DNA of 64,000 bases from positions 558,001 through 622,000 of the forward strand of contig NZ_JPVO01000055.1 in assembly GCF_000772955.1 (NCBI RefSeq), in the 5' to 3' direction. The notes beneath the pieces were generated by a model, which saw only the letters and a list, made by a program, of their open reading frames with translations, was not told the DNA's origin and ran no database searches. The translations under genes and the position numbers were made by a program. This document shows positions 1-64,000 of this stretch, piece after piece. Within the stretch, counting starts at the first letter, position 1. Every line of letters begins with the position of its first letter. Origin of the DNA: Ureibacillus sinduriensis BLB-1 = JCM 15800. GTDB lineage: Bacteria > Bacillota > Bacilli > Bacillales_A > Planococcaceae.

Positions 1-2277
1 CAAATGCATAAGAAATCTTTCCGGCTTAAGTCGAATATTTCTCAACTGTTCTTTGATGCTTTACAAATCAAAAGAAGTAGAGCAGCAAAAGAAGATGACT
101 TTGTTTACTACAACAAACTAGCATTAAAAAAACCGGTGAAAAGCGAAAGAGACGTTCAAGGCGGCATAGAGTATCCATTGACGACCAGCGAGAAAGTTGG
201 TCTTTTTAAAGGAGCAATGGAACAATTTGAAGAGCGGCCGGAACAATTTGAGATGATGGATATTATTTGGGGAAATCTAAATGACAAATCAGAAGTGCTG
301 ATCGAGGCTTCCACAGGTATTGGAAAAACAATTGGTTATTTATTGCCCGCTATCTTTTACGCAAAACAGAATAAGCGAAAAGTATGTATTAGTACGTATA
401 CAACACACTTACTTGAACAGCTGCTTAACAATGAGATTCCAAAAATAGAAAAAATCATTGGTCGTCCAATCAATGTGACATTATTAAAGGGCAAGAGAAA
501 TTATGTGGATGTTGGCCTTTTTGAACAGTTAATGAAAAGCCAGGATTTATCTTATGATGAAACGCTAACAACATTACAGGTATTGGTTTGGTTATCCAAA
601 ACGCAAAACGGCGATCTTTCAGAGTTGAATTGCTCTGGTGGCGGACAGCTGTTTATTGATAAAATCCGGAAAAATCCCGAGAGCGCACAACACAAACAAT
701 CATTTGATTACTACGACCGTGCTATTCAAGAGAGCAGGGATGCTGATCTTATCATTACAAATCATTCCATGCTTCTCGCTGACCTTGTTCGTCATGAACC
801 GATATTTGATGAAATTGACGGTTGGATTATTGATGAAGCCCATCAATTTGTTCAAGCGGCTGAGCAAAGGGATCAAGCTGTTTTCACCTTCACGAATTGG
901 AAGTATTTATTCGGGCAAATTGGTCTTTCATCAGATCCGGAATTATTTTCTACGTTTCAAAAGATTGCAATAAAAAAACAAAGAGTGCCTTTAAAGTCGT
1001 TTCAACAATTGGAAAAAGCATTCATTCAAATGGTTGAATTGTTTGATCGGTCCATGCAAGATATCGTTCGCCAGATGAAAGAATGGGCCCAGCCTATAAA
1101 ATCAAACCCTAAGAGAATAGCGTTTTTCCATGAGTTAAACTTAGATCGAGATCTTTATGTCGATTTTTCTAAAGCAATGCAACATTGGATCGACTTGGCG
1201 GATGAAATTTCAATGCTTTTTAAAAAGGATATTGAACAAATTGCACCGGAGCATAAATTGATTCTGGAACAGTGGGACTTTTTTGTTCGTGAGTATAAAA
1301 TGAAGGCAAGCGAATGGGATGAAATCTTTATCGGCTTAGATGAAGATTTCACAACTTGGATTGAAATGGACAAAAGGAACATTCCCGGCAGTATCCGGGT
1401 TCTAAAAAAACCGATTACGATTTCTAGGTCGATTGAACAACTTTTTTACCCATTGCGAGAGCGTGCCGCAATCATTTGGACATCGGGTACTTTAACTGTG
1501 CCCAACAATGAACGGTTCATTGCAAAACAATTAGGAATTGAGAAAAGTGTGCCGCTCAAAATGCTGCAAGCGCCAAAACATTATTACAAAGGAGCAAAAG
1601 CATTCGTCGTCAATGATATGCCGGATATTCAATCGGTTTCACAGTCCGATTATATTGAATCAGTAGCCTTGGCAATCACCCAGATTGTGCGTTCGACAGA
1701 GGGTAGATGTTTTGTATTGTTTACCTCCCAGGATATGTTGAGAAAAACAGTCGAGCTGATTCAAGAAAGTGAACTACTCGACGACTATATGATTTTTGCA
1801 CAAGGTGTTACAAATGGAAGCAGGATGCGTTTATTAAAATCTTTCCAGAAATTCAGTCACTCCGTGTTATTTGGAACGAACAGCTTCTGGGAAGGGGTGG
1901 ACGTACCCGGTGACGGCCTATCATCCGTCATTGTCGTACGGTTACCATTTTCCGCACCCGAGGAACCAACTTTCAAAGCTAAATCGGCAATTTTGCAACA
2001 ACAAGGGAAGAACGCCTTTTCCGAGCTCTCTTTGCCAGAAGCGATTCTGCGATTTAAACAAGGATTTGGAAGATTGATCAGGTCTTCGAAAGATAAAGGC
2101 ATCTTTGTCGTTCTAGATCGCCGGATTGAAACAAAATCGTATGGAATAGAATTTTTGCGTGCATTACCGCAAATTTCTGTTAATAAACTACCGCTACAAG
2201 ATATGGTCTTAGAGGTAGAACATTGGTATAATAACAAGGATGAGGAAAGAAAGCAGGTAGACAAACATGACGGATAA
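1..2277 (+). CDS. dinG: DinG-family ATP-dependent helicase, 5' end outside the window
   Basis: This is a superfamily 2 helicase of the DinG/Rad3 type, expected to unwind DNA in repair. Counting from the ATG at base 4, a Walker A motif (STGIGKT) lies at residues 103-109, a DEAH box (IIDEAHQ) at 277-280, and the late motif QGFGRLIRSS near the C-terminus. The reading frame stays open upstream of that ATG to base 1. The Bacillus homologue is about 930 aa with an N-terminal DEDD exonuclease domain, so the gene almost certainly starts before the window and the exonuclease part is missing here. No cysteine cluster typical of the Fe-S XPD/E. coli DinG branch is apparent. It is followed closely by tseB, as in the B. 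subtilis gene order. Confidence 0.93.
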   Translation, partial: QMHKKSFRLKSNISQLFFDALQIKRSRAAKEDDFVYYNKLALKKPVKSERDVQGGIEYPLTTSEKVGLFKGAMEQFEERPEQFEMMDIIWGNLNDKSEVLIEASTGIGKTIGYLLPAIFYAKQNKRKVCISTYTTHLLEQLLNNEIPKIEKIIGRPINVTLLKGKRNYVDVGLFEQLMKSQDLSYDETLTTLQVLVWLSKTQNGDLSELNCSGGGQLFIDKIRKNPESAQHKQSFDYYDRAIQESRDADLIITNHSMLLADLVRHEPIFDEIDGWIIDEAHQFVQAAEQRDQAVFTFTNWKYLFGQIGLSSDPELFSTFQKIAIKKQRVPLKSFQQLEKAFIQMVELFDRSMQDIVRQMKEWAQPIKSNPKRIAFFHELNLDRDLYVDFSKAMQHWIDLADEISMLFKKDIEQIAPEHKLILEQWDFFVREYKMKASEWDEIFIGLDEDFTTWIEMDKRNIPGSIRVLKKPITISRSIEQLFYPLRERAAIIWTSGTLTVPNNERFIAKQLGIEKSVPLKMLQAPKHYYKGAKAFVVNDMPDIQSVSQSDYIESVALAITQIVRSTEGRCFVLFTSQDMLRKTVELIQESELLDDYMIFAQGVTNGSRMRLLKSFQKFSHSVLFGTNSFWEGVDVPGDGLSSVIVVRLPFSAPEEPTFKAKSAILQQQGKNAFSELSLPEAILRFKQGFGRLIRSSKDKGIFVVLDRRIETKSYGIEFLRALPQISVNKLPLQDMVLEVEHWYNNKDEERKQVDKHDG

Positions 2278-2304
2278 AAAAACAGCAGAAATGAAGGTGG
2301 TTCG

Positions 2305-2790
2305 ATGAAGAACTGGATAATTTTCATTTCCGTTTTTATTGTATCTTTGGCACTTGTTATTTCTGTTCTCGTAATTTGGAAATCCGACGAACCATTCAAT
2401 GAAATTGAGGGGAAGGCAGAAGAGCTTACTTTAACTACAAATTCATTGTCGGTTGTATCGGATTCTTACGTTTATAATGGTAATAAACCGTACGTTACCG
2501 TGTTCGGGGAAGACGAGGATGGTAACGAAAAAGCAATATTTGTTCCGATCAGTTTGGAAGAAAAATCGATTCAGGAAGTAGTTTTGCAGGACGGTGTTAC
2601 TAAGGAACAGGCATTGTCGGTTTTAAATAAGGAAGTAGAAGTGAATAAAATCCTTCATACAAAATTGGGCTATGAAGAAGAAGTGGGCCCCGTTTGGGAA
2701 ATTACTTATACAAACGGAGATGAAAAACTCAACTACGTCTATATTATGTTTGAGGACGGACAATGGTGGAAACGCATTTTGAACTTGTAG
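2305..2790 (+). CDS. tseB: YpmB/TseB-like membrane-anchored cell wall elongation regulator
   Basis: This 161-aa protein has one N-terminal membrane segment (about residues 4-24, IIFISVFIVSLALVISVLVIW) followed by an extracytoplasmic acidic domain of the DUF5590 type. The B. subtilis homologue YpmB/TseB is linked to elongation-phase peptidoglycan synthesis. Its place between dinG and aspB matches the B. subtilis order; the small ypmA gene found there is absent. A GAAGGTGG ribosome binding site supports the ATG at 2305. Function is taken from family and position. Confidence 0.85.
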   Translation: MKNWIIFISVFIVSLALVISVLVIWKSDEPFNEIEGKAEELTLTTNSLSVVSDSYVYNGNKPYVTVFGEDEDGNEKAIFVPISLEEKSIQEVVLQDGVTKEQALSVLNKEVEVNKILHTKLGYEEEVGPVWEITYTNGDEKLNYVYIMFEDGQWWKRILNL

Positions 2791-2805
2791 AGGAGTAGAT
2801 GTTTC

Positions 2806-3999
2806 ATGAGAGAATTATTAGCCAATCGTGTAAAAACATTAACACCGTCAGCAACTTTAGCCATTACTGCAAAGGCAAAAGAGTTAAAAGCGAACGGTAT
2901 TGATGTGATTGGTTTAGGGGCAGGAGAGCCAGATTTCAATACACCAAAAAATATTCTGGATGCAGCAGCAGAATCGATGTATCAAGGACATACAAAATAT
3001 ACTCCTGCTGGTGGGCTGCCTGCTTTAAAGAAAGCGATTATTGACAAGTTGGCGCGTGATAACCATCTCGCTTATAAGCCAAATGAAATTCTTGTCGGAA
3101 TTGGAGCAAAACACGTTCTTTATACTTTATTTCAAGTCATCCTAAATGAAGGGGATGAAGTGATTATCCCAATTCCATACTGGGTGTCATATCCCGAACA
3201 AGTAAAACTTGCTGGTGGTGTGCCGGTATATGTTGAGAGTACGAGTGAACAAAACTTCAAAATTACGGCCGATCAATTACGTAATGCGGTAACGCCTAAA
3301 ACGAAGGCTGTCATTATTAATTCACCAAGCAACCCATCCGGCATGGTCTATACGCGTGAAGAATTGATTGCTATAGCGGAGGTTGCTGTCGAGAAAGATC
3401 TATTAATCGTATCGGATGAAATTTATGAGAAACTTCTATACAATGGATTAGAACATTTTTCTGTAGCATCCATATCTGAAGAAGTAAAAGCGCGTACAAT
3501 TTTAATAAATGGTGTAGCGAAATCGCACTCTATGACAGGCTGGCGGATTGGTTATGCGGCAGGAAATGCGGAAATCATCGAATCGATGACAGACCTTGCT
3601 TCACACTCAACTTCGAATCCAACTACGACATCCCAATATGCTACGATTGAAGCTTACAACGGATCACAAGATTCGGTCGAAGAGATGAGGGCGGCTTTTG
3701 AGTCTCGACTGGAAACAATCTATCCAAAATTAAACGCAATTCCAGGTTTTAAGGTAATTAAGCCGCATGGTGCATTTTATCTACTGCCGGATGTATCGGA
3801 GGCGGCACAAAAAACTGGATACACATCGGTAGATGAATTTGTAACTGCCCTGCTTACTGAAGCAAATGTTGCAGTGGTACCGGGCTCTGGCTTTGGATTG
3901 CCATCCACTATTCGTCTAAGCTATGCTACTTCTTTAGAAAACCTGGAAGAAGCTGTTCGTCGGATGGATAATTTCGTAAGATCAAAATGGCAAGACTAA
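2806..3999 (+). CDS. aspB: Class I/II aspartate aminotransferase
   Basis: PLP-dependent aspartate:2-oxoglutarate aminotransferase of 397 aa, the usual length. The Schiff-base lysine is Lys239 in NGVAKSHSMTGWRIGY. Other family signatures are GAGEPDF near residue 40, INSPSNPSG and the cofactor-binding VSDEIYEKL. The start at 2806 is preceded by GAGGAG. It lies 15 bp after tseB and upstream of asnS, consistent with aspartate made here feeding asparagine and tRNA charging. A 9-bp hairpin separates it from asnS. Confidence 0.95.
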   Translation: MRELLANRVKTLTPSATLAITAKAKELKANGIDVIGLGAGEPDFNTPKNILDAAAESMYQGHTKYTPAGGLPALKKAIIDKLARDNHLAYKPNEILVGIGAKHVLYTLFQVILNEGDEVIIPIPYWVSYPEQVKLAGGVPVYVESTSEQNFKITADQLRNAVTPKTKAVIINSPSNPSGMVYTREELIAIAEVAVEKDLLIVSDEIYEKLLYNGLEHFSVASISEEVKARTILINGVAKSHSMTGWRIGYAAGNAEIIESMTDLASHSTSNPTTTSQYATIEAYNGSQDSVEEMRAAFESRLETIYPKLNAIPGFKVIKPHGAFYLLPDVSEAAQKTGYTSVDEFVTALLTEANVAVVPGSGFGLPSTIRLSYATSLENLEEAVRRMDNFVRSKWQD

Positions 4000-4086
4000 T
4001 TTTTTATAATGAGTACTAGCAAAATGACTTATTTGACGAAGTAATAAGGTGCATGCTTACTTGCTTTGCCGTATAAGTTCATCTAC

Positions 4087-4116
4087 GGCTAATCGCCATA
4101 GTCGGTACGATTAGCC
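4087..4116 (+). promoter_or_regulatory. Inverted repeat in the aspB-asnS gap
   Basis: GGCTAATCG at 4087-4095 pairs perfectly with CGATTAGCC at 4108-4116 across a 12-nt loop. Only a short T-run follows, then the asnS ribosome binding site. No T-box core (GGGTGG context) is visible. It could be a weak attenuator or an RNA processing hairpin. Confidence 0.35.
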
Positions 4117-4140
4117 AAGTTTTCTAATGGAGGAACAACT

Positions 4141-5436
4141 ATGAAAAAAATCATGATTCAAGATATGCCGGGAGCTATCGGCGAAACTGTCAAATTGGGC
4201 GTATGGTTAGCAAACAAACGTTCAAGCGGTAAAATTGCCTTCCTGCAACTGCGAGATGGCTCAGGCTTCGTGCAAGGAGTTATTGTAAAAGAGGAAGTAG
4301 GGGAAGAGCTTTTTGCAACAGCAAAAGGTTTAACTCAAGAAACATCTATGTACGTTACAGGTGTTGTGAAAGAAGACACGCGTTCAAGCTTTGGATGTGA
4401 ATTGGCCATTACAGGCATTGAAGTCATTCATGCAGCTGAAGACTATCCAATTACGCCTAAAGAGCACGGTGTAGAATTTTTAATGGACAACCGTCATTTA
4501 TGGTTACGTTCACGAAAACAACACGCAATTATGAAAATACGTAACGAAGTAATTAGAGCAACATATGAATTTTTCAATAATAATGGCTTTGTTAAAATTG
4601 ATCCGCCAATTTTAACCGGTTCTGCTCCTGAAGGAACTTCCGAGCTATTCCAGACAAAATACTTTGATGAAGATGCGTATCTTTCTCAATCTGGCCAACT
4701 ATATATGGAAGCAGCCGCGATGGCGTTAGGGAAAGTATTCTCTTTCGGACCTACATTCCGTGCAGAAAAGTCAAAAACGCGCCGTCACTTGATTGAGTTT
4801 TGGATGATTGAACCGGAAATGGCTTTTGTTGAATTCGAAGAAAATCTAGAAGTGCAAGAGCAGTATGTTGCATACATTGTTCAATCAGTATTGAAAAACT
4901 GCAAACTTGAGTTAGAACGACTTGGCCGGGATACTTCAAAACTTGAAAACATTCAAGCACCATTCCCACGAATTACGTATGATGATGCAATCAAGTTCCT
5001 GCATGATAAAGGGTTTACAGATATCCAGTGGGGTGACGATTTCGGGGCTCCTCATGAAACAGCGATTGCAGAACATTACGATAAACCTGTATTTATCACA
5101 TGCTACCCTGTAGGAATTAAGCCATTCTATATGCAACCGCACCCAGAACGCGATGATGTTGTTTTATGTGCTGACTTAATTGCACCGGAAGGCTATGGTG
5201 AAATTATCGGTGGATCTGAACGTATCCATGATTACGATTTATTAAAACAGCGGATAGCTGAACATAAACTCGATGAAACAGCGTATGCTTGGTATCTGGA
5301 ATTGCGCAAACAAGGCTCGGTACCACATTCCGGTTTCGGTTTAGGACTGGAACGTACGGTGGCATGGATCAGTGGAGCGGAACACGTTCGTGAGAGTATC
5401 CCATTCCCTAGACTTTTAAATCGTTTATACCCTTAA
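4141..5436 (+). CDS. asnS: Asparaginyl-tRNA synthetase
   Basis: Class IIb aminoacyl-tRNA synthetase of 431 aa that charges tRNA-Asn. An N-terminal OB-fold anticodon-binding domain spans about residues 15-100 ([24 protein letters not shown]). The catalytic core carries [19 protein letters not shown] (motif 2) and [13 protein letters not shown] (motif 3). The size fits bacterial AsnRS. The start at 4141 has a TGGAGG site 7-8 nt upstream. Translation fits the position downstream of aspB seen in Bacillus. Confidence 0.96.
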
Positions 5437-5477
5437 ATGGACAGTCAAAGCAAGTCACATTTCCTAATATAAAAATC

Positions 5478-5504
5478 AAAGCGCTCGTATCGTACGGGCG
5501 CTTT
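5478..5504 (+). terminator. Hairpin after asnS
   Basis: AAAGCGCTCGTA pairs with TACGGGCGCTTT with one G-U pair and a 3-nt loop. The following T-run is broken (TTTCATTAG), so termination strength is uncertain. Confidence 0.5.
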
Positions 5505-5622
5505 CATTAGTATTTCCATTATTGTCATTAAAATATCGAGTATTACGCAATGCCAAGTAGTAAACGATAAAGACAAAGACAACCCATCAAGACGTATATT
5601 TCAGAAGAAAGGAGTCTTTCAT

Positions 5623-6342
5623 ATGAATAGGAAATATCAACGACTCCATATGTGGATAGAGCAGGGGAATGTGTCAATACCCAAGCTGTTCTTTCAATAC
5701 TATAAAGCGTTAAAGATTTCGGATGATGAAGCACTTCTTTTATTACATTTACTAGCCTTTCATTCAGAACAGAATGATTTTCCGACACCCGGAGATTTAG
5801 TGAAAAGAATAAATTTCAGTGAAAATGAAATCAGCCTAAAATTACAAAGGCTGATGCAAAAAGGATTTATAGAGATTACCCAAGGAATCGATGGAAACGG
5901 GATTGTCTATGAAAAATATTCAGTATATCCATTATGGGAAAGAATTCTGGATTATATGGAAGCTTCATCATTACAACATGAACTCGAAGAAGAAAAAAAC
6001 GAAGAGGGCGAAATTTTTACAATCTTTGAACAAGAATTCGGCCGTCTTTTGTCCCCAATGGAAATTGAAACGATCTCAATGTGGTTAGATTCAGACCGTC
6101 ATTCTCCCGCCATTATAAAGGCGGCGCTGAAGGAAGCGGTGCTGGCGGGTAAAATTTCGCTGCGTTATATCGACCGAATACTGTTTGAATGGAAAAAGAA
6201 AAACTTTACATCCGTTAAACAGGTCGAAAAACATTCAGAGCAATTCCATAGTAAAACAACTGCAGTTTTACCAAAAACAACTGCAATAAAGGAAAAAAAC
6301 AACAAAGTTTCCTTTTATAATTGGCTCGAGGAAAGAGAATAG
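5623..6342 (+). CDS. dnaD: DnaD primosomal protein
   Basis: Replication initiation/restart protein of 239 aa that works with DnaB and DnaI in loading the helicase. An N-terminal winged-helix oligomerisation domain (about 20-110) is followed by the DDBH2 domain with the conserved YIDRILFEWKKKN motif (YxxxIxxxW) near residue 183. A lysine- and threonine-rich tail follows. The start at 5623 sits after AAGGAG. The stop abuts the nth ribosome binding site, so the two are probably co-transcribed, as in B. subtilis. Confidence 0.93.
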   Translation: MNRKYQRLHMWIEQGNVSIPKLFFQYYKALKISDDEALLLLHLLAFHSEQNDFPTPGDLVKRINFSENEISLKLQRLMQKGFIEITQGIDGNGIVYEKYSVYPLWERILDYMEASSLQHELEEEKNEEGEIFTIFEQEFGRLLSPMEIETISMWLDSDRHSPAIIKAALKEAVLAGKISLRYIDRILFEWKKKNFTSVKQVEKHSEQFHSKTTAVLPKTTAIKEKNNKVSFYNWLEERE

Positions 6343-6353
6343 GGGGTGTAACG

Positions 6354-7016
6354 ATGCTTACGAAAAAACAGTGGGAGCATTGTTTGGAAATAATGGACGA
6401 AATGTTCCCCGATGCTCATTGTGAGCTTGTTCACGATAACCCATTTGAGTTAACAATCGCGACACTATTATCAGCGCAATGTACAGATGTACTTGTCAAT
6501 AAAGTGACGAAGACATTATTTCAAAAATATAAAACACCGGAAGATTATTTGGCCGTGCCATTGGAGGAATTACAAAATGACATCCGTTCAATTGGCCTTT
6601 ACCGAAACAAAGCCAAAAACATCCAAAGTTTATGCCAAAAGTTGTTAACGGAATATAATGGTGAAATCCCACAGAGCCGTGAACAGCTTGTCACATTGCC
6701 CGGAGTTGGCCGTAAAACGGCAAATGTTGTTCTATCTGTAGCGTTTAATATCCCTGCGCTGGCGGTGGATACCCATGTGGAACGGGTTTCCAAACGTTTG
6801 GGGTTGTGTAGACTGAAGGACACGGTACTAGAAGTGGAAGAAACAATCATGAAAAAGACGCCTAAAGAAAATTGGTCGAAAACCCACCACCAAATCATCT
6901 TTTTTGGCCGCTATCACTGCAAAGCCCAGAATCCTCAATGCCATATTTGTCCTCTACTTGATGATTGTAGAGAAGGGCAGAAACGTCTAAAAAAAGGATT
7001 GGTGAAGCAATCATGA
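6354..7016 (+). CDS. nth: Endonuclease III, Fe-S DNA glycosylase/AP lyase
   Basis: Base-excision repair enzyme for oxidised pyrimidines, 220 aa. A helix-hairpin-helix LPGVGRKTANVVL contains the catalytic lysine, VDTHV holds the catalytic aspartate, and the C-terminal Fe-S loop is Cys-x6-Cys-x2-Cys-x5-Cys (CKAQNPQCHICPLLDDC). An upstream in-frame start at 6321 exists, but the AGGGGGTG site at 6342-6349 and family length favour 6354. It overlaps ypoC by the ATGA arrangement. Confidence 0.95.
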   Translation: MLTKKQWEHCLEIMDEMFPDAHCELVHDNPFELTIATLLSAQCTDVLVNKVTKTLFQKYKTPEDYLAVPLEELQNDIRSIGLYRNKAKNIQSLCQKLLTEYNGEIPQSREQLVTLPGVGRKTANVVLSVAFNIPALAVDTHVERVSKRLGLCRLKDTVLEVEETIMKKTPKENWSKTHHQIIFFGRYHCKAQNPQCHICPLLDDCREGQKRLKKGLVKQS

Positions 7017-7363
7017 TAAAAGTGAAGAGGGAGTCCATTGCACGGGAACTAGTAGAACCCTTCTTTGAACAATGGGATGAACTAAGTAACGTTATTCATC
7101 AGGCTCATGATGCCCGAAATGGTGAAGCCAAAATACTGATGGATAAAGGAATTCAGCTTTTCGAAAGTTGTATTGTACATTGCTCCGAAACATCTTCACA
7201 ATCTATCATTGAATTTGAAGAATATGAGGTTCTTCCAATTAACGGGATGGAGCGTTTGAAGTTTATTAAAGTTCGGCCGGGCCAATATGCTTGTTTCAGA
7301 CAACTAGATGAATTATTTAAAGAGTTGAAGAAGCGGCTAGCACGGTTGAGAATTAGAAGTTAA
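7013..7363 (+). CDS. ypoC: YpoC family protein
   Basis: This 116-aa, predominantly helical, soluble protein has no assigned biochemical role. Its start overlaps the nth stop (ATGA), so it is translationally coupled to nth. The position directly after nth and facing ponA matches B. subtilis ypoC. It ends with an arginine/lysine-rich helix. A rho-independent terminator follows. Confidence 0.8.
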   Translation: MIKVKRESIARELVEPFFEQWDELSNVIHQAHDARNGEAKILMDKGIQLFESCIVHCSETSSQSIIEFEEYEVLPINGMERLKFIKVRPGQYACFRQLDELFKELKKRLARLRIRS

Positions 7364-7387
7364 TGGATTAGTTAATCAATATAAATT

Positions 7388-7425
7388 GACCCAAAAGCGA
7401 TAGTGTTTTGCTTTGGGTCTTTTTA
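7388..7425 (+). terminator. Terminator after ypoC
   Basis: GACCCAAAAGC pairs with GCTTTGGGTC (one bulged A), followed by TTTTT. It closes the dnaD-nth-ypoC transcript. Confidence 0.8.
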
Positions 7426-7595
7426 TATATGGAGAGGTCAATGGGGAGAGCGTAACGGGCATTAATGAGATTTCAAATGCATGTTCTAATCGGTCCAACC
7501 GAGCAACATTCATCGATGAGTGGTCATTATGTAACTTTTTACTGTAAGATTGTTGAGAAACACAGCCCTAAACAATCTAAATCTTTGCCTAATCT

Positions 7596-7633
7596 AAAGA
7601 AAAAGGCGATGAAAAATAGTATTTTTCATCGCC
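7596..7633 (-). terminator. Terminator of the recU-ponA operon
   Basis: A perfect 13-bp stem (7605-7617 with 7621-7633, loop AGT) is followed on the minus strand by TTTTTCTTT. The rest of the 7.43-7.6 kb gap shows no gene or further structure that I can support. Confidence 0.85.
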
Positions 7634-7668
7634 ATAGATAATGTGTTCAAACAACTATCTTCTTGAGA

Positions 7669-10359
7669 TTATTCTGTTGAGACAGTTGGATCTGTTGGTT
7701 CGGTAGGGGTCTGTACTTCGCCCTCATCACCAGGTCCGAACCAGTCTTCGAAATCATTATTACTATCGGTATTTCCAGGGTCGTTCTCATTGCCATTACC
7801 GTTATTGCCATTACCGTTATTGCCATTCCCATTATTGCCGTTTCCATTTCCATTGCCGTTTCCATTGTTGTTCCCGTCACCGTTATTGCCGTTTCCGTCG
7901 TTGCCATTCCCATTTTCATTTCCGTTATTTCCATCTTCAGGGTTTTCAGGATCTTCAGGTGAGTCAACTTCGGGTTCTTCTAGATCATTTTCAATATAAA
8001 TAGAGACGGTTGCTGGTTGGCTTCGAACATCCTCAGAAACTGCAACTACTGAAAACGTGTAATTACGGCCAGCTTCAATATTTGAAATGACGGCTTCATT
8101 GTTTGATGTAGTCGATACGATGACAGCTTCCTCGTTTTCAACAGACATCGAAACTTCGAATGAGACATTCAAGTCTTCTTCACCCGGAGGTGTAAAATCC
8201 CATGTCAATTCTACAAGACCGCCATCAGCACTGTAATTTGCTTGCAAATTCGTAGGTGCGCTTAATTCAATTTGCTCGAACTCTTCTGATATCTGTGTTG
8301 GTTCAGTGCCTTTTACAAATAATTCGGTTTGTCTCAATTCAGAAGGTGTATATTCACTAGCCAATTTTAATGGATTTGTTCCTACTTCAATTGTTGCTTC
8401 GACAACTGAACTTGGTCTTTTAAAGTCAGCCGTTTCTACACCGTCCGAGATTTCAGACATAATCGAATTAAACAAATGCTGTGGTAAACGGCGTTCATCC
8501 CAAGTCGTGATTGGCTCGCCACGTGTAGTATATCCACTCCAGATCGCAATGGAATAGTTGGTCGTATAACCTGCAAACCAAGAATCAGGTACACTGCTAG
8601 CAGGTAAATCAAATTTGTCGAACTCATCTGCTGCATAGTTGGTTGTACCCGTTTTACCGGCAATGTCCAGCCCCGGTACGGCTGCCGCAGTTCCTGAAGC
8701 GCCAGGTTTTGAACTAACAACATCCCGTAGAATGTCTGTCACCATATAGGCTGTAGAATCATTCATTGCAACATCCGGTTTGGAAGCATATGACTTCTTG
8801 GAACCGTCTCGATATTCAACTTCCTTGATTGAAGTAGGCTCATAAAAGATACCTTTATTTCCAAAAGCAGCATATGCGGCAGACATTTCAATAGGGCTCA
8901 TCGTGATATCACCGCCCCCGATAGCATCGGATTCATATACATCTTCGGTTTCTATTCCAAGTTTATTAATGAATTTTTCTGCTTCTTCAAGACCTACTTC
9001 TTGCAGTGTTTTTACGGCTGGAACGTTTCGTGACGTATAAAGTGCTTCACGTACGGTCATGGTACCCAAATATTTATTGTCCCAGTTGGTAATGACTTGT
9101 TTCGAATTTGAGTATGTCATTTTTTCATCCGAGATTGTTTCACCAGTAGACCATTTTAAATTTTCAAATGCTGGACCATAATCAAGGAGTGGTTTAATTG
9201 TAGATCCCGGTGAACGGGTAGTTAAATCGTGCGCAAAGTTGAATCCTCGGTCCGCACCGTAGTTTCTGCCACCGCCGATTGCCAAAATTTCACCCGTTTT
9301 CGTATCCACTACAGAAACACCTGACTGAATGTCTTCAGTAGGGAAGTTTTCTGGGTTGTTCATGATGGATTCAACAGTAGTTTGAGCGTTTGCATCAAGT
9401 GTTGTATATACTTTAATCCCTTCAGCAAGTGCTTCTCCATCACCTTTTTCCTCAAGTTCGCTTAGTACAACATCCAAAAATGCATCATATTTAGTGCCTG
9501 AAACTGTTTGACGTTCTTCTTCCGCAAGAAGGCGGGAAGTGACATCGATTTCTTTTGCAGCTGCAGCTTCTTTTTCCGTTATCTTCTTATGCTGCACCAT
9601 CAGGTCAAGAACCAAGTCTCTTCGTTGTTGGGCACGTTCAGGATTTTTATATGGGTTGTATCTATTTGGACTTTGCGGCAAGCCGGCCAATAACGCGACT
9701 TCATCCAGTTCCAATTCACTAGGCTTTTTGCCGAAGAAGTATTCGGAAGCAGTGCCAAATCCGTAAATTCGGCCAGACATAAGTATTTTGTTGAAATACA
9801 TTTCGAATATTTCTTCTTTTTCATATTGCCTTTCAAGTTGAATCGCAAGCCATGCTTCTTGTGCTTTACGTTTCAACTTTTTATCATTGCTTAAGAATGA
9901 ATTTTTCACTACCTGTTGCGTAATCGTACTGGCTCCCTGTGAACCGAAGCCTTGTGTAACGTTTGCAACAACGGCACTGCCCAAACGCCAAATATCTATT
10001 CCAAAATGATCAAAGAAACGAACGTCTTCCGTTGCAAGTATTGCATCAATCATGTTCTCAGGTATATCTTCATATTCAACGTATTTACGACTTTCAGCAC
10101 CAATAGTGGCAAAGATCTCGCCGTTCCTATCATAAAATTCCGATGATACCGGGTCTTTTAATAATTCTTCGTCCAGTTCTGGAGCTGAGCTTGCATAGAC
10201 TGCGAAAAGTCCTGCACCACCTATTAATCCTATTACGCCAATAATGGCAATCGTTAGAATGATTCGCTTTACCCACATCCCAACTGGTTTTTTTTGCTTT
10301 TTCTTTTGTAATTCACGCTCACGCTTTAATTCCTCGCGAGTCCGACGTTTTTCAGCCAA
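7669..10359 (-). CDS. ponA: Class A penicillin-binding protein 1 (glycosyltransferase/transpeptidase)
   Basis: Bifunctional peptidoglycan synthase of 896 aa. A basic cytoplasmic tail is followed by a membrane anchor (about 28-55), a GT51 domain with ILATEDVRFFDHFGID and QGASTITQQVVKN, then a transpeptidase with SPGSTIKP (nucleophile Ser), SRN and GKTGTT. A fibronectin III-like module follows, then an Asn/Gly repeat tail (about residues 800-870). The start is TTG at 10359 behind GAGGAG. It lies 26 bp downstream of recU and is co-transcribed with it, the arrangement seen in B. subtilis. The tail length may vary between strains because its coding DNA is repetitive. Confidence 0.95.
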   Translation of the reverse strand: MAEKRRTREELKRERELQKKKQKKPVGMWVKRIILTIAIIGVIGLIGGAGLFAVYASSAPELDEELLKDPVSSEFYDRNGEIFATIGAESRKYVEYEDIPENMIDAILATEDVRFFDHFGIDIWRLGSAVVANVTQGFGSQGASTITQQVVKNSFLSNDKKLKRKAQEAWLAIQLERQYEKEEIFEMYFNKILMSGRIYGFGTASEYFFGKKPSELELDEVALLAGLPQSPNRYNPYKNPERAQQRRDLVLDLMVQHKKITEKEAAAAKEIDVTSRLLAEEERQTVSGTKYDAFLDVVLSELEEKGDGEALAEGIKVYTTLDANAQTTVESIMNNPENFPTEDIQSGVSVVDTKTGEILAIGGGRNYGADRGFNFAHDLTTRSPGSTIKPLLDYGPAFENLKWSTGETISDEKMTYSNSKQVITNWDNKYLGTMTVREALYTSRNVPAVKTLQEVGLEEAEKFINKLGIETEDVYESDAIGGGDITMSPIEMSAAYAAFGNKGIFYEPTSIKEVEYRDGSKKSYASKPDVAMNDSTAYMVTDILRDVVSSKPGASGTAAAVPGLDIAGKTGTTNYAADEFDKFDLPASSVPDSWFAGYTTNYSIAIWSGYTTRGEPITTWDERRLPQHLFNSIMSEISDGVETADFKRPSSVVEATIEVGTNPLKLASEYTPSELRQTELFVKGTEPTQISEEFEQIELSAPTNLQANYSADGGLVELTWDFTPPGEEDLNVSFEVSMSVENEEAVIVSTTSNNEAVISNIEAGRNYTFSVVAVSEDVRSQPATVSIYIENDLEEPEVDSPEDPENPEDGNNGNENGNGNDGNGNNGDGNNNGNGNGNGNGNNGNGNNGNGNNGNGNENDPGNTDSNNDFEDWFGPGDEGEVQTPTEPTDPTVSTE
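7760..7950 (-). repeat. Short imperfect tandem repeats encoding the PBP1 Asn/Gly tail
   Basis: On the plus strand, units such as CCATTACCGTTATTG recur with 6- and 15-bp periodicity and encode NGNGNN-like segments. This is in-gene low complexity, prone to slippage in multiples of three bases. It also generates spurious ORFs in other frames. Confidence 0.8.
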
Positions 10360-10385
10360 ATTAATCTCCTCACTTTAGCAAACAA

Positions 10386-11000
10386 TTATTGTTCGTTTGT
10401 TATCATTTTTTTAATGGCGGTTATGTAGTCAATCCTCGGATTGTAACCGGGTTTGATTTCCATCGTTTTTGATTCAAATACGCTTATTGGTATTGATTTT
10501 CTGCCTCCGTTTTCCATCTGGAGCCAGGATTCATACAAAACGGAAAATGGAACAATAAAATAGCGGTCCAAAGTCGTAAACTTGACAATTGTAAAAGCAA
10601 TTCCTTTTTGACTTGTCACGTCTTTCATATGATTCACCTGATGCTGATGGACATTTTTCAGAGGGAAGGAAGTTTTGCTTTCTGTTTCCTTTGCCTCAAA
10701 GTCAATATAGTATCCATTCCAAACACCATTGAAATCGGTAGTCGAAGGTGTCCGGAAGTATGCCTCGCGAATAACTGCCGCACTCCGCGACGGATACTCT
10801 ACTTTGACGATTTGCACCGGAACAGGTTTCTTATGGATAATTGCAATTTGTTGATTTAAATAATAAGTATTTGTCTCGTTAATTTCTTCTTCAAGCGTTT
10901 TTCCCCGATTGCTAAAGGAGAAATCTTTTTTCTTCGAAGTAGATTTTTCCTTTGACGGCTCACTGGGTTTGTATGGTTTGCCATTTGGATAATGAATCAT
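10386..11000 (-). CDS. recU: Holliday junction resolvase RecU
   Basis: Gram-positive Holliday junction resolvase of 204 aa that acts in recombination repair and chromosome segregation. It begins MIHYPNGKPY, close to the B. subtilis N-terminus. SNRGKTLEEEINETN, KKPVPVQIVKVEYP, the metal-binding TTDFNGVWNGYYIDFEAKET and HQVNHMK are recognisable. The frame is open to 11051, but AGGAAGGAG upstream of 11000 and family homology fix the start. Downstream is ponA in the same operon. Confidence 0.94.
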   Translation of the reverse strand: MIHYPNGKPYKPSEPSKEKSTSKKKDFSFSNRGKTLEEEINETNTYYLNQQIAIIHKKPVPVQIVKVEYPSRSAAVIREAYFRTPSTTDFNGVWNGYYIDFEAKETESKTSFPLKNVHQHQVNHMKDVTSQKGIAFTIVKFTTLDRYFIVPFSVLYESWLQMENGGRKSIPISVFESKTMEIKPGYNPRIDYITAIKKMITNEQ

Positions 11001-11152
11001 CGGGAAAACACTCCTTCCTAAAATGATACCCATTTTTAGCATAAAAAACATATCGAAAATTTTGTTGTTTTAGCAACCTTTGTCTAGTTTTGACAAGTGG
11101 AAGGGATTTGAATAATTGCAAGGAATCTTAAATCCTAAAGGGAGGAATGACC

Positions 11153-11380
11153 ATGCACCGAATCCAAATGCTAATTTCACAACTTGAGTGTATAGATCAC
11201 ATAATGACTGCGAAAATCGAGAATGAAAGGTCTCATATACACAACCAAATTTTCTCTCAATTAGGAACTACTTATCAAAAAGTAAGCTTAGCAGAAAAGC
11301 AGTTTCATGTAAAGAATGCCTGTTCCCCTATTACTAGTGTTGGCAAAGAAATTTTGGTACAATTAAAAGAAGAAATATAG
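11153..11380 (+). CDS. Small hypothetical protein
   Basis: This 75-aa, mainly helical protein begins MHRIQMLISQ. GGAGG lies 7 nt before the ATG at 11153; the ATG at 11147 is too close to it. I do not recognise the family. It sits just ahead of yppE, where B. subtilis also has small ypp genes of unknown role. Divergent from recU. Confidence 0.6.
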   Translation: MHRIQMLISQLECIDHIMTAKIENERSHIHNQIFSQLGTTYQKVSLAEKQFHVKNACSPITSVGKEILVQLKEEI

Positions 11381-11399
11381 AATTTCAAGAGGGACTAAA

Positions 11400-11771
11400 A
11401 TGCAACTAATAGAACTATCAAAGAAATTATTAAACGAGTGTGATGCGTCAATTAGTCGCTTTTTTAAACAGCGTGAACTTGACGCAACGCCTCTCTTTTT
11501 TGAAGAAGTGAAACCACATGCCGATTATTTCCAATCCATTTTAAAAGATTGGCAACATCAATCCTTAAAGTGGATCGAGGAAAATAACCCTAGATATATG
11601 CATAAATCGCAAATTCAAAATGTAGTGGATGCAATGAATCAATTTGTCGTCCAATCCTTTTATAAAGAAACAAGTAAGAAACGTTTCATTCAATCGGTTC
11701 AATCTGTGCACTATACATTGTCTTTCTTTATTAGATACCTGGAGGAGGAGAGTGGAGCGGATGTTCAATAA
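11400..11771 (+). CDS. yppE: YppE-like DUF1798 protein
   Basis: A 123-aa helical-bundle protein of the DUF1798 (YppE) family, with the typical KPHADYF, KWIEENNPRYMHKSQIQNVVD and QSFYKETSKKRF segments. Its biochemical role is unknown. Preceded by GAGGG. Its last codons overlap the start of mrfA by 11 bp, so the two are translationally linked. Confidence 0.8.
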   Translation: MQLIELSKKLLNECDASISRFFKQRELDATPLFFEEVKPHADYFQSILKDWQHQSLKWIEENNPRYMHKSQIQNVVDAMNQFVVQSFYKETSKKRFIQSVQSVHYTLSFFIRYLEEESGADVQ

Positions 11772-14037
11772 AAAGCGGTCGATTGATGATTTGCTTACTG
11801 AATGGCGATTTGACGAAGAGCTAAAACAAAATATATTGCATTGGCACACATTGGAAGCCCGAGCCGCAAAATATGCTTCGTTTCCTGAAGAACTGCATCC
11901 TTCGATAAAAAAAGCGTTGGAAGCAAGAGGGATAAAACAGTTATATACTCATCAAAGACAAGCATTTGACTATGCTATTAATGGAAACTCTTTTACTGCC
12001 GTAACCCCAACTGCATCTGGTAAATCACTTTGCTATCATTTGCCTGTGCTGCAAAAAATACTCGAGGATAAATCCAGTAGGGCGATTTATCTATTCCCAA
12101 CAAAGGCTTTAGCTCAAGATCAGAAATCTGACATAAATGAGTTAATCGAGGAAATGGGGGAAGAAATATTAAGTTATACCTATGATGGGGATACTGCACC
12201 TGCCATTCGACAAAAAATTAGAAAAGCAGGTCATATTGTCATGACAAATCCAGATATGCTTCACTCAGGAATATTGCCACACCATACAAAATGGGTGTCG
12301 CTTTTTGAAAATTTGAAGTATATTGTGATTGATGAACTGCATACATATAAGGGAGTTTTTGGAAGCCATGTTTCACATGTCATCCGCAGGCTTAAAAGAA
12401 TTTGTGCTTTTTATGGAAGTGACCCAATTTTTATTTGTACATCTGCAACGATAAAAAATCCTAAAGAACTTGCGGAAAAGTTGACGAACACACATCATCA
12501 ATTGATTGCCGATTCTGGTGCGCCGGTGGGGAAAAAAACCTTCCTCTTCTATAACCCTCCCATCGTGCATCCAACTTTCGGAGTAAGGCGGAGTAGTGTG
12601 CTTGAGGTCCGTGATTTAGCTACAAGGTTATATGAAGCAGGTATCCAATCAATTGTTTTTGCTAAATCCCGTGTTCGGGTTGAAATGCTCGTTACCTATT
12701 TAAAAAGTCTCACAAAAAACAAAATACAAGATGAATCAATCAGAGGGTATAGGGGCGGCTATTTACCAACAGAGCGGCGAAAGATTGAAAAAGGCCTCAG
12801 GGATGGAACCATCCAGATTGTGGTGAGTACAAATGCTTTGGAATTGGGAGTCGACATCGGTCAGCTGCAAGCCTGCATTATGACAGGTTACCCAGGCAAT
12901 ATTGCAAGTGCATGGCAGCAGGCAGGACGAGCGGGGAGAAGACAGGACTCTGCATTAATAATTTATGTAGCGAACTCAACAGCACTGGACCAATATGTCG
13001 TGAATCATCCAACATATTTATTGGGCAGTTCACCTGAAGAAGCATTGGTCAACCCGGAAAATATTTTGATCTTGATGGATCACTTGAAATGCGCAGCGTT
13101 TGAATTGCCTTTTTCCATCACGGATACGTATGGGGAATTTGAGGTGCAGGAACTGCTTGAATTCCTTCAAGACGAAGGGGTACTGGTCAAAACAAGTGCA
13201 ACATGGTATTGGATGAATGAACGCTTTCCGGCACATGAAATCAGTTTGCGTTCAGCAGCGCAGGAAAATGTTGTCATTATTGATCAAACCATCCCGGCAG
13301 GTACAAAAGTCATCGGTGAAATGGATACATACAGTGCCATGACACTTTTGCACGAAGAGGCAATTTATTTGCATCAGGGGACGCAATTCCAAGTTGAAAT
13401 ATTGGACTGGGAAGAGAAAAAAGCATATGTGCGTGAAGTGGATGTAGACTATTTTACAGATGCCAATTTAGCCGTAGAATTAAAAATTCTTAACGAAGAT
13501 AAAAGCGATGTTTACAACTCAGCGACTGTGAGCTATGGAGATATAAGTATTTTGGCAATACCAACAATCTTCAAGAAAATCCGTTTCCAGACCCATGAAA
13601 ATATAGGTTCTGGGAAAATTCATATTCCACCATTGGAAATGCATACAAATGCTACGTGGATGTCCTTTAACTTGCCTGAAAACTGGTCGGAGGAAATGTT
13701 AACCGATGCATTGACAGGGGCGGCCTATGCAGTTGGTTCGTTTATCCCATTGTATATACAATGCGATAGAAGTGATTTATCGGTAGTGCCACAAGTGAAA
13801 TCGACCCACAATGATAAGCCGACTCTATTTATATATGATAGCTATCCAGGAGGGATTGGGTTAGCTGAAAGAGTTTATGATATTATAGGGCCGATATTGA
13901 AAGAAACGATTGGGCATGTACGAAACTGCCCGTGTAAAGATGGTTGTCCGTCCTGTATCGGTGCACAAGATAGTCTAAATGAAAGCAAGGAGAAAGTAAT
14001 CAAGGTACTTTCAATTCTACTGAATGAAATAGGGTGA
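11761..14037 (+). CDS. mrfA: MrfA (YprA) DEAD/DEAH-type repair helicase
   Basis: Superfamily 2 helicase of 758 aa. The B. subtilis homologue MrfA works with MrfB in a mitomycin C-specific excision repair route independent of UvrABC. Motifs: TPTASGKSL (Walker A), VIDELHTYKG (DEAH-like), STNALELGVDIG and QQAGRAGRR (motifs V-VI). A C-terminal DUF1998-type region carries a probable zinc site at Cys723, Cys725, Cys729 and Cys732 (CPCKDGCPSC). The frame is open to 11644, but GGAGGAG upstream of 11761 and the family length support this start. mrfB follows after 6 bp. Confidence 0.93.
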   Translation: MFNKKRSIDDLLTEWRFDEELKQNILHWHTLEARAAKYASFPEELHPSIKKALEARGIKQLYTHQRQAFDYAINGNSFTAVTPTASGKSLCYHLPVLQKILEDKSSRAIYLFPTKALAQDQKSDINELIEEMGEEILSYTYDGDTAPAIRQKIRKAGHIVMTNPDMLHSGILPHHTKWVSLFENLKYIVIDELHTYKGVFGSHVSHVIRRLKRICAFYGSDPIFICTSATIKNPKELAEKLTNTHHQLIADSGAPVGKKTFLFYNPPIVHPTFGVRRSSVLEVRDLATRLYEAGIQSIVFAKSRVRVEMLVTYLKSLTKNKIQDESIRGYRGGYLPTERRKIEKGLRDGTIQIVVSTNALELGVDIGQLQACIMTGYPGNIASAWQQAGRAGRRQDSALIIYVANSTALDQYVVNHPTYLLGSSPEEALVNPENILILMDHLKCAAFELPFSITDTYGEFEVQELLEFLQDEGVLVKTSATWYWMNERFPAHEISLRSAAQENVVIIDQTIPAGTKVIGEMDTYSAMTLLHEEAIYLHQGTQFQVEILDWEEKKAYVREVDVDYFTDANLAVELKILNEDKSDVYNSATVSYGDISILAIPTIFKKIRFQTHENIGSGKIHIPPLEMHTNATWMSFNLPENWSEEMLTDALTGAAYAVGSFIPLYIQCDRSDLSVVPQVKSTHNDKPTLFIYDSYPGGIGLAERVYDIIGPILKETIGHVRNCPCKDGCPSCIGAQDSLNESKEKVIKVLSILLNEIG

Positions 14038-14043
14038 TTTCCC

Positions 14044-15294
14044 ATGTCGTATGAAAATAAGATGCTGCAATTAAAGCAAAAACTTGGAAAAAAGAAAGAG
14101 CAACCAAAAGAAACTCCTTCATTCCGAAAACCAGAAAAACCATTCTACCTGAAAGATTGGGAATCAGCAGGATTAACAGTAATGGAAAATGAGCTTGGCG
14201 TCCTATTTAAGCGCGAAGTGACTTATCCACTTGATTATCAGCATGGTTCCTACCGCCTTGGTTTGTTGTATGATGCTATCGGAAAGTGGGGAAATACAGC
14301 TTTTGAGCATCCATATGCGATGGATTTTGATGAATCGATTGTTTTTTTTGATACGGAGACAACGGGTTTAAAAGGTGTTGGAACAAATATTTTTTTATTG
14401 GGTCTACTAGAAGCACTAGAAGACCGGTTTGTGTTGACTCAATATGTATTGGCGGATCCTGCCAATGAAGCAGCCTTTTTATTTGAATCAAAATTTTGGC
14501 AACATGCAAGAACGGTGGTTACCTATAATGGCAAGAGTTTCGATTGGCCTCAATTGGAGACAAGGTGGACATTAAATCAGCACGTTTTACCGAAATTGCG
14601 TTCACAAAAACAAATTGACTTATTACATAGTTCTAAGCGAATATGGAAAAATAATTTGGAAAGAATGAAATTAACAAAGGTAGAAGAAGAGAAGTTGGGG
14701 TTTAGTAGACAGGGGGACATCCCAGGTTTTTTGGCACCGATAATTTATATGGATGCCATCAAGAGTGGAAATGCAGATGCATTAATGAAAGTCCTGTATC
14801 ATAATGAATGGGATCTCCTCTCATTAGTAACACTATACATCCATTCTACCAATCTATTACTGGAGCATGAATTGGATGAGTCGGCCACTACCTATACAAA
14901 TATCGGGAAATGGTATGGGGACTTAAAGCATGCCCAGCAAAGTGAGCAGGTTCTAACAAGCGTGACCACAAATTTTGACGATGATAATACTGGTTTGGCC
15001 CATTATTATCTAGCTTTGCAACAGAAGCGGGATGGATCTTATAACGAAGCGGCAGAATCTTTTGAAAAAGCCTTATTATTTATCGGCAAAAGAGAAAAGC
15101 TAAAGGCATTGGAGCAGCTGGCCATTGTTTATGAACATCGTTTTAAAAATTATGAGAAGGCATTGAACTATACAAAACAAGGCTTGAATTTGACAAAGTC
15201 CAATCAATTTATGAAGAAAGAGCAAACCGATAAATTATATGATAAGTGGTTAAAAAGACTGACAAGGATTGAAATGAAGCTGATTAGAAGATAA
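14044..15294 (+). CDS. mrfB: MrfB (YprB) DEDD-family exonuclease with TPR-like tail
   Basis: A 416-aa protein with a ribonuclease H-like 3'-5' exonuclease fold at about residues 90-270 (IVFFDTETTGL with Asp/Glu, VTYNGKSFDWPQL, and LYHNEWDLLSLVTLY). A helical repeat region follows (about 290-400), TPR-like in LAHYYLALQQKRDGSYNEAAESFEKAL. It is the nuclease partner of MrfA in B. subtilis. The spacing of 6 bp from mrfA implies co-translation. Confidence 0.92.
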   Translation: MSYENKMLQLKQKLGKKKEQPKETPSFRKPEKPFYLKDWESAGLTVMENELGVLFKREVTYPLDYQHGSYRLGLLYDAIGKWGNTAFEHPYAMDFDESIVFFDTETTGLKGVGTNIFLLGLLEALEDRFVLTQYVLADPANEAAFLFESKFWQHARTVVTYNGKSFDWPQLETRWTLNQHVLPKLRSQKQIDLLHSSKRIWKNNLERMKLTKVEEEKLGFSRQGDIPGFLAPIIYMDAIKSGNADALMKVLYHNEWDLLSLVTLYIHSTNLLLEHELDESATTYTNIGKWYGDLKHAQQSEQVLTSVTTNFDDDNTGLAHYYLALQQKRDGSYNEAAESFEKALLFIGKREKLKALEQLAIVYEHRFKNYEKALNYTKQGLNLTKSNQFMKKEQTDKLYDKWLKRLTRIEMKLIRR

Positions 15295-15463
15295 ATTTGG
15301 ATTTTGCACGTAACAAGAAAGAGATATTTCCAGAATATTTAAACATTAATTTCCCGGGCAAGCGCATGATTTGACAATATGATGCGTTGATGTCGATAAA
15401 AGTCAAAAAAGTTACAAATAAGTAGATTTATCTCTAAAAAATTCTTTTTTATCTGAAACCTTT

Positions 15464-15507
15464 ATGGCCTACCATAGAAAAAATACGATAGGCCAAGTTT
15501 TATAAAA
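15464..15507 (+). terminator. Possible weak terminator after mrfB
   Basis: GGCCTA and TAGGCC form a 6-bp stem with a long loop, followed by AAGTTTTATAAAA. Weak. Confidence 0.35.
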
Positions 15508-15541
15508 TTAGTTACTTTCAATCCCCTTTGCAACAGTCATA

Positions 15542-15550
15542 TGATATAAT
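15542..15550 (+). promoter_or_regulatory. Extended -10 promoter of gpsB
   Basis: TGATATAAT (extended -10, TGnTATAAT) lies 38 bp before the gpsB start. No good -35 is seen at the correct spacing, as is common for extended -10 promoters. Confidence 0.55.
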
Positions 15551-15587
15551 TGAAATATGTACCGTATGGGATGGAAGGGCGATGTGA

Positions 15588-15887
15588 ATGGAAATTAAAT
15601 TAAATTCAAAAATCATTTTGGAAAAAGAATTTAAAAAGGCGATGAAAGGCTACAGTGTAGACCAAGTTGACCAATTTTTAGATCAAATAATGGAAGACTA
15701 TGATACATTTGAAAAAATTGTCGAAGAATTACGAGCTGAAAATAAGCAATTAAAAGAAGAACTAGAAAACAATACAGCAAGACGGCCACAGGTTTCCCCT
15801 CCAGCTGCAGGAAATACTAACTTTGATATTTTAAAACGTCTTTCTAATTTAGAAAAACATGTATTTGGAAGCAAGTTATTCGAATAG
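15588..15887 (+). CDS. gpsB: Cell division protein GpsB
   Basis: This 99-aa DivIVA-related coiled-coil protein couples division and elongation by moving PBP1 (PonA, also encoded here) between septum and side wall. The N-terminal lipid-binding-type domain ILEKEFKKAMKGYSVDQVDQFLDQI is followed by a coiled coil, a linker and the trimerising tail NFDILKRLSNLEKHVFGSKLFE. Its position before rnpB matches B. subtilis. Confidence 0.95.
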   Translation: MEIKLNSKIILEKEFKKAMKGYSVDQVDQFLDQIMEDYDTFEKIVEELRAENKQLKEELENNTARRPQVSPPAAGNTNFDILKRLSNLEKHVFGSKLFE

Positions 15888-15958
15888 CATATCATTTAAA
15901 TAAGTAATCATATTTGGTCCATAATTATGATGAATTTTTGCCGAACGTTAATAAATTG

Positions 15959-15987
15959 TTGTCATTTCGAAGATTTTTTAGTATAGT
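15959..15987 (+). promoter_or_regulatory. Promoter of rnpB
   Basis: TTGTCA (15959-15964), a 17-bp spacer and TATAGT (15982-15987) predict a transcript start near 15994-15995. This coincides with the first bases of the RNase P RNA P1 helix. Confidence 0.8.
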
Positions 15988-15994
15988 AATATTT

Positions 15995-16394
15995 ATCATA
16001 GTCAAATTCAAGTAATCGCTGCAATTTTATTGTAGAGGAAAGTCCATGCTCACACGGATCTGAGATGACCGTAGTGTTCGTGCTTACTGAAAAAATAAGG
16101 TAAGGCAAGGCAGTGCCTTGACGGCGGAAGGAAAACCTAAGTCGTTTTCGATATGGTTGACACTTCCTGAAAGTGCCACAGTGACGGAGCTTTATAGGAA
16201 ACTATAAAGGTGGAACGAGGTAAACCCCGCGAGTGAGAAACCCAAATTATGGTAGGGGCACTCTCCTGAAGGAATTAAACAGATGGAGGGACGGGTTAAT
16301 TCCCGTAGATAGATGATTACTACCCGATACGTACGAGGCAATTAGCCGTTTGAGTACCCGGGAACAAAACATGGCTTATGAATTTCTATGATTT
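15995..16394 (+). ncRNA. rnpB: RNase P RNA, class B
   Basis: Catalytic RNA that removes tRNA 5' leaders. Conserved blocks are GTAATCGCTGC, GAGGAAAGTCCATGCTC, GTAAACCCC, GAGAAACCCAAAT, TAGATGATTAC and GGAACAAAACATGGCTTA. The 5' AAATTCA and 3' TGAATTT segments, with flanking ATCATAG/CTATGAT, pair as helix P1 and define both ends. It lies between gpsB and ypsC, as in Bacillus. Confidence 0.96.
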
Positions 16395-16522
16395 AATTCT
16401 ATTCTTATATATGAATCAATCTTAATAAAGGTTTAACATCCTATTTTTAAGTGGATCCATATTTGACAGCATACAAGTAAAGAAGGTAAATTCGAATAGA
16501 GTTTATAATTGTCACATAAGAG

Positions 16523-16554
16523 GCTCTCCATTTAAATTGGAGAGCTTTTCTTTT
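16523..16554 (+). terminator. Terminator downstream of rnpB
   Basis: GCTCTCCA pairs with TGGAGAGC across a 7-nt loop, followed by TTTTCTTTT. It is a strong candidate terminator, about 130 bp beyond the mature RNA end. Confidence 0.85.
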
Positions 16555-16697
16555 AGCGAAAAGATGTATATGTAGGTTAAGCTTATCTGATCAGATATTC
16601 ACTTGGATAATGCATTTGTCGGCGTGCGAAAATGGTGTCTCTCAACTGAATGTCCAAATAAATAGGGAAATTACCTCTTTTGTGAAAGAAGCGGAAT

Positions 16698-16823
16698 TTG
16701 TTCAAGAAAGATCAAACCATTGAAGCAAGTAAAATTTTCTTCTCTACAAGTATAGGAATCACTATTTATCCGCATGATGGGAATACAACAGAAAATCTTT
16801 CAAGCAAGGGGATAGCTGGGTAA
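16698..16823 (+). pseudogene. Remnant of a GGDEF-domain gene
   Basis: One frame ending at the TAA 16821-16823 reads ...TSIGITIYPHDGNTTENLSSKG. This matches the C-terminal part of GGDEF domains (consensus SIGIA.YP.DG...ENLL). No start, catalytic GGDEF motif or extended ORF remains nearby. I see it as the relic of a diguanylate cyclase gene. The remaining sequence from 16555 to 17315 holds no ORF I can support. Confidence 0.6.
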
Positions 16824-17315
16824 AAGTAGCTTTTCATTTGATCTGATGAACAAATACAGATTCCAATGCCTTGTTCTAATAGATTAGGAAGCTATATATA
16901 AACGGGGTTTTGTATTGTATTTCCAATTAAAATCAATTGTGAGATTAGCGGAATGTAGCATTTGTTTCATGCATTAAGGAGTCAGTAAGCAAGTTTAGGA
17001 AAAGTGCAACTCAACTATCATTTTCGAAAAAGAGGCTATTCATCTATGTTACTTAATCCGTTTTCCGATGGATTTTAAAAGGCTCTATGAAACATTATGT
17101 GAAATTGGGAGATAAGCAAGCAATATAGGGCAATCATTAAAAAAACTTTAAAAGTTTACTGGCCTCTGATGGAGTAGGGCGCTTTACGCATCTCGGAAAC
17201 TCAAGCAAAATGAGTGAGTTTGTTCACTTTTATTATTTTTAGTAAATTAATTCCGTCGGGGGAATAAACGAATCCCTTCATTCTTGGAATATGAATATCA
17301 AGGAGAAATTGTATT

Positions 17316-18455
17316 ATGACAAAATTTCAATTAGTAGCAACAGCTGCAATGGGCCTAGAATCAATTGTAGCACAGGAAGTGCAGGATTTAGGATATGAAA
17401 CACGTGTTGATAACGGGAAAGTTTATTTTGAAGGTGATGAAACAGCCATTGCCAGATGCAATCTGTGGCTCCGAGTGGCAGATCGCGTTAAAATAGTCGT
17501 AGCAGAATTTCCTGCACACACTTTTGACCAGCTCTTCGAAAGTACAAAGGCAATTGAATGGGAAAAATTCCTACCGGTAGATGCCGCATTCCCTGTATCC
17601 GGAAAATCGGTGAAATCTAAATTATATAGTGTTCCCGATTGTCAGGCCATCGTTAAAAAAGCAATTGTTGAGCGCATGAAGTTTCATTACAAACGACTAG
17701 GTTTTTTGGATGAATCTGGTGCAACATATAAAATCGAGGTTTCAATTTTAAAAGATGTGGCTACTTTAACAATTGATACTTCTGGTGCCGGTCTACATAA
17801 GCGTGGATATAGACAAGTGCAAGGGGAAGCTCCATTAAAGGAAACATTAGCAGCTGCACTTGTGAAAGTTTCTAAATGGAGCCCAAATCGACCATTTGCA
17901 GATGTATTTTGCGGATCAGGGACTATCGCGCTGGAAGCAGCAATGATTGGACAAAACATCGCACCTGGCTACAACCGGGAATTTATCTCAGAAGAATGGT
18001 CCTGGATGAAGGCGAAAATTTGGGATGATGCCCGAAATGAAGCAGATGACTTAGCCAATTATGATCAAGCTCTCGAGATCATCGGTTCGGATATCGATCA
18101 TCGAATGGTATCAATTGCCCAGGAGAATGCTCTGGAAGCAGGATTTGGCGATATGATTATATTCAAGCAGATGCAAGCGATAGACTTTACTACTAGACTA
18201 ACAGATGGTGTAATTATTTCGAACCCTCCTTATGGGGAACGTATCGGTGAGAAAGAAGCAATCGAAAAAGTTATTAGTGACTTTGGACAAGTTATGAAAG
18301 ACTATCCTACATGGTCTGTTTATATGCTTTCTTCCATGGAAAATTTTGAGGAATTATATGGCAAAAAGGCGACGAAGAAGCGTAAATTATTTAATGGCTT
18401 CATTCGTACAGACCTTTACCAATATTGGGGTCAAAAGTCAAAACGTGAAGATTAA
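17316..18455 (+). CDS. ypsC: THUMP-domain class I SAM-dependent RNA methyltransferase (YpsC/RlmL-like)
   Basis: 379 aa with an N-terminal ferredoxin-like/THUMP region (about 1-160) and a Rossmann methyltransferase domain carrying FADVFCGSGTIALEAAM (SAM binding) and the catalytic SNPPYGER of N2-guanine/N6-adenine methyltransferases. The family modifies 23S rRNA guanine; the exact site is inferred, not shown here. Position after rnpB matches B. subtilis ypsC. A GGAG site precedes the ATG. Confidence 0.9.
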   Translation: MTKFQLVATAAMGLESIVAQEVQDLGYETRVDNGKVYFEGDETAIARCNLWLRVADRVKIVVAEFPAHTFDQLFESTKAIEWEKFLPVDAAFPVSGKSVKSKLYSVPDCQAIVKKAIVERMKFHYKRLGFLDESGATYKIEVSILKDVATLTIDTSGAGLHKRGYRQVQGEAPLKETLAAALVKVSKWSPNRPFADVFCGSGTIALEAAMIGQNIAPGYNREFISEEWSWMKAKIWDDARNEADDLANYDQALEIIGSDIDHRMVSIAQENALEAGFGDMIIFKQMQAIDFTTRLTDGVIISNPPYGERIGEKEAIEKVISDFGQVMKDYPTWSVYMLSSMENFEELYGKKATKKRKLFNGFIRTDLYQYWGQKSKRED

Positions 18456-18466
18456 TTACAAATTAT

Positions 18467-18496
18467 AACGGAAGGAGGATTTCTCCTTCCGTTTCA
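18467..18496 (+). terminator. Hairpin after ypsC
   Basis: AACGGAAGGAG pairs perfectly with CTCCTTCCGTT across a 5-nt loop. The T-run is short. Confidence 0.6.
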
Positions 18497-18556
18497 GTGT
18501 CTTTTCCACATAAGACAAATACACTAATATGATATGAAAGTAAACATTACGAAACA

Positions 18557-18677
18557 GTGTCTAGCTACAGGTGCTAGCTTCTCCAAAACCCCTTGGAATC
18601 TACTGCAAGGACAAAAATGTCCTTCCATCTATTCCTCGGGCTGTGTTGTGAGGCAACGCAAGCACCTTCCGCTTTTC
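18557..18677 (+). repeat. Interspersed repeat of the TGTCTAGCT...CGCTTTTC type
   Basis: This ~121-bp segment begins GTGTCTAGCTACAGG and ends CACCTTCCGCTTTTC. It contains an internal perfect hairpin (AAGGACA-AAAA-TGTCCTT). The termini match a class of intergenic repeats I recognise from Bacillaceae genomes. It lies immediately before ypvA and opens a spurious upstream extension of that ORF. Only one copy is seen in this window. Confidence 0.6.
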
Positions 18678-18695
18678 ATGAAGGAGATTAAAAGA

Positions 18696-20600
18696 ATGAG
18701 ACAGTCTTTACCGTTTGAACTTTCGAAAGATCGTTCCTTTTTTGATTCACTTGGCGATTGGATGGGGGATGTTTTATACGATGAACTCCCTGAAAAGGGG
18801 TTTGAATGCCGCGACGAACAAATCTTTATGGCCTATCAAATTGAACAGGCTTTAAAAGAAAAAAATGTTTTATTTGCTGAAGCAGGTGTAGGAACCGGAA
18901 AGACAATTGCCTATCTCTTGCCGGCCATTTCATATGCCCGTTATACAGGCCGTCCAGCACTTATTGCATGTGCAGATGAAACGTTAATCGATCAGCTCGT
19001 CAAAGAGGGCGGCGATATTTATAAATTGACGGAACATCTTGGCTTAACGATTGATGTTCGTTTAGCAAAATCAAGAAACCAATATTTATGTTTGAAACGC
19101 TTTGAAGAAACCGAAAAGGTAGTGACCGAGGAATGGATCGACGATATTGCGATGTCCATCCCTGATGGTGTCTATGCCCAAGGATCGATGCTCACAGTCA
19201 GTCCATATGGTGCTCGAAGCGATTATTCAGCTATAAGTGATGAAGATTGGCAAAGTGTGAATTACAATGCCATCATGCAATGCTCGGTTTGTGATATGCG
19301 TAACCGTTGTGGCCAAACACTGCACCGATCCCACTATCGCAGTTCCAATGACTTGATCATTTGTTCGCAAGATTTTTTGATGGAGCATTTGGCAACTAAA
19401 GAATCCCGCGAGCGGGAAGGGCAGTTGCCTTTGCTCCCTGAAGTATCCATGATCGTCCTGGATGAAGGGCATTTACTTGAATACGCAGCGCAAAATGCAA
19501 TGACGGTAAAGGTCCAAAGCTATACGATTGTTAATTTATTGGAACGCTTGATGGTTGATGGTGTCCGTGAAAAAACATTGTATGCAATGGAAACATTACA
19601 GGACCACCATGAACTGTTCTTTGACCAACTACGTGATGATGTCGTCCCTTCAGAGGAAGACAGAAAAACGATCAAAAAATCTGAACGTCTTCTTGCCATC
19701 GGGAAACAGTTGATTGTCGATGTCGAGGGTTTGTTGGAAGAGTTTGTTTTTGAATCTGAATTATATATGATACCGGAATATGAATTAAATATGGCTGAAG
19801 AATTTTTGGAACAATATCAAGCTGCAATCCGCATATTTATTGCTCAAGGCGATGCAGTTGATTGGCTTGAGGAAACAGATGGCGAAGAAACATTGGTTAT
19901 TATGCCTCGGTTGATTACCGACGTGTTGGAAGAAAAACTATTCTCTAAAAAGATACCAATTGTCTTCTCATCGGCTACTTTATCCGTAGGCAAAGATTTC
20001 TCTTATATTGCTTATAGTTTAGGAATTAAAAAATATCAATCATTCAGTGTGCCATCGCCTTTTGATTACGAAGAAGTGATGAAGGTGCACCTGCATGAAT
20101 TGAAGCGAGATGAAAAAACTGCAGCTGCAGAGAAGTTGTTAAATGAAGGGCAGCAACAGACGTTAATCTTATTTAAATCCAAGCAATCCATGCTTCAATT
20201 TAAATCCAAATTATCCATGATGTCCAAACTAACAATGGCCTTTGAAGGGGATCGTGAGTTATCTGCGATTGTACGTGATTTCCAGGAAGGCAATGTGAAA
20301 ACTCTATGTTCGTATCATTTATGGGAAGGATTAGATTTACCGGAAGAAGCGTTAACGCGTGTCATCATTTATGATTTACCGTTCCCTCCACAGGATCCTT
20401 TATTTGATGCAAAAAGAGCATTTTCTGAAAATCCATTTGAAGAAGTTGAGTTGCCATTTATGCAGTTAAGACTTCAACAAGGTATTGGAAGACTCATTCG
20501 AACTTCCAATGATTATGGGGATATTCATATCTTCCTAAATGAAAACGAGATTCAATATAAATCTGAGTTTGTTAATATATTGCCAGTTCAGCCAGTATAA
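18696..20600 (+). CDS. ypvA: DinG/Rad3-family helicase YpvA
   Basis: A 634-aa helicase-like protein with Walker A AGVGTGKTIAYLLPA, the Walker B variant VLDEGHLLEYA (DEGH), four cysteines in CSVCDMRNRCGQ that could bind a metal or Fe-S centre, and the motif VI QQGIGRLIRTS. It is the second DinG-like protein in the window and lacks an exonuclease domain. The open frame reaches 18534, but that part is the interspersed repeat; GAAGGAG upstream of 18696 supports the shorter start. Neighbour of ypsC as in B. subtilis. Confidence 0.88.
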   Translation: MRQSLPFELSKDRSFFDSLGDWMGDVLYDELPEKGFECRDEQIFMAYQIEQALKEKNVLFAEAGVGTGKTIAYLLPAISYARYTGRPALIACADETLIDQLVKEGGDIYKLTEHLGLTIDVRLAKSRNQYLCLKRFEETEKVVTEEWIDDIAMSIPDGVYAQGSMLTVSPYGARSDYSAISDEDWQSVNYNAIMQCSVCDMRNRCGQTLHRSHYRSSNDLIICSQDFLMEHLATKESREREGQLPLLPEVSMIVLDEGHLLEYAAQNAMTVKVQSYTIVNLLERLMVDGVREKTLYAMETLQDHHELFFDQLRDDVVPSEEDRKTIKKSERLLAIGKQLIVDVEGLLEEFVFESELYMIPEYELNMAEEFLEQYQAAIRIFIAQGDAVDWLEETDGEETLVIMPRLITDVLEEKLFSKKIPIVFSSATLSVGKDFSYIAYSLGIKKYQSFSVPSPFDYEEVMKVHLHELKRDEKTAAAEKLLNEGQQQTLILFKSKQSMLQFKSKLSMMSKLTMAFEGDRELSAIVRDFQEGNVKTLCSYHLWEGLDLPEEALTRVIIYDLPFPPQDPLFDAKRAFSENPFEEVELPFMQLRLQQGIGRLIRTSNDYGDIHIFLNENEIQYKSEFVNILPVQPV

Positions 20601-20606
20601 AATTTG

Positions 20607-20646
20607 AAGCAAAAGTTCACTTTTGGACTTTTGCTTTTTATTTTTA
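20607..20646 (+). terminator. Terminator after ypvA
   Basis: AAGCAAAAGTTC pairs with GGACTTTTGCTT (one G-U), followed by TTTATTTTT. Confidence 0.8.
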
Positions 20647-20774
20647 GTAGTTTATCGGAAATTGCGCTAAAGTAGATCTTTAAAGGGCGAAGATGAACGA
20701 CTGGCTATTAAGGATGCCTCTATTCCAATCAAACCTTATCCCAAAGCGTTCAAGAAGAACATGAGCTTCCGAGT

Positions 20775-20809
20775 AAAAAAGCCGCTCCCGCGAAAAAAGG
20801 GAGAGGCTT
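20775..20809 (-). terminator. Terminator of the ba3 oxidase operon
   Basis: On the minus strand AAGCCTCTCCC pairs with GGGAGCGGCTT (one mismatch), followed by TTTTTT. It lies just after the cbaA stop. Confidence 0.8.
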
Positions 20810-20824
20810 CAATTTTTCCCTAAA

Positions 20825-22540
20825 TTACCATAATTTAAAGCCCTTAGAACCAGCAGGCGAATTATCAAGTATCTCAAAAATCGGGAAAGTATAAGCAATC
20901 AAAATTAAAGCAACCAAGATGACTCCCCAAACTTTAAAGTTCTCCAGGATTGCCGGTGTTTTACCGCTGCCCTCGGTTGCTTCTGCGACTGGGAACTCTT
21001 CCTCCCCTTTTGGGGCGAACCATAAAAGGTTAATGACTATACCGATAATGAACAAAATGGAAATGAATAAAATAGTGCCGCCAATTGCTTGTGCCAACTG
21101 GTAGGAAATCCATTCAGCAGCTTGCTCAGACCCTCCGTAGGTAGAGTATTCCGAGCGACGGGGTGCACCAAGCAATCCTGCGACATGCATAGCACCAGAC
21201 ATAATGAACATACCAACTCCCCATAGAATACCTGCTATATTTGCAAGGCTGTTCATTCTCCCGGTCAGTGTTCGGCCAGTTATATGAGGGATTAACCAGA
21301 ATGCGGCACCAAAATAAGTCAAAACGACGGCAGTAGCAATTGTTAAATGGAAGTGACCAGTAACCCAAATCGTATTATGAATTAATTGATTCATCTGATA
21401 GGAAGCGTTGACAATCCCACCAGCTCCGCCCGGAATGAATGCCACCATACCGATGAACGGTACGAGGAAACGACTATCTTTCCAAGGTAATTGTTTGAAC
21501 CAGCCTACAATACCTTTGCCACCTAGTTCACGTCCGCGCAATTCAAAAGTCGCAAACATGGAGAAGGCAGTCATAAGAGACGGAACAATGACAAAGAAAG
21601 TTAGTACTACTTGAAGGAATTTCCAAAATCCATCAATACCCGGTTCAGTTAGTTGGTGGTGAACACCGACAGGTATTGAGAATAACAGGAATAGCATAAA
21701 TGAAAGTCTGGCCAATGAATCAGAGAAAAGCTTGCCCCCAATTACTTTAGGAACGACTACGTACCATATCATATAGGCAGGCAATAACCAGAAGTATACA
21801 AGTGCGTGACCAAAATACCAAAACAATGTACGGGATAACAACACATCAATACGGTCAACCAAGCCTAATGACCAGGGAAGCAATTGGAATAATACTTCGA
21901 TTGCAACCCCTAATGAAGCAACAAACCACATCAGGTTATTCACTACAGCCATGAAGGCCAGAAGTGGTGAAGTGAGTCCTTTGTTTTGCTTGCGCCATTG
22001 TGCATAACGCATAATTTGAGCAATACCTTCAATCCAGGAGCCGACAACTACAAGAGCAAGACCGGCATAGAAGATCCAATGTGCTTGGAGCGGGGCGTAA
22101 AATGTATAAAGTACGGAAGCCTCGTTCAATAGCACCATTGAAGCTGCGGCAATTGTACCGATTGTCATAAGCCAGAACCCGATCCACCCCAATTTGCGTT
22201 GGGTACTTGAAAGGGCACCTGCTGTACGGCTCACTGCGGCTATTTGGAAGCCCATAATGAAATAAGTAGTAAGGATAAGTCCCAGTAATACACCGTGCAC
22301 TGTTAAAACTTGGTAATATCCGATGCCGAAGGGCAATTCGAAGGCGCCAGAGCGTACAAATACTTGCAATAGACCGGCGAGACCACCGATCAAAAGAGCG
22401 GTGAACGCAACATAAATGTGTGCTAATGCCAATTTTGCATCTTTAGAATCGACTTTGATTAAGTTACCTTTTGTTTCATGCGAGTTTCCTTTTGGCAATA
22501 ACGTTTTTTTACCAACTTCTTTATTTGCTGTTATCATCAT
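20825..22540 (-). CDS. cbaA: ba3-type cytochrome c oxidase subunit I
   Basis: Haem-copper oxidase catalytic subunit of 571 aa with about 13 membrane helices. It resembles the B-type (ba3) family: the haem-ligand region TVHGVLLGLILTTYF, the GHALVYFWLLPAYMIWYVVVP copper-B region, the HH pair in VGVHHQLTEPG, and TGHFHLTIATAVVL with the late haem ligands. It reduces oxygen at the membrane with proton pumping. It overlaps the end of cbaB by 20 bp, so the subunits are co-translated. Confidence 0.94.
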   Translation of the reverse strand: MMITANKEVGKKTLLPKGNSHETKGNLIKVDSKDAKLALAHIYVAFTALLIGGLAGLLQVFVRSGAFELPFGIGYYQVLTVHGVLLGLILTTYFIMGFQIAAVSRTAGALSSTQRKLGWIGFWLMTIGTIAAASMVLLNEASVLYTFYAPLQAHWIFYAGLALVVVGSWIEGIAQIMRYAQWRKQNKGLTSPLLAFMAVVNNLMWFVASLGVAIEVLFQLLPWSLGLVDRIDVLLSRTLFWYFGHALVYFWLLPAYMIWYVVVPKVIGGKLFSDSLARLSFMLFLLFSIPVGVHHQLTEPGIDGFWKFLQVVLTFFVIVPSLMTAFSMFATFELRGRELGGKGIVGWFKQLPWKDSRFLVPFIGMVAFIPGGAGGIVNASYQMNQLIHNTIWVTGHFHLTIATAVVLTYFGAAFWLIPHITGRTLTGRMNSLANIAGILWGVGMFIMSGAMHVAGLLGAPRRSEYSTYGGSEQAAEWISYQLAQAIGGTILFISILFIIGIVINLLWFAPKGEEEFPVAEATEGSGKTPAILENFKVWGVILVALILIAYTFPIFEILDNSPAGSKGFKLW

Positions 22541-23015
22541 CTTCCACCACCTTTAACGTAGAATACATCATCGCGTGTCCGACACCGCAATATTCATTAC
22601 AAACGATCGTAAATTCACCGACTTTATCTACCGTTGTAACGAGTTCGGAAACATATCCGGGTTCCAGCATCATATTAATATTTGTCCCAGCAACCTCGAA
22701 GCCATGAATAACGTCTTTGGTTGTAGCTATGAACCGTACTTTTGAACCAACGGGAATTTTGATTTCCGGTGGATTGTAGCTGAATGCAGAAGCAACCAAT
22801 ACGACTTCATACTCCCAATCCTTACCTTCCACTTTATGGACACCTGGATTGTCAAATGGTGATATCTCATCCACTTTCTCATAGTCAATTGTCCATTTTG
22901 AATTATTTGGGTGTGCACCCGCATGAAAGGCGCTCACGCCAATGATTATTAGAAATGAAATGAGTGTAGTGGTACCAAATATCAACCACCATTTCTCATA
23001 CTTGTGTATGTGCAT
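22521..23015 (-). CDS. cbaB: ba3-type cytochrome c oxidase subunit II
   Basis: 164-aa subunit with one N-terminal membrane helix (about 10-32) and a periplasm-facing cupredoxin domain. The CuA site is present: CNEYCGVGHAMM (Cys-x3-Cys-x3-His and Met), with an upstream His in VIHGFEVAG. It receives electrons from cytochrome c. GGAGGT lies 7 nt before the ATG at 23015; the in-frame TTG at 23030 overlaps that site and is rejected. Confidence 0.94.
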   Translation of the reverse strand: MHIHKYEKWWLIFGTTTLISFLIIIGVSAFHAGAHPNNSKWTIDYEKVDEISPFDNPGVHKVEGKDWEYEVVLVASAFSYNPPEIKIPVGSKVRFIATTKDVIHGFEVAGTNINMMLEPGYVSELVTTVDKVGEFTIVCNEYCGVGHAMMYSTLKVVEDDDNSK

Positions 23016-23048
23016 GTATCTTACCTCCAAGTAAATATCTCGGTTTAA

Positions 23049-23171
23049 TTAAAAACGCTCGATGAATAAGTTGAAGCAAATAGCCCAAATGACAATGATT
23101 ATTATTCCGATGCCAAAAGTCGCAAGAAGCGTTCCTTTCAAATTATTGTCAGATGTTTTTTTGTTTGCCAT
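23049..23171 (-). CDS. Cytochrome c oxidase subunit IIA-like small protein
   Basis: A 40-aa protein with a short polar N-terminus (MANKKTSDNN) and one membrane helix (GTLLATFGIGIIIIVIWAI). Size, topology and position directly before subunit II match the CoxIIA/CbaD family of ba3 oxidases. GGAGG lies 7 nt before the ATG. It is the first gene of the oxidase operon. Confidence 0.85.
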   Translation of the reverse strand: MANKKTSDNNLKGTLLATFGIGIIIIVIWAICFNLFIERF

Positions 23172-23219
23172 GGTTCTCCCTCCTAAGTGAAGAAAAATAT
23201 GAAGTTATTTACAAGACAA

Positions 23220-23225
23220 ATCATA
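23220..23225 (-). promoter_or_regulatory. Predicted -10 element of the oxidase operon
   Basis: TATGAT on the minus strand predicts transcription from about 23213. No good -35 hexamer is present at the usual distance, as expected for an activator-dependent promoter. Confidence 0.5.
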
Positions 23226-23246
23226 TATAAATTGAAACGTTGATGA

Positions 23247-23262
23247 TGTGATAAAAATCACA
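23247..23262 (-). promoter_or_regulatory. Perfect Crp/Fnr-type box upstream of the ba3 oxidase operon
   Basis: TGTGATAAAAATCACA is an exact TGTGA-N6-TCACA palindrome. Its centre (23254.5) is 41.5 bp upstream of the start predicted from the -10 TATGAT, the standard class II activator position. Regulation by an Fnr/Crp-family protein is inferred. The rest of the 23263-23489 gap shows nothing I can name. Confidence 0.7.
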
Positions 23263-23489
23263 CATCCTACGCTAAAATGTGAATTTAATGTGAAGGTATA
23301 AATTTGCTGTGTTTTCTAAATGATAAAGTTATGGATTGTGAAAAAGAAGAAATGACAAAGGGGATGCCTGGAAATAATGCTGGCTCCTTAAGTTAACTAT
23401 GGTGCCAACATAGAATGAATTAAAGTATAGCCCTCGAGAGAAAAAAGCTCCAAACAAAAAATAATCATGTCAGCGAAGTTTGAAAAACA

Positions 23490-23520
23490 CAAAAAAACAC
23501 GCTAATCAATGCGTTAGCGC
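23490..23520 (-). terminator. Terminator of the cheX-like gene
   Basis: On the minus strand CGCTAA and TTAGCG form a short stem followed by TGTTTTTTTGTG, about 60 bp after the stop. Confidence 0.6.
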
Positions 23521-23582
23521 GTTACTGGGATAAATCGATAAGCCATTCTACTTTTGAAATATATGGGATTATGTATAGGTGA

Positions 23583-24038
23583 TTATTCTTCATCTATCGT
23601 AAATAGAATTGTAAGGGTCCCGACTTCTTCGATAACTGCCGGAAGTTTGAAAGCTCTTTCAAATCCGAAAAGCTTTGTATTACCAACCATCACTGTTGGG
23701 GGAGTAATGTCTACACTCAATGCCTGTTGACCTACATGCGTACATAAGTTGCCGGCAAACATATTTCCTAACTCTCCAGTAAAGGATTCCAACATCTCTC
23801 CTTCAAGAGGCATGCCGAACATTTTTGCGCCAATGGCACTAAAGGAGGATGCTGTACTATCTATTATAATCCTTCCTTTGATGTCCCCAATCAATCCAAT
23901 TAAAACGCCCATTTCCTGTTGAACGAACGGTTCTGTTAAAATGGAAGGGGATTGGATATCCATTTCCATTGGAAGAATGCTTTTTAATGAGTGGATTGAT
24001 CCGTTTAGTATCGTTTGTATATGTTGTGAATTATTCAT
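23583..24038 (-). CDS. CheX-like CheY-P phosphatase domain protein
   Basis: A 151-aa protein of the CheC/CheX/FliY phosphatase fold. The conserved Glu-x2-Asn active-site signature is seen in FTGELGNMFAGNL, with KGRIIIDST and ITPPTVMVG nearby. Family members dephosphorylate CheY-P or related response regulators. No chemotaxis genes are adjacent, so the partner is unknown. The frame opens at 24140, but AAGGGGTG before the ATG at 24038 and the family length favour this start. Confidence 0.8.
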   Translation of the reverse strand: MNNSQHIQTILNGSIHSLKSILPMEMDIQSPSILTEPFVQQEMGVLIGLIGDIKGRIIIDSTASSFSAIGAKMFGMPLEGEMLESFTGELGNMFAGNLCTHVGQQALSVDITPPTVMVGNTKLFGFERAFKLPAVIEEVGTLTILFTIDEE

Positions 24039-24142
24039 ATAATCACCCCTTTTTCGACTTTTTTCCATATTACCACGTATATAGTACATTAGTACATGTA
24101 AAATAATGGCAATCTGTACCATTTTACCCTCTTCAATCACGC

Positions 24143-24171
24143 TTGTTGCTATCTTGAACCTGTATTATAAT
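24143..24171 (+). promoter_or_regulatory. Promoter of the 27-aa membrane peptide gene
   Basis: TTGTTG (24143-24148), a 17-bp spacer and TATAAT (24166-24171). The predicted start lies inside the adjacent Fur-like box. Confidence 0.65.
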
Positions 24172-24175
24172 ATAT

Positions 24176-24194
24176 GAAAATGATTCTCATTATC
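24176..24194 (+). promoter_or_regulatory. Putative Fur box
   Basis: GAAAATGATTCTCATTATC matches the classical 19-bp Fur consensus GATAATGATAATCATTATC at 16 positions. It starts 5 bp after the -10 element, where bound repressor would block transcription. Confidence 0.6.
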
Positions 24195-24208
24195 TTAGGG
24201 GGAGTAAA

Positions 24209-24292
24209 ATGATTTATCTATTTATTGGTATAACGATTGTCATTTATGTTTGCATGGGTGCGTATTTAGTGAAGAGAACGACAAAATTTTGA
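24209..24292 (+). CDS. 27-aa single-pass membrane peptide
   Basis: The ATG at 24209 follows an AGGGGGAG ribosome binding site and opens a 27-codon frame: a hydrophobic helix (IYLFIGITIVIYVCMGAYLV) ending in the basic tail KRTTKF. The clear promoter, Shine-Dalgarno site and Fur-like box argue that it is expressed, probably in iron limitation. I do not recognise a family. The alternative is a leader ORF, but the dynamin gene has its own spacing 174 bp downstream. Confidence 0.55.
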   Translation: MIYLFIGITIVIYVCMGAYLVKRTTKF

Positions 24293-24465
24293 AAACAACA
24301 TTCCTTTTCTGCTTCCAATCTTCCATGAAAGATGTTCTTTCAAAAAATCTTCCCTTATAAAATATAAAAACTTTCCCTTTCATTCTTTCTTTTTCTTCGA
24401 TTTTATTATTTAATCATAATAGTATATAATTGTGACATTAATGAGGCAAAGGGGTATTTATTTGC

Positions 24466-27400
24466 ATGAATTCTTTTGAAGGAAAAATAGAAGATTTACT
24501 GCAACAATCTTCGATACAATACATAATCTACCAAAACAATGAAGATCAAGAACGTCTGGATAAGCTACATTTATTCGCTAGAAAATTATTGCAAAAAGAA
24601 TATGTGATCGGATTTGCAGGTCATTTCTCGGCAGGGAAGTCGAGCATGATTAATGCACTCTCCGGTGAAGATATCCTGGCTGCAAGTCCAATTCCCACAA
24701 GTGCCAATATCGTTAAAGTGCATAAGTCGGAAGAGGATTATGCAATCGTTTATATGCACCATGAAAAACCTGTTAAATTTGAAGCAGGATATGATTTTAA
24801 AACGGTGAAGGAATTAAGCAAAAATGGGGAGCTTGTATCCCAGATTGAAATTGGGCATAGCACATCTTCGCTTCCATTGGGTGTAACGGTAATGGATACA
24901 CCTGGAGTCGACTCTACAGACGATGCGCATGCCATGTCAACTGAATCCGCGCTACATATAGCGGACATGGTTTTTTATACAATGGATTACAACCATGTAC
25001 AATCTGAATTAAACTTCCAATTCACCAAGCAATTAATGAAATATAATCAGAATGTCTATTTGATTGTAAACCAGATTGATAAGCACAAGGATAATGAACT
25101 TTCTTTTGAGGAATTTAAACTATCTGTAAAGCAATCCTTTGCCGCATGGGGAGTTGAGCCGAAAGGAATCTTTTTCACTTCCTTAAGGGAATTTGACCAC
25201 CCTCATAACGACTTTGATACAGTAAAGAAAATCGTCATGGATTCGATGAACGATTGGCAGGAACAGCTGGTATCAACAGCTGAAAATACACTACGCAAAC
25301 TGCACAATGAACATCTTGATTATTTAGAAGAAGAAAAACAAACTTTACTAGCAGATTATGAAAATGTATTAAGTACGGATGAATGGGAAAATCGCCACGA
25401 TTTAATAGAGCAATATGAGAAACTAAAGCTTCAAACTGAGCTGTTCTCCAGTGAAACGTGGAATGATACATTTAAGGATCGACGGAAAGAGCTATTAGAT
25501 AATGCTGCCATTATTCCGGCGGATTTCCGGGAAAAATTGCGTGCCTACCTTGAAAGTACGCAAGAAGGCTTTAAAGTTGGCGGACTATTCTCAGCTAAAA
25601 AGAAAACAGAGGAAGAGAAAAAGCGCCGTATTGAAGAAGTATATGAGCAATATAAAGTCATTTTGCAATCTCAAATTATCGGGCATCTAAAAAGTCTGAT
25701 GAAGCAATCCTTGAAAGAAGTAGGGGTTTTGACGGATGAAAGAGCTGCACAGATTGATGCACTCCAGTTTGATGTACCTTTTTCGACAATCGAAGGTCAA
25801 ATTAAACAAGGTTCAATAGCTACTGGAGATGCTTTGTTAAATTTTGCAAATCGTGTGGCGGAAAGTACGAAGCGGTATTTCATCGAAGCAACGGATGAAT
25901 GGAAAGACCAACAACAGGAAGTTCTGAAAGAAGCTTCACAAAATTTATCTTCTCCCGTCCAGGCAAAGATAAAAGTGCTGAAAGAAAAAGTGGATGCAAT
26001 CCAATCCATCGAGCAATTAAATCAATTTAAAGCAATGGCTGAAAAAGAAATTGTTGCAGCGACAAAGGATACTCGTTCAGGAGCAAAACGGCAGTTCCAA
26101 AAATGGCATGATGATTACGAGCAAGCTCTTAAAGAAATTCGTCCTTTTGATTCTTCGATGTTAGTAAAAAAGGAGAACGAAGTTGAAGTGGCTTCCACAG
26201 AACTGCGGCAATCGGCAACTGACTCGCAAAAAGGCGAGGAAGTTATTGAGGCGGCTATCCGTACCGCAAATGCAGTTAAGAAAGTGGATGGATTCGAGGA
26301 AGTAGCCCAATTCTTGGAGAAAAAAGTAGAACGTCTGCAGCAAAAAGATTTTACAATTGCACTATTTGGAGCATTTAGTGCTGGAAAATCAAGTTTTTCC
26401 AATGCTTTGATGGGCTCCAAGGTGCTGCCAGTATCGCCTAACCCGACTACTGCTGCCATTAATAAAATCCGGCCTGTGACGAAAGATCATCTACATGAAA
26501 CTGCAGATGTGCATTTAAAGACAGCGGATCAGTTATTGGAAGATATTAAGGATTCCTATGCGGAGATCGGAATTACAATTCAATCTTTACAAGAAGCATT
26601 TGAGCGTACGGAAGAGGGGCTGTCTGTACAGCTGAAAGACGAGCGATTAAATGTCCATAAATCCTTTATTCGTGCTTTCAGCCAAGGATTTAAAACCTAT
26701 GAACCGAGCCTTGGGCAAACTCTACGTGTGGAGCGTGCCGAGTTCGAGCGCTTTGTGGCGGAAGAGAACCGTTCATGTTTTGTAGACAACATTGACTTTT
26801 ACTATGATAGCCCGATTACAAGAATGGGTGTGACACTTGTAGATACACCGGGGGCCGACTCGATCAATGCCCGCCATACCGGGGTTGCTTTCGATTATAT
26901 CCGGAATGCCGATGCAATTCTTTTTATCACTTATTATAATCATGCTTTTGCCAAGGCAGATCGGGAATTCTTGATTCAATTAGGGCGTGTGAAGGATGCT
27001 TTCGAACTGGATAAAATGTTCTTCATTGTAAACGCCATTGACTTAGCTTCAACACCGGATGAAGAAGAAGATGTTAAAAACTATGTGAAATCCGAATTGC
27101 AACGTTTCGGAATCCGTTTCCCGAAATTATTCGGTGTTTCAAGTTTGCTTGCGCTTCGTGAAAAAGTTGAAGGTGGTTCTCTCAATTCGGGTATGGCTCC
27201 ATTTGAGCAATCCTTCCATCATTTCTTAAATGAAGAATTAGCCGCAATTGCAATACAGGCTTTGCATGAAGAAGTCGAGAAAACACAATCACGGTTGGCA
27301 GACTTAATTTCTCAAACAGAAGAGAATTTAAAACGAAAAGATGAACGGCTAAAAGAGCTCACTGAATTGGAACAGTATGTCAAGAAAACGTATGGCGATC

Positions 27401-28089
27401 CAACGGTCAACATGCTAAAGAGTGATATGAAGCAGGAATTGGATGAACTGCTTTACTATGTAATGCAGCGCGTCTACTATCGTTATCCTGATTTCTTTAG
27501 GGAAAGCTATAACCCGTCCACTTTCTCCTCCAAGCCAATTCAATCAGCTCTAGAACAGGCATTGAAGGAAACGGTTAGTGCGCTTCGATTTGACTTTGCG
27601 CAAGAGTTACGTGTGACAAATTTCCGTTTAGCACAGTTTATTCAAAAGAAAATCATCGAACGTTTTAAAGAGGAAGTACGTTCACTCAAAGAATTAAACC
27701 CAAGTTTCTCTTTCATTACAATTGAGCCAGAAGAACCGAATTTGTTGGACTTTAAAGGACCATTTGAGGATGAAAAGAAATATGCTTCCGTGAAATCATA
27801 TTTTAAAAACACCAAATCATTCTTTGAGAAAAATGAAAAAGAGAATCTCAAAATGGCCTTGGAAGAATTAACTAGACCGGATGCACAACATTATGTCGAT
27901 TTAGAAAAAGAAAAGATTACCGATTGGGCAAATAATCTTATTGAACAAGAATCGTTAAATTTAAATAACTATTTACTTAAACAGGCATTAAAGCAGATTG
28001 AAACCGAAAAAATGCTTCTTGAAGAGGTAAATCGTCTGGATATGTGGAAATCGATCTATCAAGATTTACAAAAATCGGAGGTAAGGTAA
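24466..28089 (+). CDS. dynA: Bacterial dynamin-like protein with two GTPase modules
   Basis: A 1207-aa double dynamin like B. subtilis DynA (YpbR), which tethers and fuses membranes and helps against membrane stress. The first G domain has the P-loop GHFSAGKS at residues 52-59 and DTPGVDS; the second has GAFSAGKS at 635-642 and DTPGADS. Each is followed by a long helical stalk, consistent with an internal duplication. The length equals the family norm (about 1190 aa). The rhodanese gene follows directly (stop at 28089, start at 28090). Confidence 0.94.
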   Translation: MNSFEGKIEDLLQQSSIQYIIYQNNEDQERLDKLHLFARKLLQKEYVIGFAGHFSAGKSSMINALSGEDILAASPIPTSANIVKVHKSEEDYAIVYMHHEKPVKFEAGYDFKTVKELSKNGELVSQIEIGHSTSSLPLGVTVMDTPGVDSTDDAHAMSTESALHIADMVFYTMDYNHVQSELNFQFTKQLMKYNQNVYLIVNQIDKHKDNELSFEEFKLSVKQSFAAWGVEPKGIFFTSLREFDHPHNDFDTVKKIVMDSMNDWQEQLVSTAENTLRKLHNEHLDYLEEEKQTLLADYENVLSTDEWENRHDLIEQYEKLKLQTELFSSETWNDTFKDRRKELLDNAAIIPADFREKLRAYLESTQEGFKVGGLFSAKKKTEEEKKRRIEEVYEQYKVILQSQIIGHLKSLMKQSLKEVGVLTDERAAQIDALQFDVPFSTIEGQIKQGSIATGDALLNFANRVAESTKRYFIEATDEWKDQQQEVLKEASQNLSSPVQAKIKVLKEKVDAIQSIEQLNQFKAMAEKEIVAATKDTRSGAKRQFQKWHDDYEQALKEIRPFDSSMLVKKENEVEVASTELRQSATDSQKGEEVIEAAIRTANAVKKVDGFEEVAQFLEKKVERLQQKDFTIALFGAFSAGKSSFSNALMGSKVLPVSPNPTTAAINKIRPVTKDHLHETADVHLKTADQLLEDIKDSYAEIGITIQSLQEAFERTEEGLSVQLKDERLNVHKSFIRAFSQGFKTYEPSLGQTLRVERAEFERFVAEENRSCFVDNIDFYYDSPITRMGVTLVDTPGADSINARHTGVAFDYIRNADAILFITYYNHAFAKADREFLIQLGRVKDAFELDKMFFIVNAIDLASTPDEEEDVKNYVKSELQRFGIRFPKLFGVSSLLALREKVEGGSLNSGMAPFEQSFHHFLNEELAAIAIQALHEEVEKTQSRLADLISQTEENLKRKDERLKELTELEQYVKKTYGDPTVNMLKSDMKQELDELLYYVMQRVYYRYPDFFRESYNPSTFSSKPIQSALEQALKETVSALRFDFAQELRVTNFRLAQFIQKKIIERFKEEVRSLKELNPSFSFITIEPEEPNLLDFKGPFEDEKKYASVKSYFKNTKSFFEKNEKENLKMALEELTRPDAQHYVDLEKEKITDWANNLIEQESLNLNNYLLKQALKQIETEKMLLEEVNRLDMWKSIYQDLQKSEVR

Positions 28090-28896
28090 ATGGGAAAAGT
28101 TTTCGTTTCTGCTCATGAAGTAAGGCCTGGCCGATATATTGATACACGCTTTCATTTACAGGATCGTTTATGGGGACAACAGGCATTTGAAGATGGGCAT
28201 ATTGAAGGCGCCCTTTATTGGGACTTGGAGCGGGATTTGTCTGATATGGCAAAGAATGAAGGCCGCCATGCAATGCCTTCAAAAAATCAGCTGCAACAAT
28301 TATTCGAACGATCAGGCTTGAAGCAGGGTGATTTGATTTATATTTATGATCAAGGTGCTTCACCATTTGCTGCCCGTGCGTGGTGGATGCTAAAATATGC
28401 GAATTTCCCAAATGTCTATATTGTGAATGGCGGTTTTGAGGCATTAAGAGAAGCTGGCCATACCGTAACATCTGAGGAGGCGTATTTTGGACCGACAAAA
28501 CTGGCGATACAATGGAATGAAGCTATCTACTCAAATCGGGCAGATGTGAAAAGAGTTGTTGATGGGGTCCGCAAGGCCGTATTATTGGATGCCCGTTCAG
28601 AAGAAAGGTACCGCGGGGAGTCCGAGCCTTTGGATAAAGTGGCTGGACATATACCAACGGCGAAAAACTTTGATTGGGAACAGTTAAAACAGAGGTCGGA
28701 GCTTTATGTGAATGACCAACTGATCGAAAAATTTGGCCGTGACGAAGAAATTGTCGTATATTGCGGTTCGGGTGTTACAGCTTCCCCTCTATACGCCATC
28801 CTGGCCCATTCAGGATATGAAAATTTGAAGCTTTATGTTGGAAGCTATAGCGACTGGATTACACAATATGAAGTAGAGACCGGGGAAAATAAATAA
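28090..28896 (+). CDS. Sulfurtransferase with two rhodanese domains
   Basis: A 268-aa tandem rhodanese protein. The N-terminal domain (about 8-125) is inactive-type: YIYDQGASPFAARAWW has no active-site cysteine. The C-terminal domain holds VVYCGSGVTAS, whose loop (CGSGVTA) is typical of 3-mercaptopyruvate or thiosulfate sulfurtransferases. The start at 28090 follows GGAGGTAAGGTAA, sharing the dynA 3' end, so it is co-transcribed with dynA. Confidence 0.88.
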   Translation: MGKVFVSAHEVRPGRYIDTRFHLQDRLWGQQAFEDGHIEGALYWDLERDLSDMAKNEGRHAMPSKNQLQQLFERSGLKQGDLIYIYDQGASPFAARAWWMLKYANFPNVYIVNGGFEALREAGHTVTSEEAYFGPTKLAIQWNEAIYSNRADVKRVVDGVRKAVLLDARSEERYRGESEPLDKVAGHIPTAKNFDWEQLKQRSELYVNDQLIEKFGRDEEIVVYCGSGVTASPLYAILAHSGYENLKLYVGSYSDWITQYEVETGENK

Positions 28897-28905
28897 CTTA
28901 TTCTT

Positions 28906-28941
28906 GAAACGTATAATGTAAAATTTATACGTTTCTTTTTT
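28906..28941 (+). terminator. Terminator after the dynA-rhodanese operon
   Basis: GAAACGTATAA pairs with TTATACGTTTC, followed by TTTTTT. Confidence 0.9.
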
Positions 28942-29071
28942 ATGTTCGGAAGGCATTTTACAATTTTTAATAGCTGAATGTGCAGATAGTCCGAAAATAA
29001 TGAATCAATCTGTAACTTTTACAGAAGCAAATCGACTAATATTTCGAATAGAAAATACAAGGAGAGAGAAA

Positions 29072-29971
29072 ATGAAAAAATATGCATCCATACTCATGGC
29101 TTCAGCCCTGATGAGCAGTGTATTTCTTCAGCCGGCTGTATTTGCTGAGCGTAGCGAAGATTCGGTAGTAGAAGAAAAACAACAAGATCATTTTATTAAA
29201 GTGACAGGAGAAATTGTTTCGATCCAACAAGAATCAAAAGGGAATTACTATGCAACAGTTAAAACAGATAAGGAGGAGTTCGGCTTTTATTTCGATAACC
29301 AGACTTTGGTTCTGGATAATGCCGGAAATAAGGTAGAACTTGCTAAAGGGCTTGAATTTATGGCTTTTGTAGATGCCCGAAAGCCAATGATTATGATTTA
29401 TCCTCCAAGGTACTCGCCTGATGTCATCATTGTACAATCAAAAAATCCGGGCACTGTGGAGCTGCAGAGATTCAACAAGCAACTTTTGAATGAAAAAGGC
29501 GACTTAGTTATTCATGTAACAGACGAAACGAAAATCCATAATTTATCAGGAAAAAAAGTATCCAAGGATGCGATGGTAGATAAAGATGTTCTAATATTTT
29601 ATGAAATTGTGTTGGAGAGTTACCCAGCGCAAACAGGGCCAAATAAGGTAGTAGTTTTGGAGAAGGAGAAATCCACAATAGATAAGGCAATTGATATCGC
29701 GAACAAGGATTCTTACGAAGTCGATGGCGTCACAATGGTACCGCTCAGAAGAGTGGCAGAACAGTTGGGTTACAAAGTTGAATCAAATGGAAAGGTAACC
29801 GTCATTTCTAAAGGCAATATGTCTTTCACCATTACGTTGGGTGTAAAGCATTACGGCTACAATAAAGCACTCCGTTATTTCGAAGTAGAACCGGCATTAC
29901 TGGAAACAGGCAAAACTTATGTCCCGTATGAATTGTTGGAGCAGCTAATTGAATTAACCGAGATAAACTAA
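29072..29971 (+). CDS. Secreted protein with a copper amine oxidase-like stalk domain
   Basis: A 299-aa exported protein. The signal peptide MKKYASILMASALMSSVFLQ... ends near AVFA-ERS. The middle part is beta-rich (EIVSIQQESKGNYYATVKTD). The C-terminal 70 residues (VDGVTMVPLRRVAEQLGYKV... and GKTYVPYELLEQL) are a Cu_amine_oxidN1-type stalk domain, common in surface proteins of Firmicutes. No enzymatic motif is visible. AAGGAGAG supports the start at 29072 rather than the frame opening at 29000. Confidence 0.8.
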   Translation: MKKYASILMASALMSSVFLQPAVFAERSEDSVVEEKQQDHFIKVTGEIVSIQQESKGNYYATVKTDKEEFGFYFDNQTLVLDNAGNKVELAKGLEFMAFVDARKPMIMIYPPRYSPDVIIVQSKNPGTVELQRFNKQLLNEKGDLVIHVTDETKIHNLSGKKVSKDAMVDKDVLIFYEIVLESYPAQTGPNKVVVLEKEKSTIDKAIDIANKDSYEVDGVTMVPLRRVAEQLGYKVESNGKVTVISKGNMSFTITLGVKHYGYNKALRYFEVEPALLETGKTYVPYELLEQLIELTEIN

Positions 29972-29985
29972 ATCATTCCTAAATG

Positions 29986-30024
29986 CTACATACTTTTAAA
30001 CGGGTATGTAGTTTTTTTTTTTTT
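29986..30024 (+). terminator. Terminator after the stalk-domain protein
   Basis: CTACATAC pairs with GTATGTAG, followed by a run of 13 T. The next 290 bp are AT-rich; an 85-codon frame at 30061 has no ribosome binding site and is not called. Confidence 0.9.
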
Positions 30025-30314
30025 GAAAAATTTGTGAAAAAATAATGCTTTTGTGAATAAATGAGCAAGAGACTTTGTGAAATGTTTCATATTACGCTCT
30101 GTAAAACAATACGTGTTTTTCTTCACAAATCGAAACTATTAATCAATAAGCAATTGAATAATAAAAACGTTTTCATATATTTTGTTGATATAATAAAATT
30201 TTCAAATTTCATCTCGCAATTAGCTTGTTATTATATAACTCAAATACAAAATACACCTCGTTTTTGCGCGTTATTAGCTACTTTAAGCGCGTTTTCTATA
30301 TTGACTTTAATGCA

Positions 30315-30342
30315 TTGAAGCGCTATGATACGAAAATATAAT
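30315..30342 (+). promoter_or_regulatory. Promoter of the malic enzyme gene
   Basis: TTGAAG (30315-30320), 16 bp, TATAAT (30337-30342). A cre-like sequence (ATTGAAGCGCTATGA, 30314-30328, 13 of 15 consensus positions) overlaps it, which would fit catabolite control but is weak evidence. Confidence 0.5.
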
Positions 30343-30375
30343 AGTTTTAAAAATAAAACAAACGGGGTGTGTAAA

Positions 30376-31587
30376 ATGGATTTAATGAAAAAATCGATTG
30401 AAATGCATGAACAGTATAAGGGGAAACTGGAAATTAACTCGAAAGTCCCGGTAGTAGACTCATATGATTTGAGTTTGGCTTATTCGCCAGGAGTTGCCGC
30501 ACCTTGTCTTGAGATTGAGAAAAATCGTTCACTCGTATACGACTATACCATTAAGGGCAATTTAGTTGCGGTTGTAACAGATGGGACGGCAGTACTGGGC
30601 TTAGGTGATATCGGGCCGGAAGCCGCACTCCCTGTAATGGAGGGAAAGGCTTTATTATTAAAACGATTTAGTGATGTAGATGCGGTTCCGATTTGTCTGG
30701 ACACAAAAGATGTGGATGAAATCGTACGAACAGTTAAGCTCATCGCTCCAACATTCGGAGCCATCAATTTAGAAGATATTTCTGCACCACGTTGCTTCGA
30801 GATTGAAGAGCGATTACGAAAAGAGTGCAATATTCCTGTGTTTCATGACGATCAACACGGAACAGCTATTGTTGTAGGCGCGGGCTTGAAAAACGCTTTA
30901 AAAATCGTGAAAAAAAATAAGGAAGATTTAAAGATTGTCATAAATGGCGCTGGAGCAGCCGGGATTGCGATTCTTCGTATATTGCTCCATCAAGGCTATA
31001 AAAATATTGTCGTCTGTGATTCGACTGGCATCATCTATAGTGGCAGACCAAATGGAATGAATCCAATCAAAGAGAGTATTGCACATTTGACAAACCCAAG
31101 CAACTTATCAGGGAGCCTGGATGCAGCGCTAGTAGGGGCGGACGTGTTCATAGGGGTGTCTGTTGCAAACTTACTTACACAAAACCATATTCAATCGATG
31201 AATGACAATCCAATTGTGTTTGCACTTGCCAATCCGAATCCCGAAATCACTTATGAGAATGCAAAAAGCTGGGGGGTGCGGATTATTGGGACGGGCCGAT
31301 CCGACTATCCGAACCAGGTGAATAATGTATTGGCTTTCCCAGGTATCTTTAAGGGCGCATTAGAAGTAAGGGCTACAGATATTAATGAAGAAATGAAACT
31401 GGCAGCAGTGGAAGCAATTGCATCTCTCGTGGCTGACGAAGAACTTTCGGAAGAATACATTATTCCAAAAGCGATGGATGAAAGGGTGGCATTGGCAGTA
31501 GCAAAAGCGGTAGGGGAGGCAGCCATTCAATCTGGTGTATCTGAATTATTCCCCGAGGTGCTTGAAGATGGCGTTGTCATCTCGTAA
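30376..31587 (+). CDS. Malic enzyme, short YtsJ-like type
   Basis: A 403-aa enzyme for oxidative decarboxylation of malate to pyruvate. SLAYSPGVAAPC, TDGTAVLGLGDIGPEAALPVMEGKA, INLEDISAPRCFEIE, VFHDDQHGTAIVV and the dinucleotide fold INGAGAAGIAI are all diagnostic. The length fits the short bacterial form without a phosphotransacetylase domain; NAD versus NADP use is not decided. GGGGTG before 30376 and homology to the YtsJ N-terminus set the start. Confidence 0.92.
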   Translation: MDLMKKSIEMHEQYKGKLEINSKVPVVDSYDLSLAYSPGVAAPCLEIEKNRSLVYDYTIKGNLVAVVTDGTAVLGLGDIGPEAALPVMEGKALLLKRFSDVDAVPICLDTKDVDEIVRTVKLIAPTFGAINLEDISAPRCFEIEERLRKECNIPVFHDDQHGTAIVVGAGLKNALKIVKKNKEDLKIVINGAGAAGIAILRILLHQGYKNIVVCDSTGIIYSGRPNGMNPIKESIAHLTNPSNLSGSLDAALVGADVFIGVSVANLLTQNHIQSMNDNPIVFALANPNPEITYENAKSWGVRIIGTGRSDYPNQVNNVLAFPGIFKGALEVRATDINEEMKLAAVEAIASLVADEELSEEYIIPKAMDERVALAVAKAVGEAAIQSGVSELFPEVLEDGVVIS

Positions 31588-31715
31588 TGTGAGAAGGTGA
31601 CTTGCAATGAAATTCGATCGTTAGGCTGTTGTGGATTTATTCGCCTAATTGGATAGTTTAGTAGCAAGCAATACAATGGGTATGTATTAGCTTTGGAGCG
31701 CAAAAAGGTAGAAAG

Positions 31716-31744
31716 GAGGTGTCTCTAGCAAGACGAGACACCTC
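31716..31744 (-). terminator. Hairpin between convergent malic enzyme and pepF genes
   Basis: GAGGTGTCTC pairs perfectly with GAGACACCTC. It sits 15 bp after the pepF stop. The T-runs on both sides are modest, so it may serve both strands. Confidence 0.6.
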
Positions 31745-31758
31745 AGTTAATTTATGAA

Positions 31759-33564
31759 TTATGCATTTTCAAGAGCAATTTCCTCTGAAAGTACTTCTAA
31801 TTGGTCGATAAGAGAGCCGATATAAGCTATAGTATCCTTTAATGGCTTTTCTGTTGTAATATCAACACCAGCCATTTTAGCTAATTCAACCGGTGTTTTC
31901 GTTCCACCGGCTTTTAATACTTTAAGCCAGTCTTCCACAGCCGACTCGCCTTCGTTAAGAATGCGTTGGGAAACTTGTGTAGCAATCGTTAAACCTGCCG
32001 AATACGTATATGGGTATAAGCCCATGTAATAGTGAGGTTGACGCATCCAAGTTAACTCGGCACCCTCATTGATTTCGACCGAGTCACCCCAGAAATCTTC
32101 CAGAACTTCACGTTTCAACTTGTTTAAAATCGAAGCATTAACACTGCCTCCGTCATCAATGATTTCATAAACTTTACGTTGATAAGCGGCTTCGAGCAAG
32201 TGGGTTACAAAATTGTGATAGTAAGTACGTGCAACAATCGTTGAAATAACCCAGCGTTTGAAACGAGCATCATTCGAATTTGCTAAAAGATGGTTGGCCA
32301 TCAGCATCTCATTCATGGTAGAAGGTGCTTCAATGAAATATAAAGATGGTCGGGAGTTAAAGATGTTTTGTTCTTTGTGAGTTAAATAGAAATGACCTGC
32401 ATGGCCTAATTCATGGGCAAGAACAAATACTTCATTCATGCGGCTTGTCCAGGATATCAAAATATATGGGTGTTTTCCATAGGGACTCGAACAGAAAGCA
32501 CCTGTTGATTTTCCTTCATTCTGTGCAAAATCAATCCAGCGTTCATCATAAGAACGGTCTATCATGTTTTGGTAATCTTCTCCCAAGATCGATAAACCAT
32601 CGTTCATGTATTGACGGGATTGCTCAATGGAAATTTTCGGTTCGTATGTTGGGTCCAAGGAGATTTTTAAGTCAGCAAATGTCATTTTCTCCAAGCTATG
32701 TTCTTTTTGCAGCAGTTTTGCATAACGGCGCATATGAGGGGCCAATTCTGTTGTAATTAAATCTATTTGACGATTATAAAGGTCACGGTCTACTTCTTGA
32801 TCAAACAGCAGGGAATCGAAAATTGTATCGTATCCACGTAAGTCGGCATCTGTTTTTTCAATTTTCAGGTGCGTATCATATGTTTTGGCTGTTGTATGCT
32901 GATAATCACGCAGTTTACTTGAAAATGCTTCAAAAGCTTTGCGGCGGATTTCTGGGTCGCTTTCGAGTTCCCAATCCCCCTCGAAGGAATTGTAACTGAG
33001 CGGGTAACTTTGCCCGTTTGCTTCAAAATTATCAAATTTCATATCTACTAATTTTGTCGTGTTGTATAGCTCATAAGGTGCGTCAAACGTTGTTCCGAAT
33101 GCAGCCAGTGCTTTTTCTGCTTCCGGATGCAATTGATAAGGCTTTTTGCGAATGAGTTTGTCGATAAAACGCTCAAATTGTGGTGCCAGGCCTTTAGCCT
33201 CTGTTAAAACAGATTCTTCTAATAATAGTAGTTCACTAGTTATAAAAGAAAGCTGTGCACCAATTTTTGAATAGTGTTGGCCTACTTTTGCCGAACGCAT
33301 TTGTGCGACATCATTAGTTTGATCTTCACTTAGTGAAAGGCTTGCATACGTACCAATTGGAACGAGTGCTTCATATAAATTTTGATAGGCAGCAATCACA
33401 TTTACAGCATCTTGGGCGTTCGTTATTTTTCCTTTGAACTCGTTTTCAATCATATTTGCTTTTGCTAAAACAGTTTCAATAGCTTCTTCAAATAGCTGCT
33501 CTGTTTCAAAAAGGGGAGCTAAATCCCATGTTTCTTCTACTTTCACTTCGCTTCTTTTAAGCAT
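31759..33564 (-). CDS. pepF: Oligoendopeptidase F
   Basis: Cytoplasmic zinc metallopeptidase of family M3, 601 aa, that cuts oligopeptides. The active site HELGHAGH (HExxH) and the downstream glutamate region IEAPSTMNEMLM are clear, and the N-terminal helical domain is complete. The start at 33564 (MLKRSEVKVEETWDL) has GGGAGGG upstream; the longer frame to 33609 lacks support. Single-gene unit. Confidence 0.94.
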   Translation of the reverse strand: MLKRSEVKVEETWDLAPLFETEQLFEEAIETVLAKANMIENEFKGKITNAQDAVNVIAAYQNLYEALVPIGTYASLSLSEDQTNDVAQMRSAKVGQHYSKIGAQLSFITSELLLLEESVLTEAKGLAPQFERFIDKLIRKKPYQLHPEAEKALAAFGTTFDAPYELYNTTKLVDMKFDNFEANGQSYPLSYNSFEGDWELESDPEIRRKAFEAFSSKLRDYQHTTAKTYDTHLKIEKTDADLRGYDTIFDSLLFDQEVDRDLYNRQIDLITTELAPHMRRYAKLLQKEHSLEKMTFADLKISLDPTYEPKISIEQSRQYMNDGLSILGEDYQNMIDRSYDERWIDFAQNEGKSTGAFCSSPYGKHPYILISWTSRMNEVFVLAHELGHAGHFYLTHKEQNIFNSRPSLYFIEAPSTMNEMLMANHLLANSNDARFKRWVISTIVARTYYHNFVTHLLEAAYQRKVYEIIDDGGSVNASILNKLKREVLEDFWGDSVEINEGAELTWMRQPHYYMGLYPYTYSAGLTIATQVSQRILNEGESAVEDWLKVLKAGGTKTPVELAKMAGVDITTEKPLKDTIAYIGSLIDQLEVLSEEIALENA

Positions 33565-33713
33565 TTCATTCCCTCCCGTAATTCCGATATACGAAATAAA
33601 TTGTAACATATATAGGCTGAATTGGAAATCTATTGATAGAAAATTCTAAACTTTGTGGTTGGTATTCATAATTTGAGGAATATAGATTTATTTAGCTAGG
33701 AGAGAAGATAAAA

Positions 33714-33734
33714 GGAGAGCATAAGATGCCCTCC
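33714..33734 (-). terminator. Terminator of gdhA
   Basis: On the minus strand GGAGGGCAT pairs with ATGCTCTCC (one G-U), loop CTT, followed by TTTTATC. Confidence 0.6.
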
Positions 33735-33761
33735 AAAAAAATTATCTATTGAACTGCTAAA

Positions 33762-35195
<1,434 letters not shown>

Positions 35196-35296
35196 TCAGT
35201 TTTTTTGTTACGTTTTCATGTTAGCTTAAAAAAATGAAGAAAAATACTTTTTTAGAATAATTAATTTGGATGTTTTTATGTAGGAGGAGAAGAATC

Positions 35297-35758
35297 ATTT
35301 TACAATTATTAATCGATGCAGATGCGTGTCCGGTGATTGATTTGGCGCTATCTATATCATCTCGATATGAGATTAAAACCATCTTGTTTTGCGATACATC
35401 CCATCGGATAGAAAGAGAGAACGCAATAACAATTGTCGTTCCAAAGGGTGCAGATTCAGTAGATTTCAAGCTAGTCAACACGATAAAAAATCATGACATT
35501 GTCATTACTCAAGATTATGGATTGGCTGCGATGTGTTTAGCGAAAGGGGCATTTGTCGTAGATCAAAATGGAAGAGAAATGACATCGGACAATATTGACC
35601 AGTTGTTGGCATTTCGATATGAAAGTGCAAAAATTAGGCGATCGGGCGGCCGTACAAAAGGACCGAAAAAACGTACAGAAGAAAATAATATTTCCTTCGC
35701 AAATAAATTTCAACAAATTTGTGAACAAGCCATTTCGGCAAAATTAAAGGAGGGATGA
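35297..35758 (+). CDS. yqxD: YqxD/YaiI family (UPF0178) protein, possible non-AUG start
   Basis: A PIN-like-fold protein of unknown role. It shows the family-defining IDADACPV at the N-terminus, VITQDYGLAAMCL and the basic GGRTKGPKKRT. The best ribosome binding site (AGGAGG, 35282-35287) lies inside the frame downstream of the ATG at 35270. Spacing and homology point to initiation at the ATT codon 35297 (about 153 aa); otherwise translation starts at 35270 with an unusual CRRRR N-terminus. dsdA follows 5 bp later. Confidence 0.75.
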   Translation: MLQLLIDADACPVIDLALSISSRYEIKTILFCDTSHRIERENAITIVVPKGADSVDFKLVNTIKNHDIVITQDYGLAAMCLAKGAFVVDQNGREMTSDNIDQLLAFRYESAKIRRSGGRTKGPKKRTEENNISFANKFQQICEQAISAKLKEG

Positions 35759-35763
35759 AATAA

Positions 35764-37083
35764 GTGAAATTTGAAAAACAAAAACTAAGTAAACTTATTG
35801 AGAAATACGATTTATTAAGTGACATTAGTATGTCAAACCCAGTCCTTTGGTTGAATGATCATCCTATGAATCAGTCAACCGGAGAACAATTTAGTTTTAA
35901 TGAAGTGATTGAAGCAAAAGAAAGGTTGCAACGTTTTGCACCTTACTTAAAGGCGGCCTTTCCTGAAACAGAAAATTTCGATGGCATTATTGAATCCGAA
36001 ATTAAGGAAATACCATTCATGAAGAAATGGATGGAAGAAATTACTGGAGATGAATATCCCGGTAAACTCTTATTGAAATGTGATTATGCGCTGCCGATCT
36101 CGGGCTCAATAAAAGCTCGTGGGGGAATCCATGAAGTGCTGAAGGTTGCTGAGAAGCTCGCAATTGAAAATAAATTGATCAAAAGTAACGATGACTACAT
36201 CAAATTTTGCGATGAGGCATTCCGTCAATTTTTTAACGGCTATAAAATTGCTGTCGGCTCCACAGGCAATCTTGGTTTAAGTATTGGTATTATGGGGGCG
36301 AAGCTGGGCTTTCAAGTTACCGTGCATATGTCCAGTGAAGCAAAAGAATGGAAAAAACGATTGCTTCGAGAAAAAGGTGTTGAAGTCATTGAATACTCCT
36401 CTGATTATAGTAAAGCGGTTGAAGAAGGAAGGAATCAGGCGGCTTTGTATCCAGGATGTCACTTTGTGGACGACGAAAATTCGAAGGACCTTTTTGCAGG
36501 ATATGCAGTTGCAGCTTTACGACTGGAACAACAATTACGTGATGCGGACATAATCGTTGATGCTTCTCATCCCTTATTCGTCTATTTGCCGTGTGGGGTG
36601 GGGGGAGGTCCAGGTGGCGTCGCTTATGGATTGAAGAAAATCTATGGTGAACATATACACCTATTCTTCGGGGAACCAACCCAATCGCCATGTATGCTTC
36701 TTGGAATGATGACTGGCCTTCATGATGGCATTTCTGTAACGGATATAGGGTTAACAAATCAAACAGAAGCAGACGGATTAGCGGTAGGCAGGGCCTCGAA
36801 ATTTGTCGGTAAATTGATGGAGCCAATTTTAAGTGGCTGTTATACAGTGGATGATTCTTTTTTGTTTAAAAGTCTAAAAGCGATGTGGGAATTGGAGCAA
36901 ATTTTTATGGAGCCATCCGCCCATGCAGCCATTTTTGGCCCCATCTCACTTTTCAGTAAGGGCAAATCATATATGGAACAACATAAATTGCACATGGAAA
37001 ATGCTACACATTTAATATGGTCAACAGGTGGTAATATGGTACCAGAAAAACAAAGACAACAATTTTTAAAAACAGATATCTGA
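35764..37083 (+). CDS. dsdA: D-serine dehydratase
   Basis: A 439-aa PLP enzyme that deaminates D-serine to pyruvate and ammonia. The PLP lysine is in LPISGSIKARGG, with AVGSTGNLGLSIGIMGA and the glycine-rich PCGVGGGPGGVAYGLK binding phosphate. The length fits DsdA. It starts with GTG at 35764 behind GGAGG and is probably co-transcribed with the yqxD-type gene. No DsdC-like regulator is adjacent. Confidence 0.93.
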   Translation: MKFEKQKLSKLIEKYDLLSDISMSNPVLWLNDHPMNQSTGEQFSFNEVIEAKERLQRFAPYLKAAFPETENFDGIIESEIKEIPFMKKWMEEITGDEYPGKLLLKCDYALPISGSIKARGGIHEVLKVAEKLAIENKLIKSNDDYIKFCDEAFRQFFNGYKIAVGSTGNLGLSIGIMGAKLGFQVTVHMSSEAKEWKKRLLREKGVEVIEYSSDYSKAVEEGRNQAALYPGCHFVDDENSKDLFAGYAVAALRLEQQLRDADIIVDASHPLFVYLPCGVGGGPGGVAYGLKKIYGEHIHLFFGEPTQSPCMLLGMMTGLHDGISVTDIGLTNQTEADGLAVGRASKFVGKLMEPILSGCYTVDDSFLFKSLKAMWELEQIFMEPSAHAAIFGPISLFSKGKSYMEQHKLHMENATHLIWSTGGNMVPEKQRQQFLKTDI

Positions 37084-37161
37084 GGAAAAAATTACTAGTC
37101 TTCGGTAGGAAATCAATTATATAATAGTAGAAAATTGATTTAATTCGTCTGGAGATAAAAA

Positions 37162-38730
37162 ATGGGTACTGAGCTGCTGTTTTATAGACTATTAATCATC
37201 CTTGCAGGAATTTTGAGTTTATTCTTATCTCTTTTTTCATATTGGAAACTAAAAAATGCTCCTGGTGCCAGACAATATATGTTTGTTACATTTTTGTCGG
37301 CAATCTTTACTTTTTTGTATGCTCTTGAATTATCAGCAACAACACTGAGGGAAATTAAATTCTGGTTGGGGCTAGAGTATGTTGTGATGCCTTTCATACC
37401 TGCTTTTATATTATTGATGTGCCTGGACTATATCGGCATCAAACTTAGACAACGTTATTTTTTTATTCTTTTTAGCATCCCATTAGTAACAGCGTTTATG
37501 CATCATACAAACGAGCTTCATCATCTCTATTATACTTCGGTCGGACTATTAGAGAGTGCTCCTTTTCCAATCATTCAACTAGAGTACGGGCCTTTTTTCT
37601 ATGTTCATTCTCTCTATCTATTCCTATGTCTTGCTATCAGTATTATCCTATTGTTATTGCAGTTGAAAAAATCGATCTTTCGGTTCCGGATTCAACTGTT
37701 GACAATGGTTGCAGGTTTATTTGTGCCGATTCTTGCCAATTCCTTTTATTTAAATGATCTGAGCCCTTACGGTATAGACTTGGGACCGGTATCTATGAGT
37801 ATCTCTTTTATTCTTCATGGGGTAGCACTGTTTTCCTTTCAAATGTTCAGTGTTGTGCCTATTGCAAGGGAAAGGGTGTTTGACAACATGCTGGAAGGAG
37901 TTATCGTGTTAAATCACAAAGGAGTTATCATCGACTACAATCAGGCAATATATCGTATCCTGCCTTGGCTTAATGCTTCATCAATTGGCAAAGGAATAAA
38001 TTCCGTACTATCCCATAGTGAAAGCTTGATTGAACTCATCTCGCATGGCAAGGAATGTGTATATGAGTGTGTCGAAGGAACTTTGACGGAACACTATCAG
38101 GTTCGCTTTTCAGAATTGGTAAACAAAAAGGGTTTCAAGATTGGCACGATCATCTCTTTTGTCAATATAACCGATAGGGTAGAGATGCAAAGAAGGCTTA
38201 GCGAGCTTGCGAATTATGATGGTCTAACAAAACTCTATAATAGAAGATATTTTATGGATCAAACGATAGCCGCACTGGAATCCCTCTTTGCACAAAAAGG
38301 TAATGCCGCGCTGATTATGTTTGATATTGATCATTTTAAAATGATTAATGACACCTACGGACATGTGGCAGGGGATATCGTCTTATGTGAGGTCGCAAAT
38401 TTGGCAAAAAATAGTTTAGGCCCACAAGATTTAATTGCTCGTTATGGCGGAGAAGAGTTTATAATCTTATTGCGCGGAAGGACAATGGATGGGGCGGTTG
38501 AGTTGGCGGATTCGATTAGAAAAGAAATTTCGGAGAGTCTTATCCATCTTCATGATCATCGTATTCAGGTAACAGCGAGCTTCGGAATTTCACCAATAGA
38601 AGTGACAAGTTTAGACCAAACAGAGGCGTTTAAAGAAGCGCTGCGATATGCCGACCAGGCTCTTTATATGGCGAAAGATAATGGAAGAAACAATGTTCAA
38701 ATCCATAAAGAACAGTTGCAAATGGCCTAG
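37162..38730 (+). CDS. Membrane diguanylate cyclase (7TM - PAS - GGDEF)
   Basis: A 522-aa c-di-GMP synthase. An N-terminal seven-helix region like the HisKA_7TM sensor domain (about 5-215) is followed by a PAS-like domain (about 230-330, GVIVLNHKGVIIDYNQAI) and a GGDEF domain (about 345-515). The active-site loop is RYGGEEF (GGEEF at 429-433). The inhibitory I-site position reads GPQD (420-423) in place of RxxD, so product inhibition is probably lost. The ligand of the 7TM sensor is unknown. A decayed surface-protein gene follows. Confidence 0.9.
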   Translation: MGTELLFYRLLIILAGILSLFLSLFSYWKLKNAPGARQYMFVTFLSAIFTFLYALELSATTLREIKFWLGLEYVVMPFIPAFILLMCLDYIGIKLRQRYFFILFSIPLVTAFMHHTNELHHLYYTSVGLLESAPFPIIQLEYGPFFYVHSLYLFLCLAISIILLLLQLKKSIFRFRIQLLTMVAGLFVPILANSFYLNDLSPYGIDLGPVSMSISFILHGVALFSFQMFSVVPIARERVFDNMLEGVIVLNHKGVIIDYNQAIYRILPWLNASSIGKGINSVLSHSESLIELISHGKECVYECVEGTLTEHYQVRFSELVNKKGFKIGTIISFVNITDRVEMQRRLSELANYDGLTKLYNRRYFMDQTIAALESLFAQKGNAALIMFDIDHFKMINDTYGHVAGDIVLCEVANLAKNSLGPQDLIARYGGEEFIILLRGRTMDGAVELADSIRKEISESLIHLHDHRIQVTASFGISPIEVTSLDQTEAFKEALRYADQALYMAKDNGRNNVQIHKEQLQMA

Positions 38731-38734
38731 CTCA

Positions 38735-39256
38735 CTGAGGCTAGTTATTGTAGAAAATATTGAAGAAGAGCCAGAAGAGGATACAGAAGAAGAGTTACCG
38801 GAAAAAACATTGGAAACAAATGAACCGATATTTGAAGAAAAATCGATGAAGCTGGTGATGAAGAATCAACACCAAATGAAGAGGTACCTTCAAATGAGGA
38901 ATCAGTTGAGCAAAATAAACCGGTAAATGAGGTAGAAGAAGGTAGAGAGACTGTACCTTCTGAAGTGAAGAAAGTCTTGATGAAACCACGTCTATCCGAG
39001 ATGTTGATGTATCTTCCATAACAGAAACTACTATCACTACTTATATTCCTAGTATAATAAAAACAGTAAGGAGCAATATATTTTCACGTTTAAATCGGGG
39101 TATTCCTTTTGGGAATTTTACAAATGCAAAGAAATGATCTCGTAGGAAACAAGAGAAAATCGAATAAATTCAGAAAAGGACGGAACGAATTTCAATCCTC
39201 AAAACAAACTAACTCTTGCTGAAATGGCTAAAATGTTATTGCGTCCTTACGCTTAA
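38735..39256 (+). pseudogene. Frameshifted remnant of an acidic, SLH-containing surface protein gene
   Basis: Protein-like sequence runs through three frames: an acidic stretch (IEEEPEEDTEEELPEKTLE), then DEESTPNEEVPSNEES in a second frame, then TTSIRDVDVSSITETTITTY in a third. The end (39185-39256) reads NFNPQNKLTLAEMAKMLL, matching S-layer homology domains. At least two frameshifts and internal stops break it. No start is recognisable. Confidence 0.6.
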
Positions 39257-39295
39257 CCGAATGGTAGTAAAGTTAAGTATTAGTTTTAAAGAAAA

Positions 39296-39320
39296 GGATA
39301 TTCCATCAATTGGAATATCC
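39296..39320 (-). terminator. Terminator downstream of the MFS gene
   Basis: GGATATTCCA pairs with TGGAATATCC. On the minus strand TTTTCTTT follows, ending the peptide-dehydrogenase-exporter transcript. It could also act on the plus strand (CTTCTTT). Confidence 0.7.
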
Positions 39321-39391
39321 CTTCTTTGCAAGAAAAAAATATAGACTCGCAAACAACTGCTGAAACAAAATACTTATATTTTAGCACTTTA

Positions 39392-40621
39392 TTACCGAGT
39401 TGAATTCGTTGATGTCTCTTCTCTTCTTTTACTCGATAATTCTTTATTAATATATATAATCGTAAATATTAACACTAAGATAAAAGCAAGGAAACCTAGT
39501 GTTATAACTACTTTATTAAATCTTATTAAATCAAGTAAAAAACCTATTGAAACCATAGATATTTGTATTAATGTTCTATCTATCATAGACTTAAATGCAA
39601 AAAAACGTCCGTGAAACTCATTTGGAATAGTCTCTTGACTGAAAGTATTAGAAATAGGGTTAAATATTCCATAAGCAAATCCAAATAATCCGAAAGCAAG
39701 AATTGGTAATAATAATATATTAGAAAACGATAGTAAAAATAGTACTACAACAATTAAAAAGCTAGAGACTAATAAACAATAAATACGATTTATATTTTTT
39801 ACTCTTTTACTTATAAATGTACTAGATAATATAAGTGAAATACCTTCAACAGCATATAAAATACCTTTTATTGAAGAGTTATTTTGTATAGAACTAATCT
39901 CAACTATAAATAAGTTAAATCCAGCAATAAATATTGTTGGTATTATAGATAAAAAAAGAATCATTTTTATATCGAATCTTTCAGAGATAACCAAAAACAC
40001 TTCCCTAAATTCAACTTTTTTCTTTATCTTTCTTATAAAGCCATCATCTTTCATATCCAAAGAAAATGTTATTAGAAAAACAAATAAAAAAGCTCCAAAT
40101 GATATAGCGTAAAGAGAGGAGAGTGATATAACGGTTAATAACAATCCACCAATAGTTGCTCCAAAAATCCTTGATAATGTTACGATATTAAGATTCAATG
40201 AATTAGCTATAATTAAATCTTTTTCCTCTGTGATTTCAACTATTATAGCTTGCAGTGCGGGTTCGAAAAATGAAGCTGAACAACTTACACCAATACTATA
40301 GGCCAACATCCACCAAACTGAATCTGTAGCTAAAGCAATGAACATAAAACCAACAGAAATCATTCTTAGAATTCCCACTGTTAATAAAATATTCTTTTTC
40401 GCCACACCATCAATTAATCTACCAGCATACGGAGCAATTAATACGCTAAAAACACTGCCTGAAACCAGAAAAATAGACTGTAAGAGGTGTGATTCAACAT
40501 TTTTTTGTAAAAAATGAAGGTTTCCAATTAGCCCAATCCATAAAGCTAATTGAAATAGTAATTGACTAGTCAGTACTATAACTAGATTTTTGTTTTTGAG
40601 TAATTCCTTCTCAAATTTCAT
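39392..40621 (-). CDS. MFS exporter of the putative RiPP cluster
   Basis: A 409-aa major facilitator with about 12 membrane helices, similar in layout to macrolide/peptide efflux MFS proteins: the loop APYAGRLIDGVAKK between helices 2 and 3, and long hydrophobic stretches to FLVLIFTIIYINKEL. Its start lies inside the dehydrogenase gene (11-bp overlap), so the two are translationally coupled. I infer export of, or immunity to, the modified peptide. Codon use is very AT-rich, like its partner and unlike flanking genes. Confidence 0.85.
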   Translation of the reverse strand: MKFEKELLKNKNLVIVLTSQLLFQLALWIGLIGNLHFLQKNVESHLLQSIFLVSGSVFSVLIAPYAGRLIDGVAKKNILLTVGILRMISVGFMFIALATDSVWWMLAYSIGVSCSASFFEPALQAIIVEITEEKDLIIANSLNLNIVTLSRIFGATIGGLLLTVISLSSLYAISFGAFLFVFLITFSLDMKDDGFIRKIKKKVEFREVFLVISERFDIKMILFLSIIPTIFIAGFNLFIVEISSIQNNSSIKGILYAVEGISLILSSTFISKRVKNINRIYCLLVSSFLIVVVLFLLSFSNILLLPILAFGLFGFAYGIFNPISNTFSQETIPNEFHGRFFAFKSMIDRTLIQISMVSIGFLLDLIRFNKVVITLGFLAFILVLIFTIIYINKELSSKRREETSTNSTR

Positions 40622-41738
40622 AATTCAATTCCTTTAAAAATCTTAAATCACGACCATATTCCAAAGAATCGTTTGATCTATAGCCAATTCCTGAAACACC
40701 CATTACAATTTCTTTGTTGGAATCTATTTTCAATTCCTCTTCAACATATTGATCATTTAAGTGACCTGAAAAAAAGGTACCTAATCCTAACCAATTTGCC
40801 ACTAGAAAACAGGTTTGACTTAAATGGCCCATATCCATCATTAGAACTCTATAAGTTCTAGGACTTTGATATTTCCACATAGAACGTTCGATGCAAGCTG
40901 TATAAAAAAATAATACCGAAGCGCCTTTAACAAAGTTTTGACCTGCAGCCATATCAACAACTTTGTCGGTCATATCTTTTTTATGTATAACTTCAAGTTC
41001 GTGGTTTTCTACAGAATAGTGATAAAGCCCCTTTTCTAAACCTTCAACATTTAAGATTACTGGATATACTTCAATTGGGTGTCTACATCCTCCAGAAGGG
41101 CTCGTCTTAAAGATAATTTTGTCTATTCCAATTTCATATTTACAACTTTGTGCTCCATAAGTAAGATACAACATAGTGGATAAATCATTCAAAGAAATTG
41201 GTTTATCGTTAAAAGAGCGCACTGTTTGACGTCCCAATAACGTTTCTAAAAAGCCCTTCTTTTCCTTGTAGGAAGGAAGCGGCAACTTAATTTTTTCGCT
41301 ATCATTAATATTTTTATATATATTTGGAGGTGTATCACTTTTTCTCTTACTACTCAAACGCTCATATTGTTCATCTTTATCTATATAATGATCTTTGTTT
41401 AAGAGCCGAGTATTATAGTGGAAATATTTACTCGAGGAACCCCAGGTATCCCAATGTTTTAGATTAACTTCTTGTTCATATTCTTTAGAATAATTTTCAA
41501 TTAAAATTTTCGATTCTTTTAACTGGAAAAGGGCAACTTTTAAAAATTCTTCAGTAAAGGTTTCATTATGATTGAGTAAAGTGAAAATTTCATTTTCCTC
41601 TTTCCAAGTTGAAAACAAATTAAGAATAGGATAAATCGAGGAATCTATACTTCTTTGTTCGTGATGTATAAAGTCATCACAAACAAAATGTCCATCTTTC
41701 CAAAAAAATACTATATTACTGTTTATCTTTAACAACAT
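40611..41738 (-). CDS. SagB/McbC-type FMN dehydrogenase with RRE-like N-terminus
   Basis: A 375-aa nitroreductase-fold protein of the SagB/ThcOx group, which oxidises azolines to azoles in known RiPP pathways. FMN-site and family motifs: GRQTVRSF (169-176), SPSGGCRHPIEVYP (213-226), GLYHYSVENHELE (238-250), MDMGHLSQ (301-308), LGLGTF and GVSGIGYR. The Lys289-Tyr290 pair (MWKYQSPRTYR) corresponds to the catalytic Lys-Tyr of McbC-like enzymes. Residues 1-85 have the pattern of a winged-helix, PqqD-like recognition domain (DSSIYPILNLFS...FTEEFLKVALFQLKESKIL). No YcaO gene is adjacent. AGGAG precedes the start. Confidence 0.85.
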   Translation of the reverse strand: MLLKINSNIVFFWKDGHFVCDDFIHHEQRSIDSSIYPILNLFSTWKEENEIFTLLNHNETFTEEFLKVALFQLKESKILIENYSKEYEQEVNLKHWDTWGSSSKYFHYNTRLLNKDHYIDKDEQYERLSSKRKSDTPPNIYKNINDSEKIKLPLPSYKEKKGFLETLLGRQTVRSFNDKPISLNDLSTMLYLTYGAQSCKYEIGIDKIIFKTSPSGGCRHPIEVYPVILNVEGLEKGLYHYSVENHELEVIHKKDMTDKVVDMAAGQNFVKGASVLFFYTACIERSMWKYQSPRTYRVLMMDMGHLSQTCFLVANWLGLGTFFSGHLNDQYVEEELKIDSNKEIVMGVSGIGYRSNDSLEYGRDLRFLKELNYEI

Positions 41739-41776
41739 TTATATTCTCCTAACTTATTAATATATGAAAAATGACC

Positions 41777-41809
41777 AATGGCTGGCATAATAAAATTATG
41801 CCAGCCATT
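41777..41809 (-). promoter_or_regulatory. Perfect 15-bp hairpin between peptide ORF and dehydrogenase
   Basis: AATGGCTGGCATAAT (41777-41791) and ATTATGCCAGCCATT (41795-41809) form a perfect stem with a 3-nt loop. On the transcript it lies 9 nt after the peptide stop. No uninterrupted T-run follows on the minus strand (GGTCATTTTTC), so partial termination or mRNA stabilisation of the peptide message is more likely than full termination. Confidence 0.75.
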
Positions 41810-41818
41810 TTAACTTTT

Positions 41819-41899
41819 TTAGTTTTGAGGAGATGTTTCACCATACTCTTCGTTAATGCGATTGTCATAGTCACTAGTAAATGGTTTGAAAATTGTCAT
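41819..41899 (-). CDS. 26-aa putative RiPP precursor peptide
   Basis: The ATG at 41899 has a strong AGGGGTG site 8 nt upstream and encodes 26 residues, beginning MTIFKPFTSD and ending GETSPQN. It is polar and acidic in the second half (NEEYGE), with two Tyr, three Thr, two Ser and no Cys. It is the first gene of an apparent operon with the SagB-like dehydrogenase and MFS exporter. I infer a precursor peptide, by analogy with the short precursors in front of RiPP enzymes. Regulatory leader ORF is the main alternative. I do not recognise the sequence. Confidence 0.6.
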   Translation of the reverse strand: MTIFKPFTSDYDNRINEEYGETSPQN

Positions 41900-41989
41900 G
41901 TATAACACCCCTATTGGTTTATATATACATTTTTACATTTATTTGTAAATTAGTAAACTATTTATTCTGAAAAATTTAAATATAAATAC

Positions 41990-41995
41990 ATTATA
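41990..41995 (-). promoter_or_regulatory. Possible -10 of the peptide operon
   Basis: TATAAT on the minus strand, about 90 bp before the peptide start, in a very AT-rich leader (41900-42040). No convincing -35 is present at 17 bp. Confidence 0.35.
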
Positions 41996-42041
41996 CTACT
42001 ATATCCTTTTATTTCCACTATATAGTACCTAAGTAAATTGT

Positions 42042-42360
42042 CTAGCAAGAACTTGATATGCTGCGGCCCGGCATCTCGATTCGGTCCGTCTCGGATATCG
42101 TCGCACTTTTAAAGGCAGCATGAAGGGGGAAGTGTATGTATTGCCATTCAAATAATTGTTTAAGAAAACTTTTGATGACAGAGATTTTTAGTGATAGGAT
42201 AGATGGGTTGTAGGGACCATTTTTCGTCACATAATCCGAACGACTTTGTAGCCAATCCACGTATCGATCGATATGACGCTTCTGCAAGAACTTCAACACA
42301 GAAAATTCCTCATCTATATAGATTGGACGTGTATAATCAATCCCAATTTCCCCCAGCCCT
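42042..42360 (-). pseudogene. Integrase-like remnant
   Basis: The translated frame (IDRYVDWLQSRSDYVTKNGPYNP, then SLKISVIKSFLKQLFEWQYI, ending SETDRIEMPGRSISSS) resembles the SAM-like core-binding domain and linker of tyrosine recombinases. There is no catalytic R...HxxR...Y domain, so it is a fragment. The frame continues to 42437, but that part is the terminator and 3' end of the next gene. It suggests past mobile DNA beside the peptide cluster. Confidence 0.5.
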
Positions 42361-42378
42361 TTCCCGATAATAAAAGAG

Positions 42379-42413
42379 ATGCCCCAGACGAGTTTGGGGC
42401 ATCTCTTTTTGCT
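42379..42413 (-). terminator. Terminator of the prenyl-transferase-like gene
   Basis: AGAGATGCCCCA pairs with TGGGGCATCTCT around a short loop (ACGAGTT). On the minus strand TTTTATTATC follows; the plus strand also has TTTTT, so it may work both ways. Confidence 0.85.
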
Positions 42414-42414
42414 G

Positions 42415-43242
42415 TTAGTCAGCCTGTATTTCTTCAACTGTCTTTTCGACCTCTTCGCGGGACATCTTTTCCTTGCCCTCTTTTAAAGATTTGAGTGTTT
42501 TATGTGCCAATGCAAGAGGAAGCCGGCAAAATAATAAAATGGATCGTTTATGAATATCCTTCATATAACGATCGGCTTTTTCTAGGTTCTCCTCCGCATA
42601 CAGGAATAGATCATTTCGTGTCCATCCTTCAGGAACAAAACTTACACCTCGTTCACGGTAATCTTCTTCCTGATTGCGTAAAATATTGACTAATTGCAGT
42701 CCACGGCCATAGCCGATTGCAAGTTCTCTATCAGTTTTGACTCCGGCATTCCATTCCCAAAGCTCGGATAACATGACCCCTACTAATCCTGCTACATAGT
42801 ATGTATATTCGTCCAAGTCTTCCTTTGTACGAACTTGGAAATCATTCTTTGCCCATTTCCCCATACCTTCTGCCATTTCACTAGTGGCATCTTTTACAAT
42901 TTTTTCGGATCCGGCAGGAAGAAGATGAATCCAATCGGCAAGTCGCAATGTCACTTCAGTCAGATATTCCTGTACAGGTTTGATGATTTCAAAATACCTT
43001 TGTTCATTGAATTGTTTTTCCTTTAATAGTCCGCTTACTTCCATTAAAATCGTATGTTTTAATTCACTTGTGACATTAGGGTGTTCATTATCCTCAATTT
43101 CATCGATCGCCCGCATCATTAAATAGGCAGTTGCGACAGCTGTTTTTAATTCTTTTTGTAAAAATGTGATTGGAATATAAAACGTGCGGCTCGTTTCTTT
43201 CAATACTCTCATTGCATCTTTAAGGAGTTCTTTGTCAGACAT
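42415..43242 (-). CDS. yisP: Squalene/phytoene synthase-family protein, YisP-like
   Basis: A 275-aa all-helical trans-isoprenyl diphosphate synthase-fold protein. The first metal motif is D47-E-I-E-D51 (MMRAIDEIEDNE). The second, DxxxD in true squalene/phytoene synthases, reads N190-Q-E-E-D194 (NILRNQEED). An altered second motif fits B. subtilis YisP, described as releasing farnesol from farnesyl diphosphate rather than condensing two molecules. No carotenoid or hopanoid genes are adjacent. Function as a farnesyl phosphatase is inferred. Confidence 0.75.
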   Translation of the reverse strand: MSDKELLKDAMRVLKETSRTFYIPITFLQKELKTAVATAYLMMRAIDEIEDNEHPNVTSELKHTILMEVSGLLKEKQFNEQRYFEIIKPVQEYLTEVTLRLADWIHLLPAGSEKIVKDATSEMAEGMGKWAKNDFQVRTKEDLDEYTYYVAGLVGVMLSELWEWNAGVKTDRELAIGYGRGLQLVNILRNQEEDYRERGVSFVPEGWTRNDLFLYAEENLEKADRYMKDIHKRSILLFCRLPLALAHKTLKSLKEGKEKMSREEVEKTVEEIQAD

Positions 43243-43554
43243 TTTGAATTTTCCTTTCGTTCATAAAGTACATCAATCTAATGGTACATTAAATTTCTTG
43301 AAATGAACAATAGATAATCCGATATTTTGACAGGTAATAAGTATGACGTGCTGGAGATTCACTCTATATTCTATTATTTATGAATGATATAATGTGATTT
43401 GTGTCATATAAGTGCCATACTTTTTCTATTTCGTTACAATGAGGTTAATAGATTGTAAATATAAATTGCTATCGATGAATTTACATTGATTGCTTTGAGA
43501 CTTCTTAGATTATACAAAAAACAGGTTGAATCCTGTTTGAACAGTTAAGGTGGA
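43243..43554. other. Divergent intergenic region
   Basis: AT-rich spacer between the YisP-like gene and the exonuclease gene. It holds a small hairpin (AAACAGG-TTGAAT-CCTGTTT, 43519-43538) and an imperfect TGTGA-N6-TCATA at 43393-43408 that I do not call as a site. No gene is seen. Confidence 0.5.
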
Positions 43555-44622
43555 ATGATGGTGCGTAAATATACTTACATATTTGTCGATGTGGAGGCTA
43601 CATTGATACGTGGTAAACAAAATATTATTGAAATCGGAGCAATCAAATGGTTGCCGGATGGAACAATTGAAGAATTTTCGCAACTGACTCAACCATATAA
43701 ATTTCGAAAACTAAATTTCCATATTCAAAAACTTACTGGAATTTCAACAGAACAATTATTATGCGCTCCTTCAATAAAAGAGGTAATGCCTGAGTTTATT
43801 AAATGGTGTGAGGGAAACACGATCTTTATTGCCTTTGGTGAGTTTGACCGCAAAGTGCTGGAAGACGAATTATCGCGCCATAAGATGGATTCAAGTTTCC
43901 TATATCCCTTTATCGATTTTCAGCAAAAATATATGATAGAAAACCAGCTGAAGGAGCAGCCAAGTCTTTCGAAATTATTAGAAGCATTTGAAATAACAAC
44001 GACTATTCAACATCGGGCATTAGCTGACGCAATAAGTTTATTTAATATTTTTAAAGAAACCAACGGTGCTGAGTTGATTGAAAAACAGCAAACAAACGAA
44101 TTTGGATTACTGCTTAGTGAGTTCAGGCAACAAGAAGAGGCGTATGATTTGTTGTTATCCTATATTGTTGGTACCATCTCCCCATCAGGGTCGGTAGAGA
44201 TTGATTCGATTAGTACGATGAATAAACAACTGTCCTTTGACACCAAGGAAGAACAGCGGGAAATTGCTGAGGGTGTAACCGAGACGGTACAGAGAACGAT
44301 CATTCATCCCAATGATGAAGTAGAGGAATTTTTAAATAATATTACATCCGATTTACATAATAAAGTACTAATTAGTCGAAGTGGATTAAAACAGCTGTCA
44401 AAGATAAATCGATTGCATCAAGTGGTTTTCCCTAAATTGGAAGTCATTACATTGCAACAAATCCTCTATTCCGAGGAAGCCGTCAATGAATTTTCTATAA
44501 ATAGCCTCACAATCCCATTGTACGAAGAAAAACTCTATAGTTTGCTAAAAAAATATGAAACAAACATCGTGAATGAATTTGAAAAGAGACATCTCTTAAC
44601 TAAGGAAGCCATCCATATCTAA
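43555..44622 (+). CDS. DEDDh-type 3'-5' exonuclease domain protein
   Basis: 355 aa. The N-terminal 180 residues are a DnaQ-like exonuclease: Asp12 and Glu14 in FVDVEAT, Asp in FGEFDRKVL, and the late His/Asp in QHRALADAISL. Relatives include KapD and bacterial oligonucleases. The C-terminal half (about 190-355) is helical and unlike anything I recognise. AAGGTGG precedes ATGATG at 43555-43560; either Met could initiate. Confidence 0.85.
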   Translation: MMVRKYTYIFVDVEATLIRGKQNIIEIGAIKWLPDGTIEEFSQLTQPYKFRKLNFHIQKLTGISTEQLLCAPSIKEVMPEFIKWCEGNTIFIAFGEFDRKVLEDELSRHKMDSSFLYPFIDFQQKYMIENQLKEQPSLSKLLEAFEITTTIQHRALADAISLFNIFKETNGAELIEKQQTNEFGLLLSEFRQQEEAYDLLLSYIVGTISPSGSVEIDSISTMNKQLSFDTKEEQREIAEGVTETVQRTIIHPNDEVEEFLNNITSDLHNKVLISRSGLKQLSKINRLHQVVFPKLEVITLQQILYSEEAVNEFSINSLTIPLYEEKLYSLLKKYETNIVNEFEKRHLLTKEAIHI

Positions 44623-44892
44623 TGGCTATGCAAAAGAAAGCTCAGTGTTTCATTTGTATAGGTTTCCTTACTAATGATCCTCTGTGAATCTACCGAATTG
44701 TATTCTAGGATAAAATAATTGCACGATAAATCAAAGAAAGTTAAAGTTTATTGTGGGAAATGGATGGTATAACGATCAGAAGTGGGATATTCCCAATTGT
44801 ACGTAAGTTGCAACAATCGGGTATTTACTAGTGAGTTCTACGATACATTCGGGATTTACTGCAAGTTAATGCGGGGTAAAAGGAGAACAGTT

Positions 44893-45738
44893 ATGCAAAA
44901 TGTAATAGGTATCGATGCAGGGGGAACTCTAACGAAAATTGCTTATACAAATGAGCAAGATGAGATGGAATTTGTCGTATTTCCTTCAAATGACTTCTCC
45001 CAAGTGAAGGCTTGGATTGAGAATCATCCACATATAGAAGAAATTGGATTGACAGGCGGCCGGACTAAACAGCTTTTAGATGTTTTAAGGACGATGAAAT
45101 CGATCCAATATTTGGTTGAATTCGAAGCAACACTTAAAGGGGTAAAGTATTTACTGCACAAAAATGGCCATAAACTTGATAATGCCATTATTACAAACAT
45201 AGGGACAGGTACTTCCATCCATCATATGGATGCGCAAAATCATGTTCGTGTAGGAGGAACAGGCGTCGGCGGAGGTACTTTAACCGGCCTTGCGACAATC
45301 ATGACGGGTATTTCAGACTTTGCACAAATCACTTCAAATGCCGGCACGGGAAGCAGAGAGGGCATAGATTTATTTGTAAAAGATATATTCAAGGGTATGG
45401 AGCCCCCCATCGAAGGACACTTAACGGCAAGTAATTTTGGAAACGTTAACATATTGAAGAATGCTGAATACAAAACAAATGACCTATTGGCAACCATCCA
45501 AGGATTGGTTGGAGAGGTGATTACTACGCTGAGTATTCAATTTGCTGAAGAAAAGAAGTGTGAAAGCATTATCTATATTGGCTCAACTTTGACAAATAAC
45601 GACCATTTGAGACAGGTTATTGCTAACTATACTATTTTGAAAAAACATAATCCGATTTTCCTGAAAGACTGTGGTTTCACAGGAGCAATTGGGGCTTTAT
45701 TATATAAAGTGGAACTTTCTAAAACAACCGAATCCTAA
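44893..45738 (+). CDS. coaW: Type II pantothenate kinase
   Basis: A 281-aa ASKHA-fold kinase for the first step of coenzyme A synthesis. GIDAGGTLTKIAY is the phosphate-binding start, IGTGTSIHH and GGTGVGGGTLTGL follow, and the C-terminus holds IYIGSTLTNN and GFTGAIGALL. The arrangement matches the staphylococcal CoaW, which resists feedback by CoA. AGGAG before 44893 sets the start. The CoaB-like gene at 48.4 kb acts later in the same pathway. Confidence 0.92.
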   Translation: MQNVIGIDAGGTLTKIAYTNEQDEMEFVVFPSNDFSQVKAWIENHPHIEEIGLTGGRTKQLLDVLRTMKSIQYLVEFEATLKGVKYLLHKNGHKLDNAIITNIGTGTSIHHMDAQNHVRVGGTGVGGGTLTGLATIMTGISDFAQITSNAGTGSREGIDLFVKDIFKGMEPPIEGHLTASNFGNVNILKNAEYKTNDLLATIQGLVGEVITTLSIQFAEEKKCESIIYIGSTLTNNDHLRQVIANYTILKKHNPIFLKDCGFTGAIGALLYKVELSKTTES

Positions 45739-45749
45739 AAAAACACTAT

Positions 45750-45787
45750 GGAATGTCCAAAGGTTGAACTTTGAAGACATTCCTTTT
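45750..45787 (+). terminator. Terminator after coaW
   Basis: GGAATGTC pairs with GACATTCC, with an inner CAAAG/CTTTG stem, followed by TTTTC. Confidence 0.75.
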
Positions 45788-45863
45788 CTTCGCTTATACA
45801 TTTTGGTTCGATAGTGCATAACATAGAACAATCACAATCTTGCGTTCCATTTGAAAATAGCTG

Positions 45864-46265
45864 CTATTTACCCTTGAAAATAGCTTCTCTTGCAAGTGCA
45901 TCCGCAGCTTTATTCTGGCTATCAGGAATCCATTTAATGAAAAACAGTTCCATTGTTTCGATTATTTGCAGTGCTTGTTCCAAGTATGGTTTATATTCTT
46001 CGTTTTTCACATATTGCTTCTCAATTGAAGCAACGACTATTTTTGAATCAGAGCGCATGGAGATAAGGGAAGAACCGATTTTTTTTACTTCCTCCAATGC
46101 ACGGATCAAAGCGATGAACTCGGCAACATGATTATTTGTTTCACCAATAAACTCACTAATCTTAATATGTTGACCTTCACCTTTAATAAAAATACCAATT
46201 CCGCTTGGTCCCGGATTACCGGCACTTGCACCATCAATATAGACTTCTAGCAATAAGATCCCCAC
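45864..46265 (-). CDS. Ribonuclease HI family protein
   Basis: A 133-aa RNase H fold: the catalytic carboxylates lie in YIDGASAGNPGPSG (Asp), HVAEFIALIRAL (Glu), MRSDSKIVV (Asp) and NKAADALAREA (Asp). It may cleave RNA in RNA:DNA hybrids; close Bacillus relatives (YpdQ/YpeP) are poorly characterised. The start could be GTG at 46265 or, with GGGGA as the ribosome site, TTG at 46253. It is divergent from the zinc-finger gene, as in B. subtilis. Confidence 0.85.
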   Translation of the reverse strand: MGILLLEVYIDGASAGNPGPSGIGIFIKGEGQHIKISEFIGETNNHVAEFIALIRALEEVKKIGSSLISMRSDSKIVVASIEKQYVKNEEYKPYLEQALQIIETMELFFIKWIPDSQNKAADALAREAIFKGK

Positions 46266-46403
46266 TTTTTCGAATGAATACTTTCATTTTAACCATATTA
46301 TATCTTATTGAATAAAAAATAAGTAATTATTAGTGTAGTCACTTTGACAAATGAAAAATGTAAATAGTAAAATAGGAGAATGCTTGTGTAAAGGGGGAGT
46401 ATC

Positions 46404-46598
46404 GTGAATAAAAATACAGTTATAAAAGATATAGATGAATTAACGGACATATATTGCAACGACTGTCCCATTAAAGGGGATTTACGCAAAAAACGAGGGA
46501 AATCGGGTGCACACAAATTTTGCATAGAACAATGTACTGTAGGGGAACAGTTACAGTTTTTAGGGCAAGAATTGCTTAAAATATATGAGAAACGATAA
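46404..46598 (+). CDS. ypeQ: Small zinc-finger protein, YpeQ-like
   Basis: A 64-aa protein with two cysteine pairs, YCNDCPIKG and FCIEQCTVG, flanked by basic KKRGKSGAHK, likely binding one zinc. It starts with GTG at 46404 behind GGGGGAG. Its pairing with an RNase HI-like gene is conserved in Bacillus. Function unknown. Confidence 0.8.
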   Translation: MNKNTVIKDIDELTDIYCNDCPIKGDLRKKRGKSGAHKFCIEQCTVGEQLQFLGQELLKIYEKR

Positions 46599-47048
46599 AT
46601 TGTCCATCAGTGATTCATAAGCTGAAAACAATCCAGTGAAGATTATATAGATTATATTGAGATATTTAAAACCGCCTGGAGTAAATTAAAAGGCGGTTGT
46701 ATTGTCTAATGAAGATATTTAAAATATGTTAATGCGATTTTGAAAATAATTAGGATATATATTGAGACGACTTTTTTATGGCGAGAATTTAAAGGTGATT
46801 TCTATTATTAGTTCCTTCAGAACACAATCTATTGGTATTTACAGCAAGGATAATCCTTTTAAACAATTGTATTAGTGCAAATCGAACAGCCTTTGGTATC
46901 AACCGACGCACTATTCCGCTGGAGTCGCCGCCTACACATAATTTATAAAAATGGCAAAAGGCTTTCAGAATGAAACCATTCTGAAAGCCTTTTGTCGACA
47001 ATCTGAAACCTCTCATCGAAAGTCATGCGGGGTTTTTCGTGTTCATCA
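46599..47048. other. Gene-poor interval with two hairpins
   Basis: AACCGCCT/AGGCGGTT (46670-46698) could end the zinc-finger transcript. A 75-codon minus-strand frame (46789-47016) overlaps the 17-bp hairpin at its start and has no ribosome site; I do not call it. Nothing else is supported. Confidence 0.5.
46956..46993 (-). terminator. Strong bidirectional hairpin after the SEC-C gene
   Basis: A perfect 17-bp stem (46956-46972 with 46977-46993), loop AAAC. The A/T arms give a TTTT end on both strands. Confidence 0.8.
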
Positions 47049-48035
47049 TTATACTAGTACTGCATTGTATTCCAACAGTTCCTGGTAATACTTGTTTAAA
47101 GAAGAAGAGGAAACACCAAAGTTTTCAGCGATTTCTTTGATTGTGAAGGAAGCGCCGCTTAATAGATTTCGTTCTTGTGCAAATCGGATTGCACCGGCAG
47201 CAATCGCCGCTGGTTTTCTCGCTTTTGGCTTCTTCTCGACTAAATAGTCTTCCAGGGAAACGAGTAGTAGAGGGGCGTCGATTTCCTTCTCTTCCAGGAA
47301 CTGTTTTGCAAGATCCACAACTTCTATCTCGAAGGAGGAATATTCTTCGCCACTATATCCAGAATCAACAAGGCCGACCCAAAAATCTAAATGATTGTTT
47401 TGTAAGTACTGCTCAACAGACTCGTTTGCTTCATCAAATTGAGCTGCGAAATTGCTGAATGCCTGCTTGTAATTTTCCGGGAAGAAAATCAATGTTGAAA
47501 CTGCCAGAAACTGGTTGTCTACTTCAGAACCATCAGGGAGCAAGAAAGAAAAAACTTGCATACCTTCCGGAATGACTCGATTTGATTCCCGGCGAATAAA
47601 GAGTTCTTCTTTTGTCAAAGCATGGACGGCCTTAAAGTATTTTTCCTCGATGGCAACCACTTCACCGATAAACAAGAAAGGTTGATTCCAGCTATTTAAT
47701 AATTCGACCATCTTAGGACGGATCATTTTTTTTATCGTCCGTTTGATATAATTTGTCCAAATATCCAAGCGTTTATGGAAGAAAAAATCGTCCAAAGCTA
47801 CGGCTTCGATTAATTCGCGCTGTAAATGGGATTCCAGTTTTGGAGACCAGTCGCTTACTATATTGATATAATCTTTAATATCCTTTTTTTCGGGATAAAC
47901 ATTATAAAACGTTTGAAGAACATGTTCAATTTCATCTAAAAACACTTTTTCAGTTGTAATTTGCTGCTTTCCTTCACAACATTTTTTGTATTTTTTTCCG
48001 CTACCGCATAGGCAAGGGTCATTACGTCCTATCAT
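47049..48035 (-). CDS. SEC-C motif protein with C-terminal helix-turn-helix
   Basis: A 328-aa protein beginning with a zinc-binding SEC-C motif (MIGRNDPCLCGSGKKYKKCC), as found at the end of SecA. The middle is a helical/beta region with no motif I know. The C-terminal 60 residues (KPAAIAAGAIRFAQERNLL then FTIKEIAENFGVSSSSLNKYY) read like a TFIIB/cyclin-type or winged helix-turn-helix fold. Role unknown; nucleic-acid binding is inferred. AAGGAAG sets the start at 48035. Confidence 0.75.
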   Translation of the reverse strand: MIGRNDPCLCGSGKKYKKCCEGKQQITTEKVFLDEIEHVLQTFYNVYPEKKDIKDYINIVSDWSPKLESHLQRELIEAVALDDFFFHKRLDIWTNYIKRTIKKMIRPKMVELLNSWNQPFLFIGEVVAIEEKYFKAVHALTKEELFIRRESNRVIPEGMQVFSFLLPDGSEVDNQFLAVSTLIFFPENYKQAFSNFAAQFDEANESVEQYLQNNHLDFWVGLVDSGYSGEEYSSFEIEVVDLAKQFLEEKEIDAPLLLVSLEDYLVEKKPKARKPAAIAAGAIRFAQERNLLSGASFTIKEIAENFGVSSSSLNKYYQELLEYNAVLV

Positions 48036-48399
48036 GAACAACACTTCCTTTTCAATAATTCTAGTTGAATGTTTTAGCCACATTTCGATATTACTATCCA
48101 ATTATAATAATACCGACTTTACTATCTGATGAAAAATAATAGTTTATTTAAAACTATTAGAAATATCGGACATATAGTTATTTATATGTTTTGCACATCT
48201 GAAATAGAATCAATAATGATGATTTGATAGTTTTATTTTTGATTTATTGGCCAAATGAGGTGTACTTCGCAAAGAATCTAGCATTTTGCTATTAATATCA
48301 CGCACACTTTTTAATCTTTATAATAACTTTATTGGTAATTCTTAATATATAATGGTGATAATGAAAAAATCGATACCATACAAAATTAGGTGATTTTAA
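48036..48399. other. Divergent intergenic region
   Basis: AT-rich spacer between the SEC-C and CoaB-like genes. A TATAAT at 48348-48353 may be the -10 for the CoaB-like gene. No gene or strong secondary structure is seen. Confidence 0.45.
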
Positions 48400-49083
48400 A
48401 TGAAAACATTACGTGGCAAAAAAGTCTTAATTACAAGTGGAGGTACATTGGAGAAATGGGATAATGTACGTGGCCATACAAACTTGTCGAAAGGGGCAAT
48501 GGGTTGCTTCCTTGCGGAGGCGGCACTGGCAGCAGGGGCGGAAGTGATTTATTTGCATGGATATTTTGCCAAACTTCCGGCTAGTGCATCAAAAATGCAG
48601 TTAATGATGTTCGAGGGAATAGAAGATTTAGGGGAAAAAATCCAATCGATCGTCCAAGCAAGTTTTATTGATTTCGTGATAATGGCTGCAGCCGGTTCGG
48701 ATTGGATTATTGATAAAGTATACGACCAATCAGGGAATGTACTGGAGGAAAAAGGGAAGATGCCTTCGGATGTCCCCCCTATCATTCACTTTAAAAAAGC
48801 GCCAAAAGTGCTTGGGCATATTAAAGAGTGGAGCCCTGATACGACGTTGATTGGCTTTAAACTAGAAGCAACCGATAATGTTGATTACCTGATTGACAGG
48901 GCTAAATTAAGAATGGACTCTTCCAACGCGCAATTTATGGTGGCCAATAGCTCAAAATCCCTTTATGGAATGGACGAGCCGCATTTCATCGTTGCGCAAG
49001 AAGGAGAAGTGGTGAAGGTAGATGGTAAAGAAAAGACTGCCAAAAAGTTGATTGAAATTTTGGCATGCACTTCGGAAGGATAG
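48400..49083 (+). CDS. Stand-alone phosphopantothenate-cysteine ligase (CoaB-like)
   Basis: A 227-aa protein resembling the CoaB half of CoaBC: KKVLITSGGTLEKWDNVRGHTNLSKGAMG matches the nucleotide/pantothenate-binding start, FVIMAAAGSDW the central motif, and IGFKLEATD plus FMVANSSKS the C-terminal part. It lacks a CoaC decarboxylase domain. It would ligate cysteine to 4'-phosphopantothenate. With coaW 3 kb away, this locus holds two CoA-synthesis steps. A paralogue of other function is possible. Confidence 0.75.
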   Translation: MKTLRGKKVLITSGGTLEKWDNVRGHTNLSKGAMGCFLAEAALAAGAEVIYLHGYFAKLPASASKMQLMMFEGIEDLGEKIQSIVQASFIDFVIMAAAGSDWIIDKVYDQSGNVLEEKGKMPSDVPPIIHFKKAPKVLGHIKEWSPDTTLIGFKLEATDNVDYLIDRAKLRMDSSNAQFMVANSSKSLYGMDEPHFIVAQEGEVVKVDGKEKTAKKLIEILACTSEG

Positions 49084-49130
49084 CGACTACGAATGTAAAA
49101 TACGATAAACCTATAAATGAGGGAATCATT

Positions 49131-49883
49131 ATGTACTTACTAGATCATCTTGTTCATTTCGTGAAAAAACCCGAGCAGCTAGTAGAAACAACAAAAGAAC
49201 TAGGTCTGCATACTGTTAATGGCGGAAAGCATGAAATGTGGGGAACCTATAATTCATTATGTTATTTTGACTTATCCTATATCGAATTTATCGGTATTTT
49301 TGATGAGGTTTTATTTGAGAAGGCAGCGGGGGAACCTTTTACATTACATGAAACTTATAAAAACGGGAAATTTCAAAATGGTGTAGTACGAATGGCTTTT
49401 AGAACCGAGTGTATCGAGAAGGTAGCCGAAAACCTTCGCTCCTTAAACTATGATGTGTTTGGTCCCGAAGAATTTTCAAGAAGACGGCCGGATGGTTCTA
49501 TACTCAAATGGAAGTTGCTACATTTTGGGAAAAGAGATCAAATACTTGATTGGCCTTTTATTATCGAGTGGGAAGGAAATGACAGTGAACGTTATGAAGA
49601 TCTATTGGGGAGAGGAACAATTAAGCCCCATCCTTTAGGGAACCTTCTAATAAAGGAAATCGAAATTGGGGTAGCGGATTTATCGATTGCCAGTGAATGG
49701 GGAAAGGTTTTTGATCTTGAGGTTCATGGTACAGATAAGTTCAAAAGGATAAAAATGGAAAACTGTGCATTGACATTTAAAAAAATTGTAGGAAAGAATA
49801 AAATACTGCAAATCATAATCTCTGGTGCCAAGGAAGTGAAGGAATTAACCTTGGAAGGTTCGAGTTATCTCATTAAAAAATAA
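49131..49883 (+). CDS. VOC superfamily (glyoxalase-like) protein
   Basis: A 250-aa protein beginning YLLDHLVHFVKKPEQL, the pattern of Glyoxalase-like (PF13468-type) VOC proteins with a metal-binding His early in the first module and paired beta-alpha-beta units. Substrate unknown. The frame opens at 49065 in overlap with the CoaB-like gene; GAGGG before 49131 and the motif position support the shorter start. Confidence 0.8.
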   Translation: MYLLDHLVHFVKKPEQLVETTKELGLHTVNGGKHEMWGTYNSLCYFDLSYIEFIGIFDEVLFEKAAGEPFTLHETYKNGKFQNGVVRMAFRTECIEKVAENLRSLNYDVFGPEEFSRRRPDGSILKWKLLHFGKRDQILDWPFIIEWEGNDSERYEDLLGRGTIKPHPLGNLLIKEIEIGVADLSIASEWGKVFDLEVHGTDKFKRIKMENCALTFKKIVGKNKILQIIISGAKEVKELTLEGSSYLIKK

Positions 49884-49910
49884 AAGTCTGCCAGATAAAA
49901 ACTAAAAATA

Positions 49911-49950
49911 AGAACATGTTTTGATTCATTTCATGACATGTTCTTTTTTA
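49911..49950 (+). terminator. Terminator after the VOC gene
   Basis: AGAACATGT pairs with ACATGTTCT, followed by TTTTTT. Confidence 0.8.
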
Positions 49951-50050
49951 ATTTGTCTAGAACATATACTTGCAAAAGGGAATGTGTGTTCGTATAATTG
50001 AATTGACATAAGTATTCAATCCGATCCTGAGCTAAAGGGGAAGCATAAAC

Positions 50051-50215
50051 ATGACAATGACAGGGCCTGAATTAATTTATTGCCTATCAGAGGACGAAAG
50101 GAAACAATTGGCTGCTGAAATAATTCCCATTCTAAAGAGTAGCACTGTTGAAGAAATAAAACTTGTACAGCTAATAGCTATGAAAGAGCAATCGCAGAAG
50201 TCCCGGGATGTTTGA
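50051..50215 (+). CDS. 54-aa hypothetical protein
   Basis: The ATG at 50051 has an AAAGGGGAAG site upstream and encodes a helical, charged 54-aa protein starting MTMTGPELIY. I do not recognise it. It stands alone between two terminator-bounded genes. Confidence 0.5.
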   Translation: MTMTGPELIYCLSEDERKQLAAEIIPILKSSTVEEIKLVQLIAMKEQSQKSRDV

Positions 50216-50324
50216 AAAAACTCCTAGATCAGCTAAGGGCGAGCGAGAATGTTTATGTGAGCGGGAGCATTTGTCCAAAAATAAAAATGCTATCTCTTAA
50301 ACTAATGAACAGTGTTGTTATGTT

Positions 50325-50924
50325 CTATGTACGAACCATATCGACAACGATAGTTGCAAAAAAGTATGTAATTATTGAAACAACTGCACCCATCAACCCG
50401 AACATTAAAAAGGCCAAAATGAAAATAAAGATATTTATGATAAAAATGGCTTCCCCCACGGAATAGGACGTCTTGCGAGAAATAAGGATAGCCAATACGT
50501 CAGTCCCATCCAATGCACCACCATTTCGAAGCACGATTCCGATACCCAATCCAAGTAATATGGCCCCGATGAAAATCAGTAATAGGGAACTTCCAAATAA
50601 GAACGGAGGAAATATCTCCAAGAAACCGGTTGACACCGTTAATGCAAAAATCCCTAGCATCGTGGAAAATGCAAAGCGCTTGCCTAAATGAATATAGCCC
50701 AAGAAAATAAAAGGGATATTGAGTATGAAAAGGAGCGCACTTAAAGATAAACCCAGTAAATCTGAAAGCATCATGGATATCCCTGTAATGCCGCCGTCAA
50801 TTAACCCATTCGGGATAAGAATTACTTCCAAACTAATAGCTGCCATAAAAGCGCCTATGATAATCCATGGAATTTTTGATAATAAGTCCACAATATATAT
50901 TTTATAGAGCTGTTTGGATCGCAA
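50325..50924 (-). CDS. YitT family membrane protein, C-terminally truncated
   Basis: A 199-aa protein with five or six membrane helices and YitT family motifs (IPNGLIDGGITGISMML and LRNGGALDGTDVLAILIS). Typical members are about 280 aa and end with a cytoplasmic DUF2179 domain; here the frame stops right after ITYFFATIVVDMVRT, so that domain is missing. The start is TTG at 50924 with AAGGAG 7 nt upstream. It may be a broken gene. Transport substrate is unknown for the family. Confidence 0.75.
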   Translation of the reverse strand: MRSKQLYKIYIVDLLSKIPWIIIGAFMAAISLEVILIPNGLIDGGITGISMMLSDLLGLSLSALLFILNIPFIFLGYIHLGKRFAFSTMLGIFALTVSTGFLEIFPPFLFGSSLLLIFIGAILLGLGIGIVLRNGGALDGTDVLAILISRKTSYSVGEAIFIINIFIFILAFLMFGLMGAVVSIITYFFATIVVDMVRT

Positions 50925-51139
50925 ATACGTACTCCTTACTTGTATAGTAGTCAATACAATAAAAATTGAGCAAACACCTATACCATAATTATGAATTTGT
51001 TAGCGAGATGATACATACTCGCACAAAATATTTTAACTGTGACTGGTGATTGTATATTGATAGATTTTTACAATACTTTACTTATGAAAAAAGGACTTCT
51101 CTTTGCTTAAATCGAACTTAAAAGGGGGAGGGTTTAAAT

Positions 51140-52303
51140 GTGGAAAAGAAATCTGTTTTCGAATTATTGTTTAAAATAAGTTTCATATTGATTTGTACGG
51201 CTTTTGTAACAGGTATTGCCGTGCTTTATGCATTACTGATCGGGAAGATTCATTACATAGGGTTAATAATCACTATTGGAGTTTTGCTTTTTTTACTCTA
51301 TATTTTTAAGTTGTTTCAACTTTTTAAAAACAAAAAAGCTAGGGTAATATTTTTTTCAATCGCACCCCTTACACTTGGATTGGCCTCAATACAACCGATC
51401 TATCAAGGATATAAAAGCCAATTGGCCACTGTGGATTCTGAAGTGAATATCTATGAATATATGCCATTTTCAAACAATTCAAAAGTTGCGACGCTGAGTG
51501 AGGGCTCATCATTGGCCATCAAGGACGATCTACCAAAAATCGATGGTGCTACCGCACTATATCCTTTGTATTCGGCCATTGTGCAAGCTACTTATCCCCA
51601 AAAGGAATATGATCCATATGATAGTGAAGTGATAGTAACCACTACACCGACTGCCTACACAAATTTATTTCAAGGGAAAGTCGACATGATCTTTGCAGCT
51701 GCACCATCAATCTCGCAATTAAACCGTGCAAAGGGGCTTGGACTAGATCTTAAGCTTACTCCAATCGGAAGAGAAGCCTTTGTATTTTTTGTCAATCGGA
51801 AGAATAAAATAGATGGGTTATCAAGTGAGCAGGTAAAGGGTATTTATTCCGGAGAAATCACTAATTGGGAGGAAGTTGGGGGAGAGAAAGATACTATTCG
51901 TGCATTCCAACGTCCTGAAGATAGCGGTTCGCAGTCAGCATTACAGTCTTTTATGGGTGAGAAGAAAATAATGGAGGCACCGACAGAAGATATTGCTTCT
52001 GGAATGGGGGGCATTATTAACGAAGTTGCACAATATAAAAACTTTAAAAATGCAATTGGCTATACATTCCGCTTTTATTCAACCGAAATGGTACAAAATA
52101 ACAAAATTAAATTACTTGAAATTGACGGGGTGGCCCCGACAAAAGAAAATATCCGCAATAATCGTTATCCAATCTCGGCGGAAATCTATATCATTACAGC
52201 CGGTACAGAAAACTCAAATGTCAAAAAACTAATCGATTGGGTTTTGTCGCCACAAGGACAGCAACTTGTTGAAAAGGCTGGCTATGTTCCAGTGGAAAAA
52301 TAA
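51140..52303 (+). CDS. PstS-like substrate-binding protein with membrane-helix N-terminus
   Basis: 387 aa. Three hydrophobic segments (about 8-32, 38-58, 68-85) precede a periplasmic binding-protein type 2 domain like phosphate-binding PstS: DGATALYPLYSAIV, VTTTPTAYTNLFQGKVDMIFAAAPS, GREAFVFFVNRKN, GIYSGEITNWEEVGG, RPEDSGSQSALQSFMG. Normal PstS is a lipoprotein; here a multi-pass anchor replaces the lipobox. No pstCAB genes are adjacent. It starts with GTG at 51140, behind GGGGGAGG. Phosphate binding is inferred. Confidence 0.82.
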   Translation: MEKKSVFELLFKISFILICTAFVTGIAVLYALLIGKIHYIGLIITIGVLLFLLYIFKLFQLFKNKKARVIFFSIAPLTLGLASIQPIYQGYKSQLATVDSEVNIYEYMPFSNNSKVATLSEGSSLAIKDDLPKIDGATALYPLYSAIVQATYPQKEYDPYDSEVIVTTTPTAYTNLFQGKVDMIFAAAPSISQLNRAKGLGLDLKLTPIGREAFVFFVNRKNKIDGLSSEQVKGIYSGEITNWEEVGGEKDTIRAFQRPEDSGSQSALQSFMGEKKIMEAPTEDIASGMGGIINEVAQYKNFKNAIGYTFRFYSTEMVQNNKIKLLEIDGVAPTKENIRNNRYPISAEIYIITAGTENSNVKKLIDWVLSPQGQQLVEKAGYVPVEK

Positions 52304-52382
52304 GCATACGGTGATTTGAAATCGAAAATCAAACGTTGCTTCTTCGGGGAACTCAGTACTGAAGACGAACCACGCAGATGAA

Positions 52383-52419
52383 AAATGAAGTATCGAGTTT
52401 TCGATACCTCACTTCATTT
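52383..52419 (+). terminator. Hairpin after the PstS-like gene
   Basis: AAATGAAGT pairs with ACTTCATTT, with an inner ATCG/CGAT stem. No T-run follows, so it may not terminate. Confidence 0.4.
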
Positions 52420-52447
52420 GAGGATTATAAAATGATATTTAGACAAT

Positions 52448-52480
52448 AAAAAAACCAGTCTTACTTGTTTGTCTGACTGG
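52448..52480 (-). terminator. Terminator of the cold-shock gene
   Basis: On the minus strand CCAGTC pairs with GACTGG over a long loop, followed by seven T. Confidence 0.6.
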
Positions 52481-52487
52481 CACCAAC

Positions 52488-52688
52488 TTATAGTTTAACA
52501 ACATTTGAGGCTTGGGGACCGCGATTTCCTTCGACAATATCAAATGATACGGGTTGTCCTTCATCCAACGTTCGAAATCCTTCTTCTTGTATGCCAGTGA
52601 AGTGAACGAAAACGTCTTCACCATCATTGCATTCAATGAAACCATAGCCCTTTTCATTATTGAACCATTTCACTTTTCCTTGGTGCAT
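52488..52688 (-). CDS. Cold-shock protein, CspA/CspB family
   Basis: A 66-aa single cold-shock domain that binds single-stranded RNA/DNA and acts as an RNA chaperone. RNP1 is KGYGFIE and RNP2 VFVHF. The length is standard. GGAG precedes the start at 52688. Monocistronic, with its own terminator. Confidence 0.95.
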
Positions 52689-52892
52689 AGAGGCGATCTC
52701 CTCCTATTTCGTTAGTATGGCATTTATTAATATGGAGCTATTACGAATTAAAATATACATGATTGTTTTAATAGTGTCAACATTTTGACATTTCAACAAA
52801 ATGTGGGCACTTTGTTTACAATACAGATAACAGCTCTTTTGCCCTAAGGCGAAGGCTCAACAAGATTCATTGTAGTGGATAGTGATATTATA

Positions 52893-52925
52893 TGTTATAC
52901 AGGTGTAAATAAACTCAGTATAACA
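52893..52925 (+). promoter_or_regulatory. Inverted repeat upstream of the BmrA-like gene
   Basis: TGTTATAC (52893-52900) and GTATAACA (52918-52925) are perfect inverted copies 17 bp apart, near the likely promoter of the leader ORF and exporter. They could be a repressor operator or form an RNA stem. Confidence 0.45.
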
Positions 52926-52949
52926 GTTAAATTGCAAGACAGGAGATCT

Positions 52950-53024
52950 ATGGGGCACAACAATATGAAAAACGGTCGCGAGAACTTCTTGGAAAGTGCA
53001 AGATTATACTTACAAAAATTATGA
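52950..53024 (+). CDS. 24-aa upstream ORF (possible leader peptide) of the BmrA-like exporter
   Basis: ATG at 52950 with an AGGAG site 4-5 nt upstream; it encodes 24 residues beginning MGHNNMKNGR and ending with the amphipathic RLYLQKL. The stop lies 19 bp before the transporter start and 4 bp before its ribosome binding site. Position suggests translational control of the exporter. Expression is not proven. Confidence 0.5.
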   Translation: MGHNNMKNGRENFLESARLYLQKL

Positions 53025-53043
53025 ATCAGGAGTCTTTTATAAT

Positions 53044-54771
53044 ATGGAAAAACAGAATAACAGTCTTAAACCTTTCATTAAGCTCATATTTAATATCGGC
53101 ATCCCAAAAGCGGCACTTGTTTTTGGGTTGATCTTTAGTTTGATTACGACCATTGTAGGCCTTACAATCCCTATGCTGACAAGGGAATTTGTGGACGGAT
53201 TTTCTCTTTCGTCCATAAGCACCACTTTGATCATTCTCATTGTAGTCGTCTTTATTTTGCAAGCCGTGATTGATGGCGTTTCTACGTATTTACTTGCTTT
53301 TGTTGGACAAAAAGTCGTAGCTAATATGCGGGAAAAAATGTGGCTGAAAATGATAAGGCTGCCGGTTTCATATTTTGATGCCCAGCAAAGCGGAGAATCC
53401 GTCAGCAGAATCGTCAACGATACTGGGATTGTAAAGGATTTAATCTCACAGCATTTCCCACAATTCATTTCGGGACTTATTTCAATAATTGGGGCAGTTA
53501 TTATTCTGTTCGTCATGGATTGGAAAATGACGTTAATCATGTTGATCGCTGTACCGGTAACAGTAATTATTATGGTCCCGCTTGGTTCAAAGATGGCGAA
53601 AGTTTCAAAAGGATTGCAGGATGAAACAGCTGCGTTCTCAGGGAATATCCAACAAACTATAAGTGAAATACGCCTTATGAAATCTTCAAATGCCGAAAAC
53701 TTCGAAGAGGAAAAGGGGAAAGCTGGAATACGTTCACTATTAAGTTTCGGATTGAAGGAAGCAAAAATCTTTGCATTAATCGGTCCCTTTATGTACACAG
53801 TAGTCATGTTTGTTATTGTCATGATCATCGGGTACGGAGGAATACGTGTTGCAGAAGGGACAATGTCAACAGGATCCCTGGTTGCGTTCCTTCTATATCT
53901 CTTCCAAATTATTTTCCCTATTACCTCGTTTGCCATGTTCTTTACACAGCTGCAAAAAGCACAAGGAGCGACAGAGCGGATTATTGATATTCTGGATATG
54001 ACTTCCGAGGAAGGTCAGGAAGGAATCGAAATGGATATTAAGAATGAGCCAATTAAAGTCAACAATGTATCCTATGCCTATAGTGAAGATGAGCCTGTTA
54101 TTAAAGATGTCTCATTTGAAGCAAATCCAGGAGAAATGATCGCCTTTGCAGGTCCGAGTGGTGGGGGAAAAACCACCCTATTTGCAATCCTGGAACGGTA
54201 CTACCTTCCGACATCCGGCTATATTATGGTCGGTGATACTCCTATCAATGAAATTTCATTAGCATCCTGGAGAAGTCAAATTGGCTATGTTTCACAAGAT
54301 AGCGCAATGATGTCGGGTACCATCCGAGATAACCTTTGCTACGGCTTAACAGAGAAGGCTTCGGATGAACGGCTATGGGAAGTCGCTAAAATGGCCTATG
54401 CTGACGAATTTATTCGTTCCTTTGCAGATGGACTAGACACTGAAGTCGGCGAACGGGGCGTAAAATTGTCAGGCGGTCAAAAACAGCGCATTGCAATCGC
54501 GCGTGCATTTTTGCGAGATCCCAAAATCCTGCTGATGGATGAAGCAACAGCCAGTCTGGATAGTCAGTCAGAAAGTGTTGTTCAACAAGCACTTACGAGG
54601 TTAATGGAAGGTCGTACAACGTTCGTAATCGCCCATCGCCTATCAACAATTGTAGATGCGGATAAAATTATCTTTATTGACAAAGGTCAAATCACTGGGG
54701 TGGGTACACACTCAGAGTTAACAGAAACTCATGAGCTTTATCGGAAATATGCCGAGCAGCAATTAACTTAG
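53044..54771 (+). CDS. bmrA: BmrA-like multidrug ABC half-transporter
   Basis: A 575-aa fused permease-ATPase. Six membrane helices (about 15-310) precede a nucleotide-binding domain with GPSGGGKTT (Walker A), LSGGQKQR (signature), LMDEATASLD (Walker B) and the switch His in AHRLST. Similarity to B. subtilis BmrA is high along the length (RLPVSYFDAQQSGESVSRIVNDT, GYGGIRV, VAFLLYLFQIIFP). It works as a homodimer exporting drugs. GGAG 11 nt upstream supports 53044 over 52996. Confidence 0.9.
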   Translation: MEKQNNSLKPFIKLIFNIGIPKAALVFGLIFSLITTIVGLTIPMLTREFVDGFSLSSISTTLIILIVVVFILQAVIDGVSTYLLAFVGQKVVANMREKMWLKMIRLPVSYFDAQQSGESVSRIVNDTGIVKDLISQHFPQFISGLISIIGAVIILFVMDWKMTLIMLIAVPVTVIIMVPLGSKMAKVSKGLQDETAAFSGNIQQTISEIRLMKSSNAENFEEEKGKAGIRSLLSFGLKEAKIFALIGPFMYTVVMFVIVMIIGYGGIRVAEGTMSTGSLVAFLLYLFQIIFPITSFAMFFTQLQKAQGATERIIDILDMTSEEGQEGIEMDIKNEPIKVNNVSYAYSEDEPVIKDVSFEANPGEMIAFAGPSGGGKTTLFAILERYYLPTSGYIMVGDTPINEISLASWRSQIGYVSQDSAMMSGTIRDNLCYGLTEKASDERLWEVAKMAYADEFIRSFADGLDTEVGERGVKLSGGQKQRIAIARAFLRDPKILLMDEATASLDSQSESVVQQALTRLMEGRTTFVIAHRLSTIVDADKIIFIDKGQITGVGTHSELTETHELYRKYAEQQLT

Positions 54772-54814
54772 TATTTGTATTTAATTGTACAACAGTGAGA
54801 GGTGGGTGATTTTT

Positions 54815-55162
54815 GTGAAATATCTTTTCGATTTCATTTTAGCGGTATCGTTAAATGGTTTCTCTTACTATATTGCCAGTTTTCTCCTCGATAATGAGCT
54901 GGCAATATGGCAAGCCTTATTAATAGGTTTAATAGTTGTTTCATTGGGGGCTATGACTGAAGCTCTGGGAAGCCCAATGTGGTTAATTGTTCTTGTTCCT
55001 TTTCCTGTAGGGATGCTCTTACTCTACTTATTTCTTGATGCAACAGTGACGGAATGGTTTCTAAACTATTTACTTACACTAATAATCTATACAATAATGC
55101 ATTTACCAATGAGTTATTTCTTTAAGTTTCATTCTTTAATCCCAGCATGGAAGCTATCTTAA
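54815..55162 (+). CDS. Small integral membrane protein
   Basis: A 115-aa protein with four predicted membrane helices (VKYLFDFILAVSLNGFSYYI... to LLTLIIYTIMHLPMSYFF). It starts with GTG at 54815 behind AGGTGG. No family recognised. It lies 44 bp after the ABC transporter and may be co-transcribed. Confidence 0.6.
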   Translation: MKYLFDFILAVSLNGFSYYIASFLLDNELAIWQALLIGLIVVSLGAMTEALGSPMWLIVLVPFPVGMLLLYLFLDATVTEWFLNYLLTLIIYTIMHLPMSYFFKFHSLIPAWKLS

Positions 55163-55179
55163 GTAAATACTCATGGAAA

Positions 55180-55204
55180 GGGGACTTTTCTTAAGGAAGT
55201 CCCC
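55180..55204 (+). terminator. Possible terminator after the small membrane protein
   Basis: GGGGACTT pairs with AAGTCCCC, followed by TATTAT only; weak. Confidence 0.4.
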
Positions 55205-55311
55205 TATTATCCATTGATAAATCATACTTATCTCCTTAATATTTGGAAAATTCAAAATAAATGTAACGTTTTGTGCTTTAATTGTGTCCAATATATAAAG
55301 GGGGATAAAAC

Positions 55312-55878
55312 GTGAAATTAAAACTGCTAATTGGTTTTCTATTCATATTTCCTTTAGTACTCCATTTTCAATCTAATTCCAGTTCCGCTTGTTCTTGTGT
55401 AGAGCCTGGTTCAGCTGTTGAGGAATTGGTTGAAAGTGATTTCGTATTTTTAGGTGAAGTTATCAACATCAACGATCCCGACAGAAATGCAATTTTCAAG
55501 TCATCAACAAACTTGCTGGAAATAAAATTTGTAGTATTGGATATATGGAAGGGAGTAAATGAATCTGAAGTCCTTTTATATACAGAGTGGGATTCAGCTA
55601 GCTGTGGGTTTCAATTTTCCATGGATACTCAATATCTAGTTTATGGGACTTCATTAGATGGGAAAAAATCAGTTAACCTCTGCTCAAACACGGCTAATTT
55701 AGCGCAAGCGTCCGATGACTTGCTGGAGTTAGGGGAGGGGAAAAAGCCTTCAGGGGTGATGAACCTTGGGGCAGAAGATGAACCTTCGATGGACATCCTC
55801 ATTTCTATATTTTCAGTAGTTGTTTTATTGATAATTATTGCCAGTTATCTGTTAGTAATTAGATTCAATAGAAGGTAA
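55312..55878 (+). CDS. Exported, membrane-anchored TIMP/NTR-like protein
   Basis: A 188-aa protein with a signal peptide (about 1-26), a domain starting with C27-S-C29 (SSACSCVEPG), and a C-terminal membrane helix (about 160-182) with the RFNRR stop-transfer tail. The Cys-x-Cys start, VFLGEVININ and later cysteines (CGFQF, NLCSN) resemble netrin/tissue-inhibitor-of-metalloprotease folds found in Bacilli. Cleavage after Ala26 would place Cys27 at the mature N-terminus, as in true TIMPs. GTG start behind AAAGGGGG. Confidence 0.7.
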   Translation: MKLKLLIGFLFIFPLVLHFQSNSSSACSCVEPGSAVEELVESDFVFLGEVININDPDRNAIFKSSTNLLEIKFVVLDIWKGVNESEVLLYTEWDSASCGFQFSMDTQYLVYGTSLDGKKSVNLCSNTANLAQASDDLLELGEGKKPSGVMNLGAEDEPSMDILISIFSVVVLLIIIASYLLVIRFNRR

Positions 55879-56219
55879 GTAAAAAAGGTAGCTACTTACT
55901 TATTTGAGCTGCCTTTCATCCCTATAATGTTACATACTGTATTCAGGATTGTTTCAATTACAAATTCATAAATTCAAATGTTTTGGATTTTTGCTTGAAT
56001 GTTGCTTATAAAGAGGAGGAATTACATGTATTTTATGAAATTATGTTTGAAATTCAATTTAAGTATAGCTTAAATGATTAAAATGTGACATACTATAAAA
56101 AGTTTAATTGCTATTACTCTTTTAGCTGCGAATTTTTAAACAAATTTCATATAATAATGATGATACGAGAAAAAAACAATGCTGTTACATGATCATAAAA
56201 AGTAATACATCAACAACAT
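55879..56219. other. Intergenic region before the ribose operon
   Basis: AT-rich. A 15-codon frame at 56026-56073 has a good GAGGAGG site but nothing else in its favour. No other feature is supported. Confidence 0.4.
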
Positions 56220-56237
56220 TGTGGAACCGGTTACATA
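56220..56237 (+). promoter_or_regulatory. LacI-type operator 1 of the rbs operon
   Basis: TGTGGAACCGGTTACATA, a palindrome centred on the CG step typical of LacI-family (RbsR/CcpA-like) operators. Confidence 0.65.
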
Positions 56238-56259
56238 GAGGTTTTCTTTTTTAAACTAT

Positions 56260-56277
56260 TGTGTAACCGATACCACA
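56260..56277 (+). promoter_or_regulatory. LacI-type operator 2 of the rbs operon
   Basis: TGTGTAACCGATACCACA is palindromic (TGTG...CG...CACA). Its centre lies exactly 40 bp from operator 1, 31 bp before rbsR. Paired operators on the same helix face could allow cooperative RbsR binding. Confidence 0.65.
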
Positions 56278-56307
56278 TTGATAATCAAATCTTTTGAAAG
56301 CGAGAAA

Positions 56308-57297
56308 ATGATGACAACAATCAGTGATGTTGCAAGGTTGGCAGAGGTATCCGTCGCTACAGTATCTCGGTATTTGAATGAAAGCGGATATGTTGGTGCG
56401 AAATCGCGACAGTCTATCGAAACTGCCATAAAAGAATTGAATTATGTGCCTAGCGAAGTGGCACGATCCCTCTCAACAAAACAGTCGGATATTATCGGAT
56501 TAATTATTCCGGACATAAAGAACCCATTCTTTCCTGAATTGGCTAGGGCCGTGGAAGATACCGCCTTTGAATATGGTTATACTGTTATTCTTTGTAATTC
56601 AGATGAGAATCCGACGAAAGAAAAACATTACTTACAAAAGCTCACAAAAAAGTATGTTGCAGGTATTATACTAACTACGATACTTGAGCAGGAAAGTCAT
56701 TGGAAAGATGTAAAGCTACCGATTGTCGCATTGGATAGACCTATTGATTCGGATGTCCCTACTGTGACGACAAATAATCAAAAAGGGGCAAAGCTTGCAA
56801 CAGATTTCTTGATTGCATGCGGAGCGACAAACTTGTTATGTATCAGTGGCCCTGAAGCTTTTGTTTCTTCTCAATCAAGGGTGGAAGGTTTTCAAACGGC
56901 GTCCAGGAAAAAAAACATCACGACACATATTATTGAGAGTGCTTATGATTTCGATATAGCTGAAAAAATTATATATGACTATTTAAAAAATAACCCTTCC
57001 GTTGATGGCATTTTTGCTTGCAGTGATGCGTCGGCGATCGGTGCGTTAAAGGCTGCACACCGGCTAGGCATACGCGTTCCTGAGGACATGCAGATTGTAG
57101 GGTTTGATGGTATTCAAGTAGGCAATGTTGTCACGCCCAGTTTGACGACAGTTGCCCAAAATATTTATCAGTTAGGACAAACGGCAGCAAAGTTGCTTAT
57201 CAAGCAAATTGAGGGCCAAAAATTGACGAATGAGTCCATTTGCATTGATCCGGAGCTCATTATTAGAGAAACAACAAGAAAGGAACGATTTGAATGA
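56308..57297 (+). CDS. rbsR: LacI-family ribose operon repressor
   Basis: A 329-aa repressor. The helix-turn-helix TISDVARLAEVSVATVSRYLN is followed by the hinge YVPSEVARSLSTKQS and a ribose-binding-protein-like ligand domain. It heads a complete ribose operon and would be released by ribose. Start at ATG 56308 (or 56311); the TTG at 56278 lies against operator 2 and is rejected. Its stop overlaps the rbsK start (ATGA). Confidence 0.93.
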   Translation: MMTTISDVARLAEVSVATVSRYLNESGYVGAKSRQSIETAIKELNYVPSEVARSLSTKQSDIIGLIIPDIKNPFFPELARAVEDTAFEYGYTVILCNSDENPTKEKHYLQKLTKKYVAGIILTTILEQESHWKDVKLPIVALDRPIDSDVPTVTTNNQKGAKLATDFLIACGATNLLCISGPEAFVSSQSRVEGFQTASRKKNITTHIIESAYDFDIAEKIIYDYLKNNPSVDGIFACSDASAIGALKAAHRLGIRVPEDMQIVGFDGIQVGNVVTPSLTTVAQNIYQLGQTAAKLLIKQIEGQKLTNESICIDPELIIRETTRKERFE

Positions 57298-58172
57298 TCA
57301 CTGTTATCGGCAGTATTAATATGGATATCGCTATTCAAACAGAAATTTTCCCTAAACAAGGGGAAACCGTGCTAGGGAACTTATTTACAACCATTCCAGG
57401 CGGCAAAGGAGCAAATCAGGCTGTAGCGGCAGCAAGACTTGGAAGCCAGGTACAAATGGTTGGTGCAGTAGGGCAAGATGCTTTTGGCAAGGAATTACAT
57501 GGCAACTTAATAAATGAAAATGTCCATGTAGAAGGCATTGCCAAAACAAACAGCTCTACTGGGATTGCCAACATTCTATTAAATGATAATGATAATCGAA
57601 TTATTGTGGTACCTGGTGCAAACTTTGATGTAGACCGATCTTTGATTGATCAAAATATGGATTTAATAAAGAAAAGCTCATTGGTGATGCTTCAGCTGGA
57701 AATACCGGTAGACACAATCGAGTATGTTCTTGGTTTGTGCGAAAAATTATCAATACCCATTTTGTTAAATCCGGCTCCGGCAGCAAATTACAAACCGGAA
57801 TGGATTGAAAAAGTGACATACTTGACGCCAAACGAAACTGAATGCGAAGTGATTTTTGGGGCTGACTATGAAACGGTTTTAAAACAATACCCAAATAAAA
57901 TTATTGTGACATTGGGTGGAGATGGAGCCGCTTATTATGATGGCGCTCATATTGTAAAAGTCCCGGGTTTTAAAACAAAAGCAGTCGATACGACGGGTGC
58001 AGGGGATACATTTAACGGAGCTTTCGCCCATGCAATTACGGAAGGAAAATCCATTGAAGAATCTGTTCAATTTGCTAATATCGCAGCTTCTCTTTCTGTA
58101 GAAAAATTTGGTGCACAAGGCGGCATGCCTTCAATTGAAAAAGTGAATGAACGTTTGGAGGGAATGAAATGA
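57294..58172 (+). CDS. rbsK: Ribokinase
   Basis: A 292-aa PfkB-family kinase making ribose 5-phosphate. GSINMDIAI and [15 protein letters not shown] bind the sugar; [16 protein letters not shown] holds the catalytic Asp and anion hole. It overlaps rbsR upstream and rbsD downstream by ATGA, so the genes are tightly coupled. Confidence 0.96.
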
Positions 58173-58558
58173 AAAAACATGGAATCTTGAACCGTGAAAT
58201 TGCAGGACATTTTGCCAAATTAGGCCATACCGACCGCATCGTTATTGCAGATTGCGGTTTGCCGATACCCGAAGGAGTTCCTTGCATAGATCTTGCATAC
58301 AAGCTTTCTGAACCCTCTTTTCTTACAATCTTGGAAGTAGTTTTGGATGATTTGGTCGTGGAAGCTGCCGTAGCAGCAACGGAAGTTGAATCAAAGAATG
58401 AAAGAGTTGCTGCAAAATTGAAGAACAGCTTACCAGATCTTTCTTATGTATCTCACGAACAATTTAAAGAACAGACAAAACAAGCAAAGTTAATTATTCG
58501 TACCGGTGAAACGACACCATATGCGAATGTGATTTTACAATGTGGCGTTATTTTTTAG
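58169..58558 (+). CDS. rbsD: D-ribose pyranase
   Basis: A 129-aa enzyme that interconverts pyranose and furanose ribose. [32 protein letters not shown] contains the catalytic His20 region, and [16 protein letters not shown] ends the protein. Standard length. Overlaps rbsK; rbsA follows after 25 bp. Confidence 0.96.
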
Positions 58559-58583
58559 AAACTATAAAAGTAGGTGAAGTTGC

Positions 58584-60080
58584 ATGATTCAAATGTCAGG
58601 CATAACGAAAGCATTTAATGGAAATGTCGTATTGGAAAATGTTCAGTTTGAATTAGCTAACGGCGAAATCCATGCGCTTATGGGTGAAAATGGTGCAGGG
58701 AAATCTACGATGATGAAAATCTTAAGCGGCATCTACTCTAAGGATGCCGGAGAAATAAAAGTGGATGGAGAGGCAGTTCAACTTAAATCACCCAAGGATG
58801 CAGAAAAACTTGGAATTATCGTGATTCATCAGGAACTCAATATGCTGCCTGATTTAACAGTTGCACAAAACTTATTTCTAGGCAAAGAACTTACATACGG
58901 GAAGACCGGTATTTTAAAGAACCGACAGATGGAAAAGGAAGCTGCAGAGCTTCTCTCCAAACTTGGGCTGGATATCAATCCTCGTACACGCACAGGAGAT
59001 TTATCGGTAGGGAAACAGCAAATCATCGAGATTGCCAAAGCCATTGCAAGCGATGCTAAATATATCGTTATGGATGAACCGACAGCTGCCTTGACCGATC
59101 GGGAAATTGAAACATTATTTAGAACCATTCACGAACTAAAAGCAAAAGGAATTTCATTTGTTTATATTTCACACCGAATGGAAGAAATTTTTGCGATTTG
59201 CGATCGCATTACGATTTTACGCGATGGTCAATATGTGGGTGTGCGAAATATTCCGGAAACGAATTTCGATGAGATTGTGGCAATGATGGTTGGCCGTGAG
59301 CTTGGAGAACGGTTCCCGGAGAGAAATTGTGCTATTGGCAAAACGAAATTAGAAGTGCGTAACCTTACTGTAAATGGTTCATTCCAAGATATATCGTTCA
59401 AGCTGCGAAGAGGGGAAGTTCTTGGTGTAGCTGGTTTGATGGGGGCAGGACGTACTGAGGTTGCTCAAACCATTTTCGGCTATCGAAAAGCAAATAACGG
59501 TGAGATCTTCATTGATGGGCAGAAAGTTAGCATTAAATCACCAATCGATGCCATGAAGTACGGAATTGGTTTTGTTACTGAAGACCGAAAAACGGAGGGC
59601 TTGGTTCTTGATTTCTCGATAAAAGACAATATAACCTTAGCCAACCTTGAAAAGTGTTCTTCTTCCGGAATTGTCAAAAACGAAGAAGAAAACAGAATGG
59701 TTGCGAAATATATAGAGGATTTAAAAATCAGAACTTCAGGCCCGAATCAGAGTGCAAAATCTTTGAGTGGAGGTAATCAGCAAAAGGTCGTCATTGCAAA
59801 ATGGCTTGGAACTGATCCAGAGGTCTTGATATTGGACGAACCTACACGCGGGGTAGATATCGGTGCCAAAAAGGAAATCTATCATATTATCAACCAACTT
59901 GCCGAAGCAGGCGTGGCCATATTGATGATTTCATCCGAATTACCAGAAGTAATTGGAATGGCGGACCGTGTCATTGTCATGAAAGAAGGCAATTTAACGG
60001 GTGAAGTAAACAAAGAAAAAATGACTCAAGAGGTCATTATGCAATATGCAACAGGAGGAGAAAAAGGTGTCCAATTATAA
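58584..60080 (+). CDS. rbsA: Ribose ABC transporter ATPase (two domains)
   Basis: A 498-aa tandem ATPase for ribose import. The first domain has [16 protein letters not shown] and [10 protein letters not shown]. The second has a degenerate P-loop ([10 protein letters not shown]), LSGGNQQKV and LDEPTRGVD, as usual for RbsA. Its 3' end overlaps the rbsC start by 14 bp. Confidence 0.96.
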
Positions 60081-61008
60081 ATCAAAGGAATTAGTCTCTA
60101 AACTTGGACCACTATTTGGTTTAATTTTATTGATTATCGTTGTTTCAATTTTAAATCCAAGCTTCTTATCAATCGCTAATATATTCAATGTTCTACGTCA
60201 AGTTTCAATTAGTGCGATCATTGCCTTCGGTATGACATTCGTTATCCTGACAGGTGGAATTGATCTGTCAGTCGGTTCAACCCTGGCCTTAACTGGTGCT
60301 ATTGCAGCCAGCCTACTTTCGAGCGGGATGGATCCATTTTTGACAATGGGCATTGCATTAATCATCGGTTTGATCTTGGGTGCAATCAATGGTGTGATTA
60401 TCACAAAAGGGAAGGTTGCTCCATTTATTGCAACACTGGCAACAATGACGGTTTATCGAGGTCTAACCCTCGTTTATACGGATGGTCGGCCTATTTCTAA
60501 ACTGGGCGATCACTACTCGTTTCAATTATTTGGAAAAGGGTATTTTTTAGGATTCCCCGTACCGGTTGTAACGATGGTTATTGCATTCATCGTTCTTTAT
60601 TTCATTTTACAAAAAACAACTTTCGGACGCCGAGTGTATGCAGTGGGTGGTAATGAAGAAGCTGCAAAACTATCAGGCATTAATGCTGACCGGGTGAAGA
60701 TTGCTGTTTATGCAATCACTGGGTTGTTGGCATCACTTGCAGCGTTAATTTTAACTTCCCGCTTAAATTCAGCCCAGCCTACAGCAGGGGAATCGTATGA
60801 GCTAGATGCAATTGCGGCCGTCGTGTTGGGAGGTACAAGCCTAAATGGCGGGAAAGGCTGGATTTTTGGTACGCTAATCGGTGCTTTGATTATTGGTGTG
60901 TTAAATAACGGTATGAACTTGATAGGGGTTTCTTCTTTCTGGCAACAGGTAGTTAAAGGGATCGTTATCTTAATCGCTGTCCTAATGGATCGCAAAAAAA
61001 CGGCTTAA
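60067..61008 (+). CDS. rbsC: Ribose ABC transporter permease
   Basis: A 313-aa permease with eight to ten membrane helices and the RbsC signatures [31 protein letters not shown] and [15 protein letters not shown]. The start is GTG at 60067 with AGGAGG 9 nt upstream (inside rbsA); the earlier in-frame start at 60046 is less likely. Confidence 0.95.
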
Positions 61009-61022
61009 GGAGAACAGTATAT

Positions 61023-61940
61023 ATGAAAAAATTTGCGTTATTGCTTGTTGCAATGGTGACACTGGTTCTTTCAGCGTGTTCAATGGAGTCTCCATTTTTA
61101 GAAAATGCAAAAGAGAATACAACAGATGGAAATGCTTCATTTAAAATAGGTTTCTCTATTTCAACATTAAACAACCCTTTCTTTGTTACTTTAAGCGAAG
61201 GGGCAAAAGCGAATGCACAGGAACAAGGTGCAGAAATTTCAATAGTGGATGCCCAGGATGATGCATCCAAGCAAGCATCTGACGTAGAGGATTTGATTCA
61301 ACAAGGTGTGGATATGATCCTGATTAACCCGGTAGATTCTGCAGCGGTAGGATCTGCGGTAGAATCTGCCAACGCGGCAGGGATCCCGGTCATTACAGTC
61401 GATCGTTCGGCAGAAAGTGGTGAAGTAGTTTCACATATTGCCTCCGATAACGTGGCAGGCGGTGTTTTAGCTGGGGAATACTTGCTAGAATTAGTCGGTG
61501 AAGGTTCAAAGGTTGCCATGCTGGAAGGGACTGCCGGTTCGTCGGCAGCTCGCGATCGAGGGGAAGGATTCCTGACGGCAGTGGAAGGCAAAGTAGATTT
61601 AGTCTCCAGCTTGACAGCCAATTTTGATCGCGGTGAAGGCTTGACGGTAATGGAAAATATGCTTCAAGCAAATCCAGGGATACAAGCCGTCTTTGCACAA
61701 AATGACGAGATGGCATTGGGAGCTTTGGAGGCAATTGAAGCTACCGGAAAAGCGATCAAAGTAATTGGATTTGATGCAACGGACGATGCGATTGCAAAGG
61801 TAGAGGAAGGTAAACTTGCTGCAACAGTTGCCCAAAAACCGGAAGAAATCGGGAAAGCAGCGATCGAAACAGCGGTTGCCTATTTGAATGGCGAAACAGT
61901 AGAGGAATTTGTTCCAGTTGAATTAGAGTTAATAAAATAA
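61023..61940 (+). CDS. rbsB: Ribose-binding lipoprotein
   Basis: A 305-aa periplasmic-binding-protein homologue anchored as a lipoprotein: lipobox LVLSAC with Cys19. FSISTLNNPFFVTLSEGAK, DAQDDASKQ, ITVDRSAESGEVVSHIASDN and FAQNDEMALGALEA are ribose-binding family segments. Last gene of rbsRKDACB, followed by a terminator. Confidence 0.95.
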   Translation: MKKFALLLVAMVTLVLSACSMESPFLENAKENTTDGNASFKIGFSISTLNNPFFVTLSEGAKANAQEQGAEISIVDAQDDASKQASDVEDLIQQGVDMILINPVDSAAVGSAVESANAAGIPVITVDRSAESGEVVSHIASDNVAGGVLAGEYLLELVGEGSKVAMLEGTAGSSAARDRGEGFLTAVEGKVDLVSSLTANFDRGEGLTVMENMLQANPGIQAVFAQNDEMALGALEAIEATGKAIKVIGFDATDDAIAKVEEGKLAATVAQKPEEIGKAAIETAVAYLNGETVEEFVPVELELIK

Positions 61941-61945
61941 AGCAA

Positions 61946-61992
61946 AAACTGCAGTTTCAATTGTGAAATACAATTAGAGCTGCAGTTTTTTA
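61946..61992 (+). terminator. Terminator between convergent rbsB and doxX-like genes
   Basis: AAAACTGCAG pairs with CTGCAGTTTT with an inner AATTGT/CAATT stem, followed by TTATTT. Probably works on both strands. Confidence 0.85.
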
Positions 61993-61993
61993 T

Positions 61994-62422
61994 TTAGTCC
62001 CGAAATTGTATTTTTCCTTTCCCTTTTGAACTCTTGTCTTTTTCGGCAAATAACTGATCGAGTGATACTAGATTGCTACCAGCAAATAGAAGGTATAAAG
62101 CCATTGCAATCAATGCTACATTAAATTCATAGCCATTCAAAAAACCATGGTCAAACTTTACAAAGATAATCGCCCCGACCATTACCGAGCTTAGCAGAAA
62201 CGAAACAAAACGAACGGAAAACCCGATGATCAAAAAGAATCCTCCAAGTAGTTCAATTCCGGCTACCCCAAATCCAGCAATTTCGGCATAAGGAATACCG
62301 TATTCATCAAACTTGGTAATAGTTTCGGAAATCCCTTCTTTGAACTTCATAAATCCATGGTATAAAAAAATCCCCCCCAATACAATTCTCAGAACAAAGC
62401 CGCCAACTTCATTTTTCCGCAT
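61994..62422 (-). CDS. DoxX family membrane protein
   Basis: A 142-aa protein with four membrane helices: LRIVLGGIFLYHGFMKFKEG is the DoxX start, then GFGVAGIELLGGFFLIIGF. Members are tied to thiol/redox stress or respiration, but the function is not settled. GGGGAG upstream of the ATG at 62422; the longer frame to 62485 runs towards the repeat array and is rejected. Confidence 0.85.
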   Translation of the reverse strand: MRKNEVGGFVLRIVLGGIFLYHGFMKFKEGISETITKFDEYGIPYAEIAGFGVAGIELLGGFFLIIGFSVRFVSFLLSSVMVGAIIFVKFDHGFLNGYEFNVALIAMALYLLFAGSNLVSLDQLFAEKDKSSKGKGKIQFRD

Positions 62423-62547
62423 TACTGAAACTCCCCTCCAACACTTCTTTTTACTATCATATTGCGGCTCGTCCCAATATAACACTGCTTAAGTAAAATA
62501 GTTTCGGAAATTGAGGCATAGCAGGAGCTAGTTATTATGAGGGAAGC

Positions 62548-63007
62548 GCGCTCATAGGAAGGGAGATTCGCTCCTAGCGAGGGAAGGCGCTCATAAAAAA
62601 GAGAAAAGCGCTCGTAAAATGAGAAAAGTCGCCCGAAAGGAAGAAAAATTCGCCCGTAACGAGGGAAGGCGCTCATAAAAAAGAGAAAACCGCTCGTAAA
62701 ATGAGAAAAGTCGCCCGAAAGGAAGAGGGATACGCTAGTAGCGAGAGGAGGCGCTCATAAAGAAGAGAAAAGCGCTCGTAAAAAGAGAAAAGCCGCCCGA
62801 AAGGAAGAAAAATTCGCCCGTAACGAGGGAAGGAACTCATAAAAAAGAGAAAACCGCTCGTAAAAAGAGAAGAGTCGCCCGAAAGGAAGAAAAATACGCT
62901 CGTAACAAGTGAAGGGGCTCATAAAAAAGAAAAAAGCGCTCGTAAAAAGAGAAAAGCCGCCCGAAAGGAAGAGAAATTCGCCCGTAAAAAGAAAAAACCC
63001 GCTCATA
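62548..63007 (+). repeat. 82-bp-period tandem repeat array
   Basis: Five consecutive units start at 62586, 62668, 62750, 62832 and 62914, each exactly 82 bp apart. Partial units flank them (GCGCTCATA at 62548; CGCTCATA at 63000). Each unit splits into four related subrepeats of 20-21 bp of the form CGCTCGTAAAAAGAGAAAA / TCGCCCGAAAGGAAG. Subunits vary by substitution, with no indels across five units. Minus-strand frames through it encode repetitive FSFYERFSLFYE-like text without ribosome sites; I treat these as spurious. Confidence 0.9.
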
Positions 63008-63111
63008 GTAAATTGAACTAGTAAGTGGATCCTCACTAGTATACCGAAAAGTTCCTAGTATAGCACTTTATCTTTATTCTATTTATAATAGAAACAATAG
63101 GAGTGATAAAT

Positions 63112-63735
63112 ATGATTAATCAACTTAAAGTTGCGGTTCAAGAAATTTATGACCAATTTGATGCGAGTCATGATTTTCAACATATCGAGAGAGTTCTCCA
63201 AAATGCCGAAAGCATCCTTGAAACAGAGCCGGGAGCAAATCAAGAAATTGTCCGAATTGCTGTCCTGTTGCATGATGTGAGTGATAAGAAATATACCGAT
63301 TCGAAAGAAAATGAAGATGCACTACTAAACTCGTTGAATCTTTCAGATAGTCAAAAGCAACAGATCAAGGAAATCATTGAAAGTGTTTCATTCAACGGGG
63401 GGAATGAAGTTGCTGCAAAATCAATAGAAGCTAAAATAGTAAGGGATGCAGATCGATTAGATGCAATAGGGGCAGTTGGAATCGCGCGGACATTTGCCTA
63501 TGGCGGGGCAAAGGGCAGAAAACTATATGATGATGCGGAAGAAGTGCGTGTTCAGATGTCTGAAGAAGATTACCGTTCAAAAAGTACAGCTTCTGTTACC
63601 CATTTTTATGAAAAGCTTCTTTTATTAAAAGATTTAATGACTACGGAAAAAGGGAAGCAGATGGCTGAAGAACGCCACGCATTTATGGTTGCTTTCCTGC
63701 AACAGCTAAAGAATGAAAGAGACGGCATATCATAA
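63112..63735 (+). CDS. ypgQ: HD-domain phosphohydrolase, YpgQ-like
   Basis: A 207-aa HD superfamily protein. Metal ligands: HDFQHIERVL (His), LLHDVSDKKY (His-Asp) and IVRDADRLDAIGAVG (Asp). B. subtilis YpgQ is a metal-dependent nucleotide pyrophosphohydrolase; the same role is inferred. AGGAGTG before the ATG at 63112; GTG 63103 overlaps that site. Confidence 0.88.
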   Translation: MINQLKVAVQEIYDQFDASHDFQHIERVLQNAESILETEPGANQEIVRIAVLLHDVSDKKYTDSKENEDALLNSLNLSDSQKQQIKEIIESVSFNGGNEVAAKSIEAKIVRDADRLDAIGAVGIARTFAYGGAKGRKLYDDAEEVRVQMSEEDYRSKSTASVTHFYEKLLLLKDLMTTEKGKQMAEERHAFMVAFLQQLKNERDGIS

Positions 63736-63747
63736 TCTATAATAATT

Positions 63748-63797
63748 TAGGCAATCGATAGTACCTTACTAGAAGTACTTTCAATTGCCTATTTTTC
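63748..63797 (+). terminator. Terminator after the HD-domain gene
   Basis: TAGGCAAT...AGTAC pairs with GTACTTTCAATTGCCTA (two mismatches), followed by TTTTTC. Confidence 0.75.
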
Positions 63798-63800
63798 ATT

Positions 63801-64000
63801 CTAGACATCTGGAATAATGGTGATGGCGATTGTACGGATGGGCACATTTTCTTCATGTTGCTCTGTTTGATGATGGTAATATTTTTTCATTAACTCGTTT
63901 AAATCACTTTGAAATTGAGAAAAATGTTCGTCACTAATCTTAAGCTCCACTAATGAAAAAGTAGCGCCATCTTCCTTAAGTTTTTGTTCCTCAAGTCCTT
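63801..64000 (-). CDS. 3' end of an unidentified, possibly regulatory, gene, cut by the window
   Basis: The minus-strand frame ending with TAG at 63801-63803 reads ...GATFSLVELKISDEHFSQFQ... and ends with VPIRTIAITIIPDV. It resembles the dimerisation/effector tail of ArsR-type helix-turn-helix regulators, but no DNA-binding domain is inside the window, so the family is only suggested. Confidence 0.5.
   Translation of the reverse strand, partial: GLEEQKLKEDGATFSLVELKISDEHFSQFQSDLNELMKKYYHHQTEQHEENVPIRTIAITIIPDV

Follow-up and report, generated by a model that had tools for sequence, protein, structure and literature searches.

A YcaO-free operon of a 26-residue peptide, a SagB-type dehydrogenase and an MFS transporter in Ureibacillus sinduriensis, a candidate minimal RiPP system

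A SagB/McbC flavoenzyme is generally expected to follow a YcaO cyclodehydratase and carry out the second step, and SagB enzymes are the azoline oxidases of LAP/TOMM pathways. FMN is the cofactor of AlbAB. The operon considered here lies in a 64,000-nucleotide stretch of U. sinduriensis DNA, here called the window. It shares with azole RiPP systems (LAP/TOMM, streptolysin S and microcin B17 type) a SagB-domain dehydrogenase, a small dedicated peptide and a transporter, but differs from them in having three genes in total, no YcaO in the genome, and a peptide with few Ser or Thr residues and no Cys.

The first-pass annotation of this DNA took SagB/McbC enzymes to oxidise YcaO-made azolines. Such enzymes are not azoline-restricted, however: passages of a 2025 preprint describe a YcaO-free nitroreductase domain that makes Z-dehydrophenylalanine (PMC12636437). 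The same passages call nitroreductases with no YcaO association rare and functionally uncharacterised, and propose that others may make dehydroamino acids. PflD, an MNIO–nitroreductase fusion from Pseudomonas pfl/pos clusters treated there, resembles the window enzyme in its nitroreductase fold, the lack of a YcaO and a RiPP precursor, which in the window is putative. The window enzyme differs in having no MNIO domain and a putative RRE-like N-terminus, and its operon in having no HEXXH enzyme or GNAT and a putative precursor of 26 aa. For AlbAB, an excerpt of PMC11055893 reports alpha,beta-dehydrogenation. The BmdC-type NRPS oxidase and ThcOx/CyaGox (PDB 7ly4, 5lq4) are sequence relatives of the window enzyme and, in the parts of PMC8795117 that concern them, combine an RRE-like N-terminal domain with an FMN oxidase domain, as the window enzyme may. 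However, BmdC acts on an NRPS-made thiazoline and ThcOx acts in a cyanobactin pathway, and the window locus has no such partner. Some graspetide loci (branch 6, in a passage of PMC8939145) have a SagB-like enzyme and an ATP-grasp ligase, but no such ligase was found in the window ORFs scanned. The titles, abstract openings and passages of the open-licence PMC literature yielded no description of a peptide–SagB–MFS operon. With a 26-residue peptide, one modifying enzyme and one transporter, the window operon is the smallest YcaO-free case we met.

The inserted cassette and its peptide gene

As the first-pass annotation had described, a peptide ORF, a hairpin, a SagB/McbC-type gene and an MFS gene all lie on the minus strand, in one cassette. 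The ORF (41819..41899) encodes a 26 aa peptide, MTIFKPFTSDYDNRINEEYGETSPQN, and is preceded by a ribosome-binding site read directly as AGGGGTG (41906..41912), which had been called strong and is good but not perfect. Between this ORF and the gene for the 375 aa SagB-type dehydrogenase (40611..41738) is a stem-loop of 15 pairs with a loop of 3 (41777..41809). The dehydrogenase gene overlaps by 11 bp the gene for a 409 aa MFS transporter (39392..40621), a presumed exporter that matched PF07690 at 93.2 bits and TIGR00900 at 103 bits, the latter under that model's cut-off. The cassette is indeed more AT-rich than its neighbours, with a GC content of 0.26–0.33 against 0.34–0.44 in the left flank and 0.31–0.41 in the right. 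It forms an insertion of approximately 3.6 kb, with approximate limits 38730..42400, at a site that is empty in 5/5 relatives examined. The flanks abut in relatives, where window positions 38729 and 42400 are 62 bases apart (L107) and 38700 and 42372 are 36 bases apart (L109). Beside the cassette, also on the minus strand, is a remnant of a tyrosine recombinase/integrase (42042..42437), a region in which a Pfam scan found no match; a tblastn query with 42042–42410 returned 36–43% matches to annotated recombinases/integrases in nine plasmid records. The cassette appears to be a horizontally acquired insertion.

The hairpin stretch folds at −24.6 kcal/mol (z −5.3), with none of 200 shuffles equally good, and the hairpin scores as terminator-like. 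A stem-loop was found at the equivalent place in L002, L003, L007, L009, L040 and L047, and the stem in L003 differs in sequence from the remaining stems. The hairpin is probably a leaky terminator or a processing hairpin that would yield more peptide message than enzyme message. When 38000–43500 was searched against Rfam, nothing exceeded a gathering score.

The 26 aa frame is present at the same position upstream of the dehydrogenase gene in three further intact operons (L002, L003 and L007). In the comparison of these operons with that in the window, the only four intact ones of this family found, 13 of the 26 peptide positions are invariant. The pN of the peptide gene is 0.10–0.28, against a pS of 0.30–0.73, and its dN/dS is 0.05–0.32 in five of six pairs and approximately 0.48 in the sixth. 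Because three other intact operons carry the same frame, half of the positions are invariant and dN/dS is below 1, we conclude from sequence comparison that the ORF is a real gene under selection. The earlier RiPP reading is thereby supported on two counts: the homologous dehydrogenase–MFS pairs found do carry a conserved peptide upstream, and dN/dS is below 1 in all six pairs, not near 1.

As first noted, the window peptide has no Cys. It includes two Ser and three Thr, among which only T22 and S23 are invariant. Cys is also absent from the other intact peptides except that of Priestia, which has one. Within this family, the peptide is best conserved in its C-terminal part, rather than most variable there. 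In G260, the dehydrogenase gene is frameshifted, with matches in changing frames and with stops, and the peptide frame is altered at four of the 13 invariant positions (R14C, N16D, T22I and P24L). The MFS gene of G260 is intact, with pairwise dN/dS of 0.13–0.26. As this resembles the dN/dS of MFS genes in the other operons, it lends no support to the idea that the gene was kept there for immunity.

The dehydrogenase and the missing partner enzymes

The SagB/McbC label given to the enzyme is right at the domain level. It matched TIGR03605 at 128.6 bits (cut-off 78.4), which is exceeded at this one place only in the host genome, and PF00881 at 66 bits, with the nitroreductase/SagB domain at residues ~168–353. 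PF00881 was otherwise alone, as a TM1586_NiRdase match was under its cut-off and there was no MNIO domain. The best-scoring full-length named family was TIGR04511 (SagB_rel_DH_2, putative peptide maturation dehydrogenase), at 168.5 bits and under its cut-off of 240, which none of ten relatives reached. In an alignment read by eye, the W288-K289-Y290 motif has Y290 in all 13 enzymes and K289 in 11, and it aligns with the WKY of CyaGox. Judging by family membership, the cofactor is presumably FMN.

When a 13-sequence profile of the N-terminus was compared with a PqqD-family profile, residues ~1–90 gave a co-linear match with a probability of 43.7% (E 3.8e-5) or 51% (E 1.5e-4), depending on which of two hhalign settings was used. 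With the first setting, 30 column shuffles gave 0.3% or less. The probability drops to 10.6% with ten sequences and 1.3% with four, and the PqqD profile was scripted from 29 of 53 ORFs at PF05402-found loci and includes at least one odd row. A Pfam scan of the window dehydrogenase gave no PqqD match, and an AlphaFold model from the window and L002 rows had a pLDDT of 31.5 and gave no usable fold. The first ~90 residues bear a moderate resemblance to PqqD-type peptide-binding (RRE) domains. RREs fused to dehydrogenases are perhaps vestigial, as the authors of RRE-Finder suspect in a passage of PMC7470986.

YcaO matches were absent from the host genome (G000, 99.98% complete), G168, which has an intact operon, G260 and G501, which represents a second family. 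The same search found YcaO in five of 14 control genomes, and S. thermophila (G620) has one. In agreement with the first-pass observation that no YcaO, lanthionine or radical-SAM enzyme is nearby, no domain of the YcaO, LanM, radical-SAM, MNIO or ATP-grasp type turned up when 37 of the 41 window ORFs of at least 180 aa were scanned. As no YcaO was found in the host genome, G168 or G501, one half of the earlier proposal, a cyclodehydratase borrowed from elsewhere in the genome, is unlikely. Its other half, that the dehydrogenase acts alone, is the option left, with a chemistry that is putative.

Relatives and recurrence of the layout

The same layout, with unrelated peptides, was found in other Bacilli (G501) and on an alphaproteobacterial Maritalea plasmid (L047). 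Neither of these peptides includes an adjacent Thr-Ser pair, and that of Maritalea ends in Cys. The G501-type dehydrogenase pair is in four of the 41 genomes of G501's family. In a single comparison, in a 28%-identical relative and with the 10-codon tail picked after viewing, the last 10 codons of the G501-type peptide have seven nonsynonymous and no synonymous changes, and the 381 codons of the enzyme have 11 and seven, respectively (Fisher p 6e-8 against enzyme nonsynonymous sites and 3e-5 against synonymous sites). The leader differs too, by an 8-residue repeat and at its start. The variation in the tail suggests a core-like segment, a sign that the window's own family does not show.

Other relatives of the enzyme have RiPP-like surroundings. 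L006 (Nonomuraea, distant) adjoins YcaO–TfuA, L046 is near a radical SAM gene, and L004 (Ligilactobacillus, 29% in the alignment, possibly a graspetide locus of branch 6) is near an MvdD-type ATP-grasp, a weak match under Pfam cut-offs. The L004 peptide, a short ORF upstream of the ATP-grasp gene, has FExEYxxR in common with the window peptide (8/2000 shuffles as good). It is one of six other peptides tested, and the remaining five have no significant similarity to the window peptide. In L004 and L044, a peptide scan of the stretch just before the enzyme gene gave no further ORF that was convincing, and the L048 and L006 peptides are candidates only.

The enzyme matched 121 plasmid records, of which 60 were listed and 12 inspected. 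Two of the 12 (L005 and L006) include YcaO; it is not named in the incomplete gene tables of eight others, and L050 and L051 are unannotated and were partly scanned. Enzyme searches returned matches in 37/398 genomes at the class level and 56/398 at the phylum level. Among the matches listed, all but G000 and G501 start at model position 92 or later; therefore, most seem to be without the N-terminal domain. A search of viral contigs with the enzyme profile and peptide pattern gave no match, and the 0/39 genomes at E 1e-55 in the family of G544 are uninformative by themselves. A single scan of genome contigs found S. thermophila alone. A peptide match on a Paenibacillus plasmid was set aside as chance, as it is antisense within an annotated 414-codon gene and no dehydrogenase is annotated in 10 kb.

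Proposed maturation and competing explanations

We favour, as reasonably probable, a minimal, horizontally acquired RiPP operon in which the SagB-type dehydrogenase is the only modifying enzyme. That the 26 aa peptide undergoes RiPP maturation at all is, in our view, quite likely. In this scheme the peptide would serve as precursor: the RRE-like N-terminal domain would probably recognise and hold its first half (xIFKPFxSEYxxRxN), while modification would probably fall on the second (ExGETSPxN). The SagB-type domain, working without a cyclodehydratase, would most likely introduce an alpha,beta-desaturation into a core residue by removal of two hydrogens (−2 Da), with the invariant T22-S23-P24 the first candidate site; we give desaturation as the chemistry an even chance. 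A housekeeping protease may then trim the product, which could be bioactive, and the MFS protein may act as its exporter, perhaps with a protective effect on the cell. Falling just short of an even chance is a wider one-enzyme RiPP class, in which a SagB-type flavoenzyme that has an RRE of its own would alone oxidise an otherwise unmodified, Cys-poor peptide of 25–31 residues, by alpha,beta-desaturation or at the near-terminal proline that the window's family keeps invariant, from a peptide–hairpin–dehydrogenase–MFS cassette carrying unrelated peptides in at least two bacterial phyla. If this is correct, genome-mining rules that expect YcaO beside SagB miss a RiPP class, and a peptide desaturase guided by a leader would be of use in biocatalysis.

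The main rival to a RiPP operon is a regulatory leader peptide, on which a stalled ribosome would refold the RNA and so induce an efflux pump and a nitroreductase that detoxifies, in the manner of inducible resistance operons. An MFS gene preceded by a short ORF and a terminator-like hairpin has the classical anatomy of such a switch, and a stalling peptide is also compatible with the amino-acid conservation and co-decay. A second helix in which the ribosome site of the enzyme gene is partly paired is also predicted in the window and L002, and the 18 bases that immediately precede the enzyme start, that site included, have a mean pairing of 0.40–0.62 in four leaders, calculated without a shuffle control. 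However, in 4/4 leaders the pairing of upstream sequence with the 5′ arm of the hairpin showed no excess over chance (244–349 of 500 shuffles equalled or surpassed its stability), and the stem sequence is not kept in L003. The G501-type tail evolves faster than synonymous sites in the enzyme gene, and the enzyme has a peptide-binding-like domain and relatives in RiPP-like loci. We consider a leader peptide unlikely. Within RiPP chemistry, azolines could arise from a cyclodehydratase that is not recognisable as a YcaO, and the dehydrogenase could then oxidise them to (methyl)oxazoles at T22-S23. This would explain the invariance of those residues and is in keeping with the YcaO of S. thermophila and beside the Nonomuraea relative, with the Cys residues of the Maritalea and Priestia peptides, and with a SagB azoline oxidase described for a siderophore in part of PMC7413640. 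The YcaO-free genomes (host, G168 and G501), the lack of Cys in three of the four intact peptides and the lack of a Thr-Ser pair in the G501 and Maritalea peptides make it rather improbable.

Two further explanations leave the peptide or its product with another role. MFS proteins export many small molecules, and the peptide might itself be a secreted signal or toxin beside an unrelated detoxification pair. This is very unlikely, as the three genes remain linked in four intact operons whose surroundings differ, peptide positions are altered where the enzyme is broken (G260), and the 26 residues have no signal peptide apparent by eye. Least probable is a metallophore operon, in which the modified peptide would bind metal and be exported by the MFS protein. 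No metal-transport gene was seen among the searched window ORFs or in the searched parts of the L002 and G168 flanks. The Priestia operon is the only one that metal genes adjoin; nik genes come after it, and before it, on the other strand, are genes for a DUF1980 protein and a permease of the ArsP type.

The operon and its peptide

All the operon parts proposed in the first-pass annotation were present on the minus strand: a gene for a 26-aa peptide (41899–41819), a stem-loop (41809–41777), a gene for a SagB-type dehydrogenase (41738–40611; TIGR03605, PF00881) and an MFS gene (40621–39392). The dehydrogenase scored 128.6 bits against TIGR03605 (SagB family peptide dehydrogenase; cut-off 78.4) and 168.5 bits against TIGR04511, which is under the cut-off of 240, and Pfam placed the PF00881 nitroreductase domain at residues 168–353. 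It is the sole site in its own genome above the TIGR03605 cut-off, with the second match at 25.2 bits. A Pfam search covering 37 of the 41 window ORFs of at least 180 aa showed no other known RiPP-modifying enzyme.

The 26-aa peptide is real. The same gene order, with a conserved short ORF preceding the dehydrogenase, was found in S. thermophila, genome G168 and Priestia plasmid pA, where the dehydrogenases are 80%, 76% and 55% identical to that in the window, respectively. The corresponding peptides are MSIFKPFESEYDQRINAEYGETSPEN, which has a TTG start codon preceded by the ribosome site GGAGGTGG (read by eye), MSIFKPFESEYEKRVNEEYGETSPMN and MTVFKPCENEYKIRVNLEHGETSPSK. Across these four intact operons 13 of the 26 positions are invariant (M1, F4, K5, P6, Y11, R14, N16, E18, G20, E21, T22, S23 and P24). 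The reading frame is conserved, with pS exceeding pN and most differences at third codon positions in 6/6 pairs. Values of pS/pN with the window were 0.73/0.14 (S. thermophila), 0.30/0.16 (G168) and 0.57/0.28 (Priestia); those for S. thermophila–Priestia, S. thermophila–G168 and Priestia–G168 were 0.70/0.26, 0.64/0.10 and 0.56/0.21. The operon in Priestia plasmid pA is flanked by metal-related genes, with an ArsP-type permease and a DUF1980 protein upstream and nik genes downstream.

A stem-loop separates the peptide and enzyme genes in the four intact operons (z of −5.3 in the window, −5.4 in S. thermophila, −2.7 in Priestia and −3.9 in G168), and also in genome G260 (−4.5), genome G501 (−2.6) and a Maritalea plasmid (−4.4). 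The Priestia stem differs in sequence from the others, and the window stem-loop scores as terminator-like (5 such sites versus 1.5 expected). It probably acts either as a terminator with some read-through or as a site of processing, which would keep the peptide message in excess. Attenuation, in which the leader and hairpin would control the enzyme gene, is less likely because the peptide region does not pair with the 5′ arm of the hairpin beyond chance in any of the four leaders, though this is tempered by the predicted folds, which give mean pairing probabilities of 0.59, 0.59, 0.62 and 0.40 for the 18 bases directly ahead of the enzyme start.

Insertion of the cassette and a natural knock-out

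The cassette is an insertion. When the corresponding flank from five genus genomes (L106–L110) was compared by blastn, the GGDEF and squalene/phytoene-synthase genes adjoined in four of them. The gap between flank matches was 62 bases (L107), 36 (L109), 56 (L108) and 309 (L106); the L106 comparison left the GGDEF gene unmatched at its end. In L110 the GGDEF gene was unmatched and the gene preceding it abuts instead (45 bases). No cassette matches were found by blastn in the flank regions of these five genomes, and the dehydrogenase was absent from the other 24 genus genomes (1/25 matched, the own genome). GC content within the cassette is 0.26–0.33, a decayed tyrosine-recombinase fragment lies at its right edge, and a DDE transposase is found upstream of the S. 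thermophila operon. A broken, Glu-rich coding remnant (38730–39390), with an SLH-like stretch seen by eye, separates the GGDEF gene from the cassette and perhaps belongs to the insertion.

The dehydrogenase was found in 3/261 family genomes, namely the own genome, G168 and G260. In G260 its matches are scattered over frames −1, −3, −2 and −1, and the MFS gene is intact. The G260 peptide frame carries R14C, N16D, T22I and P24L. Of the 13 positions that never vary among the four intact operons, these changes affect 4; when only the three close operons are compared, 18 positions are invariant and the same four are the only ones altered. For comparison, the window peptide alters 2/15 positions invariant in the other three intact peptides, those of S. 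thermophila and G168 each alter 0/13, and the distant Priestia peptide alters 5/18. From these changes at invariant positions, constraint on the peptide seems to have been lost along with the enzyme in this one case.

The enzyme and its likely reaction

The operon encodes a conserved peptide together with a single candidate modifying enzyme and one transporter, with no YcaO found, and likely carries out RiPP maturation. The earlier suggestion that the dehydrogenase borrows a partner from elsewhere in the genome is unlikely to hold for a YcaO in the own genome, G168 and G501; S. thermophila has one PF02624 match (C24:31166). Because PF02624 had no match in the own genome (99.98% complete), G168, G260 or G501, a borrowed YcaO cannot be the general partner; there was also none on the Priestia plasmid, which alone of that strain was covered. 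Azole RiPPs have a YcaO, and the window operon, with none, falls outside that class.

The dehydrogenase would desaturate a peptide residue. Desaturation is the best-precedented reaction because the YcaO-free nitroreductase domain PflD is described as desaturating Phe (PMC12636437) and AlbAB as performing α,β-dehydrogenations (PMC11055893). The domain make-up of the PflD type differs from that of the window enzyme. Candidates for the modified site are the invariant T22-S23-P24 or the near-terminal proline, which is also present in the G501 type (HPSD/HPAD) and absent from the Maritalea peptide. No description of a peptide–SagB–MFS operon was found in searches of an open-licence library; PMC6160750 mentions peptide clusters in Geobacillus that contain SagD-like and SagB-like genes.

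A profile of the N-terminal ~90 residues of 13 related enzymes aligned along its full length with a profile of the PqqD family, script-built from 29 of the 53 ORFs found at loci in Bacilli with PF05402, with a probability of 43.7% (E 3.8e-5) or 51% (E 1.5e-4) at two settings. Using ten sequences lowered the probability to 10.6%, and four sequences gave 1.3%; 30 column-shuffled versions of each profile reached at most 0.3% (first setting). Among related enzymes, PMC8795117 reports an RRE-like domain for BmdC and copies of the RRE for ThcOx. The W-K-Y motif of the window enzyme (288–290) aligns with W-K-Y of CyaGox, and, judging from sequence, its Y290 probably corresponds to the conserved active-site Tyr260 of BmdC, proposed as general base (PMC8795117).

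The same layout with other peptides

The G501 locus begins with a peptide of 31 aa (MDKKSKNNTVKEETFIFEEQETPMVVMHPSD); behind it come a hairpin, a tandem pair of dehydrogenases sharing 28 and 29% identity with the window enzyme, an MFS gene and finally a DCC1-like protein. The tandem pair occurs in 4/41 genomes of that family; of the other three, compared for the peptide only, two have the G501 peptide and G1011 differs, with an 8-residue leader repeat, an altered start and the tail ALIPIMHPAD in place of TPMVVMHPSD. The ten tail codons hold 7 nonsynonymous and 0 synonymous changes, and the 381 codons of the adjoining dehydrogenase (97% identical) 11 and 7. In the 15 codons before the tail there are 3 nonsynonymous changes, located where the repeat joins, and no synonymous one. 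Tail and enzyme differ with Fisher p of 6e-8 (nonsynonymous sites) and 3e-5 (synonymous sites), for a tail picked after inspection. RiPP precursors likewise combine a rapidly evolving tail with a leader that is better conserved.

The plasmid of the alphaproteobacterium Maritalea carries a 25-aa peptide (MKKVTRTFPNKEKLASFVLDVNGVC), hairpin, dehydrogenase and MFS gene (L047:5528-7945), the last two overlapping by 14 bases, with no YcaO annotated within 12.7 kb. Other arrangements are radical SAM, methyltransferase, SagB-type dehydrogenase and MFS on a Streptomyces plasmid (L046:3636-8179), dehydrogenase-YcaO-TfuA-MFS in Nonomuraea, and a weak MvdD-type ATP-grasp match, SagB-type dehydrogenase and short peptide on a Ligilactobacillus salivarius plasmid (L004:4720-7370). 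The last peptide resembles the window peptide around FExEYxxR (8/2000 shuffles as good), a likeness that suggests a common recognition motif; for the other five peptides tested, similarity to the window peptide was not significant.

SagB-like proteins were found in 37/398 (class search) and 56/398 (phylum search) Bacillota genomes, mostly as open frames of ~240–300 aa with the N-terminal domain unmatched. An Anoxybacillus amylolyticus plasmid (L048:5584-11374) has two SagB-type enzymes and two downstream proteins that matched no Pfam family at E 0.01. On S. meliloti psymA (L050:5986-9070), ~1 kb separates a 415-aa SagB-type enzyme from a downstream TP_methylase-fold methyltransferase that is reminiscent of borosin enzymes.
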